Below, piece after piece: positions 1 through 49,981 of a stretch of DNA of 49,981 nt. A program made the translations under genes and the position numbers. Where the stretch lies: positions 1-49,981 of the forward strand of contig JAGPMA010000011.1 in the NCBI GenBank assembly GCA_018053145.1, in the 5' to 3' direction. This DNA is from Oscillospiraceae bacterium. Lineage in GTDB: Bacteria > Bacillota > Clostridia > Oscillospirales > Oscillospiraceae. The notes below the pieces were generated by a model that saw nothing but the letters and a program-made list of their open reading frames with translations, was not told the DNA's origin and made no database searches. Position 1 is the stretch's first letter. Each line of letters opens with the position of its first letter.

Positions 1-200
1 TAAAGACTCATTGCTGTGATAAAGGCTATACCGGGTACAGAAATAAGAGATGAAATAACTGAAGATATATTTTCGTTTTTTGATTCTTCTCTTAGTTGTT
101 TTAATACTTGCTTTTGGGCTTTATCAAATAGCACTAGGCGTAAAAAACAACAAAACACCTCAAGTTGAGTGTCGTCAAGACCTCAAAACGGAAAAAGTAA
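1..200. other. chromosomal flank left of the element; no gene supported
   Basis: No convincing gene is visible. A short frame starting with TTG at 80 encodes a hydrophobic N-terminus but lacks a clear ribosome-binding site and runs across the tRNA terminator and attachment repeat into the mobile element, so it is not called. Another short frame covers about 16-170 without recognisable motifs. The stretch lies downstream of the original tRNA-Gln locus. Confidence 0.4.
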
Positions 201-241
201 AGAGCCGAAAACCCATTGAAAATACTGGGTTATCCGGCTCT
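201..241 (-). terminator. original tRNA-Gln terminator, displaced by integration
   Basis: Arms agagccg (201-207) and cggctct (235-241), with an inner aaccca/tgggtt pairing, form a hairpin. On the minus strand it is followed by a T-rich tract (the A-rich stretch at 191-200 on plus). It sits 8 bases beyond the truncated tRNA 3' end at 249. In the empty chromosome it would have followed the CCA end of tRNA-Gln directly. The hairpin is seen; its former partner is inferred. Confidence 0.6.
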
Positions 242-248
242 TTCTGGT

Positions 249-272
249 CTGGCAGCGGGAGAAGGATTCGAA
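249..272. repeat. distal attachment-site copy (tRNA-Gln 3' fragment)
   Basis: This 24-bp stretch, beginning ctggcagcggg and ending gattcgaa, is identical to 5902-5925. Only the T-loop, acceptor 3' strand and CCA end of the tRNA are present here. It is the displaced chromosomal half left after integration. Confidence 0.88.
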
Positions 273-385
273 TATGGCAATATATGTATATTATAACTTA
301 TTTGGCTTAAAACAGGCGTATTTAGTTCAAAAACTATAAAATTTGGTACCAGTCAGTCCATTAGTTTTATAGAGTCCAAACCCCT

Positions 386-408
386 TAAGGGTCAAAATAA
401 GGGTAAAA
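386..408. repeat. putative integrase arm-type sites, left end
   Basis: The 11-mer taagggtcaaa at 386-396 recurs exactly at 5836-5846 near the other end, and a variant aagggtaaaa follows at 399-408. Short direct repeats inside both ends of an element are typical of arm-type sites bound by the N-terminal domain of Tn916/lambda-type integrases. The repeats are seen; the role is inferred. Confidence 0.4.
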
Positions 409-433
409 ATTTAGGCGACGAAAGGAGCATATC

Positions 434-784
434 ATGGAAATTACATATACAAAGCATGGGGACTATTTATTGCCTGATTTAGTTGCACCGGAGGGGATAA
501 TTACACCTCTCGGTAAGTACGGGCGGCTTCGTATGGATTACTTAAAGCAGAACCGCCGCGCGCTTTATTTAAGCCTCAAAAGCACCTGCAAGCTGAATGA
601 GCATCTTGCCGACGTCGATAGTCAGGCCTGTGAGATGGTTGAGGTGTTAACTTCTCAGATGGCAAAGGCTGAGGGTGTTACGGAGGCGCTCAAGGTTTCA
701 GATCAAATGGCATGGGTCGGAGCAATGAACAATATCCGCAGTAGGGCAGAAGAGATTGCACTAAAGGAAATCGTATATTGCTGA
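434..784 (+). CDS. tnpV: TnpV family protein
   Basis: The 116-residue product matches my memory of the TnpV family, first named in the clostridial transposon Tn4451 and common on mobilisable elements of gut Firmicutes. Recognisable parts are the N-terminal MEITYT..GDYLLP, the central GKYGRLR..YLK..RR, and the C-terminal AKAEGVTEALK and AWVGAMNNIRARAEE-like stretch. The molecular role of TnpV is not established. The start has a good ribosome-binding site (aaggag, 421-426). It is the first gene inside the left end of the element and supports the mobile-element reading. An imperfect hairpin (about 789-811) follows the stop. Confidence 0.8.
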   Translation: MEITYTKHGDYLLPDLVAPEGIITPLGKYGRLRMDYLKQNRRALYLSLKSTCKLNEHLADVDSQACEMVEVLTSQMAKAEGVTEALKVSDQMAWVGAMNNIRSRAEEIALKEIVYC

Positions 785-851
785 CAGCAGGGAGGGGCGC
801 AAGCCTCTCCCTTCATGCTGTAGAAAAATTCAACGTTATCATTGAATTCAT
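785..851. other. gap between tnpV and the array, with GC-rich hairpin
   Basis: The arms ggaggggc and gcctctcc (within 789-811) form a hairpin without a clear U-tract, possibly a weak terminator for tnpV. The remainder is AT-rich and shows no gene. Confidence 0.35.
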
Positions 852-884
852 GACAGTTTGCATTCTTCATGTGCTGGGAGTGAC
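852..884 (-). repeat. decayed leader-distal CRISPR repeat
   Basis: The last 14 bases (871-884) match the CRISPR repeat at 12 of 14 positions, while the other half has diverged. The distance to the first perfect repeat (885-917) is 33 bases, exactly one spacer. A degenerate last repeat marks the end far from the leader, which agrees with transcription on the minus strand. Confidence 0.65.
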
Positions 885-917
885 GATGCCGGATTGGGCT
901 AAATATTTTGGCACCTC

Positions 918-3170
918 ATTTCAATCCACGCTCCCCGTGCAGGGAGCGACTTGGCTGACTTGGCGGTCGGAACGGCGGTCGATATTTCAATCCACGCTCC
1001 CCGTGCAGGGAGCGACTACAACAGAGTTAACTGCAGGCGGCTCTGTATTTATTTCAATCCACGCTCCCCGTGCAGGGAGCGACTCAAAACTGCGGAATCA
1101 GCCATGAGGCAATTTTAATTTCAATCCACGCTCCCCGTGCAGGGAGCGACCGTTGCGGGTTAGTGCCAATACATAACGCAAATCAATTTCAATCCACGCT
1201 CCCCGTGCAGGGAGCGACGACTTGCGTCCCAAAATAGAACGCTATAATGACTGTATTTCAATCCACGCTCCCCGTGCAGGGAGCGACACTCCTCGTCACT
1301 TACTCGCCCTGAGCGTTTTTTATTTCAATCCACGCTCCCCGTGCAGGGAGCGACAACCTCTTGCGGCTCTATTTATATGTACACACCCATTTCAATCCAC
1401 GCTCCCCGTGCAGGGAGCGACAACCGTCAACGCTACAAGCTCGCACACGTCAGCATTTCAATCCACGCTCCCCGTGCAGGGAGCGACTAACTATTGCGAT
1501 ATGCCAATTAACACAGCTTGAATTTCAATCCACGCTCCCCGTGCAGGGAGCGACACGACGGAAGCAACACGATTTATACAGTGAGCGGATTTCAATCCAC
1601 GCTCCCCGTGCAGGGAGCGACGGTGAAAATGTCGAAATACTCATTCAATAATATATTTCAATCCACGCTCCCCGTGCAGGGAGCGACGTTCTTCATGGTC
1701 TTATCATAATACATGTGAACAATTTCAATCCACGCTCCCCGTGCAGGGAGCGACTGTAAATTGACAAACACCACAAACATATGCACATATTTCAATCCAC
1801 GCTCCCCGTGCAGGGAGCGACGCATACATTAACAAGCTGATAGCCGATGATATGGATTTCAATCCACGCTCCCCGTGCAGGGAGCGACGGCACTTTGATA
1901 TATGACAACATAGAAGACCTCCAATTTCAATCCACGCTCCCCGTGCAGGGAGCGACTGACTTTGGCTTTTCAAGTGTTCGTGAACTGTCAATATTTCAAT
2001 CCACGCTCCCCGTGCAGGGAGCGACTATTCAGTTTTCTTTGCGACTTGCGTCCCAAAATAATTTCAATCCACGCTCCCCGTGCAGGGAGCGACGCGTTGT
2101 GTTACATTATATATGAGGTGATGGCATATTTCAATCCACGCTCCCCGTGCAGGGAGCGACCCCTCTTGCGGCTCTATTTATATGTACACACCCATTTCAA
2201 TCCACGCTCCCCGTGCAGGGAGCGACTCTATCGACCCAAACGAAACGCGCGAATGGTTTTTATTTCAATCCACGCTCCCCGTGCAGGGAGCGACATTTTG
2301 CGTATGTGGTTGTTAATACATCTAGGTTATTTCAATCCACGCTCCCCGTGCAGGGAGCGACACTTTTTTAACCTTTGATACTTTAAAGGATTTTCATTTC
2401 AATCCACGCTCCCCGTGCAGGGAGCGACCGCTCGAATTTCGCCGTATCGCAATCGAGTATTTGATTTCAATCCACGCTCCCCGTGCAGGGAGCGACTTCC
2501 GTTATTCGGTGTTTAAGCTCATGCAAGACCGTAAATTTCAATCCACGCTCCCCGTGCAGGGAGCGACTCACAAGCCCTAAGCCTTTTACTTGCTTTGCGA
2601 ATTTCAATCCACGCTCCCCGTGCAGGGAGCGACACACCGGCAGTAAGCTGCTTTCCGATTTCATCACATTTCAATCCACGCTCCCCGTGCAGGGAGCGAC
2701 CCAGCAGATTGAGGCTTTAACATCTCGCGCTGAATTTCAATCCACGCTCCCCGTGCAGGGAGCGACCCGTATATTTGCACTATTAACAATTTCCAATAGA
2801 ATTTCAATCCACGCTCCCCGTGCAGGGAGCGACTCTGCGACAAGCTGTTCCGCGTTGGTTTCGTCTGTATTTCAATCCACGCTCCCCGTGCAGGGAGCGA
2901 CTCTGCGACAAGCTGTTCCGCGTTGGTTTCGTCTGTATTTCAATCCACGCTCCCCGTGCAGGGAGCGACGAGATACAAGCGGCATACATGAGCCTATAAC
3001 TCTTATTTCAATCCACGCTCCCCGTGCAGGGAGCGACTAGAAAACATCAACGCGTTTTAGCCTCGAAATAATTTCAATCCACGCTCCCCGTGCAGGGAGC
3101 GACCTTATCATCGAAAAAGACTGTAAAGCCTATCGAGATTTCAATCCACGCTCCCCGTGCAGGGAGCGAC
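918..3170 (-). CRISPR. type I-C-like CRISPR array, 34 identical repeats, 33 spacers
   Basis: The 33-bp repeat starts atttcaatccacgc and ends gcagggagcgac on plus. Read on minus it begins GTCGCTCC and ends GTGGATTGAAAT, the orientation and 3' tag of type I-C crRNA precursors (Cas5d processed). I counted 34 perfect copies, from 918-950 to 3138-3170, with spacers of 33-38 bases, mostly 34. The palindromic core ctccccgtgcagggag gives a stable stem. Spacers 2834-2868 and 2902-2936 are identical, 1355-1388 and 2161-2193 share 32 bases, and 1219-1254 and 2026-2060 share 18. No cas1-cas8 gene lies in the window, so processing and interference would need Cas proteins encoded elsewhere. Reading frames across the array are repeat artefacts. 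Confidence 0.98.
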
Positions 3171-3321
3171 TGATTGGTCTTGCATTAGCTCTTATATGCA
3201 GGGTAGGAAACGACCCGGAGTTCAGAAGTTGGTATGCTCCCGCGCGCGAGATTCCCAGCGTGGTTGCCAACTGATTTGCATTCAAAACAGCAGGCAGGCT
3301 TTCATAGTTTGTGTTGTTCAT
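3130..3321 (-). pseudogene. truncated excisionase-like HTH gene running into the array
   Basis: A minus-strand frame with a strong ribosome-binding site (GGAGGG, 7 bases before the ATG at 3321) encodes about 45 residues typical of small MerR/excisionase HTH proteins: LNANQLATTLGIS, then AYQLLNSGSFPTLHIR. Family members normally continue with a basic wing and reach about 60-70 residues. Here the frame crosses about 25 bases and then reads the last CRISPR repeat (SRSLHGERGLKS), stopping at 3130. The gene therefore appears 3'-truncated by the array. The family call is from memory; the truncation is read directly. It occupies the position of the CRISPR leader, so the DNA may now serve mainly as leader. 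Confidence 0.6.
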
Positions 3322-3343
3322 TTAATTCCCTCCAAAATTGTTC

Positions 3344-3372
3344 TTGACACAATAGACTCACTGTGATAATGT
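3344..3372 (+). promoter_or_regulatory. promoter for the 3481 gene, facing the CRISPR promoter
   Basis: TTGACA (3344-3349) and TAATGT (3367-3372) have 17-base spacing on plus. The predicted start near 3379 lies about 16 bases from the predicted minus-strand start at about 3395, so the two promoters face each other and their transcripts overlap at the 5' ends. Confidence 0.6.
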
Positions 3373-3401
3373 TAGTAACATAAGTCGAATACATTGTGCA
3401 T

Positions 3402-3430
3402 AGTATAATTTCGTTTCATTAAGTTGTCAA
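3402..3430 (-). promoter_or_regulatory. strong promoter driving the HTH remnant and CRISPR array
   Basis: On the minus strand, -35 TTGACA (3425-3430) and -10 TATACT (3402-3407) are separated by 17 bases, close to the sigma-A consensus. Transcription would start near 3395, pass the HTH remnant and enter the array at its leader end (3170). No other comparably good minus-strand promoter is evident between here and the array. Confidence 0.7.
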
Positions 3431-3480
3431 TAGTCCTAATGTAAACAAATTGTTAATATCGTTCTATTGGAGGGATTTAG

Positions 3481-4563
3481 ATGATTCCCGGAAAAACATT
3501 ACCGAAACCGGTCGGTAAGATTTGGGCAAGCGCATATATGGATTCAAAAACAGAGGTTTTTGAAATACGTACCGGCGTTGCCGGATATCCCGATTCTTTT
3601 CAGACTTTATACCATAAAGAATATGCGCTTGGCACTAGTCTTGCAGATTTTCTCTACGTTGATTTAAATGTATTTGATATGCAGCTTTCGTCAATAATGC
3701 GGAATGTTGATGATATAAACGCTGGCCGAAATGTAAATAAGAGCTTCTCGGCACTTTTTGATACGACAATCTACTGGCTGAATCAAAGCGCACTATTTGC
3801 TCCGTTCTCTGCCGCTATAGAAAGGCTTCATCTTATACACGAAAAGGGAGAAGCTCTTAACACCGATGAGATGGAGCGCCAGATGGATTACTTCAAAGAA
3901 ATTCAACCTCGCCTCCGCATACTAGCAGACGCTTATTACTCCGCTGATGCTTCCGCAGACATGGCGGAACGGTATTTCGAGCATCAGCAAAAGTATGGAG
4001 CAGAGCTTTATCCTCAGTTAACTTTCCAGGCTGTTCGCTTTGGACCGGTTTCCAAGGGTGCAAACGGCTTCTTTCCTTATGATAATCTTCTCAATGCTCT
4101 TATGCCTAGTTCAAAGCAGGACGAGAGCCGATGTGAGCTAATAGATTTCATGGCGGAAACTATGAGCACCACATTGCCGGAGGATTTGGTTCATTTTACG
4201 ATTTATCAGTACATGATTCAGAATCTGCGGTTTAGAGTTTGTAAGTACTGCAAACGTTATTTTGGCGTGACCGGCGGCAGCAATCTGGAATATTGTGACA
4301 GGTTAATTGAGGACTCTACAAAGACCTGCAAAGAAAACGGAGCATTGCGTATTTACGAGAAACGTAAGATGGGCGACCCTGCAATACGCGAGTACAAGCG
4401 CTCATATAAGGCGCACAATGCACGGATACGCTACGGCTTAATGAGTAGGGGGGAGTTCTCCTTGTGGTCGGAGAAAGCGCGAGAGAAGCGCGACGAATGC
4501 GTTGCCGGAAAGCTATCGTTCGAGGAGTTTGTTGAGTGGCTTGACAGTGACAGATTAACTTAA
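3481..4563 (+). CDS. uncharacterised Cys-rich protein of integrative elements (DUF6076-like)
   Basis: The 360-residue soluble protein has a long N-terminal helical region of no recognised fold and a C-terminal putative zinc-binding segment: CKYCKRYF, then a Cys in NLEYCDR and another in TKTCKENG, followed by a basic region. The arrangement resembles the DUF6076/CGNR-type proteins I associate with Clostridia genomic islands; that label is from memory and uncertain. The ribosome-binding site ggaggg is 7 bases before the ATG. It lies between the CRISPR leader and the integrase, with its own promoter at 3344-3372. A regulator of the element or an RNA/DNA-binding effector are both possible. No transposase, nuclease or cas motif is seen. 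Confidence 0.5.
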   Translation: MIPGKTLPKPVGKIWASAYMDSKTEVFEIRTGVAGYPDSFQTLYHKEYALGTSLADFLYVDLNVFDMQLSSIMRNVDDINAGRNVNKSFSALFDTTIYWLNQSALFAPFSAAIERLHLIHEKGEALNTDEMERQMDYFKEIQPRLRILADAYYSADASADMAERYFEHQQKYGAELYPQLTFQAVRFGPVSKGANGFFPYDNLLNALMPSSKQDESRCELIDFMAETMSTTLPEDLVHFTIYQYMIQNLRFRVCKYCKRYFGVTGGSNLEYCDRLIEDSTKTCKENGALRIYEKRKMGDPAIREYKRSYKAHNARIRYGLMSRGEFSLWSEKAREKRDECVAGKLSFEEFVEWLDSDRLT

Positions 4564-4615
4564 AACAACGGACTGACTGGCCGTTTTTATAGACTGAAAG
4601 AAAGAGAGGTTATTA

Positions 4616-5824
4616 ATGGCACATAAGACCATGCGTGGCGCCAACGGCGGCGGGAATATCCGCAAACGCTCAGATGGACGCTGGGAAGCAAGATACACCA
4701 CAGGCATTGATACGAAAACCGGAAAGCAAATTCAAAAATCTGTCTACGGCAAAACTCAAAAGGAAGTAAGGCAAAAGCTCACAGAGGTCACAGCGGAAAT
4801 TGATGATGGCACATATTTGGAGCCGACAAGAATGACCGTGGCAGAGTGGCTTGAAATCTGGCTTAGTGAGTACATGTGGGACAAAAAATACAGCACAGTC
4901 AAGCATTATAAAGCAACCTGCAAAGCAAATATCATTCCGATAATAGGTAATTATAAGCTTGCTGAATTAAAGCCATATATGCTGCAGAAGTACTTTAACG
5001 ATCTTTTCAGAGGAACCAATAATGTAACTGCACATGCCTCAAAAACCGTCCATAATATCCACGGAATCCTTTGTAAAGCGCTGAACCAGGCTGTGATGAA
5101 TGAGCTGATAAAGTCTAATCCGGCCTCAAGAGTCACCTTGCCAAGAATGACCAGAAAGGATATCATACCCTTAACCGATGCTCAGATAGCGGTATTCTTA
5201 CAGCTGGTAGAGAAGGATGAGTACTGCGCACTGCTGAAAACAATTTTGTTTACAGGAATGAGGGAAAGTGAAGCGATTGGACTTACATGGGACTGCATTG
5301 ACTTCGAGAAAGGCACGATAAGACTGTACAGGCAGCTTCAAAAGCGCCCGCTTGCTGATGGAGGCTTCACATTTGAGACTCTGAAAAACGGTAAGGAACG
5401 AATGCTCACACCTGCACCAAGCGTCTTAGAAGTTCTGAAAAAACGAAAAATACAGCAGATGGAACAGAGATTCGCTGCCGGTGCGGCCTGGCAAGGCTTC
5501 CAAACAACAAGAGAACAGGGCAAAGCACTGGTATTTACAACCTTGACAGGAAGCAATCTCAGTCCGCAGACAGTTTACAACCACTTCAAAAAAATAGCAG
5601 TCAAGGCGGGAGCCGCAACTGCTACGGTGCACGATCTGCGACATACTTATGTGGTTCTAAGCATTCAAAATGGCGACGATATTAAAACCGTTCAGGACAA
5701 TGTGGGGCACGCCACAGCTTCCTTCACTCTTGATGTTTATGGCCATGTTTCTGCTAAAATGAAGAAGGACAGCGCCGACAGAATGGAGAATTATATCAAG
5801 CAAATCAAGGCTTCCGCGGTATGA
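4616..5824 (+). CDS. int: tyrosine recombinase (integrase)
   Basis: The 402-residue site-specific recombinase is of Tn916/phage type. An N-terminal arm-binding AP2-like domain (about 10-60) includes the GSIRKR-like start and DGRWEARY. A SAM-like core-binding domain spans about 70-170 and the catalytic domain about 185-390. Catalytic residues are visible: R216 (TGMRESE), probable K257, H339-x-x-R342 (HDLRHTY), H365 (VGHA) and Y375 (DVYGH). All are intact, so the enzyme looks functional. It lies about 80 bases from the tRNA-Gln attachment repeat and is the obvious enzyme for integration there. Its excision partner appears to be the truncated HTH gene at 3130-3321, so excision may be impaired. 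Confidence 0.95.
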   Translation: MAHKTMRGANGGGNIRKRSDGRWEARYTTGIDTKTGKQIQKSVYGKTQKEVRQKLTEVTAEIDDGTYLEPTRMTVAEWLEIWLSEYMWDKKYSTVKHYKATCKANIIPIIGNYKLAELKPYMLQKYFNDLFRGTNNVTAHASKTVHNIHGILCKALNQAVMNELIKSNPASRVTLPRMTRKDIIPLTDAQIAVFLQLVEKDEYCALLKTILFTGMRESEAIGLTWDCIDFEKGTIRLYRQLQKRPLADGGFTFETLKNGKERMLTPAPSVLEVLKKRKIQQMEQRFAAGAAWQGFQTTREQGKALVFTTLTGSNLSPQTVYNHFKKIAVKAGAATATVHDLRHTYVVLSIQNGDDIKTVQDNVGHATASFTLDVYGHVSAKMKKDSADRMENYIKQIKASAV

Positions 5825-5835
5825 AAAAATTCAAA

Positions 5836-5846
5836 TAAGGGTCAAA
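5836..5846. repeat. putative integrase arm-type site, right end
   Basis: Exact copy of the 11-mer at 386-396, located 12 bases after the integrase stop codon and about 55 bases inside the proximal attachment repeat. Confidence 0.35.
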
Positions 5847-5861
5847 CCCGTTTTTTTCATG

Positions 5862-5893
5862 AAAAAAAGCCCTGAAACCACTGGGGTTTCAGG
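5862..5893 (-). terminator. element-supplied terminator for tRNA-Gln
   Basis: Arms cctgaaacc (5871-5879) and ggtttcagg (5885-5893) are followed on minus by seven U (5862-5868). It sits 10 bases after the tRNA CCA end. Because integration displaced the original terminator to 201-241, this one appears to replace it. It may also stop convergent integrase transcription. Confidence 0.75.
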
Positions 5894-5901
5894 ACAATTT
5901 G

Positions 5902-5925
5902 CTGGCAGCGGGAGAAGGATTCGAA
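5902..5925. repeat. proximal attachment-site copy inside intact tRNA-Gln
   Basis: This is the second copy of the 24-bp direct repeat. It forms the 3' end of the functional tRNA-Gln on the minus strand. The crossover lies somewhere within the 24 bases. Confidence 0.88.
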
Positions 5926-5976
5926 CCCTCACAAAATGAGTCAGAGTCATTTGTGCTACCTTTACACAATCCCGCT
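5903..5976 (-). tRNA. tRNA-Gln (anticodon CUG)
   Basis: The cloverleaf reads on minus: acceptor AGCGGGA/TCCCGCT, D stem GTG/CAC, anticodon stem AATGA/TCATT with loop CTCTGAC, T arm GAGGG-TTCGAAT-CCTTC, discriminator G and encoded CCA. The loop gives anticodon CTG, hence Gln for CAG codons. Its 3' 23 bases belong to the 24-bp direct repeat and so came from, or were restored by, the integrated element. Confidence 0.92.
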
Positions 5977-6009
5977 ATATTAAATGAAGCGTTGACAGAC
6001 GCAAGAGTT

Positions 6010-6037
6010 ATTATACTATATTATCCGATAATGTCAA
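6010..6037 (-). promoter_or_regulatory. promoter of tRNA-Gln
   Basis: On minus, TTGACA (6032-6037) and TATAAT (6010-6015) are 16 bases apart, about 34 bases upstream of the tRNA 5' end. Confidence 0.75.
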
Positions 6038-6061
6038 GTAATTCGTTTCGAAAATAACATA

Positions 6062-6091
6062 AATCTGCGCTCTTTTAAAGAGCGCAGATTA
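6062..6091 (-). terminator. hairpin after ireB
   Basis: Arms aatctgcgctctt and aagagcgcagatt form a long stem just beyond the ireB stop. The U-tract on minus is weak, so it may be a terminator or a 3' stabilising hairpin. Confidence 0.5.
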
Positions 6092-6116
6092 TATTGTTTC
6101 TCTCACAAGGCCTATA

Positions 6117-6359
6117 TTACTTTTCCAGATAACTGACAACAAGCTCATGCAAAAGCTCATCGCGGTCAAGTCTGCAAATAAGGCTGCGGGCGTTGTTGTA
6201 ATTAGTGATATAGGTGGGATCCTCGGAAAGAATGTATCCGACGATTTGATTAATGGGGTTGTAGCCCTTAACGATGAGAGAGTTATAGACAGAGGACAAA
6301 ATTTCCTTCATTTCCGTCTTGTTGTCGATAACATTGAACTTGCGTGTTGCATCCTCCAT
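6117..6359 (-). CDS. ireB: IreB family regulatory phosphoprotein (UPF0297)
   Basis: The 80-residue product has the family pattern: [27 protein letters not shown] in the middle and [22 protein letters not shown] near the end. IreB in Enterococcus is phosphorylated by the Ser/Thr kinase IreK and adjusts cell-envelope stress and cephalosporin resistance. In many Firmicutes the gene (yrzL) sits between alaS and ruvX; here neither is adjacent. The start has GGGAGG a suitable distance upstream. It is probably a single-gene transcript ending at the hairpin 6062-6091. Confidence 0.9.
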
Positions 6360-6462
6360 ACATATAGCCTCCCTTCAACTTTATAACCTTATTATAGCAA
6401 AATTATTCCAAGAGTAAAGCGGTTTAATATTACCGTTAAGTTACATTTTAGCTCAAAAGCTG

Positions 6463-8841
6463 CTATCTTATTACAGCGCCATGCACTTTTTCGAGCGTTT
6501 TCAGGATTGACTTCATGATTTCGTCCGCATGCTCGTCCGTCAGAGTCTGATCCTTGGCACGCATTGCAAGCGAAAAAGCTACGCTGCGCTTGCCCGCGGG
6601 GATGCCTGTACCGGTGTAAACATCGAACAGACGGCAGGCTTCAAGGTAGTCGCCGCCGGCTTCATACATCGTATCGGTAAGCGCGGCAACCGTTATGGAA
6701 GTGTCGCAAACAACGGCGATATCACGTGACATTGCAGGGAAGCGCGGCAGAGGAGCATAGGTCGGTTCAGGTGAAACACAGGCCATCATGGCTGGTATGT
6801 TTAGCTCGGCAGTGAAAACCGTAACATTCAGCCCAAACTCATCCGCAACTGAGGGATGTGTTTGCCCCATCATTCCCAGAACGGTATCTCCACAGGTGAT
6901 TTTTGCACAGCGACCCGGGTGATAGGCGACATTATCGGTATCGGCGTCGAAACGAACATTTTTAATCCGCAAAGCGGCGAATAACGCCTCAATGTCGCCC
7001 TTTGACTCAAAGAAATCCGCGGTTTTTCCGAATTCACCGAGGGTTAAAACCATGTGCTCATCGGCAAGCTCACAGCCGTCGATTGGAAGGTAGACAGTGG
7101 CAAGCTCAAAGAGCTTAACGTCCATGTTGCGCTTTGCAAGGTTTGTTGCCAAAACGTCCAGCATAGAGGGGAGAGCGGTGGTGCGCATAACGCTGGTGTC
7201 CTCGCCGAGCGGGTTTTGTATAACGAAGGCATTACGCAGAGGACTGCTCTCTGGCAGATGGATTTTGTCCCAAGCGGTTTTGCTGCCAAAGGAATAGGTC
7301 ATAACCTCAAAATATCCCATACCGCGGCAAACGGCACTGATTTCACGTTCAAACTTTTGTTTAGGCGAAAAGCCGCCGCGAGTTGTTGCTCCGCTGAAGA
7401 TTGTAGGCTCAATTTTGTCATAGCCGTAGAAGCGGCCGACCTCCTCCGCAATATCAGCATAATGCTCGATATCCGAGCGGAAGGAGGGCGCGCAAATGAT
7501 GTTGCCGTCCATTTTAAAGTCGAGCTTTTCGAGAACCTTGACCATAAAATCGCGGTCAAGCTCAGTGCCCAAAAGCGCATTAATGCGCTCAGGCTCAAGC
7601 GGCAGACGAACTTCCTTCGGCTCAACCGATACGACGTCGATAACGCCGTCCATTACCTCACCCGCTCCGAGAAGCTCGATGAGTTCGCAAGCACGCTCCG
7701 CGGCAGGAACAGTGTTCATCGGGTCAAGACCCTTTTCAAAACGGCCGGACGCGTCTGTGCGCATACCAAGGGCAATCGCCGTTTTTCGAATCGAAGTGCC
7801 GTTGAAGTTTGCGGACTCAAAAACGATGGTGCCGGTCTTTTCGGTAATCTCGCTGTTTCCACCGCCCATAACGCCGGCAAGTCCGATAGGGTCGTGCTCA
7901 TCGGCGATGACAAGCATGCCCGAGGTTATTGCACGCTCTTTGTCGTCAAGAGTTTTAAGAAACTCGCCGTCTTTTGCGCGGCGCACAACGATTTTTCCAC
8001 CCTTGACGCAGGAATAATCAAATGCGTGCATAGGTTGGCCATATTCAAGCATAACATAGTTTGTGATATCAACGATGTTGTTAATCGGACGGACACCGCT
8101 GGCACGCAGTCTGCGGCGCATCCACGCGGGAGACGGAGCAATTTTGATATTCTTGACCATTTTGGCAGTGTAGCGAGGGCAAAGGGCAGGGTCAGCGATT
8201 TCAACCTTAAGGTGGTCAGCGATGTTACCCGCACCGCCCTTAACCACAGGCTTATGGAGCTTTAGCTTCTCGTCAAAGGTCGCAGCGCTCTCGCGTGCAA
8301 GTCCGATGACGGAAAGACAGTCGGGGCGGTTGCTGGTAATTTCGAACTCAACAACGCTGTCATTGAGCCCTAATACAGCCTTAATGTCGTCGCCAAGCAT
8401 GCAGGGCTCCTGCAGGATGAAAATTCCGTCTTCAATTGCATAAGGGTAGTCGCTCAGCGTGAGCCCAAGCTCCTTAAGAGAGCAGAGCATCCCCTGAGAC
8501 TCAACACCGCGAAGCGCACCTGTGCGAATTACGATGCCGCCGGGAAGCGTCGCACCGTCCTTGGCAACGGGAACAATGTCGCCGGTTTTAACATTCTGAG
8601 CACCGGTTACGATGGTGATAGGCGCACCATTTCCGACGTCAACAGTGCAAATCCACATATGGTCGGAGTTTTCATGACGTAAGATATCAAGCACCTTGCC
8701 TGCCACAACTTCTGTAATTCCTTCGCCTGTAACTTCCCAACCCTCGACCTTTGAGCCGGAGAGGGTCATAGCGTCGCAGTATTCTTTATCTGAGGCTTTG
8801 ATGTCCGTGAATTCGGACAGCCATTCGCGTGATAGTTTCAT
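6463..8841 (-). CDS. pheT: phenylalanine-tRNA ligase beta subunit
   Basis: The 792-residue beta subunit of the (alpha-beta)2 phenylalanyl-tRNA synthetase is of the long bacterial form. An N-terminal tRNA-binding OB domain (about 40-150; VGNGAPITIVTGAQNV) is followed by B3/B4 editing and B5 domains (IVDITNYVMLEYGQPMHAFD; RFEKGLDP), the inactive catalytic-like core and a C-terminal anticodon-binding ferredoxin-like domain (PRFPAMSRDIAVV). It follows pheS by 12 bases and shares its T-box-controlled transcript. Long open frames on the opposite strand are composition artefacts. Confidence 0.97.
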   Translation of the reverse strand: MKLSREWLSEFTDIKASDKEYCDAMTLSGSKVEGWEVTGEGITEVVAGKVLDILRHENSDHMWICTVDVGNGAPITIVTGAQNVKTGDIVPVAKDGATLPGGIVIRTGALRGVESQGMLCSLKELGLTLSDYPYAIEDGIFILQEPCMLGDDIKAVLGLNDSVVEFEITSNRPDCLSVIGLARESAATFDEKLKLHKPVVKGGAGNIADHLKVEIADPALCPRYTAKMVKNIKIAPSPAWMRRRLRASGVRPINNIVDITNYVMLEYGQPMHAFDYSCVKGGKIVVRRAKDGEFLKTLDDKERAITSGMLVIADEHDPIGLAGVMGGGNSEITEKTGTIVFESANFNGTSIRKTAIALGMRTDASGRFEKGLDPMNTVPAAERACELIELLGAGEVMDGVIDVVSVEPKEVRLPLEPERINALLGTELDRDFMVKVLEKLDFKMDGNIICAPSFRSDIEHYADIAEEVGRFYGYDKIEPTIFSGATTRGGFSPKQKFEREISAVCRGMGYFEVMTYSFGSKTAWDKIHLPESSPLRNAFVIQNPLGEDTSVMRTTALPSMLDVLATNLAKRNMDVKLFELATVYLPIDGCELADEHMVLTLGEFGKTADFFESKGDIEALFAALRIKNVRFDADTDNVAYHPGRCAKITCGDTVLGMMGQTHPSVADEFGLNVTVFTAELNIPAMMACVSPEPTYAPLPRFPAMSRDIAVVCDTSITVAALTDTMYEAGGDYLEACRLFDVYTGTGIPAGKRSVAFSLAMRAKDQTLTDEHADEIMKSILKTLEKVHGAVIR

Positions 8842-8853
8842 TATTTACCCCTC

Positions 8854-9879
8854 CTAAAACTGGTTCAAAAATCTGACGTCGTTCTCGTAAATCAAACGCA
8901 GATCGCTGATAGCAAATCTGCGCATAGCCGTGCGCTCAAGACCGATGCCGAAGGCAAAGCCGGAATAAACCTTGCTGTCGATTCCGCAGCCCTCAAGCAC
9001 CTTTGGGTGAACCATGCCGGCACCAAGAAGTTCAATCCAGCCCTCGCCCTTGCATACACGGCAGCCCTTGCCGCCACATTCAAAGCACTGAACGTCGACC
9101 TCGCAGCTCGGCTCGGTAAAAGGGAAGTGATGCGGACGAAAACGCGTAACTGCGTCTTCACCATAAAGACGCTTAACAAGCGTGTTCAACGTTCCCTTGA
9201 GGTCACCCATGGTGATGCCCTTATCAACGACAAGACCCTCTATCTGGTGGAACATGGGGCTGTGCGTAGCGTCAACCTCGTCCTTGCGGTAAACTCTGCC
9301 CGGAGAAATTACGCGAATGGGAAGACTTTGGGTTTCCATCACGTGAATCTGGACGGGTGAGGTCTGTGTGCGGAGCAAAAGACGGTCGTCGTCGGTGAAA
9401 TAGAAGGTATCCTGTCTGTCACGCGCGGGATGACCCTCATCGGTATTCAGCTTTGTAAAGTTGTAGTCCGCGTATTCGATTTCAGGCCCCTCGGCAATCG
9501 TAAAGCCCATACCGATAAAAATTTCCTTCGCCTCGTCCAAAACGGTGTTAAGCGGATGCTTTTTACCGATTGCAACGGTTTTTCCGGGCATGGTCACATC
9601 AATTTTCTCGGCGCGCAGACGCATCTCGAGCATCTTCACCGCAAGCTCCTCGCGCTTTGCGTCGATTGAATTAGTCAGCGCCTCGCGAACCTCGTTGGCA
9701 AGCTGCCCTACAATCGGACGCTCGTCTTCGGAAAGTCCGCCCATCTGCTTTAAAACAGCGGTAAGTTCGCCCTTTTTGCCGAGATATTTAACTCTCAGAT
9801 TTTCTAAATCCTCAATGCTGACTGCGCCGGTAATCGCAGACAATGAGGCATCCCTAAGCTCCTGTAATAATTTTTTCAT
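8854..9879 (-). CDS. pheS: phenylalanine-tRNA ligase alpha subunit
   Basis: The 341-residue catalytic alpha subunit charges tRNA-Phe. An N-terminal coiled coil (about 1-90) precedes the class II core, with motif 2 around SPGRVYRKDEVDATHSPMFHQ and motif 3 at GFAFGIGLERTAM. CxxC-like residues (CFECGGKGCRVC) form an insertion common in Firmicutes PheS. It is the first gene after the T-box leader and is followed by pheT. Confidence 0.97.
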   Translation of the reverse strand: MKKLLQELRDASLSAITGAVSIEDLENLRVKYLGKKGELTAVLKQMGGLSEDERPIVGQLANEVREALTNSIDAKREELAVKMLEMRLRAEKIDVTMPGKTVAIGKKHPLNTVLDEAKEIFIGMGFTIAEGPEIEYADYNFTKLNTDEGHPARDRQDTFYFTDDDRLLLRTQTSPVQIHVMETQSLPIRVISPGRVYRKDEVDATHSPMFHQIEGLVVDKGITMGDLKGTLNTLVKRLYGEDAVTRFRPHHFPFTEPSCEVDVQCFECGGKGCRVCKGEGWIELLGAGMVHPKVLEGCGIDSKVYSGFAFGIGLERTAMRRFAISDLRLIYENDVRFLNQF

Positions 9880-9929
9880 TGATAGCTACTCCTTATATAA
9901 AAATGATTTGTATGTTCTGTTTTCGGGAT

Positions 9930-10163
9930 AAAAAAAGCCCTTCGCCCCAACAACACAGGGACGAAAGGTAAATCTTCCGCGGTACCACCCGAATTCGGCA
10001 AAAGCCGCACTCTTTCCGCCTTTAACGGGGCGGCACCGCCGGCGATTAACCGGTTGCTCCGGGACGAACCAAGTATCTTTTATGCAGGGCGCTTTCAGCC
10101 GGTGGCGACCCCTCTCTTTTGCAAAAAGCTGACACTATTTTTCCCATCAAAGCTTTCATTATA
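9930..10163 (-). promoter_or_regulatory. T-box leader of pheST with intrinsic terminator
   Basis: The conserved T-box GGGTGGTACCGCGG is on minus at 9977-9990, followed by a terminator with arms gcccttcgcccc (9937-9948) and gggacgaaaggt (9958-9969) and a U-run at 9930-9936. Upstream is a long stem I region. A UUC triplet in minus-strand GGTTCGTCCCGGAGC (about 10060-10072) is the likely Phe specifier; this assignment is tentative. Uncharged tRNA-Phe should stabilise the antiterminator and turn on pheST. Confidence 0.93.
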
Positions 10164-10169
10164 GAAGTA

Positions 10170-10198
10170 CTTATATCACAAATCATACAATTAGGCAA
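10170..10198 (-). promoter_or_regulatory. probable promoter of the pheST T-box transcript
   Basis: On minus, TTGCCT (10193-10198) and TATAAG (10170-10175) are 17 bases apart. An alternative -10 TATAAT lies at 10158-10163 without a good -35. Confidence 0.45.
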
Positions 10199-10206
10199 GA
10201 ATAAAT

Positions 10207-10235
10207 TTGACTAATTATTTCAAGAAAGCTATAAT
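10207..10235 (+). promoter_or_regulatory. promoter of the nnr-alr-ndoA operon
   Basis: TTGACT (10207-10212) and TATAAT (10230-10235) are separated by 17 bases, 52 bases before the nnr start codon. Confidence 0.7.
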
Positions 10236-10287
10236 ACCTTAATAAAAGGAAACAGACAATGTGAATGCTTTTGCGGAGGGGATTTGA

Positions 10288-11805
10288 ATGAAGCTCACAA
10301 ACTCAAAAGCAATGCGCGACGCGGACGAGCGGGCAATCCACGTCCTGGGCATACCCTCAACTCTGCTGATGACAAATGCTGCAAGGCAAGTCTCAGAAGC
10401 GGCACTTGAGCTTATGGGTAAGAACAAAACCACCGTGATGTTCTGCGGAAGCGGCAACAACGGAGGCGACGGAATCGGAGCCGCGGTGCACCTTCTGCGC
10501 CGAGGTGTCGCTATTCGTTGTTTCCTTGTAGGCGAGCGTTCAAAAATGACAGAGGACTGCTCCGAAATGGAGCGAAGACTGGTTGAATTGGGCGGAAAGC
10601 TTGAAGATTTCAACCCTGAAGACGCCCGAATAAATGAGCTTGCAAACGAAGCGGGAGTGCTTATAGACGCACTTTTCGGAATCGGACTTAACTCCAACCT
10701 TCGCGGAAAAGCCCTTGCCGCCGTCAAAATTATAAACGAAGCCAAAGTGCCTGTCGTTTCGGCGGATATCGCAAGTGGCGTTGAAGCCGACTCCGGGCGT
10801 ATACTTGGAGATGCAGTGCGCGCAGACATTACCGTCACCTTTTCAAGGGCGAAGATTGGGCACTTTGCCGAGCCCGGCTGTACCTGCTGCGGCAAGCTTC
10901 GCATTGCGGATATCGGAATACCCTCCGAGCTGCTGACTAAGGCAGAAACGGACGTTTTTGCAATCGCCTCAGAAGATGTTTCTTTGCCGGTAAGACCAAG
11001 AATCAGTCATAAAGGCAACTACGGAAAGCTGCTTATTATCGGAGGAAGCGTTGGGTACACGGGAGCACCCGTGCTTTGCTCATTAGCCGCCGCGAGAAGC
11101 GGCGCGGGACTTGTTTCGCTTGGCGTACCAAGCTCAATTTACGGAATAACGGCTGGCAGACTTCTCGAGCCCATGCCTTTTCCACTGGCGGATGACGGGA
11201 GCGGCAGATTAAGCCTTGAAGCGCTGCCCGTGATAGCCGAAAGGTTGGAAGCGAGCGATGTCGGAGTTATCGGCTGCGGACTTTCACGCTCTGCTGATAT
11301 AAGCGCGCTTGTGAGAAATATTGTTTCGACAAGTACAAAACAACTCGTCATCGATGCGGACGGACTGTTCGCCTTGGGTGATGACCCGAATATTATAAAA
11401 GCAGCGCACAAAGCTCCTGTATTAACGCCGCACGAGGGCGAGTTTGCGCGTCTGGGCGGAGTTTTAACAGGGGATAGAGTTTCGGATGCGAGAAGCTTTG
11501 CAATTAGCCGCGAGTGCGTTCTGGTACTCAAGGGACACCGCACAATTTGCGCTTTCCCCGACGGAGAGGTTTACATAATGCCTAACGGCAACCCCGGAAT
11601 GTCAAAGGGAGGAAGCGGTGATGTGCTCGCAGGCATCATTGGTGCACTTTTAGGGCAACTTTTTCAAAAACAGGCCGTCATAACAGCATGTGCAATCCAT
11701 GCGCTGGCTGGCAAGCTATGTGCCGAGCGCTTTGGAGAATATGCGCTGCTGCCGACAGATATAATCGAAGCGATACCCGAAATAACGAGATCAATAACGA
11801 GGTGA
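10288..11805 (+). CDS. nnr: bifunctional NAD(P)H-hydrate epimerase/ADP-dependent dehydratase
   Basis: The 505-residue metabolite-repair enzyme joins a YjeF N-terminal epimerase (about 1-205; FCGSGNNGGDGIGAA) to a C-terminal ribokinase-like dehydratase (about 225-500; GNYGKLLIIGGSVGYTGAP, VLTPHEGEFARL, GNPGMSKGGSGDVLAGIIGALL). It repairs R- and S-forms of hydrated NAD(P)H. The ribosome-binding site ggagggg precedes the ATG. It heads a cluster with a lipoprotein, alr and ndoA, a gene order common in Clostridia. Confidence 0.95.
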   Translation: MKLTNSKAMRDADERAIHVLGIPSTLLMTNAARQVSEAALELMGKNKTTVMFCGSGNNGGDGIGAAVHLLRRGVAIRCFLVGERSKMTEDCSEMERRLVELGGKLEDFNPEDARINELANEAGVLIDALFGIGLNSNLRGKALAAVKIINEAKVPVVSADIASGVEADSGRILGDAVRADITVTFSRAKIGHFAEPGCTCCGKLRIADIGIPSELLTKAETDVFAIASEDVSLPVRPRISHKGNYGKLLIIGGSVGYTGAPVLCSLAAARSGAGLVSLGVPSSIYGITAGRLLEPMPFPLADDGSGRLSLEALPVIAERLEASDVGVIGCGLSRSADISALVRNIVSTSTKQLVIDADGLFALGDDPNIIKAAHKAPVLTPHEGEFARLGGVLTGDRVSDARSFAISRECVLVLKGHRTICAFPDGEVYIMPNGNPGMSKGGSGDVLAGIIGALLGQLFQKQAVITACAIHALAGKLCAERFGEYALLPTDIIEAIPEITRSITR

Positions 11806-11808
11806 ACA

Positions 11809-12372
11809 ATGAAGCAGGCAAAGATGCTTGCACTAACGATAAGCCTCATTATTCTATGCGGATGCTCAAAATCCGAGAAATACGAGGAAATGTTTACAAG
11901 CTGGCGCGAGGGCTACAGCAATATAGCTGAGCACTCCATTGAAGCCGTCGTAACCGCTTCAGATGACAAGAAATTTAACGAATACTCACTTTTATACACC
12001 CGAAACGCTGATGGCGAAACAGTCGAGGTCGTTTCACCGGAACTTATCGCCGACATTTCTGCACATATCGGAGAGGACGAAACAAGGTTGTCCTATGACG
12101 GTGTGATGCTCGAAACAGGCAGCGCCCTTTCGGAGAAGCTTTCTCCGCTGATGGCTTTGCCGACCTTCATGGACATTATCGTTCAGGGACATCCGGAAAA
12201 TTCTTGGCTTGAGAAAGAGGCTGAAACCGAACTGCTTGTCACCGAGCTTGAAATGCCGGATGGCACGATAATGACACTGTGGCAAAGCTATTCCGATTTA
12301 AAGCCCGTTTACGCCGATATTCGCAGCGGTGACAGGGTGGAACTGAAAATAAACTTCACGAAAGTTGATTAA
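11809..12372 (+). CDS. predicted lipoprotein, unknown function
   Basis: The 187-residue protein has a signal peptide and lipobox LCGC (Cys19), so it is probably anchored to the outer face of the membrane. The remainder is mixed beta/alpha with no catalytic motif that I recognise. A LolA-like lipoprotein often sits between nnr and alr in Clostridia, which makes that fold plausible but unproven. The start is 3 bases after the nnr stop, implying translational coupling, and the end slightly precedes the alr start. Confidence 0.7.
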   Translation: MKQAKMLALTISLIILCGCSKSEKYEEMFTSWREGYSNIAEHSIEAVVTASDDKKFNEYSLLYTRNADGETVEVVSPELIADISAHIGEDETRLSYDGVMLETGSALSEKLSPLMALPTFMDIIVQGHPENSWLEKEAETELLVTELEMPDGTIMTLWQSYSDLKPVYADIRSGDRVELKINFTKVD

Positions 12373-12385
12373 CAGAGGTTACAAA

Positions 12386-13516
12386 ATGCAGGAAGAAAAA
12401 AAGAGAACATGGGCGGAAGTTAAGCTTTCCGCAATGGAGCATAATTATAATGAAATACGCTCAAAGCTACCAAAGAACTGCAAATTCATGGGCCTTGTCA
12501 AAGCAGATGCCTATGGGCACGGGGCAGTTGAAATTGCCGAATTTTTAGAGAAGAATAATTGTGACTATCTCGGTGTAGCCTGCTTGGACGAAGCGGAGGA
12601 GCTGAGAAGTGCGGGAAACAAGCTTCCAATCCTCATTTTAGGAGCAACACCTGCCGAGTATGCCGAAAGGCTTGTAAAGCTCAAGGTCACACAGACCATT
12701 GGAAGTCTTGAGCAGGCTGAGGACTATTCCGCCGTTCTGTCAAAGCTGGGAGAGAAGCTGAAAATCCATATAAAGCTTGAAACAGGCATGGGCCGTCAGG
12801 GCTTCGATGTTAAATCCGGTGATGTCAGCAAGGTAGTTTCAGCGCTTGCACTGCCGGGATTTGAAGCAGAGGGCATATATACGCACCTCGCCGTTTCCGA
12901 CGAGCCGGAAAAAGACGCTTATACTCGCCATCAGTATGAAATATTTCTGACAGCGCTTGATAAAATTGAAAAGTCCTCCGGTGTGAGCTTTGCAATCCGC
13001 CATTGCGCTAACAGCGGAGCTATGATAAACTATCCGGAGATGAGTCTTGATATGGTTCGCCCCGGACTTGCGTTTTATGGCATGCTTCCCAACGCAGAAA
13101 GTGATAAGATTAGCTTGGCCCCCGTGATGGAGCTTAAATCACGAATTATCGCCGTTTCGGAGTACGATGCGGGAGATTGTATCAGCTATGGCTGCACCTT
13201 CACGGCGGAAAAAAAGATGCGTGTCGCGGTTTTGCCAATTGGCTATGCGGACGGTCTTCACAGGATTTTATCCGGCAATATTGATGTTTTGATACATGGA
13301 CAAAGGTGCAGGCAAATCGGACGTATTTGTATGGACATTTGCATGGCGGATGTCAGTGAATTACCCGAGGTTAAGCCCGGAGATGTTGCCACGATTTTCG
13401 GACATGACGGCAAGGAAGCGTTTATTCCTGTTGAAGAGCTGGCCCAAAAGGCTGGCACTGTCTCTTATGAATTGGTTTGCGCCGTTTCTCAGCGTGTCCC
13501 ACGAGTATACGAGTAA
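12386..13516 (+). CDS. alr: alanine racemase
   Basis: The 376-residue PLP enzyme interconverts L- and D-alanine for peptidoglycan. The PLP lysine is K39 in GLVKADAYGHG, and the second catalytic base is Y268 in CISYGCTF. The N-terminal TIM barrel and C-terminal beta domain are complete. I chose the ATG at 12386 rather than a weak upstream TTG because of the agaggt sequence before it. It is followed by ndoA with no antitoxin gene between. Confidence 0.96.
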   Translation: MQEEKKRTWAEVKLSAMEHNYNEIRSKLPKNCKFMGLVKADAYGHGAVEIAEFLEKNNCDYLGVACLDEAEELRSAGNKLPILILGATPAEYAERLVKLKVTQTIGSLEQAEDYSAVLSKLGEKLKIHIKLETGMGRQGFDVKSGDVSKVVSALALPGFEAEGIYTHLAVSDEPEKDAYTRHQYEIFLTALDKIEKSSGVSFAIRHCANSGAMINYPEMSLDMVRPGLAFYGMLPNAESDKISLAPVMELKSRIIAVSEYDAGDCISYGCTFTAEKKMRVAVLPIGYADGLHRILSGNIDVLIHGQRCRQIGRICMDICMADVSELPEVKPGDVATIFGHDGKEAFIPVEELAQKAGTVSYELVCAVSQRVPRVYE

Positions 13517-13542
13517 TAAAAACCTTTCCAACAATGTATAAT

Positions 13543-13618
13543 TTTCACTCCGAAGTGAAACAATGATAGTGGGCTCCTACATAGAATGTAGAGGGCAATC
13601 TATCATCGGAGTGTGAAA
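13543..13618 (+). promoter_or_regulatory. large inverted structure covering the ndoA ribosome-binding site
   Basis: Nested inverted repeats: cactccg (13546-13552) with cggagtg (13607-13613), atgatag (13563-13569) with ctatcat (13600-13606), and ctacat (13577-13582) with atgtag (13586-13591). The outer arm contains the GGAG (13608-13611) that should be the ndoA ribosome-binding site. A competing hairpin tttcact/agtgaaa (13543-13549/13554-13560) uses part of the same outer arm, so two folds exclude each other. A UACAU, the cleavage site of B. subtilis EndoA, lies at 13578-13582. The pairing is read directly; a regulatory role is inferred. Confidence 0.6.
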
Positions 13619-13622
13619 CGTT

Positions 13623-13973
13623 TTGAGCATAGTCAGACGCGGAGATATTTATTATGCCGACCTTAGTCCCGTCGTCGGCAGCGAGCAAGGGGGAATGCGC
13701 CCCGTGCTAATCGTTCAGAATGATACGGGCAACAAACACAGCCCGACGGTAATAGCTGCCGCCATAACCTCGCAAGTGGGAAAAGCAAGGCTTCCGACTC
13801 ACATCGAGCTAACCGGACAAAGCTGCGGATTGAGCCGTGACAGCGTTATACTGTTGGAACAAATAAGAACAATTGATAAGTCCCGATTGAAAGAGCGTAT
13901 GGGCAGACTGGATGAGCCGCTAATGAATGAGGTGGACAGCGCCATAGCACTCAGTTTCGGTCTGGAGGGATAG
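13623..13973 (+). CDS. ndoA: EndoA/MazF-type mRNA interferase
   Basis: The 116-residue PemK/MazF-fold ribonuclease closely follows Firmicute Endo[21 protein letters not shown] at the start, [12 protein letters not shown], and the catalytic region TVIAAAITS with LPTHIEL later. Start codon is TTG. In Bacillus and most Clostridia it pairs with a small antitoxin gene (ndoAI) between alr and ndoA. Here only about 106 bases separate them, filled by the inverted structure 13543-13618, so the antitoxin is absent from the usual place. Function as a sequence-specific RNase is from the family. Confidence 0.93.
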
Positions 13974-13993
13974 GGCTATTGCCGCAATTAAAG

Positions 13994-14017
13994 GCGGGTC
14001 GGCTCTTGTCGGCCCGC
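13994..14017 (+). terminator. GC-rich hairpin after ndoA
   Basis: Arms gcgggtcggc and gtcggcccgc, with two wobble pairs and loop tctt, form a strong stem. No U-tract follows, so it is either a poor terminator or an mRNA-stabilising hairpin. Confidence 0.4.
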
Positions 14018-14050
14018 TATACAAATGATAGCGAAGGAAGTATACATACT

Positions 14051-14533
14051 ATGAAAAACAAAAAAATAATAACCGTTTTGGCAGCAGTATTGATTTTGGC
14101 TGTGGGGGTCGGAGTCGGGGCATATGCGGCCTCAAACTTCGGAACGCAGGCAGACCCGCTTGTCGCCAAAAGCTATCTTGACCAGACAGTAACACCAAAG
14201 CTTCAAGCGGAATTCCAGTCAAAGCTCGATGCGCAGGTTCAAATAATGGAACAGCAGATTTCCTCCTCGACAACGGGGCTAAACTTCGTAAGCGTAACCC
14301 TAACAAACGGACAAACACTAAAGGGAGGTGTTGGCTGCGAGATAATTCTGCGCTCCGGAACAGCGTCGAGCAGCGGCACAGCGGGCCTATCCGATGTAAC
14401 CGACGGAAAGCTCATCCCAATCGGCACAGCACTGACTGCCAATCACCTCTGCATGGTAAGCACCCAGAGTGACGGAGTTAAAGCAAGCTCCTCTGTAACG
14501 CTTTTAGTCCGCGGAAGCTATACAATAGCATAA
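14051..14533 (+). CDS. secreted or membrane-anchored protein, unknown
   Basis: The 160-residue product has a basic N-terminus and a hydrophobic signal or anchor (about 5-28; ITVLAAVLILAVGVGVGAYAA), a helical stretch (about 45-75) and a Gly/Ser/Thr-rich domain with VTLTNGQTLKGGVGCEIILRSG. I do not recognise a specific family, though the C-terminal half resembles small clostridial extracellular proteins. The ATG at 14051 is preferred over an upstream start because ggaag precedes it and the signal then begins properly. It ends in a strong terminator. Confidence 0.6.
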   Translation: MKNKKIITVLAAVLILAVGVGVGAYAASNFGTQADPLVAKSYLDQTVTPKLQAEFQSKLDAQVQIMEQQISSSTTGLNFVSVTLTNGQTLKGGVGCEIILRSGTASSSGTAGLSDVTDGKLIPIGTALTANHLCMVSTQSDGVKASSSVTLLVRGSYTIA

Positions 14534-14575
14534 AAAAAGTCACCGTTAGGCAAAAGCTTCACGGTGACTTTTTTT
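14533..14575. terminator. bidirectional terminator
   Basis: Arms aagtcaccgt (14537-14546 region) and acggtgactt (14561-14570), with A-tract before and T-tract after, end both the plus-strand 14051 gene and the minus-strand coat genes. Confidence 0.85.
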
Positions 14576-14589
14576 AAAAAAACTAACGC

Positions 14590-14868
14590 TTACATCTGCG
14601 TGCTGTACTTCTGCTTGACCTGCTGGAGCTGCTGCTGATCGGCAGGCTGAGTGGGATACCAGCCCTTCGAGCTCATGTCGTTGAAGATGTCCGCCTGAAT
14701 TCGGTGCTCATCATCGAGGATGTTCAGAAACGCGCTGCGGAGCTGCTCACAAACACATTCGCCTGCAAAAGTGTTAAGGTTCGTGGTGGTGTATTTCTGG
14801 CTGGAGAGGCAGTCCTGAAGGATTTCCTTTTCAGTCATCATTTTGGGGTTTTGTCCTTGACCTTGCAT
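14590..14868 (-). CDS. spore coat protein, CotF-like
   Basis: The 92-residue protein of the Coat_F family has a ferritin-like helical hairpin: LQDCLSSQKYTTTNLNTFAGEC, then LRSAFLNILDDEHRIQADIFNDMSSKGWY, with a Gln-rich tail. Family members are components of the endospore coat. It follows the related 14883-15068 gene by 14 bases, most likely as one sporulation transcript. Its presence indicates a spore-former. Confidence 0.85.
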   Translation of the reverse strand: MQGQGQNPKMMTEKEILQDCLSSQKYTTTNLNTFAGECVCEQLRSAFLNILDDEHRIQADIFNDMSSKGWYPTQPADQQQLQQVKQKYSTQM

Positions 14869-14882
14869 TTAATTGCCTCCTC

Positions 14883-15068
14883 TTATTGTAAGAATGAAAT
14901 AAGTGTGTTGTAATGACCGCGGTGCTTGGCCGCAAAGCTGTTCAGATCCTGTTGAAGCTTCGTGTCAGTGCATAGGCTGGCCATTGCTTCATATTTCTTA
15001 ACCAGCACCTGCTCTCCGCTGATTTGCTCCTCAAGAGCAATGAGTTCCTTTGACGTAAGATTTGCCAT
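14883..15068 (-). CDS. small coat-associated ferritin-like protein
   Basis: The 61-residue product (KELIALEEQISGEQVLVKKYEAM, then FAAKHRGHYNTLISFLQ) forms a two-helix hairpin like small spore coat-associated proteins of Clostridia encoded beside cotF homologues. The ribosome-binding site ggaggt precedes the ATG. First gene of the two-gene minus-strand unit. Confidence 0.7.
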   Translation of the reverse strand: MANLTSKELIALEEQISGEQVLVKKYEAMASLCTDTKLQQDLNSFAAKHRGHYNTLISFLQ

Positions 15069-15265
15069 TGGTTTACCTCCTTATTTAATACAAGCATTGG
15101 ATGCATCGAAAAAACAGCCTGCGGATACAGAGCATAATTACTACACGTCAAGACACTTTCGCGTCTTAACGTACATTCGTCGTAGAATCAGCATTTTTGG
15201 CTGTATTTCGATGCAAATATAGTATCTCGCGAACCTAAAAAAATATTCGGAGCGCTGACATAAAG

Positions 15266-15967
15266 TCATAGCTCCGAAACGGACTTGCCGTGTTTAATTT
15301 TACAAATGAGGTAAACGCTGTCATAAATAATGATTTTATCAACAAATTGAATTGAGCTTTCCTCAGGAAGATTTTCCGCGACGTCTTCCGGGATAGCAAG
15401 CAACTGAAAGTCACTGCCCTGCGCGATATATGCGCCCGTAATAGAACTGCAAAGCCGTTTTTCCTTTAAGCCGGAGAACAATGAGCAGGGCATAGGGCAG
15501 GGATGCCAATCGAGCTCATGAAGGCCGACTGGCGGCGAGTTAAACACAAGCGGAGGCGGCTTATCATCTTCTGGTGGGGCTACAGGTGCTTCGGATTTAG
15601 CGTCATAGCATGAAAGTGGGAACTCTCCCTCGTAAATCTCCGCAACAACAGGCGAAGGTGGGGAATAAAGAACAATTTCAATTTCTTCGGAGCCGCCCTT
15701 TTGTCCAGCATGACTTATTCTTTCGGGAAAGTCCTTCAACGCAGCACGGCTAAACTTTTTAGTTAGCTTGAGCATATCCCCAAAGGGCTCCATAATGCCG
15801 AGATAGCCCTCCTTTCCGTCTCCGTATACGGAAAGACGGACGATTTCGTCGCGCATTTCACAGTTCGCCTCAAAGCTCCAAAACAGCCCCTCGCGGGAAA
15901 CCGTGATTTCACCAGCCGTTTCGCCGTTAAGAATAATGGGATAGCACCCCGCAATTTCAATTTCCAT
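15266..15967 (-). CDS. hypothetical protein
   Basis: The 233-residue soluble protein has an N-terminal beta-rich region (CYPIILNGETAGEITVSREGLFWSFEANCE), a Pro-rich linker around 130-145 (APVAPPEDDKPPP) and a C-terminal beta-rich part. No signal peptide or recognised motif. It stands alone between the coat genes and the MITE-like element. A ribosome-binding site (ggaggt) 5' to the ATG and uniform coding character support it as real. Confidence 0.6.
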   Translation of the reverse strand: MEIEIAGCYPIILNGETAGEITVSREGLFWSFEANCEMRDEIVRLSVYGDGKEGYLGIMEPFGDMLKLTKKFSRAALKDFPERISHAGQKGGSEEIEIVLYSPPSPVVAEIYEGEFPLSCYDAKSEAPVAPPEDDKPPPLVFNSPPVGLHELDWHPCPMPCSLFSGLKEKRLCSSITGAYIAQGSDFQLLAIPEDVAENLPEESSIQFVDKIIIYDSVYLICKIKHGKSVSEL

Positions 15968-16063
15968 AAGACCTCCAAAAAAACATGTGATGTCGGCTCC
16001 TTGTTTGATTATATGAGTGTCGTGGCTCCTTATGATAACAAATTAGCTAATAATTATATATAA

Positions 16064-16222
16064 GGCAGCACCGCACAATTCCAAACACCCGTCTGCTTGC
16101 AGATTTTCCGCAATATTTCATAAAAATGCTCGTGAATACATCCAGTATTCCCTGCGCTTTTTATTTCATCTTACAAAAAATCTGACGGCGCACCCGTGCA
16201 TTTGGAATTGTGCGGTGTTGCC
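16064..16222. repeat. MITE-like element with 22-bp terminal inverted repeats
   Basis: Terminal inverted repeats 16064-16085 (starts ggcagcaccgcacaattcc) and 16201-16222 match at 21 of 22 positions and bound 159 bp without coding capacity. A 4-bp direct repeat ATAA flanks both ends (16060-16063 and 16223-16226), like a target-site duplication. It would need a transposase in trans. It lies in the intergenic region before the his operon promoter. Confidence 0.7.
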
Positions 16223-16280
16223 ATAAACAATTAAACAATAAAATAACTTTAGAAAGGTAATAAATTAGCGAATTAAAGTA

Positions 16281-16309
16281 TTGACGCTTCTTATAACATG
16301 ATGTATACT
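16281..16309 (+). promoter_or_regulatory. promoter of the histidine operon
   Basis: TTGACG (16281-16286) and TATACT (16304-16309) are 17 bases apart. hisZ starts 47 bases after the -10. No T-box or attenuator hairpin was found in the short leader. Confidence 0.75.
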
Positions 16310-16356
16310 GTGTGCATAGGTAAATCAGCAGCAAACCGAAAGGGGAACGGCTTAAA

Positions 16357-17484
16357 GTGAACATCACAGATTCTACTTTAAAACGCGAGGAACGTGCAAT
16401 TTATGACCTGCGCAAGCTGTATGAGCAATACGGCTATAAAAAATACAAAATGAGCAAATTCGAGGAATACGACCTCTATCTGGAGAACAAAAGCTTTCTT
16501 CCGAGCCAGCAAATAATAAGCTTTACGGACCTTAACGGAAAGCTTATGGCCCTCAAGCCCGACGTAACGCTATCAATTGCAAAAAATGCGCCGTTTAATC
16601 CTTCTGAACCGGAAAAGCTCTATTACAACGAGAATGTATACCGCACGCCTCATGGGTCAAACGAATGCAAGGAAATTATGCAGCTTGGGCTTGAATGCAT
16701 AGGCGATATTGACCTATATACTCAATGCGAGATTATCCTGCTTGCTTGCAAAAGCCTTCAAATGCTCAGCGAGGACAGCCTTATGGTCGTATCACACATG
16801 GGCTTTGTGTCAGGACTGCTCGAGAGCTGTGCATTAAACCGCGCGCTTGAAGAGAAAATATTAAAATGCATAGGACATAAAAATGCTCATGAAGTGCAGC
16901 GCCTGTGCGAGGAAGCGGGACTTTCTTCGGAAAAGCGAAACGCTCTGGTTGCGCTCACCTCGCTATATGGCAATTTTGCGGAAACGCTTGACAGGGCAGA
17001 GGAATTGGTGCAAAACGAAAAAATGAGTGACTCACTCAAAGCGCTTCGCGAACTTGCGGAGGTTCTTGTATCAGAACCGGAAGGCTCGTGTTTGAAGCTG
17101 GATTTTTCGGTTATAAACGATTTGTCCTATTATAATGGACTGATATTCCAAGGCTTTATCGACGGTGTACCGAATGCGATACTTGCCGGTGGACGCTACG
17201 ACAAGCTCATGGAGAAGCTTGGAAAGCAAACAAAAGCCGCCGGTTTTGCAGTATATGTCGACCAGCTTGAGCGTTGTAATCCGGAGCAGGATCGCTTTGA
17301 TGTCGATGTGCTTTTGACATACGAGCCGGAGGTAGACACTTCAAAGCTGACTGCCGCGGTAAAAATGTTGACAGCAAACGGCAGAAGAGTACGAGTTCAA
17401 ATGAACAAGTCTGAAAAGCTTAGATATAAGCAGCTTCTTAGATTAAGCAACGGGGGGCTTGAGATACTTGAAACAAATGATTAA
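16357..17484 (+). CDS. hisZ: ATP phosphoribosyltransferase regulatory subunit
   Basis: The 375-residue HisZ is a class II aminoacyl-tRNA synthetase-like paralogue of HisRS that activates the short form of HisG and mediates histidine feedback. Recognisable features are the N-terminal YGYKKYKMSKFEEYDLY, a motif-2-like segment (LYYNENVYRT), and YYNGLIFQGFIDGVP with AGGRYDKL. Start is GTG at 16357, after aaagggg. It overlaps hisG by 8 bases. Confidence 0.94.
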   Translation: MNITDSTLKREERAIYDLRKLYEQYGYKKYKMSKFEEYDLYLENKSFLPSQQIISFTDLNGKLMALKPDVTLSIAKNAPFNPSEPEKLYYNENVYRTPHGSNECKEIMQLGLECIGDIDLYTQCEIILLACKSLQMLSEDSLMVVSHMGFVSGLLESCALNRALEEKILKCIGHKNAHEVQRLCEEAGLSSEKRNALVALTSLYGNFAETLDRAEELVQNEKMSDSLKALRELAEVLVSEPEGSCLKLDFSVINDLSYYNGLIFQGFIDGVPNAILAGGRYDKLMEKLGKQTKAAGFAVYVDQLERCNPEQDRFDVDVLLTYEPEVDTSKLTAAVKMLTANGRRVRVQMNKSEKLRYKQLLRLSNGGLEILETND

Positions 17485-18112
17485 AGTCGCACTTCCAAAA
17501 GGCCGTTTGGGAGAGAGTGTTTACAAATTATTCGATGAAATCGGTTACGGCTGCCCCGAGATTTTGGAAAACAGCCGCAAGCTCATATTTGAAAATGAGG
17601 AAAAAGGCGTTTGTTATTTCTGGGTAAAGCCCTCGGATGTCGCCATTTATGTGGAACACGGTGCGGCTGATGTAGGCATAGCCGGTCTTGATATTCTGCT
17701 TGAACAGGAGCCTGACGTCTTTGAGTTTTTAGACTTAGGTCTGGGAAAATGCAGAATAGCCGTCGCCGGAAAAAAAGGCGCGCTATCAGGAACCGGAAAA
17801 ACCCTCCGAGTTGCGACTAAGTTTCCCAATATTGCCAAACACTATTACGCCGAGCAAAGTAGGGAGATCGAAATTATAAAGCTCAACGGTTCAATCGAGC
17901 TTGCTCCAATTGTGAACCTTTCCGATGTAATTGTCGACATAGTTGAAACGGGTAAAACTCTAAAAGAAAATGACCTTGAGGTCTTGGAGGAAATAACAGC
18001 AATCAGCGCAAGACTGATAGTTAACAAAGCCTCCTTCAGATTCAAGACAAAGCAAATTGAGGAAATGTGTGACAAAATGCGGCAACGTGTTTTATGTAAT
18101 GAAAAGGGATAG
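17477..18112 (+). CDS. hisG: ATP phosphoribosyltransferase, short form
   Basis: The 211-residue catalytic subunit performs the first step of histidine synthesis, joining ATP and PRPP. KVALPKGRLGESVY opens the protein, AADVGIAGLDILLE follows, and the PRPP loop is in SDVIVDIVETGKTLKENDL. It lacks the C-terminal regulatory domain of long HisG, consistent with the adjacent hisZ. Start chosen at the ATG 17477, overlapping the hisZ stop. Confidence 0.96.
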   Translation: MIKVALPKGRLGESVYKLFDEIGYGCPEILENSRKLIFENEEKGVCYFWVKPSDVAIYVEHGAADVGIAGLDILLEQEPDVFEFLDLGLGKCRIAVAGKKGALSGTGKTLRVATKFPNIAKHYYAEQSREIEIIKLNGSIELAPIVNLSDVIVDIVETGKTLKENDLEVLEEITAISARLIVNKASFRFKTKQIEEMCDKMRQRVLCNEKG

Positions 18113-18118
18113 AGCTCT

Positions 18119-19393
18119 ATGATTAAGATATATGACACAGCAGAATTATCGTTAAAGGATATATTACCTCGCGAAGAGACGGGGCTCGATGTTGCCGAAG
18201 CAGTAACAGAGATTATTTCAAACGTGAGAAAAAACGGTGACACGGCGCTCAAAGAATATGGGCTTAAGTTTGACGGAGCAAGTCCGGTTTCGCTTGAGGT
18301 CACGGCCGAAGAACGCGCAGAAGCGCTAAAAAAGGTTGAACCGGAGTTCATAGAAATCTTGAAAGAAGCTGCGGAAAACATCAGAAGCTACCACAGCAGA
18401 CAAGTGCAAAGCGGTTACATCATTGAAGAGAAAGACGGAATTGTATTGGGCCAAAAGGTCACGCCAATAGCTTCAGTTGGGCTTTATATCCCCGGAGGTA
18501 CAGCGAGCTATCCGTCCTCTGTGCTAATGAACTGCCTTCCCGCAAAAATTGCAGGTGTTAGCCGTATAGTGATGGTGACACCGACAGACAAAGAGGGGAA
18601 GGTTAACCCGAATATTATTGCGGCGGCCGAAATTGCGGGAGTAGACAGGATTTTCAAGTGCGGCGGTGCACAGGCTGTTGCGGCACTAGCCTATGGTACT
18701 CAGAGTATTCCAAAGGTTGACAAAATTGTCGGGCCGGGGAACGCTTATGTTGCGGAAGCGAAACGTCAAGTGTTTGGAATTGTAGGCATCGATATGATAG
18801 CAGGGCCGAGTGAGGTTTTGGCGATTGCCGATGAGCAAAGTGACCCGGTGGTGCTGGCAGCCGATTTGCTTTCTCAGGCAGAGCATGATAAGCTTGCAAC
18901 GGCGGTCTTGATTACCGACTCGAAAAAACTGGCGCAGAGCGTTGCTGAAGAAATTGAAGCTCAGCTCAAGAAACTCCCGCGTGAAAGCATTGCAAGAGCA
19001 TCAATAGAAAACAACGGCAAAATAATTATCACCGCATCAATTGATGAGGCCATTAAAATATCGAACGAGATTGCGCCCGAACATCTCGAGCTATGCGTAG
19101 ATGAACCGTTTAATTATCTCGATAAGATAATTAATGCCGGCTCAATCTTTTTGGGACGCAATTGCCCCGAGCCGCTTGGTGACTATTTTGCCGGAACAAA
19201 CCACACCTTGCCGACAAACGGCACAGCAAAGTTTTCAAGCCCGCTTTCTGTTGACGATTTTATTAAAAAGTCATCATATATGTATTACACTAAAGATGCA
19301 CTATATGCAGTCGGAGAAAAAATCGCTTACTTTGCGGAAAAAGAAGGGCTGCATGCCCACGCAGTCAGCGCGACTATTAGGTCAAAAAGATAA
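18119..19393 (+). CDS. hisD: histidinol dehydrogenase
   Basis: The 424-residue NAD+- and Zn2+-dependent enzyme oxidises histidinol to histidine in two steps. Motifs visible: VGLYIPGGTASYPSSVLMN, GVDRIFKCGGAQAVAALAYGT, KIVGPGNAYVAEAKR, IAPEHLELCVDEP, and the C-terminal GTNHTLPTNGTAKF. Length is normal. It follows hisG by 6 bases. Confidence 0.97.
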   Translation: MIKIYDTAELSLKDILPREETGLDVAEAVTEIISNVRKNGDTALKEYGLKFDGASPVSLEVTAEERAEALKKVEPEFIEILKEAAENIRSYHSRQVQSGYIIEEKDGIVLGQKVTPIASVGLYIPGGTASYPSSVLMNCLPAKIAGVSRIVMVTPTDKEGKVNPNIIAAAEIAGVDRIFKCGGAQAVAALAYGTQSIPKVDKIVGPGNAYVAEAKRQVFGIVGIDMIAGPSEVLAIADEQSDPVVLAADLLSQAEHDKLATAVLITDSKKLAQSVAEEIEAQLKKLPRESIARASIENNGKIIITASIDEAIKISNEIAPEHLELCVDEPFNYLDKIINAGSIFLGRNCPEPLGDYFAGTNHTLPTNGTAKFSSPLSVDDFIKKSSYMYYTKDALYAVGEKIAYFAEKEGLHAHAVSATIRSKR

Positions 19394-19408
19394 GGAAGGG
19401 TGACAGGG

Positions 19409-20467
19409 ATGAGCAGGTTTTTAAGCGAGCGGTTTTCGCAGCTTAAAGCATATATTCCCGGTGAACAGCCGCAGGACAGAAGCTTTATAAAGCTCAATAC
19501 AAACGAGTCGCCTTATCCGCCCGCACCGCAGGTTATCGAGGCACTTAATAAAAAGGAAATCAACGACCTAAGGCTTTACAGCGATCCTCAATGTAAGCTT
19601 CTGCGTGAAGCTCTTGCTCAAGCATACAGCGTGTCGTTTGAGAATATAATGGTTGGCAACGGCTCCGATGAGATACTCTCGTTTGCCTTCATGGCGTTTT
19701 GTGATAAATACATAGGAGTATCCTATCCAGATATATCTTATGGTTTCTATCCTGTATATGCCGACCTTTACGGCATCGCAAAAAACGAGCTACCCTTGAG
19801 TGAAGATTTCACAATTTATGCACCAGATTACTATAACATCGGCACAACAATAGTAATAGCAAATCCAAATGCTCCAACAGGGAATTGCTTATCCATAGAG
19901 GAAATTGAAAGGGTAGTCAAATCGAACCCTGACAATGTGGTTGTAATCGATGAAGCCTACATAGACTTTGGTGGGATTAGTTGTATTCCACTTACAGCAA
20001 AGTATGACAACTTGCTTGTCGTTCAGACCTTTTCCAAGTCACGCAGCCTTGCCGGTGCGCGTCTTGGATTTGCTGTCGGGAACAAAGACCTCATCGCTGA
20101 CCTTGAGAAGCTGCGCTACTCAACAAACCCATATAATATAAACAGACTTACTCTTATTGCAGGACGGGCGGCAATAGAAGAACAATCGTATTACGATAAT
20201 AACAACAGCGAAATTGTCCGTACAAGAGAATATTCGAGCGAATTGTTAAAAAAGCTCGGCTTTACGCTTACTGACTCGAAGGCGAATTTCATTTTCGCAA
20301 GTCACAATAAGCTCAACGGAAAACAACTTTATCAAGCGCTAAGAGATCATGGAATTCTCGTTCGTCATTTTGATAAGCCCAGAATATCCAACTATGTAAG
20401 GATAACAATCGGAACTAAAGAACAAATTGATTTACTGCTTATTTCATTAAAGGAGATGCTAAATTGA
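19409..20467 (+). CDS. hisC: histidinol-phosphate aminotransferase
   Basis: The PLP aminotransferase of about 352 residues has an N-terminal IKLNTNESPYPPAP, the glycine-rich VGNGSDEILSF, ANPNAPTGN, VIDEAYIDF and the PLP-lysine motif TFSKSRSLAGARLG. A GTG at 19400 is an alternative start, but the ATG at 19409 follows ggaaggg more suitably. The stop overlaps the hisB ATG by one base. Confidence 0.96.
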   Translation: MSRFLSERFSQLKAYIPGEQPQDRSFIKLNTNESPYPPAPQVIEALNKKEINDLRLYSDPQCKLLREALAQAYSVSFENIMVGNGSDEILSFAFMAFCDKYIGVSYPDISYGFYPVYADLYGIAKNELPLSEDFTIYAPDYYNIGTTIVIANPNAPTGNCLSIEEIERVVKSNPDNVVVIDEAYIDFGGISCIPLTAKYDNLLVVQTFSKSRSLAGARLGFAVGNKDLIADLEKLRYSTNPYNINRLTLIAGRAAIEEQSYYDNNNSEIVRTREYSSELLKKLGFTLTDSKANFIFASHNKLNGKQLYQALRDHGILVRHFDKPRISNYVRITIGTKEQIDLLLISLKEMLN

Positions 20468-21051
20468 TGCGCGAATTTGAGCTTAGCAGAAAGACTATGG
20501 AAACAGATATTGACCTTTCATTATGCCTTGAAGGCGGTCAATGCATAATTGACACTGGCTGCGGTTTTCTTGACCATATGCTAACGCTGTTTGCCAAACA
20601 CGGACGCTTTGGTCTTAACATTTCCTGTGAAGGAGACAAAAATGTAGACTACCATCATACGACCGAAGATATAGGAATATGCCTTGGAACTGCCTTCGCA
20701 AAAGCACTCGGAGATAAGGCCGGAATTATCCGATACGGAGATATTATTCTTCCGATGGACGAGGCTCTTGTTCTGTGCGCCGTTGATATTTCGGGCCGTG
20801 CATACCTGAACTATGAGGTATATCCGCCAACGGAAAAGGTTGGCGAATTTGATACTGAGCTGGTGAAGGAGTTCCTTTTGGGCTTTGTTCGCACAGCCGG
20901 GATTACACTTCACCTGCAACAACTAGCCGGTGAAAACTCACACCACATTTTTGAATGTGTGTTCAAAGCCCTTGGCAGAACACTCAAAAAAGCCTGTGCC
21001 ATTGACCCGAATCTAAACGGTGAAGTACCTTCAACAAAAGGGGTTTTGTGA
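20467..21051 (+). CDS. hisB: imidazoleglycerol-phosphate dehydratase
   Basis: The 194-residue Mn2+-dependent dehydratase is a monofunctional form without a phosphatase domain. Metal ligands sit in FLDHMLTLFAKHG and in DYHHTTEDIGICLG near 60-75, with a duplicated set in the second half (GENSHHIFECVFKALGR). Translationally coupled to hisC and hisH by overlapping stop/start codons. Confidence 0.96.
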   Translation: MREFELSRKTMETDIDLSLCLEGGQCIIDTGCGFLDHMLTLFAKHGRFGLNISCEGDKNVDYHHTTEDIGICLGTAFAKALGDKAGIIRYGDIILPMDEALVLCAVDISGRAYLNYEVYPPTEKVGEFDTELVKEFLLGFVRTAGITLHLQQLAGENSHHIFECVFKALGRTLKKACAIDPNLNGEVPSTKGVL

Positions 21052-21671
21052 TGACAGTCATTGTTGATTACGGCGTGGGCAACTTGTTTTCGCTGAAAAG
21101 CTCGCTAGCGTTTATAGGAATTGAGTCAATAGTGAGCGGAGAAGAGAAAACGATTAGAAATGCCGATAGAATAATTCTGCCGGGAGTGGGTGCCTTTGCG
21201 GATGCCAGAGCGAAGCTCGCGCATAACGGCCTTGATGACGTTATAATTTCGGAAGCTAAAAACGGAAAGCTGCTGATGGGTATTTGCCTTGGAATGCAAA
21301 TGCTTTTCGAAAGAAGCTATGAATACGGTATAACCGAAGGCCTGGGGTTAATCGGCGGAGAGGTTAAACCGATTGCACCAATTATCCCAAAGGGATATAA
21401 AGTTCCTCATATAGGCTGGAATTCTCTCCATATGAGCGACGTTGGTAAAAAGTCGCAAGTGTTTAAATACATCAACGAGGGCGATTACGTCTATTTTGTT
21501 CACTCCTTTGCAGGAATGGACTGTGATGAAAGCCTTATTGCAACGGCTGAATACGGAGCCGCTCTGACAGCGGCAGTTGCGCGTGATAACGTGTACGGCA
21601 TGCAGTTTCATCCGGAAAAAAGCGGCGAAGTCGGGTTGAAAATACTAAAGGCTTTTTGCGAAATTAGTTAG
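21051..21671 (+). CDS. hisH: imidazole glycerol phosphate synthase, glutaminase subunit
   Basis: The 206-residue class I glutamine amidotransferase supplies ammonia to HisF. Nucleophile Cys is in GICLGMQMLFE (near residue 82), and the His and Glu in MQFHPEKSG complete the triad. The ATG at 21051 overlaps the hisB stop. A degraded copy of the gene's last ~45 bases lies 65 bases downstream. Confidence 0.96.
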   Translation: MTVIVDYGVGNLFSLKSSLAFIGIESIVSGEEKTIRNADRIILPGVGAFADARAKLAHNGLDDVIISEAKNGKLLMGICLGMQMLFERSYEYGITEGLGLIGGEVKPIAPIIPKGYKVPHIGWNSLHMSDVGKKSQVFKYINEGDYVYFVHSFAGMDCDESLIATAEYGAALTAAVARDNVYGMQFHPEKSGEVGLKILKAFCEIS

Positions 21672-21911
21672 TAAAAAGGTTCAAAAGCGGCGAAGTTAGG
21701 CTAAAAATATTGAAGGCATTTTGCGAATAGAAGTAGATAAAAAGGCAAGAAAAGTCAACAATATCGAAAAAGAATGCGCAAATATAGCAAGAAAACGCTT
21801 CGTTATTGATCAAAAATGCTCAATAATTAAGCAAAAATGGTACAATAATGGCCTTATTTGTACCTATTGATTGTATGTTCGAATACAAAACACTTTTCAT
21901 TGGAGGCAAGT
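21672..21911. other. hisH-hisA gap with decayed copy of the hisH 3' end
   Basis: This gap breaks the otherwise tightly packed operon. 21683-21727 repeats 21618-21662 (aaaagcggcgaagt... tttttgcga) with several substitutions. The remainder is A-rich, with recurring caagaaaa/caaaaatg-type words and no gene. An isolated TACAAT at 21841-21846 could be a -10 but lacks a matching -35. Confidence 0.65.
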
Positions 21912-22640
21912 ATGGATTTATTTCCTGCTATAGATTTGTGCGGAGCTAAGGCTGTTCGCCTGCTTCGCGGAGACTATAATGAGATGACGGTTTATAGCGA
22001 TGCGCCGCTTGAAGTCGCCCTTGATTTTAAAAGTGCGGGCGCGGAATATCTGCATTTGGTCGACCTTGACGGGGCAAAGGACGGCGCCACTAGAAATTTT
22101 GAAGTCATCGGGAAAATTGTTGCCGACAGCGGACTGAAGGTTGAGGTTGGCGGCGGTATTCGAAATATTAATACAGTGCAGCAATACATAGATTTGGGCG
22201 TTATGCGCGTTATAATCGGTACCTCTGCCGTTACTGACCCAGGATTTTTGCTTGAGGCAATTAAGCGCTTTGGTGACAAAATTGCTGTTGCTGTCGACAT
22301 TAAGAACGGGATGGTCGCAACACACGGCTGGACGCAGACGAGCACTGAGAGCTGTTTTGATTTTTGTCAAAAGCTTCAGGATATCGGTGTCAAGACTATC
22401 ATTTGCACCGACATTTCGAAAGACGGAGCAATGCAAGGCGTAAATCAAGAGCTTTATGAAAATTTGACAGCGCGGTTTTCCATGGATATTATCGCTTCCG
22501 GCGGTGTGACAACGATTGATGACCTTATAAAGCTCGCGGAAACAAGGGTTCGTGGAGCAATTTTAGGAAAATCGATATATACAGGAAGCATTGACCTAAA
22601 AAGCGCTGTTGCGACTATTAATAAGGCGGTGCGCGGATGA
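21912..22640 (+). CDS. hisA: phosphoribosylformimino-5-aminoimidazole carboxamide ribotide isomerase
   Basis: The 242-residue TIM-barrel isomerase opens with MDLFPAIDLCGAKAVRLLRGD; the catalytic Asp is in PAIDL and the second in ICTDISKDGAMQG; phosphate-binding loops VGGGIRN and ASGGV are present. The start at 21912 follows ggaggc. An 18-codon upstream extension from TTG is unlikely. It overlaps hisF by 4 bases. Confidence 0.96.
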   Translation: MDLFPAIDLCGAKAVRLLRGDYNEMTVYSDAPLEVALDFKSAGAEYLHLVDLDGAKDGATRNFEVIGKIVADSGLKVEVGGGIRNINTVQQYIDLGVMRVIIGTSAVTDPGFLLEAIKRFGDKIAVAVDIKNGMVATHGWTQTSTESCFDFCQKLQDIGVKTIICTDISKDGAMQGVNQELYENLTARFSMDIIASGGVTTIDDLIKLAETRVRGAILGKSIYTGSIDLKSAVATINKAVRG

Positions 22641-23398
22641 TAACAAAAAGAATAATCCCATGCTTGGATGTTCGTGACGGACGTGTCGTCAAAGGCGTAA
22701 ATTTTGAGGGTTTGAACGATGTTTCCTCGCCTGTTGAGCTGGGCAGATACTATAGCGAAAACGGCGCGGACGAACTTGTGTTTTACGACATCACGGCTTC
22801 GAGTGAGGGCAGAAGCCTTTTCTCGGATATTCTTCGGAAGGTTGCGGAGCAAATATTTATTCCGCTGACAGTCGGTGGTGCAATCAACTCGGTTGAGGAC
22901 TTTGACCGCGTGCTCAAATGCGGTGCTGATAAGGTGAGTGTTAATTCGGGGGCAATTCGCAATCCCAACCTTATATATCAGGCGGCGAAGAAATACGGCG
23001 ACCAGTGCGTTGTGCTTTCGGCAGATGTAAAGAGGGTTGAAGGGCGTTTTACGGTTTTTGCTAAGGGCGGGCGCGAGAACACGGGACTTGATGCGCTTGA
23101 GTGGATAAAAAGTGGAGTGTCGCATGGCGCCGGTGAAATTGTTTTGAACAGCATCGACACAGACGGCGTTAAGGGCGGCTTTGACCTTGAAATGCTGGAG
23201 GCCGTGTGTGACGTGGTATCCGTTCCGGTTATCGCCTCCGGCGGTGCAGGCTGCGTGCAGGATTTTATTAGGCTGTTCAAATCACTTCCAAAGGTGGACG
23301 CGGGGCTTGCCGCTTCGATATTTCACTTTGGAGAAGTGAGAATACCTGACCTTAAAGCGGAGCTTCGCGCAAACGGTATACCCGTTAGATTATTGTGA
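22637..23398 (+). CDS. hisF: imidazole glycerol phosphate synthase, cyclase subunit
   Basis: The 253-residue TIM-barrel cyclase has catalytic Asp in [20 protein letters not shown] and in [14 protein letters not shown], with phosphate loops TVGGAINS and IASGGAG. It forms the HisHF synthase, linking histidine to purine synthesis through AICAR release. Starts inside the hisA stop. Confidence 0.97.
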
Positions 23399-23411
23399 TA
23401 GGAGAGCATAT

Positions 23412-24059
23412 ATGCTTTGCATTGATGAACTGAAATTCGACGAAAAGGGACTTATCCCAGCCGTCGTGACTGATTACCTAAGCCGAAAAGTGCTCACAGT
23501 CGCTTACATGAACAGGGAAAGCCTTGAAATTTCTATTAGTGAGGGCAGAACCTGCTTCTGGTCGCGCTCACGGCAGGAGCTGTGGCGCAAGGGCGACACA
23601 AGCGGCAATATTCAGGAGATAGTCGACATTACCGCCGATTGTGACCGTGACGCGCTTGTGGTGCAGGTAAAAAAGGCGGGGCCTGCGTGTCATCTCGGAA
23701 GCGACAGCTGCTTTGTGGACAAGGTTTTTGAGAGCGACACTCTGCACGATTTTTCGCTCGAAAGTCTGTATGAGCTGATACAGGGCCGTAAGACCGAGGG
23801 GAAAGAAGGCAGCTACACCACCTATCTTTTTGAAAAGGGCTTGGACAAGATACTGAAAAAGGTTGGCGAGGAGAGCACCGAGGTCATTATTGCTGCTAAG
23901 GGTAAGGACAAAACCGAAACGATTTACGAGGTTTCCGATTTGCTGTATCATGTTATGGTGATGATGGTGGAGATGGGCATTTCCAATGAGGATATTATGA
24001 AGGAGCTTGCCTCCAGGCACGTCATTGACAAAAAGGTTAAGCAGGAAAAGATGGTCTGA
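23412..24059 (+). CDS. hisIE: bifunctional phosphoribosyl-AMP cyclohydrolase/phosphoribosyl-ATP pyrophosphatase
   Basis: The 215-residue fusion has HisI at the N-terminus (about 1-118; [22 protein letters not shown], with metal Cys/Asp in [11 protein letters not shown] and [12 protein letters not shown]) and HisE at the C-terminus (about 120-215; [21 protein letters not shown]). It carries out pathway steps 2 and 3. Last gene of the operon, followed by a strong hairpin. No histidinol phosphatase gene is in the operon; that step is presumably encoded elsewhere. Confidence 0.96.
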
Positions 24060-24060
24060 T

Positions 24061-24100
24061 AGTTAAAGCACCGCAGCTTAATTGCCGCGGTGCTTTAACT
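24061..24100. terminator. terminator of the histidine operon
   Basis: Arms agttaaagcaccgc (24061-24074) and gcggtgctttaact (24087-24100) form a perfect 14-bp stem just after hisIE. The A/T ends of the arms let it work in both directions, facing the convergent GNAT gene. Confidence 0.75.
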
Positions 24101-24122
24101 TATGAAGTGCTGAATGTGCTGT

Positions 24123-24629
24123 TTATGGTCTTAAAAGTGCGTACATGCAGTAATCGCAAATATTACCTCTTTTATACACTCCGTTTTTCATGATGCCCTC
24201 TAAGGTGAAACCTGCCTTTTCTAGCACTTTTCGTGAGCCTGCATTGTGGGCGAAGGGCTCGGCAAAAATTCGAACTATGTCAAATGTATTGAAAGCTTCA
24301 GCACAGAGCTTTTTTACAGCGGCGGTCATAATTCCCTTGCCCCAGTATTCCTCTGCTAACCAATATCCAAGCTCAGCTGACTTCTCGTAAACGTCGCCTG
24401 CAAGAAACACGCCGATGCTTCCGACGGCGATGCCGTCTACAGTTATCGCGCGGCACATCTGGCGTGCTTCCGAATTGTTAATACAGCTGTTGACATAGCC
24501 TTCTGCATCCCTCAAAGTATACGGATGGGGAAAAACATCCCGAAGATTGCAAGCGATTTTTTCGTTATTGGCATGATGAGCGACGCTTTCGATGTCCTGC
24601 GTTTGCCACTTCCTCAATGCAAAGTTCAT
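24123..24629 (-). CDS. GNAT family N-acetyltransferase (RimJ/RimL type)
   Basis: The 168-residue acetyltransferase contains AELGYWLAEEYWGKGIMTAAVKKLC, the pyrophosphate-binding loop region of motif A, and RIFAEPFAHNAGSRKVLEKAGFTLEG, typical of the RimJ/RimL or SpeG-like subgroup. Substrate unknown; ribosomal protein or small-molecule amines are possibilities. Stands alone, convergent with the his operon. Confidence 0.88.
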   Translation of the reverse strand: MNFALRKWQTQDIESVAHHANNEKIACNLRDVFPHPYTLRDAEGYVNSCINNSEARQMCRAITVDGIAVGSIGVFLAGDVYEKSAELGYWLAEEYWGKGIMTAAVKKLCAEAFNTFDIVRIFAEPFAHNAGSRKVLEKAGFTLEGIMKNGVYKRGNICDYCMYALLRP

Positions 24630-24776
24630 GCTAGGTGCTCCCTTCGTAACGGCTAAATTTTATATACAATAGCACAAGTGTAATGAAAAAGCAACAGGCA
24701 GAGGTGGCGCAGTTGTTTTGCTAAGCGAATTCCTTCGTGCTATGGTGTGTCGTTTTTCTTTGTGGGTGCTGATGAC

Positions 24777-25211
24777 CTACATTTCTTTATCATATTTTAT
24801 ACGATAGTAAACCCCATAAGCTGCTACAAACAGGTATGAAAACACCAATAGTAAAACAACAATCATATCAACATTCATTAGAGCAAACGATACCATTAGA
24901 GCGCCAAATATAAATATCATAAGGTCATAGGCTTTTGCTTTTGCACGATTGCCAATAGCAATATTGCGCTCGTCTTTTTTTTCAATTTCTATTTGTTTTT
25001 CAATGTCGGGGCTGTTTTTCAATGATCTTTTGCTTATAAGGCTTCCCATGCCATGACCAAAAATACCGCAGCCAAGTCCAATACAAACATAGGGTAATGC
25101 CCTCATAATTCCTTGCGGTTGTCCAAGAGTTTTAACAAAATACAGGCCTGATGCAAGTAATATTAAACCCAAGATTACGGAAAAGTAGTTAGTTCTATTA
25201 TTCTTCTTCAT
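24777..25211 (-). CDS. small membrane protein beside Xre regulator (DUF2178-like)
   Basis: The 144-residue product has four predicted transmembrane segments in two pairs (about 10-27, 36-55, 90-108, 114-132), separated by a charged cytoplasmic loop with IEIEKKDERNIAIGNRAKAKAYD. The loop motif resembles DUF2178/SdpI-adjacent membrane proteins often coupled to small Xre regulators. Overlaps the regulator stop by 4 bases, so the two are coupled. Function unknown; an envelope-stress or immunity role is only a guess. Confidence 0.65.
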   Translation of the reverse strand: MKKNNRTNYFSVILGLILLASGLYFVKTLGQPQGIMRALPYVCIGLGCGIFGHGMGSLISKRSLKNSPDIEKQIEIEKKDERNIAIGNRAKAKAYDLMIFIFGALMVSFALMNVDMIVVLLLVFSYLFVAAYGVYYRIKYDKEM

Positions 25212-25414
25212 ACAATGTCATCTTCCTCAAAAATAAATATTTCTTCAATGCTGGTTTTGAAGTAACGAGCAATTTTGAAGGCCAATACTATTGATGGATT
25301 ATATCGTCCATTTTCAAGCGAACCAATTGTTTGCCTCGAAACTTCAAGCAAGGTGGCCAATTCTTCTTGACTGACACCCTGCTGTTTTCTCAATTCCTCT
25401 AAGCGGTTTTTCAT
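25208..25414 (-). CDS. small Xre-family HTH regulator
   Basis: The 68-residue protein is almost entirely an HTH_3 domain: LRKQQGVSQEELATLLEVSRQTIGSLENGRYNPSIVLAFKIARYF, with a short acidic tail. The ATG at 25414 is preferred over a frame opening at 25453, which lies in the operator and beyond any ribosome-binding site. A perfect 12-bp palindrome sits between gene and promoter, pointing to autorepression. Confidence 0.88.
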   Translation of the reverse strand: MKNRLEELRKQQGVSQEELATLLEVSRQTIGSLENGRYNPSIVLAFKIARYFKTSIEEIFIFEEDDIV

Positions 25415-25429
25415 GAAGTCACCCCTTTT

Positions 25430-25457
25430 GCCTATGGAAAGCGAACTTTCCATAGGC
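25430..25457. promoter_or_regulatory. palindromic operator of the Xre regulator
   Basis: gcctatggaaag (25430-25441), cgaa, ctttccataggc (25446-25457) is a perfect 12-bp inverted repeat just downstream of the -10. The core ctttccata recurs once more at 25493-25501, upstream of the -35. Two sites straddling a promoter is a common autorepression layout. Confidence 0.65.
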
Positions 25458-25459
25458 GC

Positions 25460-25487
25460 AGTATATCACTTTTTTCATAAATGTCAA
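25460..25487 (-). promoter_or_regulatory. promoter of the Xre/membrane-protein pair
   Basis: On minus, TTGACA (25482-25487) and TATACT (25460-25465) are 16 bases apart, adjoining the operator palindrome. Confidence 0.7.
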
Positions 25488-25571
25488 GCTAGCTTTCCAT
25501 ATTTTATTAAGAAATTATTTTCTGGTAGAGATTTATAAAACTCAAGGACAAACAGCTGTTCCATGATGATA

Positions 25572-25610
25572 CAAAAAAGCAGACTTTCTATAAATTAGAA
25601 AGTCTGCTTT
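25572..25610 (-). terminator. terminator of tRNA-Gly
   Basis: Arms aaaagcagactttct and agaaagtctgctttt flank an AT-rich loop; on minus the U-tract ends in the A-run at 25572-25577. Directly after the tRNA 3' end. Confidence 0.8.
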
Positions 25611-25686
25611 TGGAGCGGGCGACGAGATTCGAACTCGCTACCTCCACCTTGGCAAGGTGGCGCTCTGCCAAATGAGCTACGCCCGC
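25611..25686 (-). tRNA. tRNA-Gly (anticodon GCC)
   Basis: Minus strand: acceptor GCGGGCG/CGCCCGC, D arm GCTC..GAGC, anticodon stem CCACC/GGTGG with loop TTGCCAA, T arm GCGAG-TTCGAAT-CTCGT, discriminator T and encoded CCA (25611-25613). The loop gives GCC, reading GGC and GGU. Confidence 0.95.
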
Positions 25687-25713
25687 ATCACGCAAATTTG
25701 TGACGCAAGCATG

Positions 25714-25741
25714 ATTATACCAAAAATAAGGCAAATGTCAA
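25714..25741 (-). promoter_or_regulatory. promoter of tRNA-Gly
   Basis: On minus, TTGACA (25736-25741) and TATAAT (25714-25719) are spaced by 16 bases, about 28 bases before the tRNA. Confidence 0.8.
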
Positions 25742-25802
25742 GTCAAAGCAAATTATTTTGTAAAAGAATGCTATTGCGTGGTTTAGTAAATAAACAGAGG
25801 CT

Positions 25803-25830
25803 TTGACAATTTGCGAATATTTGCTATACT
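25803..25830 (+). promoter_or_regulatory. promoter of mscS
   Basis: TTGACA (25803-25808) and TATACT (25825-25830) are separated by 16 bases, just upstream of the channel gene. Confidence 0.75.
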
Positions 25831-25859
25831 AAGGTAACAAAATACAGGGAGTGACAATT

Positions 25860-26678
25860 ATGGGTTTTTCCGATAAGCTTGATGAAGCACTTAAAACTTC
25901 GTGGGGCTCGCTTAGTCTGATGGATGTTCTTTCAGCGGTGCTGGTGTTCTTGGTATGCCTTGTTGTGATAACGATTATTCTGAGAGTTGTCGACCACATT
26001 CAAGCTCGCAGCAAGCTGGATAATACAATCAACAGCTTTATTCGCAGCGGAATAAAAGTGGCTTTGTGGATAATAGCAATTATAATTATTGCGGACAAGC
26101 TGGGTATCGAAACCTCATCGCTCGTTGCGCTCGTAGGTGTTGCGGGTCTCGCGCTTTCCCTTTCAATACAGGGGCTGCTGTCAAACCTTTTCAGCGGCAT
26201 TACAACCCTGACAACAAAACCGTTTGTTGCCGGCGACTTTGTTGAGTTTGATGGTGTTACTGGTACGGTATCCAAAGTGGAGCTATTCTACACGACAATA
26301 ACAACCGTTGAAAACAAGCTTGTATATGTGCCCAACAGCCAGGTAGCAAGCGCCAAAATCATCAATTTCACAAGAGAAACAAACAGACGCGTGGACTTGG
26401 TTTTCTCTGCTTCTTATGAAGCTTCCACAGAGGAGGTTAAGGCTGCGCTGCTTAGCGCTGCAGAAGCTGATGAGCGAGTTCTTAAGACCCCTGAACCTTT
26501 TACAGGCCTGCTGGAATACAAGCAAAGCTCAATCGAATATGCGCTTAGAGTATGGGCGAAGAAGGAAGACTGCGTTAATGTAAAGTTCGCACTTAATGAA
26601 AGCGTGAGAGAAATCTTTAAAGAACGCGGTATTGAAATGTCGTATGACCATCTTAACGTCCACATGGTGAACAGCTGA
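25860..26678 (+). CDS. mscS: small-conductance mechanosensitive channel (MscS family)
   Basis: The protein of about 272 residues has three transmembrane helices (near 20-42, 57-80 and 87-110), the pore-lining Gly/Ala-rich helix (VGVAGLALSLSIQGLLSNLFSG) and a soluble beta domain (PFVAGDFVEFDGVTGTVSKVELFYTTI; VYVPNSQVASAKIINFT). It opens under hypo-osmotic stress to release solutes. The ATG at 25860 follows aggga; a GTG at 25851 is an alternative. Single gene with its own promoter and terminator. Confidence 0.93.
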   Translation: MGFSDKLDEALKTSWGSLSLMDVLSAVLVFLVCLVVITIILRVVDHIQARSKLDNTINSFIRSGIKVALWIIAIIIIADKLGIETSSLVALVGVAGLALSLSIQGLLSNLFSGITTLTTKPFVAGDFVEFDGVTGTVSKVELFYTTITTVENKLVYVPNSQVASAKIINFTRETNRRVDLVFSASYEASTEEVKAALLSAAEADERVLKTPEPFTGLLEYKQSSIEYALRVWAKKEDCVNVKFALNESVREIFKERGIEMSYDHLNVHMVNS

Positions 26679-26696
26679 ATATGCTTATTAATGCAG

Positions 26697-26730
26697 TAAG
26701 CTCCGGTAATACCGGAGCTTAGCTGTTTTT
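26697..26730 (+). terminator. terminator of mscS
   Basis: taagctccgg (26697-26706) pairs with ccggagctta (26712-26721), followed by a T-run at 26726-26730. Confidence 0.85.
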
Positions 26731-26917
26731 GAGAGAGAGGATTATATTATAGAGGGGGGGGAGAAAATCAAACTTACTTAGAGGACAATTTGAGTTGGCA
26801 ATCAAATTGTTTCTCTTAAGCTTGAGTACATCATAAAATATACTTTTGTACTTGTTATGAATATAATGTGAAATGTTTATGAACTTCGAATTATTTTTGA
26901 AAAACTGTTAATCATAA
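26731..26917. other. intergenic, no gene seen
   Basis: AT-rich stretch with a run of eight G (26754-26761) not associated with any reading frame. It lies between the mscS terminator and the 3' end of the sensor kinase. Nothing else recognised. Confidence 0.5.
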
Positions 26918-28351
26918 TCAGATGTTCTTTAACCTTACTGTAAAGATGAACTCGGTAATGCCGTCGCGGCTTGTAACAGAAACGTCTTCGTTGTGGTTGT
27001 TGAGAATTGTTTTGACAATGGAAAGACCAAGTCCGACGCCGTCGCGGTCAAGGCTTCTGGATTTATCCGTCTTGTGGAAGCGATCAAATATGAAGGGCAG
27101 TTCCTGCGGCGAGATGGTTTCGCCGTGGTTTTTTATTGAGACAAAGGCTTTGCCGCCCTGTTTCCAAAGAGAGATTCCGATTGCCGTGCCGGTTTCGGAA
27201 AACTTGATGGCGTTATCTAAAAGATTATACACAACCTGAGTAATCGAATCCTCGTCACCGCGGACTGCTATGCTCTCTTCGGGGAGCTGAGCGTCAACAT
27301 CGAGCCCGTTCTGGGTGATTTTGCCCTCGAAGGTCAGCAAGGTGCGCATGATGACTTCCGAAAGGTTGAAGCTTCGGCTCAATAGAGCGGGTGTGTCGAC
27401 AGACTGGATTCTGCTCATTTGAAGCATTTGCCGAACTAGACGGGAAAGACGCTTCGTTTCGCTGGAGATGGTGGCAAGGTATCTGTCCTGCTCGTCCTTT
27501 GGTATCGTTCCGTCGAGAATGCCGTCCGCAAAACCGGAGATGGTGGTCATAGGCGTTTTCAGCTCATGCGAGAGGTTGGCGATAAATTCGCTTCGAAGCT
27601 GCTCGGACTTTTCCAAAGACTCCGCCATCATGTTGAAGGATTCGGTGAGCTCGCCGATTTCGTCCTCGCGCCCTTCGTCTGCAACGCGTGCGGAAAAATC
27701 ACCGTGGGCAAAACGCCGCGCTGCTGCTGCCATTTCAAGAAGCGGTCCTGACTGACGCTTTGAGGTATAGTACGATAGAATGATGGCAAGAAGCATCACA
27801 ACGGTTGCGGTTGTGATGAAAACCGTTGACGCCGTGCCCCAAGCATCGACTATCGCTGTGCAGTCTGAGCCGACAAATATGTATCCGACAAGGGCATTAT
27901 TAGCTCCGATTACTATTGGAAGCGCAACGACATAATACGGTCGTTCATTATAGAAATTATCCAGCGTAGTGAGCTTTTGGTATTTCCCGTTTTTATAAAG
28001 AACCTCCATTATGTTGGAGCTTATCTGCTTGCCGATATAGGGAGAAATAACATCCATATCAGAGCTTGAAACGATAAGTCCCTGCACGTCGGTGATGAAA
28101 ATGTCGTTTTCGGTGCTTTTTGCCAGAGAGCTGATGATAAGGCGAAGATACCAGTCGGTGAGGTCACCGTTCTGTTCACAAAACGCGGAAGCGGCCTTCG
28201 AGACCTCGGTTGCGTTGAGCGCAATGCTTTCACGCTTTTGGTTAAGCGCAAAACTACGCCCGAGAATTACAATGGAGGTTCCAAGAAGGAAAAAGCTGAT
28301 GATGACTAGCATTGCCGTCATAACAAAGTTTTTGAAGTAAACACTCTTCAT
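26918..28351 (-). CDS. HAMP-domain sensor histidine kinase
   Basis: The 477-residue membrane kinase has TM1 (about 10-31), an extracellular sensor region (about 35-170; dCache/PAS-like in length), TM2 (about 174-195), a HAMP linker (about 200-250), the HisKA dimerisation box with phospho-His H262 (IANLSHELKTPMTTI) and an HATPase_c domain with N box (QVVYNLLDNAIKF), G1-type segment and GVGLGLSIVKTIL. It overlaps the response regulator gene by 4 bases. The signal is unknown; the divergent neighbour is an amino-acid ABC importer. Confidence 0.94.
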   Translation of the reverse strand: MKSVYFKNFVMTAMLVIISFFLLGTSIVILGRSFALNQKRESIALNATEVSKAASAFCEQNGDLTDWYLRLIISSLAKSTENDIFITDVQGLIVSSSDMDVISPYIGKQISSNIMEVLYKNGKYQKLTTLDNFYNERPYYVVALPIVIGANNALVGYIFVGSDCTAIVDAWGTASTVFITTATVVMLLAIILSYYTSKRQSGPLLEMAAAARRFAHGDFSARVADEGREDEIGELTESFNMMAESLEKSEQLRSEFIANLSHELKTPMTTISGFADGILDGTIPKDEQDRYLATISSETKRLSRLVRQMLQMSRIQSVDTPALLSRSFNLSEVIMRTLLTFEGKITQNGLDVDAQLPEESIAVRGDEDSITQVVYNLLDNAIKFSETGTAIGISLWKQGGKAFVSIKNHGETISPQELPFIFDRFHKTDKSRSLDRDGVGLGLSIVKTILNNHNEDVSVTSRDGITEFIFTVRLKNI

Positions 28352-29040
28352 TTGGTATCGTTAAGCTCAAATTTGTAGCCTACTCCCCAGACAGTCTTTA
28401 ATGTCCATTGCTCGGACACGCCCTCCAGCTTTTCGCGAAGGCGTTTAACGTGGACGTCAACCGTGCGGGAGTCACCGAAATAGTCGAAACCCCAGACCTC
28501 ATCCAAAAGCTGATTACGGGTGTATACTCTGTTGGGTGTTGTGGCGAGATGGAACAGCAGCTCCATCTCTTTTGGCGGAGTTTCTACCTTTTTTCCGTCA
28601 ACAATCAGCTCGTAGGAGTCGAGGTTGATGATAAGCTTCTCGAAGGTGAGCTTTTTTTCTCCGGATTTCTCCTCGGGCTCTGTTCTGCGCATGACAGCGT
28701 GGATACGCGCCAACAACTCCTTGATCTCGAAGGGCTTAACAATGTAGTCATCAGCACCCATTTCGAGCCCATTAACCTTGTCATAGGTTTCGCCCTTGGC
28801 GGTGAGCATGATGATGGGAACGCGAGAGGTTTCACGAACCTTGCGGCAGACCTGCCAGCCGTCCAGAACGGGGAGCATGATGTCGAGAAGAATTACGTCG
28901 GGGTTTTCTGAAAGCGCAAGGCGCACTCCGTTGCCGCCGTCCGAAGCTATGATTACGTCAAAGCCGTCCTTTTCGAGGTAGAGGCGCAGCAGCTCGGCAA
29001 TATTTCCGTCGTCTTCGACTATTAAAGCTATTTTAGACAT
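28348..29040 (-). CDS. OmpR/PhoB-family response regulator
   Basis: The 230-residue regulator has a receiver domain (1-120; acidic pocket VEDD near residue 10, phospho-acceptor D53 in ILLDIMLP, and the conserved Lys in DDYIVKPF) and a winged-helix DNA-binding domain (about 130-228; PKEMELLFHLATTPNRVYTRNQLLDEVWG, DVHVKRLREKLE). First gene of the two-gene unit; ribosome-binding site ggaagg. A TATAAT lies on minus at 29073-29078 without a clear -35. Confidence 0.95.
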   Translation of the reverse strand: MSKIALIVEDDGNIAELLRLYLEKDGFDVIIASDGGNGVRLALSENPDVILLDIMLPVLDGWQVCRKVRETSRVPIIMLTAKGETYDKVNGLEMGADDYIVKPFEIKELLARIHAVMRRTEPEEKSGEKKLTFEKLIINLDSYELIVDGKKVETPPKEMELLFHLATTPNRVYTRNQLLDEVWGFDYFGDSRTVDVHVKRLREKLEGVSEQWTLKTVWGVGYKFELNDTK

Positions 29041-29175
29041 GAAAGCACGTCCTTCCGAATATGTATATACTCATTATAATAGAATTAAATTAATTATATC
29101 ATTAAAGACTGTAAATAGATTAACAAAGTGTAAAAAAACTCAGTTAAATTGTGTGATTTGGCTAAAAGAAAGACG

Positions 29176-29212
29176 AAAAACAGTCTGTGCAAAAAACGCA
29201 CAGGCTGTTTTT
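29176..29212. terminator. isolated bidirectional terminator-like hairpin
   Basis: aaaaacagtctgtgc (29176-29190) pairs with gcacaggctgttttt (29198-29212), with one wobble. No annotated gene ends here. It lies between the divergent response regulator and binding-protein genes, upstream of the latter's promoter. Confidence 0.6.
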
Positions 29213-29223
29213 GGTTTAAGCCC

Positions 29224-29251
29224 TTGCTTTATTTCGCTAATGTGGTACAAT
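29224..29251 (+). promoter_or_regulatory. promoter of the amino-acid ABC importer operon
   Basis: TTGCTT (29224-29229) and TACAAT (29246-29251) have 16-base spacing, 41 bases before the start codon. Confidence 0.6.
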
Positions 29252-29292
29252 AGCACCGCGACATTCAATTAGCAACTAATGGAGGAAATGAA

Positions 29293-30138
29293 ATGAAAAA
29301 CATCAAAAATGTTATAGTGCTGCTTTTAGTAGCGGCAATGTGCTTCGGCGTTTTAGGCGGCTGCGGAGACAAGAAGGCGGCATCCGAAACTGATACACCC
29401 GCAGTGGGAGAAAGTGCACCGGCTGAGCGTACAACACTGACTGTCGGATTTGACGCGAGCTTCCCTCCCTATGGCTATACTGACGACAGCGGCGAATATG
29501 TCGGCTTTGATCTTGACCTTGCTGCAGAAGTATGCAAAAGAAACGGTTGGGAGCTTATCAAAAAGCCCATCGACTGGGACAGCAAGGATATGGAGCTTGA
29601 AAGCGGCACGATTGACTGCATCTGGAACGGATTTACAATTAACGGACGTGAAAACGACTATGAGTGGACTGAGGCCTATGTTGATAACTCTCAGGTCATA
29701 GTAGTTGCCGCCGATTCCGGAATAGCGGATCTTGCAGGTCTTGCAGGGAAGACCGTTCTTGTTCAGGCAGACTCTTCTGCTCTTGCGGCGCTTACAGATG
29801 AAGAAAACCAAACAAATCTTGACCTTGCGGCGACCTTTGCGGCACTTACCGAGGTTCCCGACTATCTGACGGCATTCATGTCCCTTGAATCCGGCGCAGC
29901 AGACGCTGTTGCAATGGACATTGGCGTTGCTAAATATCAAATTGCACAAAACGAAGGCAAATACATAATGCTTGACCAGACAATTGCTTCCGAGCAGTAC
30001 GGAGTTGGCTTCAAGCTTGGTAACAAAGAGCTTCGTGACCAGGTTCAAAAGACACTCAACGAAATGGTTGAGGATGGAACATTCATAGAAATCGCAACAA
30101 AATGGGAGCTTCAGGATGCAGTTTGCCTAGGCAAATAA
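29293..30138 (+). CDS. polar amino-acid ABC transporter substrate-binding lipoprotein
   Basis: The 281-residue SBP_bac_3 family protein has a signal peptide with lipobox LGGC (Cys24), a Thr/Ala-rich linker, and the usual order: N-lobe start TLTVGFDASFPPYGYTDD, GFDLDLAAEVCKRNGWE, then the C-lobe (LAGKTVLVQADSSA) and a return to the N-lobe ending QYGVGFKLGNKELRDQVQKTLNEMVEDG. It captures an amino acid outside the membrane and delivers it to the permease at 30234. Substrate cannot be read reliably; cystine/glutamine-type ligands are typical. Confidence 0.93.
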   Translation: MKNIKNVIVLLLVAAMCFGVLGGCGDKKAASETDTPAVGESAPAERTTLTVGFDASFPPYGYTDDSGEYVGFDLDLAAEVCKRNGWELIKKPIDWDSKDMELESGTIDCIWNGFTINGRENDYEWTEAYVDNSQVIVVAADSGIADLAGLAGKTVLVQADSSALAALTDEENQTNLDLAATFAALTEVPDYLTAFMSLESGAADAVAMDIGVAKYQIAQNEGKYIMLDQTIASEQYGVGFKLGNKELRDQVQKTLNEMVEDGTFIEIATKWELQDAVCLGK

Positions 30139-30169
30139 GAGACTTTCGGTTTTAGTTTTATATTTTTCG

Positions 30170-30206
30170 GTAAGCGTGGGCGGAGAGTATTTTCCGCCCG
30201 CTTTAC
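30170..30206 (+). terminator. hairpin between binding protein and permease genes
   Basis: gtaagcgtgggcgga (30170-30184) pairs imperfectly with tccgcccgctttac (30193-30206), and T-rich sequence follows. Such hairpins usually favour expression of the binding protein over the membrane genes. Confidence 0.65.
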
Positions 30207-30233
30207 CTGTTTTATATCCTTTTTTTCTAAATT

Positions 30234-31019
30234 ATGGGGGGCGGAGTATTGGACATTACCGCAATGATTTTTAGACTTGGCGAGGGAATGCTTCGCAGTG
30301 TGCTCATATTCGGATTCACTTTATTATTTTCGTTACCACTTGGACTGCTTGTCTCCTTTGGACGAATGTCTAAATGGGCGCCTTTTGCAGGTCTAAGCGA
30401 AGCAAAATGCAGCTACTCCGGAAAACTGTCGAGATTTAAGCCGATTTCGATAATTATTAAGGGCTGGATTTCCTTTTTACGGGCGGTTGCCCGCTTTAAG
30501 CCGGTTCAGTTCATTATTAAAGTTTACATTTCCATAATGCGCGGAACTCCGCTTATGCTTCAGCTAATGGTTGTATACTTCGGACCGTATTATATATTCG
30601 GTATCAAGATTTCAAGTGAGTATCAATTCTATGCTGTTATAATCGCATTTGCGATTAATTACGCCGCATATTTTGCGGAAATTTATCGCAGCGGAATTGA
30701 GTCGATGCCAAAGGGCCAATATGAAGCAGCGGAGGTTTTGGGTTACAGCAAAACCCAAACATTTTTAAAGATAATTCTGCCTCAAGTGATAAAGCGCATA
30801 TTACCTCCTGTTACCAACGAGGTTATAACCCTTGTAAAGGATACATCCCTTGCCTTCGTCATCGCATATGCGGAAATGTTTACAGTTGCTAAGCAAATTG
30901 CGGCGAAGGAAAGCTCGGTTCTGCCCTTTGTCGGCGCTGCCATATTTTACTTCGCTTTTAACCTTCTCGTAGCGGTGACAATGGAAAAGACGGAAAAAAG
31001 CCTTGCGTATTACCAGTAA
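30234..31019 (+). CDS. polar amino-acid ABC transporter permease with internal duplication
   Basis: This up-to-261-residue HisM/GlnP-type inner-membrane subunit has TM helices near 18-42, 95-115, 130-150 and 230-255, and the EAA loop EAAEVLGYSKTQTFLKIILPQ that docks on the ATPase. A TTG at 30249 preceded by ggcggag may be the true start, because the ATG at 30234 lacks a ribosome-binding site. Residues 67-86 and 87-106 are two related 20-residue copies starting RFKP, 10 identities; ordinary permeases have only one. The insertion lies in the cytoplasmic loop before RGTPL. Confidence 0.9.
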   Translation: MGGGVLDITAMIFRLGEGMLRSVLIFGFTLLFSLPLGLLVSFGRMSKWAPFAGLSEAKCSYSGKLSRFKPISIIIKGWISFLRAVARFKPVQFIIKVYISIMRGTPLMLQLMVVYFGPYYIFGIKISSEYQFYAVIIAFAINYAAYFAEIYRSGIESMPKGQYEAAEVLGYSKTQTFLKIILPQVIKRILPPVTNEVITLVKDTSLAFVIAYAEMFTVAKQIAAKESSVLPFVGAAIFYFAFNLLVAVTMEKTEKSLAYYQ

Positions 31020-31031
31020 AGGAGGGGCAAA

Positions 31032-31817
31032 ATGGACAGCAACACAATTTTGGAAATGCAGAATATCACAAAACAGTTTGATGACCTTAAAGTGCTGAAG
31101 GACATTTCCCTCACGGTACAGCGCGGAGAGGTGCTTGCAATTATAGGACCGTCCGGAAGCGGAAAATCAACTCTTCTTCGTTGTGCAACTCTTCTTGAGA
31201 AAATAGACACCGGAAGCATCAGCTATCTTGGGGAAAATGCAGCAAGCACGGACGAAGACGGAAGGGCAGTATATGCTTCCAAGACTGAGTTAAAGAAAAT
31301 CCGTGGCTACTTCGGTTTGGTATTTCAAAACTTTAATCTCTTTCCGCACTACTCGGTTTTGAAAAATGTGACGGACGCAATAATAAATGTGCAGAAGCGC
31401 AATAAAAACGAGACTATAGCAAAGGCCAGAGCGCTGCTTAAAAAAATGGGGCTTGAGGACAAAGAAAACGCCTACCCGTTTCAGCTTTCTGGCGGTCAGC
31501 AGCAACGCGTTTCGATTGTACGCGCCATGGCGATGGAGCCGCAGATTTTGTTTTTTGACGAACCTACGAGCGCACTTGACCCCGAGCTTACGGGTGAGGT
31601 GCTTAAAGTCATCCGCAGGCTTGCAGAGGAACACATGACCATGGTGATTGTGACTCATGAGATGGCGTTTGCTCGCGCGGTTGCCGACAGAGTGATATTC
31701 ATGGACGGCGGAGTAATCGTTGAACAGGGTAAGCCCGAAGATGTGCTGGGAAATCCCAGTGAGGAACGCACCAAGCAGTTTTTGGCAAGATATTCGGAAG
31801 AACAGGACTATAAATAA
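31032..31817 (+). CDS. polar amino-acid ABC transporter ATP-binding protein
   Basis: The 261-residue GlnQ/TcyC-type ATPase has Walker A GPSGSGKS (39-46), Q-loop [14 protein letters not shown] (about 97-110), signature LSGGQQQR (152-159), Walker [14 protein letters not shown] (about 172-184) and an H-loop [14 protein letters not shown]. It powers import with the 29293 and 30234 products. The start is 12 bases after the permease stop, with aggagg before it. Confidence 0.95.
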
Positions 31818-31860
31818 CTCTTTTACCTGTCTTAATAATCTTTTGTATTTCATAACTACT

Positions 31861-31891
31861 GGAGGAACACACAAAAATGTTCCTCCTTTTT
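31861..31891 (+). terminator. terminator of the ABC importer operon
   Basis: ggaggaaca (31861-31869) pairs with tgttcctcc (31878-31886), followed by five T. Confidence 0.9.
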
Positions 31892-31991
31892 AGTTTCGAA
31901 AGTTTACAAATTTTGCTTGAATTGTTGTCCAAGCTATAATAATATAACTAACAAGATCAAAATCAATGACATAGATTATCGGTGGTTTACT

Positions 31992-32792
31992 ATGAGAAAT
32001 AAAGCTCGCGCGCTTGCGCTGGTTCTTTCTGTTTTATTTATATTATCAATATCCGGCTGTAGTACAGGGGGCAACGACAAATATCGTGTCGCTGACAAGC
32101 TTGCGCAGCAGGAGTTTTGTGTTGCCTTCCGCCTTGACGACAAAGCGGGTTTGGCAGTTATCGCGGCGCTCAAGGTTTTGCAGGATTCCGGCAAGGTAAC
32201 CGAAATATCTCAAAAGTGGTTTGATGAGGATGTGTCACTCCTTAAGGGCGATTCAATGGCTATTACATTATTAGATACAGTTGAAAAACGCACATTCATT
32301 ATTGGCTATGACTCGGGACGGCTGCCGTTTTCGGGAACCTCTGTTGGAGGCTCGGCTATGGGCTTTGATATCGATGTGGCAAAAGAGGTTTGCAAAACGC
32401 TAGGGTGGAAGGCGAAATTTATACCGATTGACGTTTCGCAGGCCGTTGTGGAGCTGAACTCCGGCAATGTCGACTGCGTATGGGGCGGGTTTGCCTATGA
32501 CGAGAGAAACGCGGATATCAACCAGTCGCCTGTATATATGAAGAATACCATCGTTCTCGCGTCGCTCGTAAGTTCAAATGTCAGAAGCATCAGGTCGCTT
32601 TCTGGGAAAACACTGACACTGAGCGAAAACGGGTATTTCAACGCTTTGCTAGAGGACAGCGAGACTTTGACGAAAAAGCCAAAGTATATCGTCAAGGTAC
32701 CAGGCGGCACGGAGGAATGCTTCAAGGCGCTTGACGACGGAGCTTGCAACGCAATTATTACTGACCTTGCGGCGCTTGATTATTACAAATAA
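31992..32792 (+). CDS. circularly permuted SBP_bac_3-like lipoprotein
   Basis: The 266-residue lipoprotein (lipobox ISGC, Cys23) is made of the same modules as the binding protein at 29293, in another order. Residues 30-80 (KYRVADKLAQQEFCVAFRLD... VTEISQKWFDED) align with the normal C-terminal tail of the 29293 product. Residues 99-266 (FIIGYDSGRLPFS, GFDIDVAKEVCKTLGW, ELNSGNVDCVWGGF, ... ALDDGACNAIITDLAALDYYK) then match the normal N-lobe and C-lobe up to the point where that tail would begin. Start chosen at ATG 31992 with ggtgg upstream. It may be an extra receptor or a ligand sensor. The order is read directly; function is inferred. Confidence 0.75.
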   Translation: MRNKARALALVLSVLFILSISGCSTGGNDKYRVADKLAQQEFCVAFRLDDKAGLAVIAALKVLQDSGKVTEISQKWFDEDVSLLKGDSMAITLLDTVEKRTFIIGYDSGRLPFSGTSVGGSAMGFDIDVAKEVCKTLGWKAKFIPIDVSQAVVELNSGNVDCVWGGFAYDERNADINQSPVYMKNTIVLASLVSSNVRSIRSLSGKTLTLSENGYFNALLEDSETLTKKPKYIVKVPGGTEECFKALDDGACNAIITDLAALDYYK

Positions 32793-32848
32793 GCCTTCCT
32801 TTGTTAGCTCCGCGGATAAAGATGCTTAGAAGATATTATCGATAAAAC

Positions 32849-32880
32849 AAACGGACCCGACTTCTATGTCGGGTCCGTTT
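32849..32880. terminator. bidirectional terminator
   Basis: aaacggacccgac (32849-32861) and gtcgggtccgttt (32868-32880) form a perfect 13-bp stem between the convergent 31992 gene and the Clp ATPase gene. Confidence 0.85.
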
Positions 32881-32894
32881 GATGTTTTGGTATG

Positions 32895-35237
32895 TTAGAC
32901 AGCAGCAATCTTAGGCTTGTCGTCCACGACCGTAACGGTAATTGATGTGACCTTACCCTGACGGTTGTCGATAATCTCGGTTGCCATTGCGTCTTCGATT
33001 TCCTTTTGGATGAGGCGGCGGAGATTTCTTGCGCCGTAGGTGAGGGAATAGCTCTTTTTTGACAGGTAATCGAGCAGAGCGTCGTCATAGATAAGACTAA
33101 TGCCCTTTTCGGCCATAACCGTGCGCAGCTCCTCGAGCATCAGCTTTGCGATGCCGCGGAAATTGTCCTCGCTAAGGGTGTTGAAATAGACGATTTCGTC
33201 GATACGGTTGATGAATTCGGGACGAAGGAAGTCCTTTAAGGCCTTCATTGCCTTATCCTTGCCCAAATCCGCAACAGTTCCTCCAAAACCGAGTGAGCCC
33301 TCTTTTTTGTCGCTGCCTGCGTTGGTGGTCATGATGATGACGGTGTTTTCGAAGTTGACCGTTCTGCCCTGAGCATCGGTTACTCTGCCGTCGTCAAGAA
33401 TCTGCAAGAGCACATTCATTACATCGGGATGAGCTTTTTCGATTTCGTCAAATAAAACGACCGAGTAGGGCTTGCGGCGAATCTTTTCTGTGAGCTGACC
33501 GGCTTCGTCGTATCCGACGTAGCCGGGAGGAGAACCGATAATCCTTGAAACGGAGTGCTTCTCCATGAATTCGGACATATCAAGACGGATGAGCGATTCG
33601 GGGGAGTTGAATAAGTCTTCTGCAAGGCGCTTAACAAGCTCAGTTTTTCCGACGCCTGTTTTCCCGACGAAAATAAAGCTGACGGGCTTGTGCTTCGCGG
33701 ACATACCCACGCGGTTGCGCTTGATTGCGGCGCAAACGGTGTCGACAGCCTCATCCTGACCGATGATGTGAGCTTTGAGGCGTGTGTGGAGCTCCGATAG
33801 CTTTGCAAACTCGTCCTCGCGAATGCTGCTGGCGGGAATTTTCGTCCAAAGCTCGATGACTCTGGCGAGGTTTTCCTCCGTCAGAGCAGGTCTGCCCTTT
33901 GCACGCAGGCGCATTTGCTCGTCTGTGAGCTGGAGACAGTGGCTGCGAATTTCGGCAAGACGGGCAAAATTACCGTCGTTTCCGCTGTCAGTCAACAGAA
34001 GCTCACGCTCCTTGTCAAGGTCGGCAAGCTCTTTGCTGATTGAGGACATACGCTCAATTTCGGGGTTTTTGAGGTTGACATCCGAGCAGGCCTCGTCAAT
34101 GAGGTCAATCGCTTTATCAGGCAGAAAACGGTCTGTGATATAGCGCTCGGACATCAAAACTGCTTTGCGGCACATTTCTTCGGAAATCGAAACGCCGTGA
34201 TAATCTTCGTAGTAGTGGGCGATGCCCTTCATAATTTTAACGCTGTCGTCGAGCGAAGGCTCGTTGACGGTTACTGGCTGGAAACGGCGCTCAAGCGCGG
34301 AGTCTTTTTCGATGTGCTTGCGGTATTCGGTGAAGGTGGTTGCTCCGATAACCTGGATTTCGCCTCTTGAAAGGGCGGGCTTAAGGATGTTTGCGGCGTT
34401 CATACTGCCCTCTGCATCACCGGCGCCGACAATATTGTGCACCTCGTCAATGACGAGAATTACATTGCCCTGCTTGCGGACCTCCTCAATGAGTCCCTTC
34501 ATGCGGCTTTCAAACTGACCTCTGAATTGCGTTCCGGCAACCAGAGCGGTGAGGTCGAGCAACATAACCTCTTTATCGCGGAGCTTGTAAGGCACCTTAC
34601 CGTCAGCAATGCGCTGAGCAAGACCCTCGGCAATCGCAGTTTTTCCGACGCCGGGCTCGCCGATGAGGCAGGGGTTGTTTTTCTGACGGCGGTTGAGGAT
34701 TTGGATGACACGCTCCAGCTCTTCCTCGCGTCCAATCATGTTGTCGAGCTGACCTTCAATAGCGCGCTCGGAAAGGTTGATGCAGTAATTATTCAAGAAC
34801 TTGAGCTTTGTGGAGTTGCGCGCGAATTGCTCGCGCGTTTCGCTCTTAGCTGAGCTTTTGTCGTTCTGCTCATTTGGAGGCGGAGTGGGCTGGGGGAAGG
34901 CGTTGTTCATTGGGTTAAACATACTGTCTGCCCCGAAAAGACGATTGAGATAGGGGAAGGTAGCCGTTTTTCCGGAATCGTCTTCGGAAGAATCTGCGTT
35001 TTCGGGCGCACTCATGTCCTCGCTTCCGCCGATGACTGCGGACATTTCACTTGTAATCGTGTCGAGGTCCTCATCGGAAATGCCCATTTTGGCCATAATA
35101 TCATCTACCGGCTTAATATGAAGCTCGCGGGCACATTTGAGGCAAAGACCCTCATTCTTGGTTTCTCCGTTTTCGACCTTGGAAATGAAAATGACGGCCA
35201 TATTCTTATTACAACGCGAGCATATGGTTGGCTGCAT
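32895..35237 (-). CDS. clpE: ClpE-like AAA+ unfoldase with N-terminal zinc finger
   Basis: The 780-residue class I Clp ATPase has an N-terminal zinc finger (C6, C9, C32, C35), a variable acidic/Pro-rich linker (about 60-140), and two AAA+ modules: Walker A GEPGVGKT (193-200) with Walker B VILVIDEVHN, and GKTGVGKT (525-532) with VVLFDEIEKAHPDV. SLGFGG near 640 provides the LGF-type ClpP-binding loop, so it should feed substrates to ClpP. The middle region is a ClpC/E-type coiled-coil. No CtsR operator was identified upstream. ClpE is favoured over ClpC because of the zinc finger and lack of Clp_N repeats. Confidence 0.88.
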   Translation of the reverse strand: MQPTICSRCNKNMAVIFISKVENGETKNEGLCLKCARELHIKPVDDIMAKMGISDEDLDTITSEMSAVIGGSEDMSAPENADSSEDDSGKTATFPYLNRLFGADSMFNPMNNAFPQPTPPPNEQNDKSSAKSETREQFARNSTKLKFLNNYCINLSERAIEGQLDNMIGREEELERVIQILNRRQKNNPCLIGEPGVGKTAIAEGLAQRIADGKVPYKLRDKEVMLLDLTALVAGTQFRGQFESRMKGLIEEVRKQGNVILVIDEVHNIVGAGDAEGSMNAANILKPALSRGEIQVIGATTFTEYRKHIEKDSALERRFQPVTVNEPSLDDSVKIMKGIAHYYEDYHGVSISEEMCRKAVLMSERYITDRFLPDKAIDLIDEACSDVNLKNPEIERMSSISKELADLDKERELLLTDSGNDGNFARLAEIRSHCLQLTDEQMRLRAKGRPALTEENLARVIELWTKIPASSIREDEFAKLSELHTRLKAHIIGQDEAVDTVCAAIKRNRVGMSAKHKPVSFIFVGKTGVGKTELVKRLAEDLFNSPESLIRLDMSEFMEKHSVSRIIGSPPGYVGYDEAGQLTEKIRRKPYSVVLFDEIEKAHPDVMNVLLQILDDGRVTDAQGRTVNFENTVIIMTTNAGSDKKEGSLGFGGTVADLGKDKAMKALKDFLRPEFINRIDEIVYFNTLSEDNFRGIAKLMLEELRTVMAEKGISLIYDDALLDYLSKKSYSLTYGARNLRRLIQKEIEDAMATEIIDNRQGKVTSITVTVVDDKPKIAAV

Positions 35238-35283
35238 AAATTTATTCTCCTTGAGTTAGTTTGTGGCAGTGTCGTTCCGCTAA

Positions 35284-36009
35284 TTATATAGACAGGAACA
35301 GCGATAAGAAATTAATTTTCAAAAAAAGGGCGGTCAGAAGCGTTTTGCTCATTATCTCTTCCGGGAGAAACGCCCCGCAAAATCTGAGAACCCATGTAAT
35401 AGTCATACAAATCAGAATACCTGTTACGCCGCCGGCGATAGCGCCGCCAAGATCATTTAGTTTGTCCTTATCAGGTATTCTGAAGCTGAGGTTAAACAAA
35501 TTACCCAAAACGGTGACTATAATTATTGTGAGCAGGAAAAATAAAATGAAAATAAGGCAATACGAGAGGTTTTGGCACATTACATCCACAATCGCAGTGC
35601 TTAAGGACGAGCCGTTCTGTTCGGATAAGGCTATTGCCTCATCCGCCATTTCCTTTGCTGCTGAAGTGTAGACTCCGACGTTTTTATAGCTGTTTACGCA
35701 CAGGTCGTAACGTAAATCGGGATTTTGAGCAAGAGCTTCGTCGACAGACATGGAAGACGTTCCGGTGTTGAGAAGCTCGTTCATGTTTGAGCTTATTATT
35801 CCTTCGGTGCCGTCCATATATCCGCTGACAAATGGACTTAAAGCGGGCTGCACTTCGCGTGCAAAGGTGTCACCAAGAAGATCTCCCACATATAAGGATA
35901 TTATTATTGCAAGTATACTTCCTATGCACATAACAAGGCCTTTTTTATAGCCGCTCCATGCGCAATAAGCAATAATTAGCAGCAGTAGCACTTCGAATGC
36001 AAGTCTCAT
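35284..36009 (-). CDS. CvpA family membrane protein
   Basis: The 241-residue protein starts with the CvpA pattern (LLLLIIAYCAWSGYKKGLVMCIGSILAIIISLYVGDLLG) and has about four transmembrane segments: two at the N-terminus, one near 150-170 and one near 200-220. CvpA homologues are linked to envelope functions and colicin V production, but their mechanism is unsettled. It lies between the ClpE-like gene and the propeller-like protein. Confidence 0.75.
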   Translation of the reverse strand: MRLAFEVLLLLIIAYCAWSGYKKGLVMCIGSILAIIISLYVGDLLGDTFAREVQPALSPFVSGYMDGTEGIISSNMNELLNTGTSSMSVDEALAQNPDLRYDLCVNSYKNVGVYTSAAKEMADEAIALSEQNGSSLSTAIVDVMCQNLSYCLIFILFFLLTIIIVTVLGNLFNLSFRIPDKDKLNDLGGAIAGGVTGILICMTITWVLRFCGAFLPEEIMSKTLLTALFLKINFLSLFLSI

Positions 36010-36095
36010 ATCTTACCTCATATCAAGCGGACAAGAACGAAAGTCCGTTTTTATTTTTTCGTACAGACAAAAGCGGTTGAACTTGTTGGTGTATG

Positions 36096-37229
36096 TCAGC
36101 GCAGCTCGCACTTTTCACCGTAATGTGAGGAGAGAAGAAGCACGCCGCCTTTTGGCAGCAGAACGGCAGAAACATATCCGGGAACGACATGGTTTTGTTT
36201 TTGAAGCTTAAGGTCATGGGAATACAGCGAAATATCGGAAGAACCGAGTACAAGCAGCTTTTGTCCTTGAGAAAAGATGGAAAGCGGTTCAGAAGAAAGA
36301 GGCGCTGAACCAAGCACCTTGCCTGTGCCTCCAAAGCTTTGGAGGGTTACGTCAGTTCCCGAAACGTATTTGCTGAGAACGACAGCCCGGTATTCTTCGC
36401 TGAGGGAATAGTTGGCGAGGTAGTTATCTTCAAAGCTGTAAACTGAAAGCTCCTGGGCTTTTGAACCATAAAAATGAATTGCCTTTTCGGATAGAACGCA
36501 GAAAGTTCCGCTTTTATCGAAGCTGAGCTTGAAGGCAAGCTCGTTGGGGATGGAAACGGAGCTGTACTCATCCTCGCTGTCAAAATGGAAAAGGTGAACG
36601 ATCGTACCCGAAGACTCGACACACAACACGGCCAAGCTTGAGTTATCAGGTGAAACGGCGGCATCGAGTATATAACCTGAACCCGAGAACCATTCGTAAA
36701 TTGAACTGAGGGTCTCGTTATAAACTGTTACGCTGCCCTTGTAGCCCGCTTCATATCCGGCAACCGCATAGTAGCCGCCGCTATTGACGGATACGGAGAT
36801 GATTTCTCCGTCCCTGTCCAAATTCTTGAATTCGCCGTCTTTATAGATGCGAAGAGAATAGCCTCCGACATCGTAGACCGCGCAGCTGCTGCTGTTGGTG
36901 CATACTGCCGGATTAACCATTGAAAAAACCTCGCGCGATACCGTTTTGCCGCCGCTGTCTAGCATTTGGAGACCCGTGGAGGAGGCAACAGCAAGCTTGT
37001 CGCCCATAAGCGCAAACATCAGCTGAGAGCCTGTTTCGTATGTAAAGGGTTCGCTTTCGGAAATAATGTCCGCAATGTCCTCCGAGCCTTTGGAAAGTGA
37101 AGGAATTGGGAGCTCATCCCTGTAAAGAAAAACAAGAACGGCAAGTACTACGACAAGAATCGTGACTATTACTGCAAGGATTCTGTGGTCGTTCTTATTC
37201 TTTTTTTTTGAGTGTTTAGCACGAGCCAT
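36096..37229 (-). CDS. membrane-anchored beta-propeller-like protein (DUF5711 type)
   Basis: The 377-residue product has a lysine-rich N-terminus, one transmembrane segment (about 15-38; ILAVIVTILVVVLAVLVFLY) and a repetitive beta-rich outer domain with WD/PQQ-like strands such as LSSIYEWFSGSGYILDAAVSPDNSSLAVL. The layout fits DUF5711-type proteins of Clostridia as I recall them; the function is unknown. Probably one transcription unit with the downstream cvpA-like gene (87-base gap). Confidence 0.7.
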   Translation of the reverse strand: MARAKHSKKKNKNDHRILAVIVTILVVVLAVLVFLYRDELPIPSLSKGSEDIADIISESEPFTYETGSQLMFALMGDKLAVASSTGLQMLDSGGKTVSREVFSMVNPAVCTNSSSCAVYDVGGYSLRIYKDGEFKNLDRDGEIISVSVNSGGYYAVAGYEAGYKGSVTVYNETLSSIYEWFSGSGYILDAAVSPDNSSLAVLCVESSGTIVHLFHFDSEDEYSSVSIPNELAFKLSFDKSGTFCVLSEKAIHFYGSKAQELSVYSFEDNYLANYSLSEEYRAVVLSKYVSGTDVTLQSFGGTGKVLGSAPLSSEPLSIFSQGQKLLVLGSSDISLYSHDLKLQKQNHVVPGYVSAVLLPKGGVLLLSSHYGEKCELR

Positions 37230-37355
37230 AAATCATACTCCACGACTATCCAGAGTATACGGCTAGAAGTCCGCAGCCTTGCATTTTACGCGGTCATTAT
37301 AGCATATATTCTGAAAAATATATAGATTATCTGTTAATTAACATCAGAGGAAAGG

Positions 37356-38120
37356 CTAGCGCTGCATCATCTCGCCGACAGCGCCGTCGTACCAGACGCG
37401 GGACATATACAGGCCCTGAGGCGGCATGGTCGGGCCGGCGAGAGAACGGTTGCCGTCCAGAAGAAGGGCTGGAATTGCTTCGGGCTCGAGCTTGCCGAGA
37501 CCTGCATAAACCAAGGTTCCCATTATCGCGCGGACCATATTATAAAGAAAGCCGTCCGCACAGATGCGCATTGATATCATATCACCCTCGGCGTCAAGCT
37601 CACACCAGAAAACTGTTCGCACAGTGGTTTTTGTTTCCGTTCCGACGCTTCTTACTGCGCGGAAATCGTGTGTGCCCTCGAAAAACTTTGCCGCCCGTTT
37701 CATGCGTTCCACATCTAAAACTGAGGGAAAAAAGCAGGCACGATTTGTCATGAACGGATTGCGGATGCGGCAGTTGTGAATTTTGTAGGTATATTCCTTT
37801 TGCCTGCAAGACAAAATGGCATTGAAATCCTCCGGCGCTTCAACCGCGTCAGTCGCCGCAATATCAAAGGGCAGCAGAGCGTTTACGGCAAGCGGTATGC
37901 GGTCGGTGGGGATGCTGCAGTCTGTTTTGAAATTTGCGCAGTAGCTAAGAGCGTGCACTCCGGCGTCTGTTCTTCCGCAGCCGACTACCTTGACGGGATG
38001 CCCGCAGATTTTTGTTAGAGCATTTTCCAGTGTTTCGGCGACAGTTACGTCCTTTTTTTGAACCTGCCAGCCGTGATAATTTGTTCCGTCGTAGGCAAGG
38101 CGCAGGGCAATGTTCCTCAT
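37356..38120 (-). CDS. truA: tRNA pseudouridine(38-40) synthase
   Basis: The TruA of about 254 residues modifies U38-U40 in tRNA anticodon arms. The catalytic Asp is in GCGRTDAGVHALSY (near residue 52), and the N-terminus reads RNIALRLAYDGTNYHGWQ. The ATG at 38120 is chosen, with aaggtgg upstream and an ATGA overlap with the ecfT stop; a GTG 12 bases earlier is unlikely. The ecfA1-ecfA2-ecfT-truA order is conserved in Firmicutes. Confidence 0.95.
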   Translation of the reverse strand: MRNIALRLAYDGTNYHGWQVQKKDVTVAETLENALTKICGHPVKVVGCGRTDAGVHALSYCANFKTDCSIPTDRIPLAVNALLPFDIAATDAVEAPEDFNAILSCRQKEYTYKIHNCRIRNPFMTNRACFFPSVLDVERMKRAAKFFEGTHDFRAVRSVGTETKTTVRTVFWCELDAEGDMISMRICADGFLYNMVRAIMGTLVYAGLGKLEPEAIPALLLDGNRSLAGPTMPPQGLYMSRVWYDGAVGEMMQR

Positions 38121-38926
38121 AGTCCCAACCACCTTGAAAGAAAAATCATTCCTGCCAAAAAAACAAGGGAGAAAACAATTGTCAGCACATCGGAGACGGA
38201 CATTTTAAGCTTTGCCATTCTTGTGCGTCCCTCGCCGCCGTGATAGCAGCGAGATTCCATTGCAATCGCAAGCTCATCGGCACGGCGAAATGCACTGACA
38301 AATAGCGGAACAAGAAGCGGAAGAAGAGCCTTTGCGCGGTCAGTCAGCTTGCCTGTTTCAAAATCGGCTCCCCGCGCTTTCTGCGCGTTTGAGATTTTGT
38401 CGGCTTCCTCTATGAGCGTTGGAATGAAGCGCAGAGCAATGCTCATCATCATCGAAAACTCATGTACGGGAACGTGCAGCTTTTTAAGAGGATTTAATAG
38501 CAGCTCCAAGCCGTCTGTCAGTGACATGGGCGTTGTGGTATAGGTGAGAAGAAATGTTCCCGAAATGAGCATCATTATTCGAAGAACCATGAAAAGAGCA
38601 ATTTTTATGCCCTCGGTTGTGACGGTGAACACCCAGAAGGTAAATAGCTCGGTGCCGCCCTTTGTGTAAAACAGATTCAATATTGCCGTGAATATGATAA
38701 TAAATGCAAGCGGCTTCAAGCCCTTCAGCATAGCGCTAGCTTTGATTTTTGATATGGCGACGCAAGTTACCAGAACAAGCAAAAGAATACCGTAGCTAAC
38801 GTAGGATTTTGCAACGAAAAGCGCCGCAATGTAAATTATTGTGCAAATTAGCTTTGTGCGCGGGTCGAGCCTGTGGATAAAGCTGTTGCCGGGAAAATAC
38901 TGACCGAGCGTTATATCCTTGAGCAT
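38117..38926 (-). CDS. ecfT: energy-coupling factor transporter transmembrane protein
   Basis: The 269-residue EcfT is the scaffold of group II ECF vitamin/metal importers. Several transmembrane helices occur in the first 140 residues and around 240-265. Characteristic Ala-Arg-Gly motifs appear in NAQKARGADFETG and ESRCYHGGEGRT, which couple to the ATPases. No substrate-binding EcfS gene is nearby, so the module probably serves several S components encoded elsewhere. Confidence 0.94.
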   Translation of the reverse strand: MLKDITLGQYFPGNSFIHRLDPRTKLICTIIYIAALFVAKSYVSYGILLLVLVTCVAISKIKASAMLKGLKPLAFIIIFTAILNLFYTKGGTELFTFWVFTVTTEGIKIALFMVLRIMMLISGTFLLTYTTTPMSLTDGLELLLNPLKKLHVPVHEFSMMMSIALRFIPTLIEEADKISNAQKARGADFETGKLTDRAKALLPLLVPLFVSAFRRADELAIAMESRCYHGGEGRTRMAKLKMSVSDVLTIVFSLVFLAGMIFLSRWLGL

Positions 38927-39783
38927 TCATTACCCTCCTTTTTCAAAGAGAGTATGGCGCGGCGAAGCTGCTCAACCGTGTAGCAGCAGTCGGGAACATT
39001 GACGTTGAGCGAACGAAGCCGTGCGGCAAGGTCGGTTGACACGGGCACATCAAGCCCAATGCTTTTTAGCCTCTCCGCCTGAGAGAAAACCACCTCGGGA
39101 CTTCCGTCCATGACAACATGTCCGCCTTCGAATACAATCAGCCGCTCGGCAATCCGGGCGATATCCTCCATACTGTGGGAAACCAGAATTATAGTTGCGC
39201 CGGTTGCCTTGCGGTAGTCGGAGATGTTTTTAAGGATACTTTGGCAGCCTTCCGGATCAAGCCCGGCCGTCGGCTCATCCAAAATCAGAACGCTTGGACG
39301 CATGGCGATTACGCCGGCGATTGCGACACGGCGCTTTTGCCCGCCGGAGATTTCGAGCGGTGATTTTTCAAAAAGAGCTTCAGGCACGCCGACGAAACCT
39401 GCGGCCTCGCGTACTCGCTCGTCAATTTCTGCTTTGGAGAGCTTCATGTTGCGCGGGCCGAAGGAAATGTCCTTATATACGGTGTCTTCAAAAAGCTGAT
39501 ATTCGGGGTATTGAAAAACAAGTCCGACTTTGAAACGCATTTCGTGCCGCAGCTTTTTGGAGGAATTTAAGTCCATGCCGTCCAGAAGGACGCTGCCGCC
39601 TGTCGGAAGCAAAAGCCCATTCAAATGCTGGACAAAGGTGGACTTTCCCGAACCGGTGTGCCCGATTAGCCCAACGAACTCTCCCTGAGCAATTTCTATA
39701 TTTACATTTTCCAAAGCGACGCTTTTGAAGGGAGTGCCCACGCTGTAGATGTGCGTAAGCTCCTTCGTTTTAATGGTTGGCAT
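38911..39783 (-). CDS. ecfA2: energy-coupling factor transporter ATPase 2
   Basis: The 290-residue ABC ATPase has Walker A GHTGSGKS (about 37-44), Q-loop VFQYPEYQLFEDTV, signature LEISGGQKRR and Walker B VLILDEPTAGLDPEG with the H-loop SHSMEDIA. EYQLFEDTV in the Q-loop is typical of EcfA2. It overlaps ecfT by 16 bases and pairs with EcfA1 as a heterodimer. Confidence 0.94.
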   Translation of the reverse strand: MPTIKTKELTHIYSVGTPFKSVALENVNIEIAQGEFVGLIGHTGSGKSTFVQHLNGLLLPTGGSVLLDGMDLNSSKKLRHEMRFKVGLVFQYPEYQLFEDTVYKDISFGPRNMKLSKAEIDERVREAAGFVGVPEALFEKSPLEISGGQKRRVAIAGVIAMRPSVLILDEPTAGLDPEGCQSILKNISDYRKATGATIILVSHSMEDIARIAERLIVFEGGHVVMDGSPEVVFSQAERLKSIGLDVPVSTDLAARLRSLNVNVPDCCYTVEQLRRAILSLKKEGNECSRI

Positions 39784-39840
39784 TTTATTATTTTCCTCTA
39801 TTTTCGAAAAGCTGACCCTAAGGGGTGCTTCCTTGAGTGT

Positions 39841-40680
39841 TCACTTTAAAGCGGCTGCGATTGCCTGCGCACACTCTTCCACCGTAAGAGTGCCTTCGGG
39901 GAAGGTAAAGCCCTCGTGCCTTAGCTCATAAAGAAGCTCGGCTGTGTCCGGAACTGTGAGCCCTTCGGTCTTGAGAGAATCGACATTTGAAAAGACCTCT
40001 CGCGGTGTTCCCGAGCTTACCACTTTGCCGTTTGACATTACAAATACGTGGTCGGCATCGATTGCTTCGTTCATGTGGTGGGTGATGAGCACTATTGTAA
40101 TTCCGTTTTCGCGGCAAAGGCGCTTGATTGTGTCGATTACCTCATGCCGCCCTGAGGGATCAAGCATTGCTGTTGGCTCGTCGAGCACTATACAACGCGG
40201 GCGCATGGCGATTACGCCGGCGATTGCGACGCGCTGCTTCTGACCGCCGGAGAGAAGGTGCGGCGAGTGGAGACGATAATCGTACATATCGACGAGCTTG
40301 AGCGCTTCGTCAACACGGGCTCGGATTTCATCAGGAGGGAAGCCGAGATTTTCGGGAGCAAAGGCGACGTCATCTTCGACCACGGAGGCAACCATCTGGT
40401 TGTCGGGGTTTTGAAAAACCATGCCGACAGTGCGGCGAATATCGAGAAGCTTTGCTTCGTCGCGAGTGTCCATTCCGTCGACAAGAATACAGCCCTCATC
40501 GGGCGTGAGTATGCCGTTGAGGTGCTTTGCAAGAGTGGACTTTCCCGAGCCGTTGTGCCCGAGAATGACCACAAAGCTGCCTTCGATTATATCGAGTGTC
40601 GTTCCGTTGAGGACAGGGGGAAAATTTTCCTCATTGTCATAACGAAAAACAACGTCTTTTACTTGGATAATTGGTTTCAT
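39841..40680 (-). CDS. ecfA1: energy-coupling factor transporter ATPase 1
   Basis: The ABC ATPase of about 279 residues has Walker [10 protein letters not shown]-loop [20 protein letters not shown] (the EcfA1 form), signature LLSGGQKQR and Walker [16 protein letters not shown]. The start at 40680 ([15 protein letters not shown]) follows aggaac; an upstream frame extension would overlap the methyltransferase gene and is not supported. Confidence 0.94.
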
Positions 40681-40690
40681 AAGTGTTCCT

Positions 40691-41554
40691 TTAATTTGCC
40701 TGCCAGCGACAGGAGGCACCGCAGGGCAATATTAGTCCGCTTTCCTTGACGGGAAGTCCGAGCTCGTGGCTCTGGCTGCTGCCGCCGAATTTTTTTGTGA
40801 AAACACTTTCGGAAATATACGTTAACACGGAGGGGGAAAGCCCCGTAGTGTAGGAGTTGATGATTACGAAAAGCGGGTTATCCGAAAGAGCGCCGGCGCA
40901 GAGGCAAACGAAGTCCCAAAGGTTTTCCTCAAGCTTCCAGGTTTCGCCACTCGGTCCGCGCCCGTAGGAGGGAGGATCCATGATAATTGCGTCGTATCTT
41001 TTGCCGCGGCGGATTTCGCGTTCGACAAATTTGATGCAGTCGTCGACAATCCAGCGGATAGGGGCGTTTTCGAGTCCCGAAGCGGCTGCGTTTTCCTTTG
41101 CCCACGAGACCATGCCCTTTGCCGCATCGACATGGCAGACGGAAGCTCCGGCCTTCGCGCAGGCAAGGGTTGCAGCGCCCGTGTAGGCAAAGAGGTTTAA
41201 AACGCTGATGGGGCGGTCTGCACTTTTGATTTTGCTCATGGCAAAATCCCAGTTTGTAGCCTGTTCCGGGAAAATTCCCGTGTGCTTGAAGTTCATTGGC
41301 TTGACATTGAAGGTTAATTCGCCGTAGGCTATCCTCCAACTTTCGGGAATGTCGCTTTTTTCCCAGTGACCGCCGCCCTCGGAGCTGCGGCTGTATTTTG
41401 CGGAGGGCTTGTTCCAAGCGGGATTTGTTTTTTTGGTATTCCAAATCGCCTGAGGGTCGGGGCGTACAAGAATTTGCTTTCCCCAGCGCTCAAGCTTCTG
41501 CCCGTCTGAGCAGTCGATTAGTTCGTAGTCTTTCCAATTTTCGCAAATCCACAT
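40691..41554 (-). CDS. class I SAM-dependent methyltransferase (RlmI/RlmK-like)
   Basis: The 287-residue methyltransferase has a SAM motif I in [21 protein letters not shown] (about 117-137), an acidic motif II in [18 protein letters not shown], and the catalytic-type motif [11 protein letters not shown]. This resembles 23S rRNA cytosine-C5/guanine methyltransferases of the COG1092 group but without a PUA domain. The exact target is unknown. It heads the ecf-truA transcription unit. Confidence 0.82.
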
Positions 41555-41605
41555 AGAATATCCTCGCTGTGATATAAACCACCCATATTATTAGTTATTC
41601 AAAGA

Positions 41606-41634
41606 ATTGTATCATATAATGCTATTTGGGTCAA
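41606..41634 (-). promoter_or_regulatory. promoter of methyltransferase-ecf-truA unit
   Basis: On minus, TTGACC (41629-41634) and TACAAT (41606-41611) have 17-base spacing, about 50 bases upstream of the methyltransferase start. Confidence 0.65.
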
Positions 41635-41769
41635 TCGTTTGTAGGCTTAATTTACGCCATGCTGCTATTGCTGCGCGCTGTCTTTTTCGGAGAGGATAGC
41701 GGCTTGTAAAACCATAGGTACAGCTTTGAAAAAAACTGTAATAAAAGTTGAAAATACTCAAAATAATTC

Positions 41770-41798
41770 TTGCATATTGAAAAGTGTTTATCTATAAT
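41770..41798 (+). promoter_or_regulatory. promoter of the SGNH hydrolase gene
   Basis: TTGCAT (41770-41775) and TATAAT (41793-41798) have 17-base spacing, 60 bases before the ATG. Between this and the minus-strand promoter at 41634 nothing else is seen. Confidence 0.6.
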
Positions 41799-41858
41799 GA
41801 AGATAGTTGACACAGGTAGACATAATGTGACGTTTACATAAAGGAGCATACTTAGGTT

Positions 41859-42698
41859 ATGACCCGTTTTAATATAAAAAACAAAGGCGCGCAGGCCCTT
41901 TTTTTGTTGCTGATAGCTGTTTTGATATTTTTGCTTGCCTATTACGGCAGAAAGCCCGATGATTCAAATTCGCCGGCAGCTCTGCAATCCGGTGAGCCGA
42001 CAGAGACAGATTCGCAGGAGGTAATCGCACCTCCGGAAGTGGTGCAGACCCCTGCTGAGGAAGCTGTGTCTCCGTCACCCTCTGAGGAGGTAACGGCACC
42101 GCCGGATTTATCGGCGCGTGAGGCGAAGGACGATGAGTTTTTCTCCGATGCCGCTTTTATGGGGAACTCACTCATGGACGGCTTCAGACTGTTTTCGGGA
42201 CTTACCACCTGTGACTATTATGCGGCTACAAGCATGACCGTAGTCGGCGCAGACAGCAAGGCCTGCATCACGCTCGACAACGGTGCTTCGGGCACTCTTG
42301 TGCAAGGGGTTACGCAGAAGCCTTACGGGAAGATTTACATCCTGTTGGGAATCAACGAAATCGGCTTTGAGGTTGAAACCTTCATTGAATATTACAGCAC
42401 AATGCTCGATACTATTATTGCAGCTCAGCCTGACTGTAAGATATACATTATGGGTATAACCCCTGTCAGTGCAGCGAAGTCTGCCAGCGGCGAAGTTTTT
42501 AACATGACTCGCATAACCGAGTACAATACCGCACTTCACCAGCTTGCCGCTGATAAGGGCTGTTACTATATGGACCTGGTTTCCGCACTTGCCGGACCCG
42601 ATGGATATCTGCCGTCAAGCGAAACAACTGATGGAGTTCATTTCTCAACAAAGGTTTATCAGACATGGCTTGATTACGTTAGAACACATTATGCATAG
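41859..42698 (+). CDS. membrane-anchored SGNH/GDSL hydrolase
   Basis: The 279-residue protein has an N-terminal transmembrane anchor (about 10-29), a Pro/Glu/Ser-rich linker (30-88) and an extracellular SGNH esterase domain. Block I has S104 in FMGNSLMDGF, block III has N166 in LLGINE, and block V has D258 and H261 in TDGVHFS. The fold suggests removal of acyl groups from a cell-surface polymer or lipid. The ribosome-binding site is aaggag (further than usual from the ATG). Followed closely by the lipoprotein gene at 42718. Confidence 0.85.
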   Translation: MTRFNIKNKGAQALFLLLIAVLIFLLAYYGRKPDDSNSPAALQSGEPTETDSQEVIAPPEVVQTPAEEAVSPSPSEEVTAPPDLSAREAKDDEFFSDAAFMGNSLMDGFRLFSGLTTCDYYAATSMTVVGADSKACITLDNGASGTLVQGVTQKPYGKIYILLGINEIGFEVETFIEYYSTMLDTIIAAQPDCKIYIMGITPVSAAKSASGEVFNMTRITEYNTALHQLAADKGCYYMDLVSALAGPDGYLPSSETTDGVHFSTKVYQTWLDYVRTHYA

Positions 42699-42717
42699 AT
42701 AGAGGAGCTTTTTTGCT

Positions 42718-43188
42718 ATGAAGAGGGTTGGGTTGCTTTTGTTGGCGGCTTGTATGATTACAGGAATATTTTCGGGTTGTGTGCAGGAAGCCAAACCTGC
42801 GGTGTACGATTTGGAGGCTCTGTCCTCGCAGTTGGAGCAAAGCGGTGCGTTTTCTGATATTTTAAGCCCTGTTTCAAAGGATATAGCAAAGTCCTTCTAT
42901 GGCTTCGAGGATGCTGATGTTACTGAGTGTGTAGTGCTCTGCTCAACGGGTGCAACAACCGAGGAAATCGCACTTTTTAAATGCGCAACCGAGGAAGCTG
43001 CAACAAAGCTGAAAGCCAGCGCAGACAAGAGAGTTCAGACACAAAAAGAAACTTATGAATCTTATGCTCCAGCGGAACCTCCGAAGCTTGATGACGCGAT
43101 TGTTACACAGAATGGGCTATACGTGTTCTACATTGTTTCCGCCGATTATACTAAAGCACAGGCTGTGATTGACACCCAGAACAAATAA
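42718..43188 (+). CDS. DUF4358-type lipoprotein
   Basis: The 156-residue lipoprotein has a signal peptide and lipobox FSGC (Cys21). The body matches the DUF4358 pattern: FYGFEDADVTECVVLCSTGATTEEIALFKC, then a helical segment with KLKASADKRVQTQKETYESYAP and a final strand LYVFYIVS. Such genes commonly sit beside acyl-transfer or SGNH hydrolase genes in Clostridia. Function unknown. The gap to the upstream gene is 19 bases with gagg in it. Confidence 0.75.
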   Translation: MKRVGLLLLAACMITGIFSGCVQEAKPAVYDLEALSSQLEQSGAFSDILSPVSKDIAKSFYGFEDADVTECVVLCSTGATTEEIALFKCATEEAATKLKASADKRVQTQKETYESYAPAEPPKLDDAIVTQNGLYVFYIVSADYTKAQAVIDTQNK

Positions 43189-43204
43189 ATTGTAACTAAA
43201 TAGC

Positions 43205-43241
43205 AACGCCGCACTCGTTATAACGGGTGCGGCGTTTTTCT
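43205..43241 (+). terminator. terminator after the lipoprotein gene
   Basis: aacgccgcac (43205-43214) pairs with gtgcggcgtt (43227-43236), followed by a T-run. Confidence 0.88.
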
Positions 43242-43273
43242 GTTCGGCTGCTATAGACTTCGCGTATTCGATG

Positions 43274-43468
43274 CTATTTCTCTTGCGCGATACCCTCCTC
43301 GTCTAAAGCGCTCTTGCCATAGCGTTTTTTGACGCATTCGGTTAGAAGATATTCAATCTGACCGTTCACCGAGCGAAAATCATCATCCGCCCATGCCGCA
43401 AGCTTTGCATAGAGTGAGGGCGAAAGCCGCAGAGGAACCTGTTTTTTTGACTTATCATTCTTTTCCAT
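43274..43468 (-). CDS. small Arc/ribbon-helix-helix protein
   Basis: The 64-residue protein has the Arc-family RHH pattern: [39 protein letters not shown], with a basic N-terminus. Start chosen at ATG 43468, 5 bases after the SPFH stop, without a strong ribosome-binding site, so translation is probably coupled to the SPFH gene. The pair is common in Clostridia; the RHH protein may bind DNA, or act with the SPFH protein in an unknown way. Confidence 0.78.
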
Positions 43469-43473
43469 AAAAA

Positions 43474-44478
43474 TTAATAGATTGAACCGCTGTTGACTAT
43501 CGGCTGGGCTTCCTTGTTTCCGCATAGAACTACCAGAAGGTTGGACACCATTTGAGCCTTACGCTCATCGTCAAGCTCAACGATTTCGTCGTCACTAAGC
43601 TTATGCAGGGCCATCTGAACCATTCCGACTGCGCCCTCAACGATTAGCTTGCGAGCGTCGATGATTGCGCTTGCCTGCTGACGCTGGAGCATTGCCGCAG
43701 CAATTTCGGGCGCGTAGGCGAGATGCGTAATACGGGTTTCAACAATTTCAAGCCCCGCGTCCTCGACCTTTGTCTGAAGGGCTTCCTTGAGCTTTTGAGC
43801 GACCTCCTGACTGCTTCCGCGAAGTGACATCTCGTCGGAGGAATCGTCCTCGGTCCAAATGTCGTAGGGGTACATACGGACAATATTTCTAAGGGAGCTG
43901 TCCGCTTGAATGGAAAGAAACTCTATGTAATTGTCGACGTTGAAAACAGCTTTTGCGGCGTTTACGACACGCCAGATTACGACAACGCCAATTTCGATGG
44001 GGTTACCGAGCTTGTCATTGACCTTTTGACGGTCGTTGTTAAGCGTCATTACTTTAAGGGAAACAGCTTTACCGGCGGCTGTGTCTGTTTTTTCGGACTT
44101 ATCTGAGTGCTGCTTTTGCTTTTGAGCGGCTTCGGCAGCGGTTGACTTGGTGGGATTAACTGCCGAAACAAAGGGGTTGACATAGTAGAAGCCGGCACCC
44201 TCAAGCGTGCCGTAATACTTGCCGAAAAGCGTTAGTACAAGAGCCTCGTTTGGCTTGAGTATTTTTAGTCCGGCATAGAGAATGGGGCAGACAATGAAGC
44301 CGAAAACTGAGCATATTCCGATAAGCCAGCCACCGAGTGCATTGCCGGCCACTACACTAGCGCCGAAAATAACGCCGAAAATGCAGGCGAAGATTACAAG
44401 TGTGTTTAGTATCAGCATTGCCATACCGTTTGGTGCTTTTATCTTTTTTTGCTCTGAAAATAGTTCTGTGTTACTCAT
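43474..44478 (-). CDS. SPFH/band 7 domain membrane protein
   Basis: The 334-residue protein has two N-terminal hydrophobic segments (about 18-40 and 47-70), the SPFH domain (about 75-260; [28 protein letters not shown] and the long central strand/helix region ending [18 protein letters not shown]) and a C-terminal helical part. Such proteins form membrane-associated oligomers that organise other proteins. The A-Q rich insertion around 110-140 ([18 protein letters not shown]) is long for the family. Operon with the small RHH gene. Confidence 0.88.
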
Positions 44479-44580
44479 ATAATGACCTCCGTTAATTTTA
44501 TTTGGCTGGATTGTTAGTAATTAAAATGATATCATAATAATATCACTAATTTTCCAATTGTCAATATACTCATAAAGAAA

Positions 44581-44613
44581 TATGTGCAGAAATCCGAAGG
44601 ATTTCTGCACATA
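44581..44613 (-). terminator. terminator of the cation ATPase gene
   Basis: tatgtgcagaaatcc (44581-44595) and ggatttctgcacata (44599-44613) form a perfect 15-bp stem 25 bases beyond the ATPase stop; on minus it is followed by a modest U-rich stretch. Confidence 0.75.
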
Positions 44614-44637
44614 TAGTTAGTTATTAAGCTTGATTAA

Positions 44638-47280
44638 TCAGGCGTTTTTGCGAGCAGCAAATTTGCGCTGGCAAAGCTTTACGACCTCGACTATCGGGAT
44701 GATTGCAAAGGCGAGGGCAAGGGCAACCCCGTATTCGGAGAGGTTGATATGCTCGAAGCCAAAGGCGTTGGAGAGGAAGGGAACATACAAAACGGCAGTT
44801 GTGAGAACAAGACTTGCAAGTCCGGCAAGTATCAGAACGACATTCTGCTTTTTGAGAGAGAAGAGGCTGCCGCGCTGTGAACGCATGTTGAAGCTGTGGA
44901 AAATTTCGGCCATGCTCATTGTGAGAAACGCCATTGTTATGCCGTCTGCACTTTGCAATGAAGCCCAGCTGCCGCCTTCCATCATGTGACCGATAAAGTA
45001 TGCCGCAAGGGTGAGAATGGTAACAATCAAACCTTGATAAGCTACGTCAACGCCGACACCGCCTGCGAAAACTCCATCGGTTGAAGGACGGGGCTTGCGG
45101 CGCATAATGTTTGGTTCTTCGCTCTCAAGACCTAACGCAAGGGCGGGGAAACAGTCTGTGACAAGGTTAATCCACAGAAGATGAACCGGCTTTAGTATGG
45201 TGAAGCCGAGAAGGGTTGCAACGAAGATGCTCATAACCTCGCTCATGTTAGAGCTTAGAAGGAACTGAATTGCCTTGCGGATGTTGTCGTAGATTCTTCT
45301 GCCTTCCTTGACCGCACCGACTATAGTTGCAAAGTTGTCGTCTGCAAGAACCATATCGGCAACGTTTTTGGTGACGTCTGTTCCTGTGATACCCATTCCG
45401 ACGCCGATGTCCGCGGATTTTATGCTGGGGGCGTCGTTAACACCGTCGCCTGTCATGGCGGTGATGTAGCCGGCCTTGCGCCAAGCGTTTACTATGCGAA
45501 CCTTGTGCTCGGGCTGAACACGGGCATAGACGGAAATGTCGCGGAAACGGCGTTCAAACTCTGCATCGTCCATTTCGGAAATCTGCGAGCCTGAAACGGC
45601 AATGTCGCCCTCGGCAAGGATACCAAGCTCTCTGGCGATTGCACTTGCGGTGTCTATATGGTCGCCGGTTATCATGATGGGGCGAATTCCGGCGGAGCGG
45701 CACTGCTCGATAGCATCCTTGACCTCGGGACGGACAGGGTCTATCATGCCAGTCAAACCAACGAAGCAAAGCTCTTTTTCCAAATCGGAGGGAGCAAAGC
45801 TCTTCGGTTCGGAGGTATGAGGCTTGAGGGCGACAGCGAGCACACGAAGCGCTTTGTTTGCCATTTTTTTGTTTTCGGCAACGATTGCGGCTCTGGCCTC
45901 ATCTGTCAAAGGAACGGCCTTGCCGTTCTGGAGATAGGTTGTGCAAACACGCAGAACCTCATCGGGAGCGCCCTTGGTGTATTGGACTATGGCGGTTTCG
46001 GTTTTGTGAACCGTACTCATCATTTTGCGTACGCTATCAAAAGGAGCTTCACCGATTCTCGGTTCGTCCTCGGTTAGGTCATATTTCATTAGCCCTATGG
46101 ATTTTGCCCAGTAGACAAGTGCGTTTTCGGTGGGCTCACCGGTGACTGTGCCGTCTGTATCAAGCTCGGCATCGCAGCACAGAGCCATAGCTGTTGCAAG
46201 AAGCTTTTGATTTTCGCCGTAATACTCAACTACGGTCATTTTGTTTTGGGTCAAGGTACCTGTTTTATCGGAACAGATTATCTGCGCGCAGCCGAGTGTT
46301 TCTACAGCTGTCAGCTTGCGGATAATCGCGTTTTTCTTGCTCATATTGGTGACGCCGATGGAAAGAACGATTGTAACAACAGCGACAAGACCTTCGGGGA
46401 TTGCTGCAACCGCAAGGCTGACAGCTATCATAAAGCTATCCAGAACGACTTTTCCGGAAAGTCCGCCCGCTTCAAGCAGGCTGATGCCGAAAATGACAAC
46501 ACAGATTCCGAGAACAAGGAAGGTGAGGATTTTGCTAAGCTGAGCAAGCTTTTTCTGCAAGGGAGTAAGCCCTGCTTCGGCTTTGCTGAGAGCGTCTGCA
46601 ATTTTACCCATTTCTGTATCCATGCCGCTGCCGGTGATGACAGCTGAGCCGCGGCCATATACAACGACGCTGCCCATATATACCATGTTTTTGCGGTCGC
46701 CAAGTGGGATGTCGCTGCTGTCGCTGAGGTTTAGCAGGTCTACATACTTGTCGACAGGGACGCTTTCGCCGGTGAGCGCGGCTTCCTCGATTTTCATGCT
46801 GTTTGATTCGATAATGCGTCCGTCTGCGGGAACGGCATCGCCGGACTCAAGAATAATTACATCGCCGACAACAAGATTTTCACTTTTAGTTATAGTGATT
46901 TTTCCGTCGCGAAGAACCTTGCTGGTTGCGGAAGCCATTTCCTGCAAGGCTTCCAGCGCCTTTTCAGCCTTGTTTTCCTGATAAACACCCAAAACGGCGT
47001 TTACGATGACGACAAACATGATGATGAAAACATCGGCCATGCCCTCGCCGCTTACCGAGGAGGTAACTGCTGAAATGATGGCCGCGGCAATTAGGATGAT
47101 AATCATTGGGTCTGCCATCTGCTTAAAGAAACGCTTTATAAGAGAGTCTTTTTTGCCCTCGGCAAGCTTATTTTTGCCGTTTTCATCAAGCCGCTTTTCG
47201 GCTTCCTGGGAGGACAAGCCCCCGCGCGAGCTTTTTGTTTCGACCAGTACGTCGTCGATCTCGCTGCAATAATACTTCAT
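44638..47280 (-). CDS. P-type cation ATPase, probable Mn2+ (or Ca2+) exporter
   Basis: The 880-residue P2A-type pump has an N-terminal cation_ATPase_N domain, TM pairs near 55-100, TGES (170-173) in the actuator, PEGL (295-298) in TM4, phosphorylation site D338 in CSDKTGTLTQ, KGAPDEVL in the nucleotide-binding domain and TGDGVNDAPSIK in the P domain, with a C-terminal transmembrane bundle. Sequence alone says calcium-type; the yybP-ykoY riboswitch directly upstream suggests manganese efflux, as for related lactococcal pumps. Single gene with its own promoter and terminator. Confidence 0.93.
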   Translation of the reverse strand: MKYYCSEIDDVLVETKSSRGGLSSQEAEKRLDENGKNKLAEGKKDSLIKRFFKQMADPMIIILIAAAIISAVTSSVSGEGMADVFIIMFVVIVNAVLGVYQENKAEKALEALQEMASATSKVLRDGKITITKSENLVVGDVIILESGDAVPADGRIIESNSMKIEEAALTGESVPVDKYVDLLNLSDSSDIPLGDRKNMVYMGSVVVYGRGSAVITGSGMDTEMGKIADALSKAEAGLTPLQKKLAQLSKILTFLVLGICVVIFGISLLEAGGLSGKVVLDSFMIAVSLAVAAIPEGLVAVVTIVLSIGVTNMSKKNAIIRKLTAVETLGCAQIICSDKTGTLTQNKMTVVEYYGENQKLLATAMALCCDAELDTDGTVTGEPTENALVYWAKSIGLMKYDLTEDEPRIGEAPFDSVRKMMSTVHKTETAIVQYTKGAPDEVLRVCTTYLQNGKAVPLTDEARAAIVAENKKMANKALRVLAVALKPHTSEPKSFAPSDLEKELCFVGLTGMIDPVRPEVKDAIEQCRSAGIRPIMITGDHIDTASAIARELGILAEGDIAVSGSQISEMDDAEFERRFRDISVYARVQPEHKVRIVNAWRKAGYITAMTGDGVNDAPSIKSADIGVGMGITGTDVTKNVADMVLADDNFATIVGAVKEGRRIYDNIRKAIQFLLSSNMSEVMSIFVATLLGFTILKPVHLLWINLVTDCFPALALGLESEEPNIMRRKPRPSTDGVFAGGVGVDVAYQGLIVTILTLAAYFIGHMMEGGSWASLQSADGITMAFLTMSMAEIFHSFNMRSQRGSLFSLKKQNVVLILAGLASLVLTTAVLYVPFLSNAFGFEHINLSEYGVALALAFAIIPIVEVVKLCQRKFAARKNA

Positions 47281-47332
47281 TAGTACGCCTCCAAATTATT
47301 TGTTGAAAACCAAGGTGCCAATCGCATTACTT

Positions 47333-47462
47333 AAAAAAAGACCCATGGACAGGCACCGCCTATCCATGAGTCTGGTCATTTAATACAAGCCAGGCAGATT
47401 AACCGCCATGTATGTTGACTTGAACCGCTTGTTAAGCGCTGACTACTCCCCCACGGAGATTA
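47333..47462 (-). promoter_or_regulatory. yybP-ykoY manganese riboswitch with terminator
   Basis: On minus the leader begins near 47461 with CTCCGTGGGGGAGTAG (conserved GGGGAGUAG of the yybP-ykoY class) and continues through paired arms (GGCGGTTAATCTGCC) to a terminator: gacccatggacaggc (47340-47354) with gcctatccatgagtc (47358-47372), and a U-run at 47333-47339. Mn2+ binding is expected to prevent termination and turn the pump on. Identification rests on the conserved word, the architecture and the downstream gene. Confidence 0.78.
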
Positions 47463-47467
47463 GGAAT

Positions 47468-47496
47468 ATATTAGCACCCTTTGGGTGCTTTGTCAA
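47468..47496 (-). promoter_or_regulatory. promoter with palindromic spacer upstream of the Mn2+ riboswitch
   Basis: TTGACA (47491-47496) and TAATAT (47468-47473) on minus are 17 bases apart. The spacer holds a perfect palindrome agcaccc-ttt-gggtgct (47473-47489), which fills the space between the -35 and -10. A repressor binding there would block the polymerase, giving a second control layer above the riboswitch. Confidence 0.65.
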
Positions 47497-47530
47497 GACA
47501 AGCACAGGCGGTGTTTTATTTGGAAAAGCA

Positions 47531-48454
47531 TTAGAATCGGTAATTCGCCTGAACGCTGAGGGCGTGCTGCTGCGCGTTCGCAAGTGCTCCGGGTGAAAAG
47601 TATTTATTAAGCAGAGCTTTAATGCCGTAATTGTTTTTGTTGACGAGAATGGCGGGGATTGTGGTGTCTTCAATCGGATAATCCACAGCGCTAAGCGGGA
47701 GGGGAATTAAATTGGTGTTATTTTTAAACCATTTTTCGTTACGGATTACCATGCAGTCCACAGCGCGAGTGTGCAGAATTTCGACTGCGCCCTCAAGGGG
47801 CATTTTTACGAATTCGACGTTTTTACCCTTGCACATCGCTTTTGAGAGCTGAAGCTGGTCAATGGTTTCGGGGTCGACGCCGACCTTCATGCCGTCACAG
47901 ATTTCGGTGGCCTTGTTGTCCAGAAAAATCAGACAATAGGGTTCCGCATAGCGGCAAGTCGGGAGAGTAAACAGCAGCTCAACATTGTCATCAGCGGAAA
48001 GTATGTACTCCGCGGTTGCAACCGATGTGATTATATAATCGAAGAAACCCTTTGAAAGCATTGACCAGCGGTTTGAAGCACCGCTGACATATGCTACAGA
48101 CGAATACAAGGGTAATTTCTGGCTATCGGCATACAACGCCGTTGCAAGGCTTCGGAAAATGTCGTTGAACGGTATCGGCATGGCTCCGACAAGAGGGTCC
48201 CAGTGCGTGTGCAGACTGAGTTTTTCATAATCGATTTTAGTAAGTAATGTACCTAGTTTGCCGCTGCGATTAAGGGAAATACAGCCCTCGTCCTCAAGCA
48301 GAGAAATTGAGTTTTGAACAACGCCGCGGGAAACGGAAAACACTTCTGTATAATCAATAATTGTGGGCAGACGGTCGCCGGCAGCAAGAGACATTATATC
48401 GCGCGCAAGATTTGTTGTTACTGAACCATGCTTGTTAAAAATCTTCTTATCCAT
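47531..48454 (-). CDS. YhfZ-like GntR-type regulator
   Basis: The 307-residue regulator has an N-terminal winged HTH (about 20-80; DRLPTIIDYTEVFSVSRGVVQNSISLLEDEGCISLNRSGKLGT) and a C-terminal periplasmic-binding-like effector domain (about 95-290), the layout of YhfZ. It probably senses a small ligand. It shares direction with the FAD oxidase gene upstream (37-base gap), which may be its target. Its stop lies 35 bases before the -35 of the riboswitch promoter. Confidence 0.8.
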   Translation of the reverse strand: MDKKIFNKHGSVTTNLARDIMSLAAGDRLPTIIDYTEVFSVSRGVVQNSISLLEDEGCISLNRSGKLGTLLTKIDYEKLSLHTHWDPLVGAMPIPFNDIFRSLATALYADSQKLPLYSSVAYVSGASNRWSMLSKGFFDYIITSVATAEYILSADDNVELLFTLPTCRYAEPYCLIFLDNKATEICDGMKVGVDPETIDQLQLSKAMCKGKNVEFVKMPLEGAVEILHTRAVDCMVIRNEKWFKNNTNLIPLPLSAVDYPIEDTTIPAILVNKNNYGIKALLNKYFSPGALANAQQHALSVQANYRF

Positions 48455-48491
48455 ATATGCTCCTTGAATAAAGCTTTATATGTGTTTTATA

Positions 48492-49981
48492 TTACAGCAT
48501 ATTGTTGGGATTGAGAAGACTTTTTTTGTCGAAAAACTGTTTAATTGCTTTTGCTGTGCTGAGACGCTCCTCGGTTAACAGACAAAGAAAGCCCTTTTTT
48601 GTCTTGCCGATACCGTTTTCCCATGTTACGCAGCTGTCTTCTGCCACGAGAGAAAGAAGCATATCTGAGATTAATTTCTTGCCTTTTTCATATTCTGCAT
48701 AATTTTTTGGAGTAATATTCATATGCAGGCGGTTTGCGTGCAGGTGTCCGAAAACAGCACCCGTTAGGCCGTTTTCCGAAAGCAACGCGCTGTAAAGCTT
48801 TTCGGCCTCGTTTATGGGCAAGGAGGGGGTTTCAAGGTCTGTAGCAAGCTTGGCGATACGGGAATCCGTTTGGCGTGCCTTGTCGATTTCATAGTTGAGC
48901 GCCTCAGGTACTGCATGGCGCAGTGCTCTGAATTTTGAAATTTCTTCGCTACCGCTTGCCGCCCAGGTATCCGTTTCATCACCGCCACAGGAGGAAAAAA
49001 GCTCAAGCAAGGCCGCAAGTTGGGCTTCTGTTTCATCGGCTGAGCTGCCCTCCAGTTCAATATAAATCGCGCTGTTTGCACTTGAAGGAAAGTCGGGCAG
49101 TGACGACAGCTGAGTAAGTTGCTTTTTATATTCGTTTACAAGCGTCATTGAAGCGCTGTCAAGATATTCCACTGCGGCAAGGCTTACGGAGTTTGTGCTT
49201 TGATTATCAAAAAGCGAAATTGACTTATCGGAAAAGCCGAAGGCAGCTTGCTTGTTTTCGAAGAAAAACAAGGTGCCCCAAAGCTCTTGGGCGGGCTTCT
49301 TTAGCTCAAGCTCAAACTGGGTAACAACGGCAAGCATGCCCTCGCTTCCGCCGAGCACGTCAATTAAGTCGCTGCCCGAATGTGCGAATGCCAAACCCTT
49401 TGCGTTGCAGCCGATTTCGGGGAGATTGTCGATTTCAAGGCGCCCGAGTTCGGGAACGTTGCAGCCGTGTTCGTCGAAAACGTATTCGCCGCGTTTGATT
49501 TGAGCGACTGCGCCATTAGGGAAAAGAGCTGTAAGCGAACTGACAGCTCCGACAACATCACCGTGGAGCTGAGAATTAATACCCTTGGCGTTGCAGGAGA
49601 ACATTCCGCCAAAGCTTGCAAGCTTTTCGGAGGGATTGGGCATAAAGGTGTATCCGCAAAGCTTGGTGAAGTGTTGGGTGCAATAGGTGAGCAGCTCCGA
49701 AAGCGTGACTCCGCATTCAAGGGTTACAAAATACCGCTCGCCGTCTTTTCTGTGGCCGATTATTTTGTTTAGCCTTTCGGTGGAGATTACATGACCGCCA
49801 GACGGTACTGCGCAGCCGCAGATACCAGTCATTGCGCCCTGCATGGTTATTGGTATTGCCTGTTCCAGCATTGAGCGTGCTATGCTTTGCAGTTCTTCAA
49901 CCGCGGTGGGCACAGAAAATGTTTCGCAAGAACCTGTCATTCGCGATTCGTCACGCAGGCGAGCTGCGGATAAATCGGACA
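48492..49981 (-). CDS. FAD-dependent oxidase, GlcD type (5' end outside the window)
   Basis: At least 495 residues of an FAD_binding_4 (PCMH-type) oxidase are present. The frame stays open past the internal Met at 49940 to the window edge, and the residues there (ARLRDESRMTG) match the conserved N-terminal LRDES region, so the true start lies beyond 49981. FAD-binding motifs include PITMQGAMTGICGCAVPSGGHVIS and LASFGGMFSCNAKG. The C-terminal domain ends with HLHANRLHMNI and FDKKSLLNPNNML. Substrates of the family are 2-hydroxy acids such as glycolate or lactate; the exact one is unclear. Confidence 0.85.
   Translation of the reverse strand, partial: SDLSAARLRDESRMTGSCETFSVPTAVEELQSIARSMLEQAIPITMQGAMTGICGCAVPSGGHVISTERLNKIIGHRKDGERYFVTLECGVTLSELLTYCTQHFTKLCGYTFMPNPSEKLASFGGMFSCNAKGINSQLHGDVVGAVSSLTALFPNGAVAQIKRGEYVFDEHGCNVPELGRLEIDNLPEIGCNAKGLAFAHSGSDLIDVLGGSEGMLAVVTQFELELKKPAQELWGTLFFFENKQAAFGFSDKSISLFDNQSTNSVSLAAVEYLDSASMTLVNEYKKQLTQLSSLPDFPSSANSAIYIELEGSSADETEAQLAALLELFSSCGGDETDTWAASGSEEISKFRALRHAVPEALNYEIDKARQTDSRIAKLATDLETPSLPINEAEKLYSALLSENGLTGAVFGHLHANRLHMNITPKNYAEYEKGKKLISDMLLSLVAEDSCVTWENGIGKTKKGFLCLLTEERLSTAKAIKQFFDKKSLLNPNNML

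What the first reader, a model, noticed from the sequence alone, without database searches (positions are those of the whole stretch)
249..5925. Compact tRNA-Gln integrative element whose main cargo is a cas-less CRISPR array
A 24-bp tRNA-derived direct repeat bounds an element with an intact tyrosine integrase, tnpV, one uncharacterised gene and a 34-repeat type I-C-like array that makes up about 40% of its length. No cas gene is present. The array would have to use Cas proteins in trans, so the element may work as a mobile spacer library that rides on the host's CRISPR system and protects the host, or itself, from competing elements. Large mobile arrays without cas, carried on an element with its own integrase, are not a described standard system as far as I know.
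Basis: partly seen in the sequence, partly recalled or inferred. Interest (0 to 1): 0.88.

Follow-up and report, generated by a model that had tools for sequence, protein, structure and literature searches.

The report
Stranded CRISPR array in broken element
A small chromosome-inserted mobile element carries a 34-repeat CRISPR immune-memory array that has lost its leader, has no cas genes beside it and is fused into a broken gene of the element, so it looks more like a stranded remnant than a purpose-built travelling spacer library.

Summary
In detail: a 24-bp tRNA-Gln-derived direct repeat (249-272, 5902-5925) bounds 5.65 kb with tnpV, 34 perfect type I-C-like repeats, a DUF6076 gene and an intact tyrosine integrase, and no cas gene. 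The array is read on the minus strand. Its trailer (left) end looks natural, with a degenerate 35th repeat; its leader (right) end is cut: the first repeat lies 22 nt from a truncated excisionase gene (43 residues left; relatives have 67). The cousin at tRNA-Gln carries intact xis, an AAA_25 ATPase and a Mob_Pre relaxase where the array sits here. 17 of 18 I-C-like arrays with visible upstream DNA end in TGC[T/A]; this one does not. Cas1 and Csd1 were not found in the genome (95% complete). Among 62 other stretches around related integrases or DUF6076 genes none showed a cas-less array; one has an array beside Cas10-like ORFs. Best reading: a degenerate integrative mobilizable element holding a leaderless piece of a I-C locus, probably left by deletion. 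Transcription from the xis promoter is possible; adaptation and autonomous excision look lost. The 'mobile spacer library' is not supported. Spacer targets were not found.

The parts
1..248 (.). Left flank, probably native chromosome downstream of tRNA-Gln; hairpin at about 198-245 is the likely original tRNA terminator
   Evidence: 175-275 matches G400:C338 at 80%, where a different integrase element starts at the same att core; folds at -24.7 kcal/mol, z -6.2; 1-174 had no match in the genus
249..272 (+). attL, 24-nt copy of the tRNA-Gln 3' end
   Evidence: same core at tRNA-Gln in congeners
434..784 (+). tnpV (PF14198)
   Evidence: a 48% relative in the same genome at C54
852..884 (-). Degenerate terminal (35th) CRISPR repeat, trailer end
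   Evidence: 18 of 33 matches in exact 33-nt register; 3 of 20000 shuffles of the flank reach 18
918..3170 (-). CRISPR array, 34 perfect I-C-like repeats and 33 spacers between them, plus a 34th spacer (885-917) before the degenerate repeat
   Evidence: repeat hairpin -14.4 kcal/mol, z -2.8; repeats of this form lie with Csd1 and Cas1 in three congeners
3171..3192 (-). 22 nt of neither xis nor usual leader at the joint; possibly a cut spacer
3130..3321 (-). Truncated excisionase ORF: 43 xis residues (3193-3321), then out into the array
   Evidence: 67-aa relatives in L119 and L073; HTH_17 positions 2-30 of 51, below cut-off, here; 2-50 of 51, above cut-off, in L119
3402..3430 (-). Promoter-like site TTGACA-17-TATACT upstream of xis, now in front of the array
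   Evidence: 11 of 12 matches, 1 site found where shuffles of the stretch give 0.9 on average, so its number alone is not beyond chance; similar hexamers at spacing 17 upstream of xis in L073 and L068 by eye
3481..4563 (+). DUF6076 gene with a Cys-rich zinc-finger-like motif (by eye); recurrent neighbour of xis and int
   Evidence: model pLDDT 84.7, no PDB match at E 0.001
4616..5824 (+). Tyrosine integrase, intact
5854..5898 (.). Hairpin between int and tRNA, likely element-borne terminator
   Evidence: similar sequence after int in L108 and L115 by eye
5902..5925 (+). attR within tRNA-Gln
5903..5976 (-). tRNA-Gln (CTG)

Best explanation
This is a degenerate integrative mobilizable element (IME) at tRNA-Gln. 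Its usual right half (xis, DUF6076, integrase, att) is present, but what lies left of it in its tRNA-Gln cousin (3' part of xis, AAA_25 ATPase, Mob_Pre relaxase) is replaced by tnpV and the trailer-side part of a type I-C-like CRISPR array. Shown: the att repeats, the cut xis, the absence of a usual leader, a natural-looking trailer, the cousin's layout, no Csd1 or Cas1 found in the genome. Inferred: an active I-C system built the array, and one deletion (or a tandem insertion followed by deletion) removed the leader-side spacers, the leader, the cas operon and the IME's mobilization half and fused the array to xis. Inferred function: any transcript would start at the xis promoter; it would yield crRNAs only if I-C Cas proteins are supplied from elsewhere; new spacers cannot be added without leader and Cas1-Cas2; the unit should excise poorly without Xis. 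In this genome it is most likely an inert remnant.
For: att, array and genes. Cut xis: homology to 67-aa relatives stops at residue 43; Pfam HTH_17 half matched (against 76). Leader loss: of 26 array loci looked at, those with at least 40 nt upstream, duplicates and L139 (array runs off the locus) removed, are 18; 17 of 18 end in TGC[T/A], L144 does not; the window has ...ACCAATCA. Natural trailer: degenerate repeat in register. Cousin layout: L108, beside tRNA-Gln, has int 66%, DUF6076 53%, xis 83%, then AAA_25 and Mob_Pre and no array. Real I-C-type history: spacers 17 and 29 overlap by 18 nt and spacer 29 carries TTC just 5' of the start of spacer 17; 15 and 27 share 32 nt; 4 and 5 are identical. 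Csd1 and Cas1 not found in the own genome, while 3 of 11 genus genomes have both. No other repeat within 3 mismatches in the genome. No cas-less array in 62 other distinct stretches.
Against: No intermediate state (array with cas beside this IME) was found, so deletion is not shown; capture by other recombination would look alike. The genome is 95% complete in 106 contigs, so a cas operon could be missed, and only Csd1 and Cas1 were searched. All 34 repeats are identical, which suggests little decay: the event may be recent or the array under selection. One of 18 arrays (L144) also lacks the usual leader end, so the ending is not absolute. In the cousin L108 no second att copy was found within 4 mismatches, so its left border is unknown. 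The exact repeat was found in no other genome scanned, so its source is unknown. The joint is seen in one fragmented assembly only.
Confidence: 0.7

Rival explanations
1. Mobile spacer library: an element selected to carry a cas-less array that uses Cas proteins of each host in trans, against phages or competing elements.
For: att-bounded, intact integrase, large array with perfect repeats; a repeat differing by one base is present in 7 other genomes, each of another genus, among 400 family genomes; a sigma-70-like site reads into the array.
Against: Usual leader absent, xis cut, no relaxase recognised, Csd1 and Cas1 not found in the genome, no cas-less array in 62 other distinct stretches, no spacer match to any fetched element, cas locus or the window beyond shuffled level.
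Confidence: 0.08
2. Tandem accretion: a separate island holding the I-C locus and tnpV sat between attL and the IME at the same tRNA; loss of the inner att and the cas operon fused the two.
For: tRNA-Gln is used by other elements: a 56%-identical integrase beside it in G362 and an unlike integrase at the same att core in G400. tnpV was found in 1 of 20 loci (L120, on the far side of int) and in 0 of 40, so it is not a usual part of this IME.
Against: No inner att remains; no tnpV, integrase or DUF6076 match was found in the 20 array loci other than the window's own, most of which show only about 1.5 kb around the array match.
Confidence: 0.15
3. Assembly artefact: the array and the element half were joined wrongly in a metagenome assembly.
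For: Fragmented assembly (106 contigs); the joint is seen once only; the CRISPR repeats are identical 33-mers at which short-k-mer assembly can go wrong; spacers 4 and 5 are identical.
Against: the repeat finder shows no direct repeat of 18 nt or more across the xis side of the joint; a wrong join at a repeat would still need a real repeat 22 nt from xis; the att repeats lie correctly on both sides of the whole unit; the trailer end looks natural.
Confidence: 0.07

Closest known systems
Orphan (cas-less) CRISPR arrays on plasmids and chromosomes (PMC9071438, PMC5294841; passages seen)
   Same: Array without cas nearby, in PMC9071438 on mobile elements; remnant and in-trans use are the two readings offered there
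   Different: Here on a chromosomal tRNA element, fused into a broken xis, usual leader absent, and long (34 repeats), while orphan arrays were on average 39% shorter than cas-associated ones (passage of PMC9071438)
Virus-borne mini-CRISPR arrays (review PMC11656645, passages)
   Same: Array on a mobile element with no cas genes
   Different: Those have one or two spacers, the host's own repeat and mostly spacers against related viruses; here 34 spacers, no host system found with the repeat, no target found
Type I-C CRISPR-Cas loci of the same genus (G003, G400, G401)
   Same: 33-nt repeat of the same form, spacers of similar length
   Different: Those have Csd1 and Cas1 and an upstream end TTTGCA or TTTGCT; their repeats differ by three or more bases
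Cousin elements in CAMCNO010000008.1 (L108, tRNA-Gln) and Oscillibacter sp. MSJ-31 (L119, tRNA-Val)
   Same: int, DUF6076, divergent xis, int next to a tRNA
   Different: They keep a full xis and go on to an ATPase and a relaxase (profiles run on L108 only; like ORFs in L119), and carry no array

Membership tests
Type I-C CRISPR array | 33-nt repeat GTCGC...GTGGATTGAAAT with regular unique spacers | tested here: met
   same form as arrays next to Csd1 and Cas1 in congeners. 34 spacers, of which 4 and 5 are identical and 15 and 27 nearly so
Type I-C CRISPR array | Leader next to the first repeat | tested here: not met
   judged by the last bases before the repeat, 17 of 18 others share TGC[T/A]
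Type I-C CRISPR array | cas operon of subtype I-C in the genome | tested here: not met
   Csd1 and Cas1 not found; genome 95% complete; other cas genes not searched
Orphan CRISPR array | No cas genes within 10 kb (definition in PMC5294841 passages) | tested here: inconclusive
   No cas gene recognised by eye among window ORFs of 90 aa or more; left of the array only 851 nt are seen
Integrative mobilizable element | Site-specific recombinase and att sites at a tRNA | tested here: met
Integrative mobilizable element | Relaxase or oriT for transfer | tested here: not met
   No relaxase among the element ORFs searched with Pfam; Mob_Pre present in cousin L108; oriT not searched
Integrative mobilizable element | Intact excisionase | tested here: not met
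   not a strict requirement of the class
Virus-borne mini-array | One or two spacers, against related elements | tested here: not met
   34 spacers; no match to fetched related elements

The most novel reading that the evidence does not exclude
A CRISPR array has been captured under an excisionase promoter of an integrative element, making a leaderless, Cas-free immunity cassette that is switched with the element's own excision control, can be moved by its integrase when a cousin supplies Xis and transfer functions, and works in any host with a I-C effector.
Probability: 0.08. Interest if true: 0.7.

Novelty: new member of a known kind. Interest (0 to 1): 0.35.

Why it matters
It shows in one locus a way by which a cas-less array can end up on an integrative element: by loss of the leader and cas side and fusion to an element gene, not by recruitment. 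If the array is still transcribed from the xis promoter, it would be a natural test of whether leaderless arrays can be driven by a foreign promoter and used by Cas proteins in trans.

Tried and rejected
Spacer targets: the array stretch against phages (3 records) and plasmids (14 records): I judged the matches to be of the repeat-and-spacing kind from coordinates and identity (60-90%), without viewing alignments. Patterns from spacers 15/27, 17/29, 4/5, 7, 14 and 3 against viral contigs: 0 of 6 found; the other spacers were not scanned there. 34 spacers against 140 fetched loci (932,369 bases, overlaps included): best 10 mismatches, shuffled spacers also 10. The own-genome search with window 1-7000 gave no spacer match elsewhere at E 0.001. 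Array stretch against 400 family genomes: 112 with a match, listed identities 64-81% apart from the window's own, taken as repeat matches; list cut short. Exact repeat: 0 in genome contigs, 0 in viral contigs.

Anti-cas spacers (mentioned in PMC9071438 passages, reference list): not supported, no spacer matches the fetched cas loci.

Recurrence: 66 stretches around related integrases or DUF6076 genes, 51 of at least 5 kb, four overlapping pairs, so 62 distinct; the window is not counted. The finder needs three exact 18-mers 45-110 nt apart. Two were flagged. L208 has a real array, about 6 kb from the integrase and next to ORFs that I read as Cas10-like and RAMP-like, without a profile search, so it is not counted as cas-less. 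L116 is a repeat that reads as leucine-rich-repeat coding DNA, not a CRISPR (my reading). L101 holds only 310 nt before int. Of 90 integrase places listed (the window's own included), I fetched 40 and already held 6 others.

DUF6076 fold: good model, no PDB match at E 0.001; function unknown. PADLOC: no match for tnpV, DUF6076 or int. Papers: 6 searches; passages seen of PMC11656645, PMC9071438 and PMC5294841, no paper read whole. In those searches I saw no cas-less array in an IME (one search gave three papers, seen as listing only).

Full report
What is there. The window is the whole of contig C51 of a 2.25-Mb, 106-contig genome, 95% complete. Between two exact 24-nt copies of the 3' end of tRNA-Gln (249-272 and 5902-5925) lie tnpV (434-784), 34 perfect I-C-like repeats (918-3170), a DUF6076 gene (3481-4563) and a tyrosine integrase (4616-5824).

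The left border. Window 175-275, with a strong hairpin just outside the att core, is 80% identical to G400:C338, where a different tyrosine integrase gene (Phage_integrase above cut-off, a zinc-ribbon match below cut-off) lies just inside the same core. Two unlike elements sharing one outer flank suggests that the flank is the pre-existing downstream side of tRNA-Gln. Window 1-174 had no match in the genus. In the fetched flanks beside tRNA-Gln of G223, G003, G388 and G263 (about 3 to 8 kb each) no match to tnpV, xis, DUF6076 or this integrase was found at E 0.01; G362 has an integrase of 56% identity next to tRNA-Gln. G401 and G300 show less than 1 kb of that side, G173 and G333 were not clearly the same site.

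The repeat in its usual direction (GTCGC...GAAAT) is on the minus strand, so the leader should lie at the right end, from 3171. Instead there are 22 nt of unknown origin and then an excisionase gene cut after residue 43; relatives have 67 residues. The relative in L119 fills HTH_17 positions 2-50 of 51; the window gene reaches 30 and falls below the cut-off. In 17 of 18 distinct I-C-like arrays with at least 40 nt upstream, those bases end TGC[T/A]; L144 is the exception, and here they are ACCAATCA. Rows dropped: five with less than 40 nt upstream, two duplicates, and L139, whose array runs off its locus. At the left end a degenerate repeat sits in exact 33-nt register (18 of 33; 3 of 20000 shuffles reach that), as expected of a natural trailer. 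So one end of the array looks natural and the other broken.

What the element was. DUF6076 relatives were found at 17 places in the genome collection and one viral contig. In L108, beside tRNA-Gln, the order is int, DUF6076, divergent xis, AAA_25 ATPase, Mob_Pre relaxase; no second att copy was found there within 4 mismatches, so its left border is open. L119/L068, beside tRNA-Val, has like ORFs in the same order. In L069, L071 and L072 int ends next to tRNA-Tyr. L115 has the closest integrase (94%) and a shortened DUF6076 gene, without array. The array with tnpV thus stands where the 3' part of xis, the ATPase and the relaxase stand in the cousins. tnpV itself was found in 1 of 20 and 0 of 40 related loci.

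The array is a real product of adaptation. Spacers 17 and 29 overlap by 18 nt, and spacer 29 carries TTC immediately 5' of the start of spacer 17, the motif recalled as the I-C PAM; spacers 15 and 27 share 32 nt; 4 and 5 are identical. Yet Csd1 and Cas1 were not found in the genome, while 3 of 11 genus genomes have both; their repeats differ by three or more bases. A repeat one base away is found in 7 other genomes of 400.

How it most likely arose and works. The simplest path is a deletion that removed the leader-side spacers, leader, cas operon and the mobilization half of a neighbouring IME; this is inferred, no intermediate was seen. A promoter-like site upstream of xis (TTGACA-17-TATACT, 3430-3402 minus; one such site is also expected by chance in a stretch of this length, but similar hexamers stand at the same place in two cousins) now faces the array, so a transcript is plausible. 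Without Cas proteins it would do nothing, and without a leader the array should not grow. Excision is doubtful without Xis, although related elements could in principle supply it.

Is it a recurrent design? In 62 distinct stretches around related integrases or DUF6076 genes no cas-less array was found; one of them (L208) has an array beside ORFs that look like Cas10 and a RAMP protein, about 6 kb from the integrase. Many stretches are short or end at contig edges (51 of 66 fetched are at least 5 kb), so rare cases could be missed. Spacers match neither the fetched elements nor cas loci better than shuffled controls. The library idea therefore rests on this one locus.

Known context. Orphan arrays on plasmids (207 found) and their two readings, remnant or in-trans use, are described in PMC9071438 (passages); mini-arrays of viruses in PMC11656645 (passages); isolated arrays as remnants in PMC5294841 (passages). 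The present case belongs with these, with an unusual joint.

Noticed in passing
L165 (G400:C338) 1392-2564: A tyrosine integrase with a weak N-terminal zinc-ribbon match (below cut-off) lies just inside the same tRNA-Gln att core in a congener; with G362 this makes tRNA-Gln a repeatedly used site.
   Followed up: partly
L208 5072-5917: CRISPR array with an unusual repeat (GTTGCCGTCCCCGTGAGGGGTGCGGGTTGCGTC) beside ORFs that read as Cas10-like and RAMP-like, about 6 kb from a related integrase.
   Followed up: partly
window 3481-4563 and relatives: DUF6076 is a recurrent neighbour of xis and int in these IMEs (119 of 400 family genomes, the own included, have a match), with a Cys-rich motif and no PDB fold match; function unknown.
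   Followed up: partly
L148 (G000:C28): Another element in the same genome with a distant DUF6076 gene and ORFs that read as an AAA ATPase, a relaxase and a serine recombinase (by eye).
   Followed up: no
L147 (G000:C7) 8324-9517: A second related integrase (49%) in the same genome, beside two tRNA-Ser genes.
   Followed up: no
L115: Closest integrase (94% identity) in UBA1320, with an N-terminally shortened DUF6076 gene and no tRNA found on its 5-kb contig: another degenerate copy.
   Followed up: partly
L161/L146 array end: Its last, degenerate repeat carries the CCCTGCAC loop that all window repeats have.
   Followed up: no
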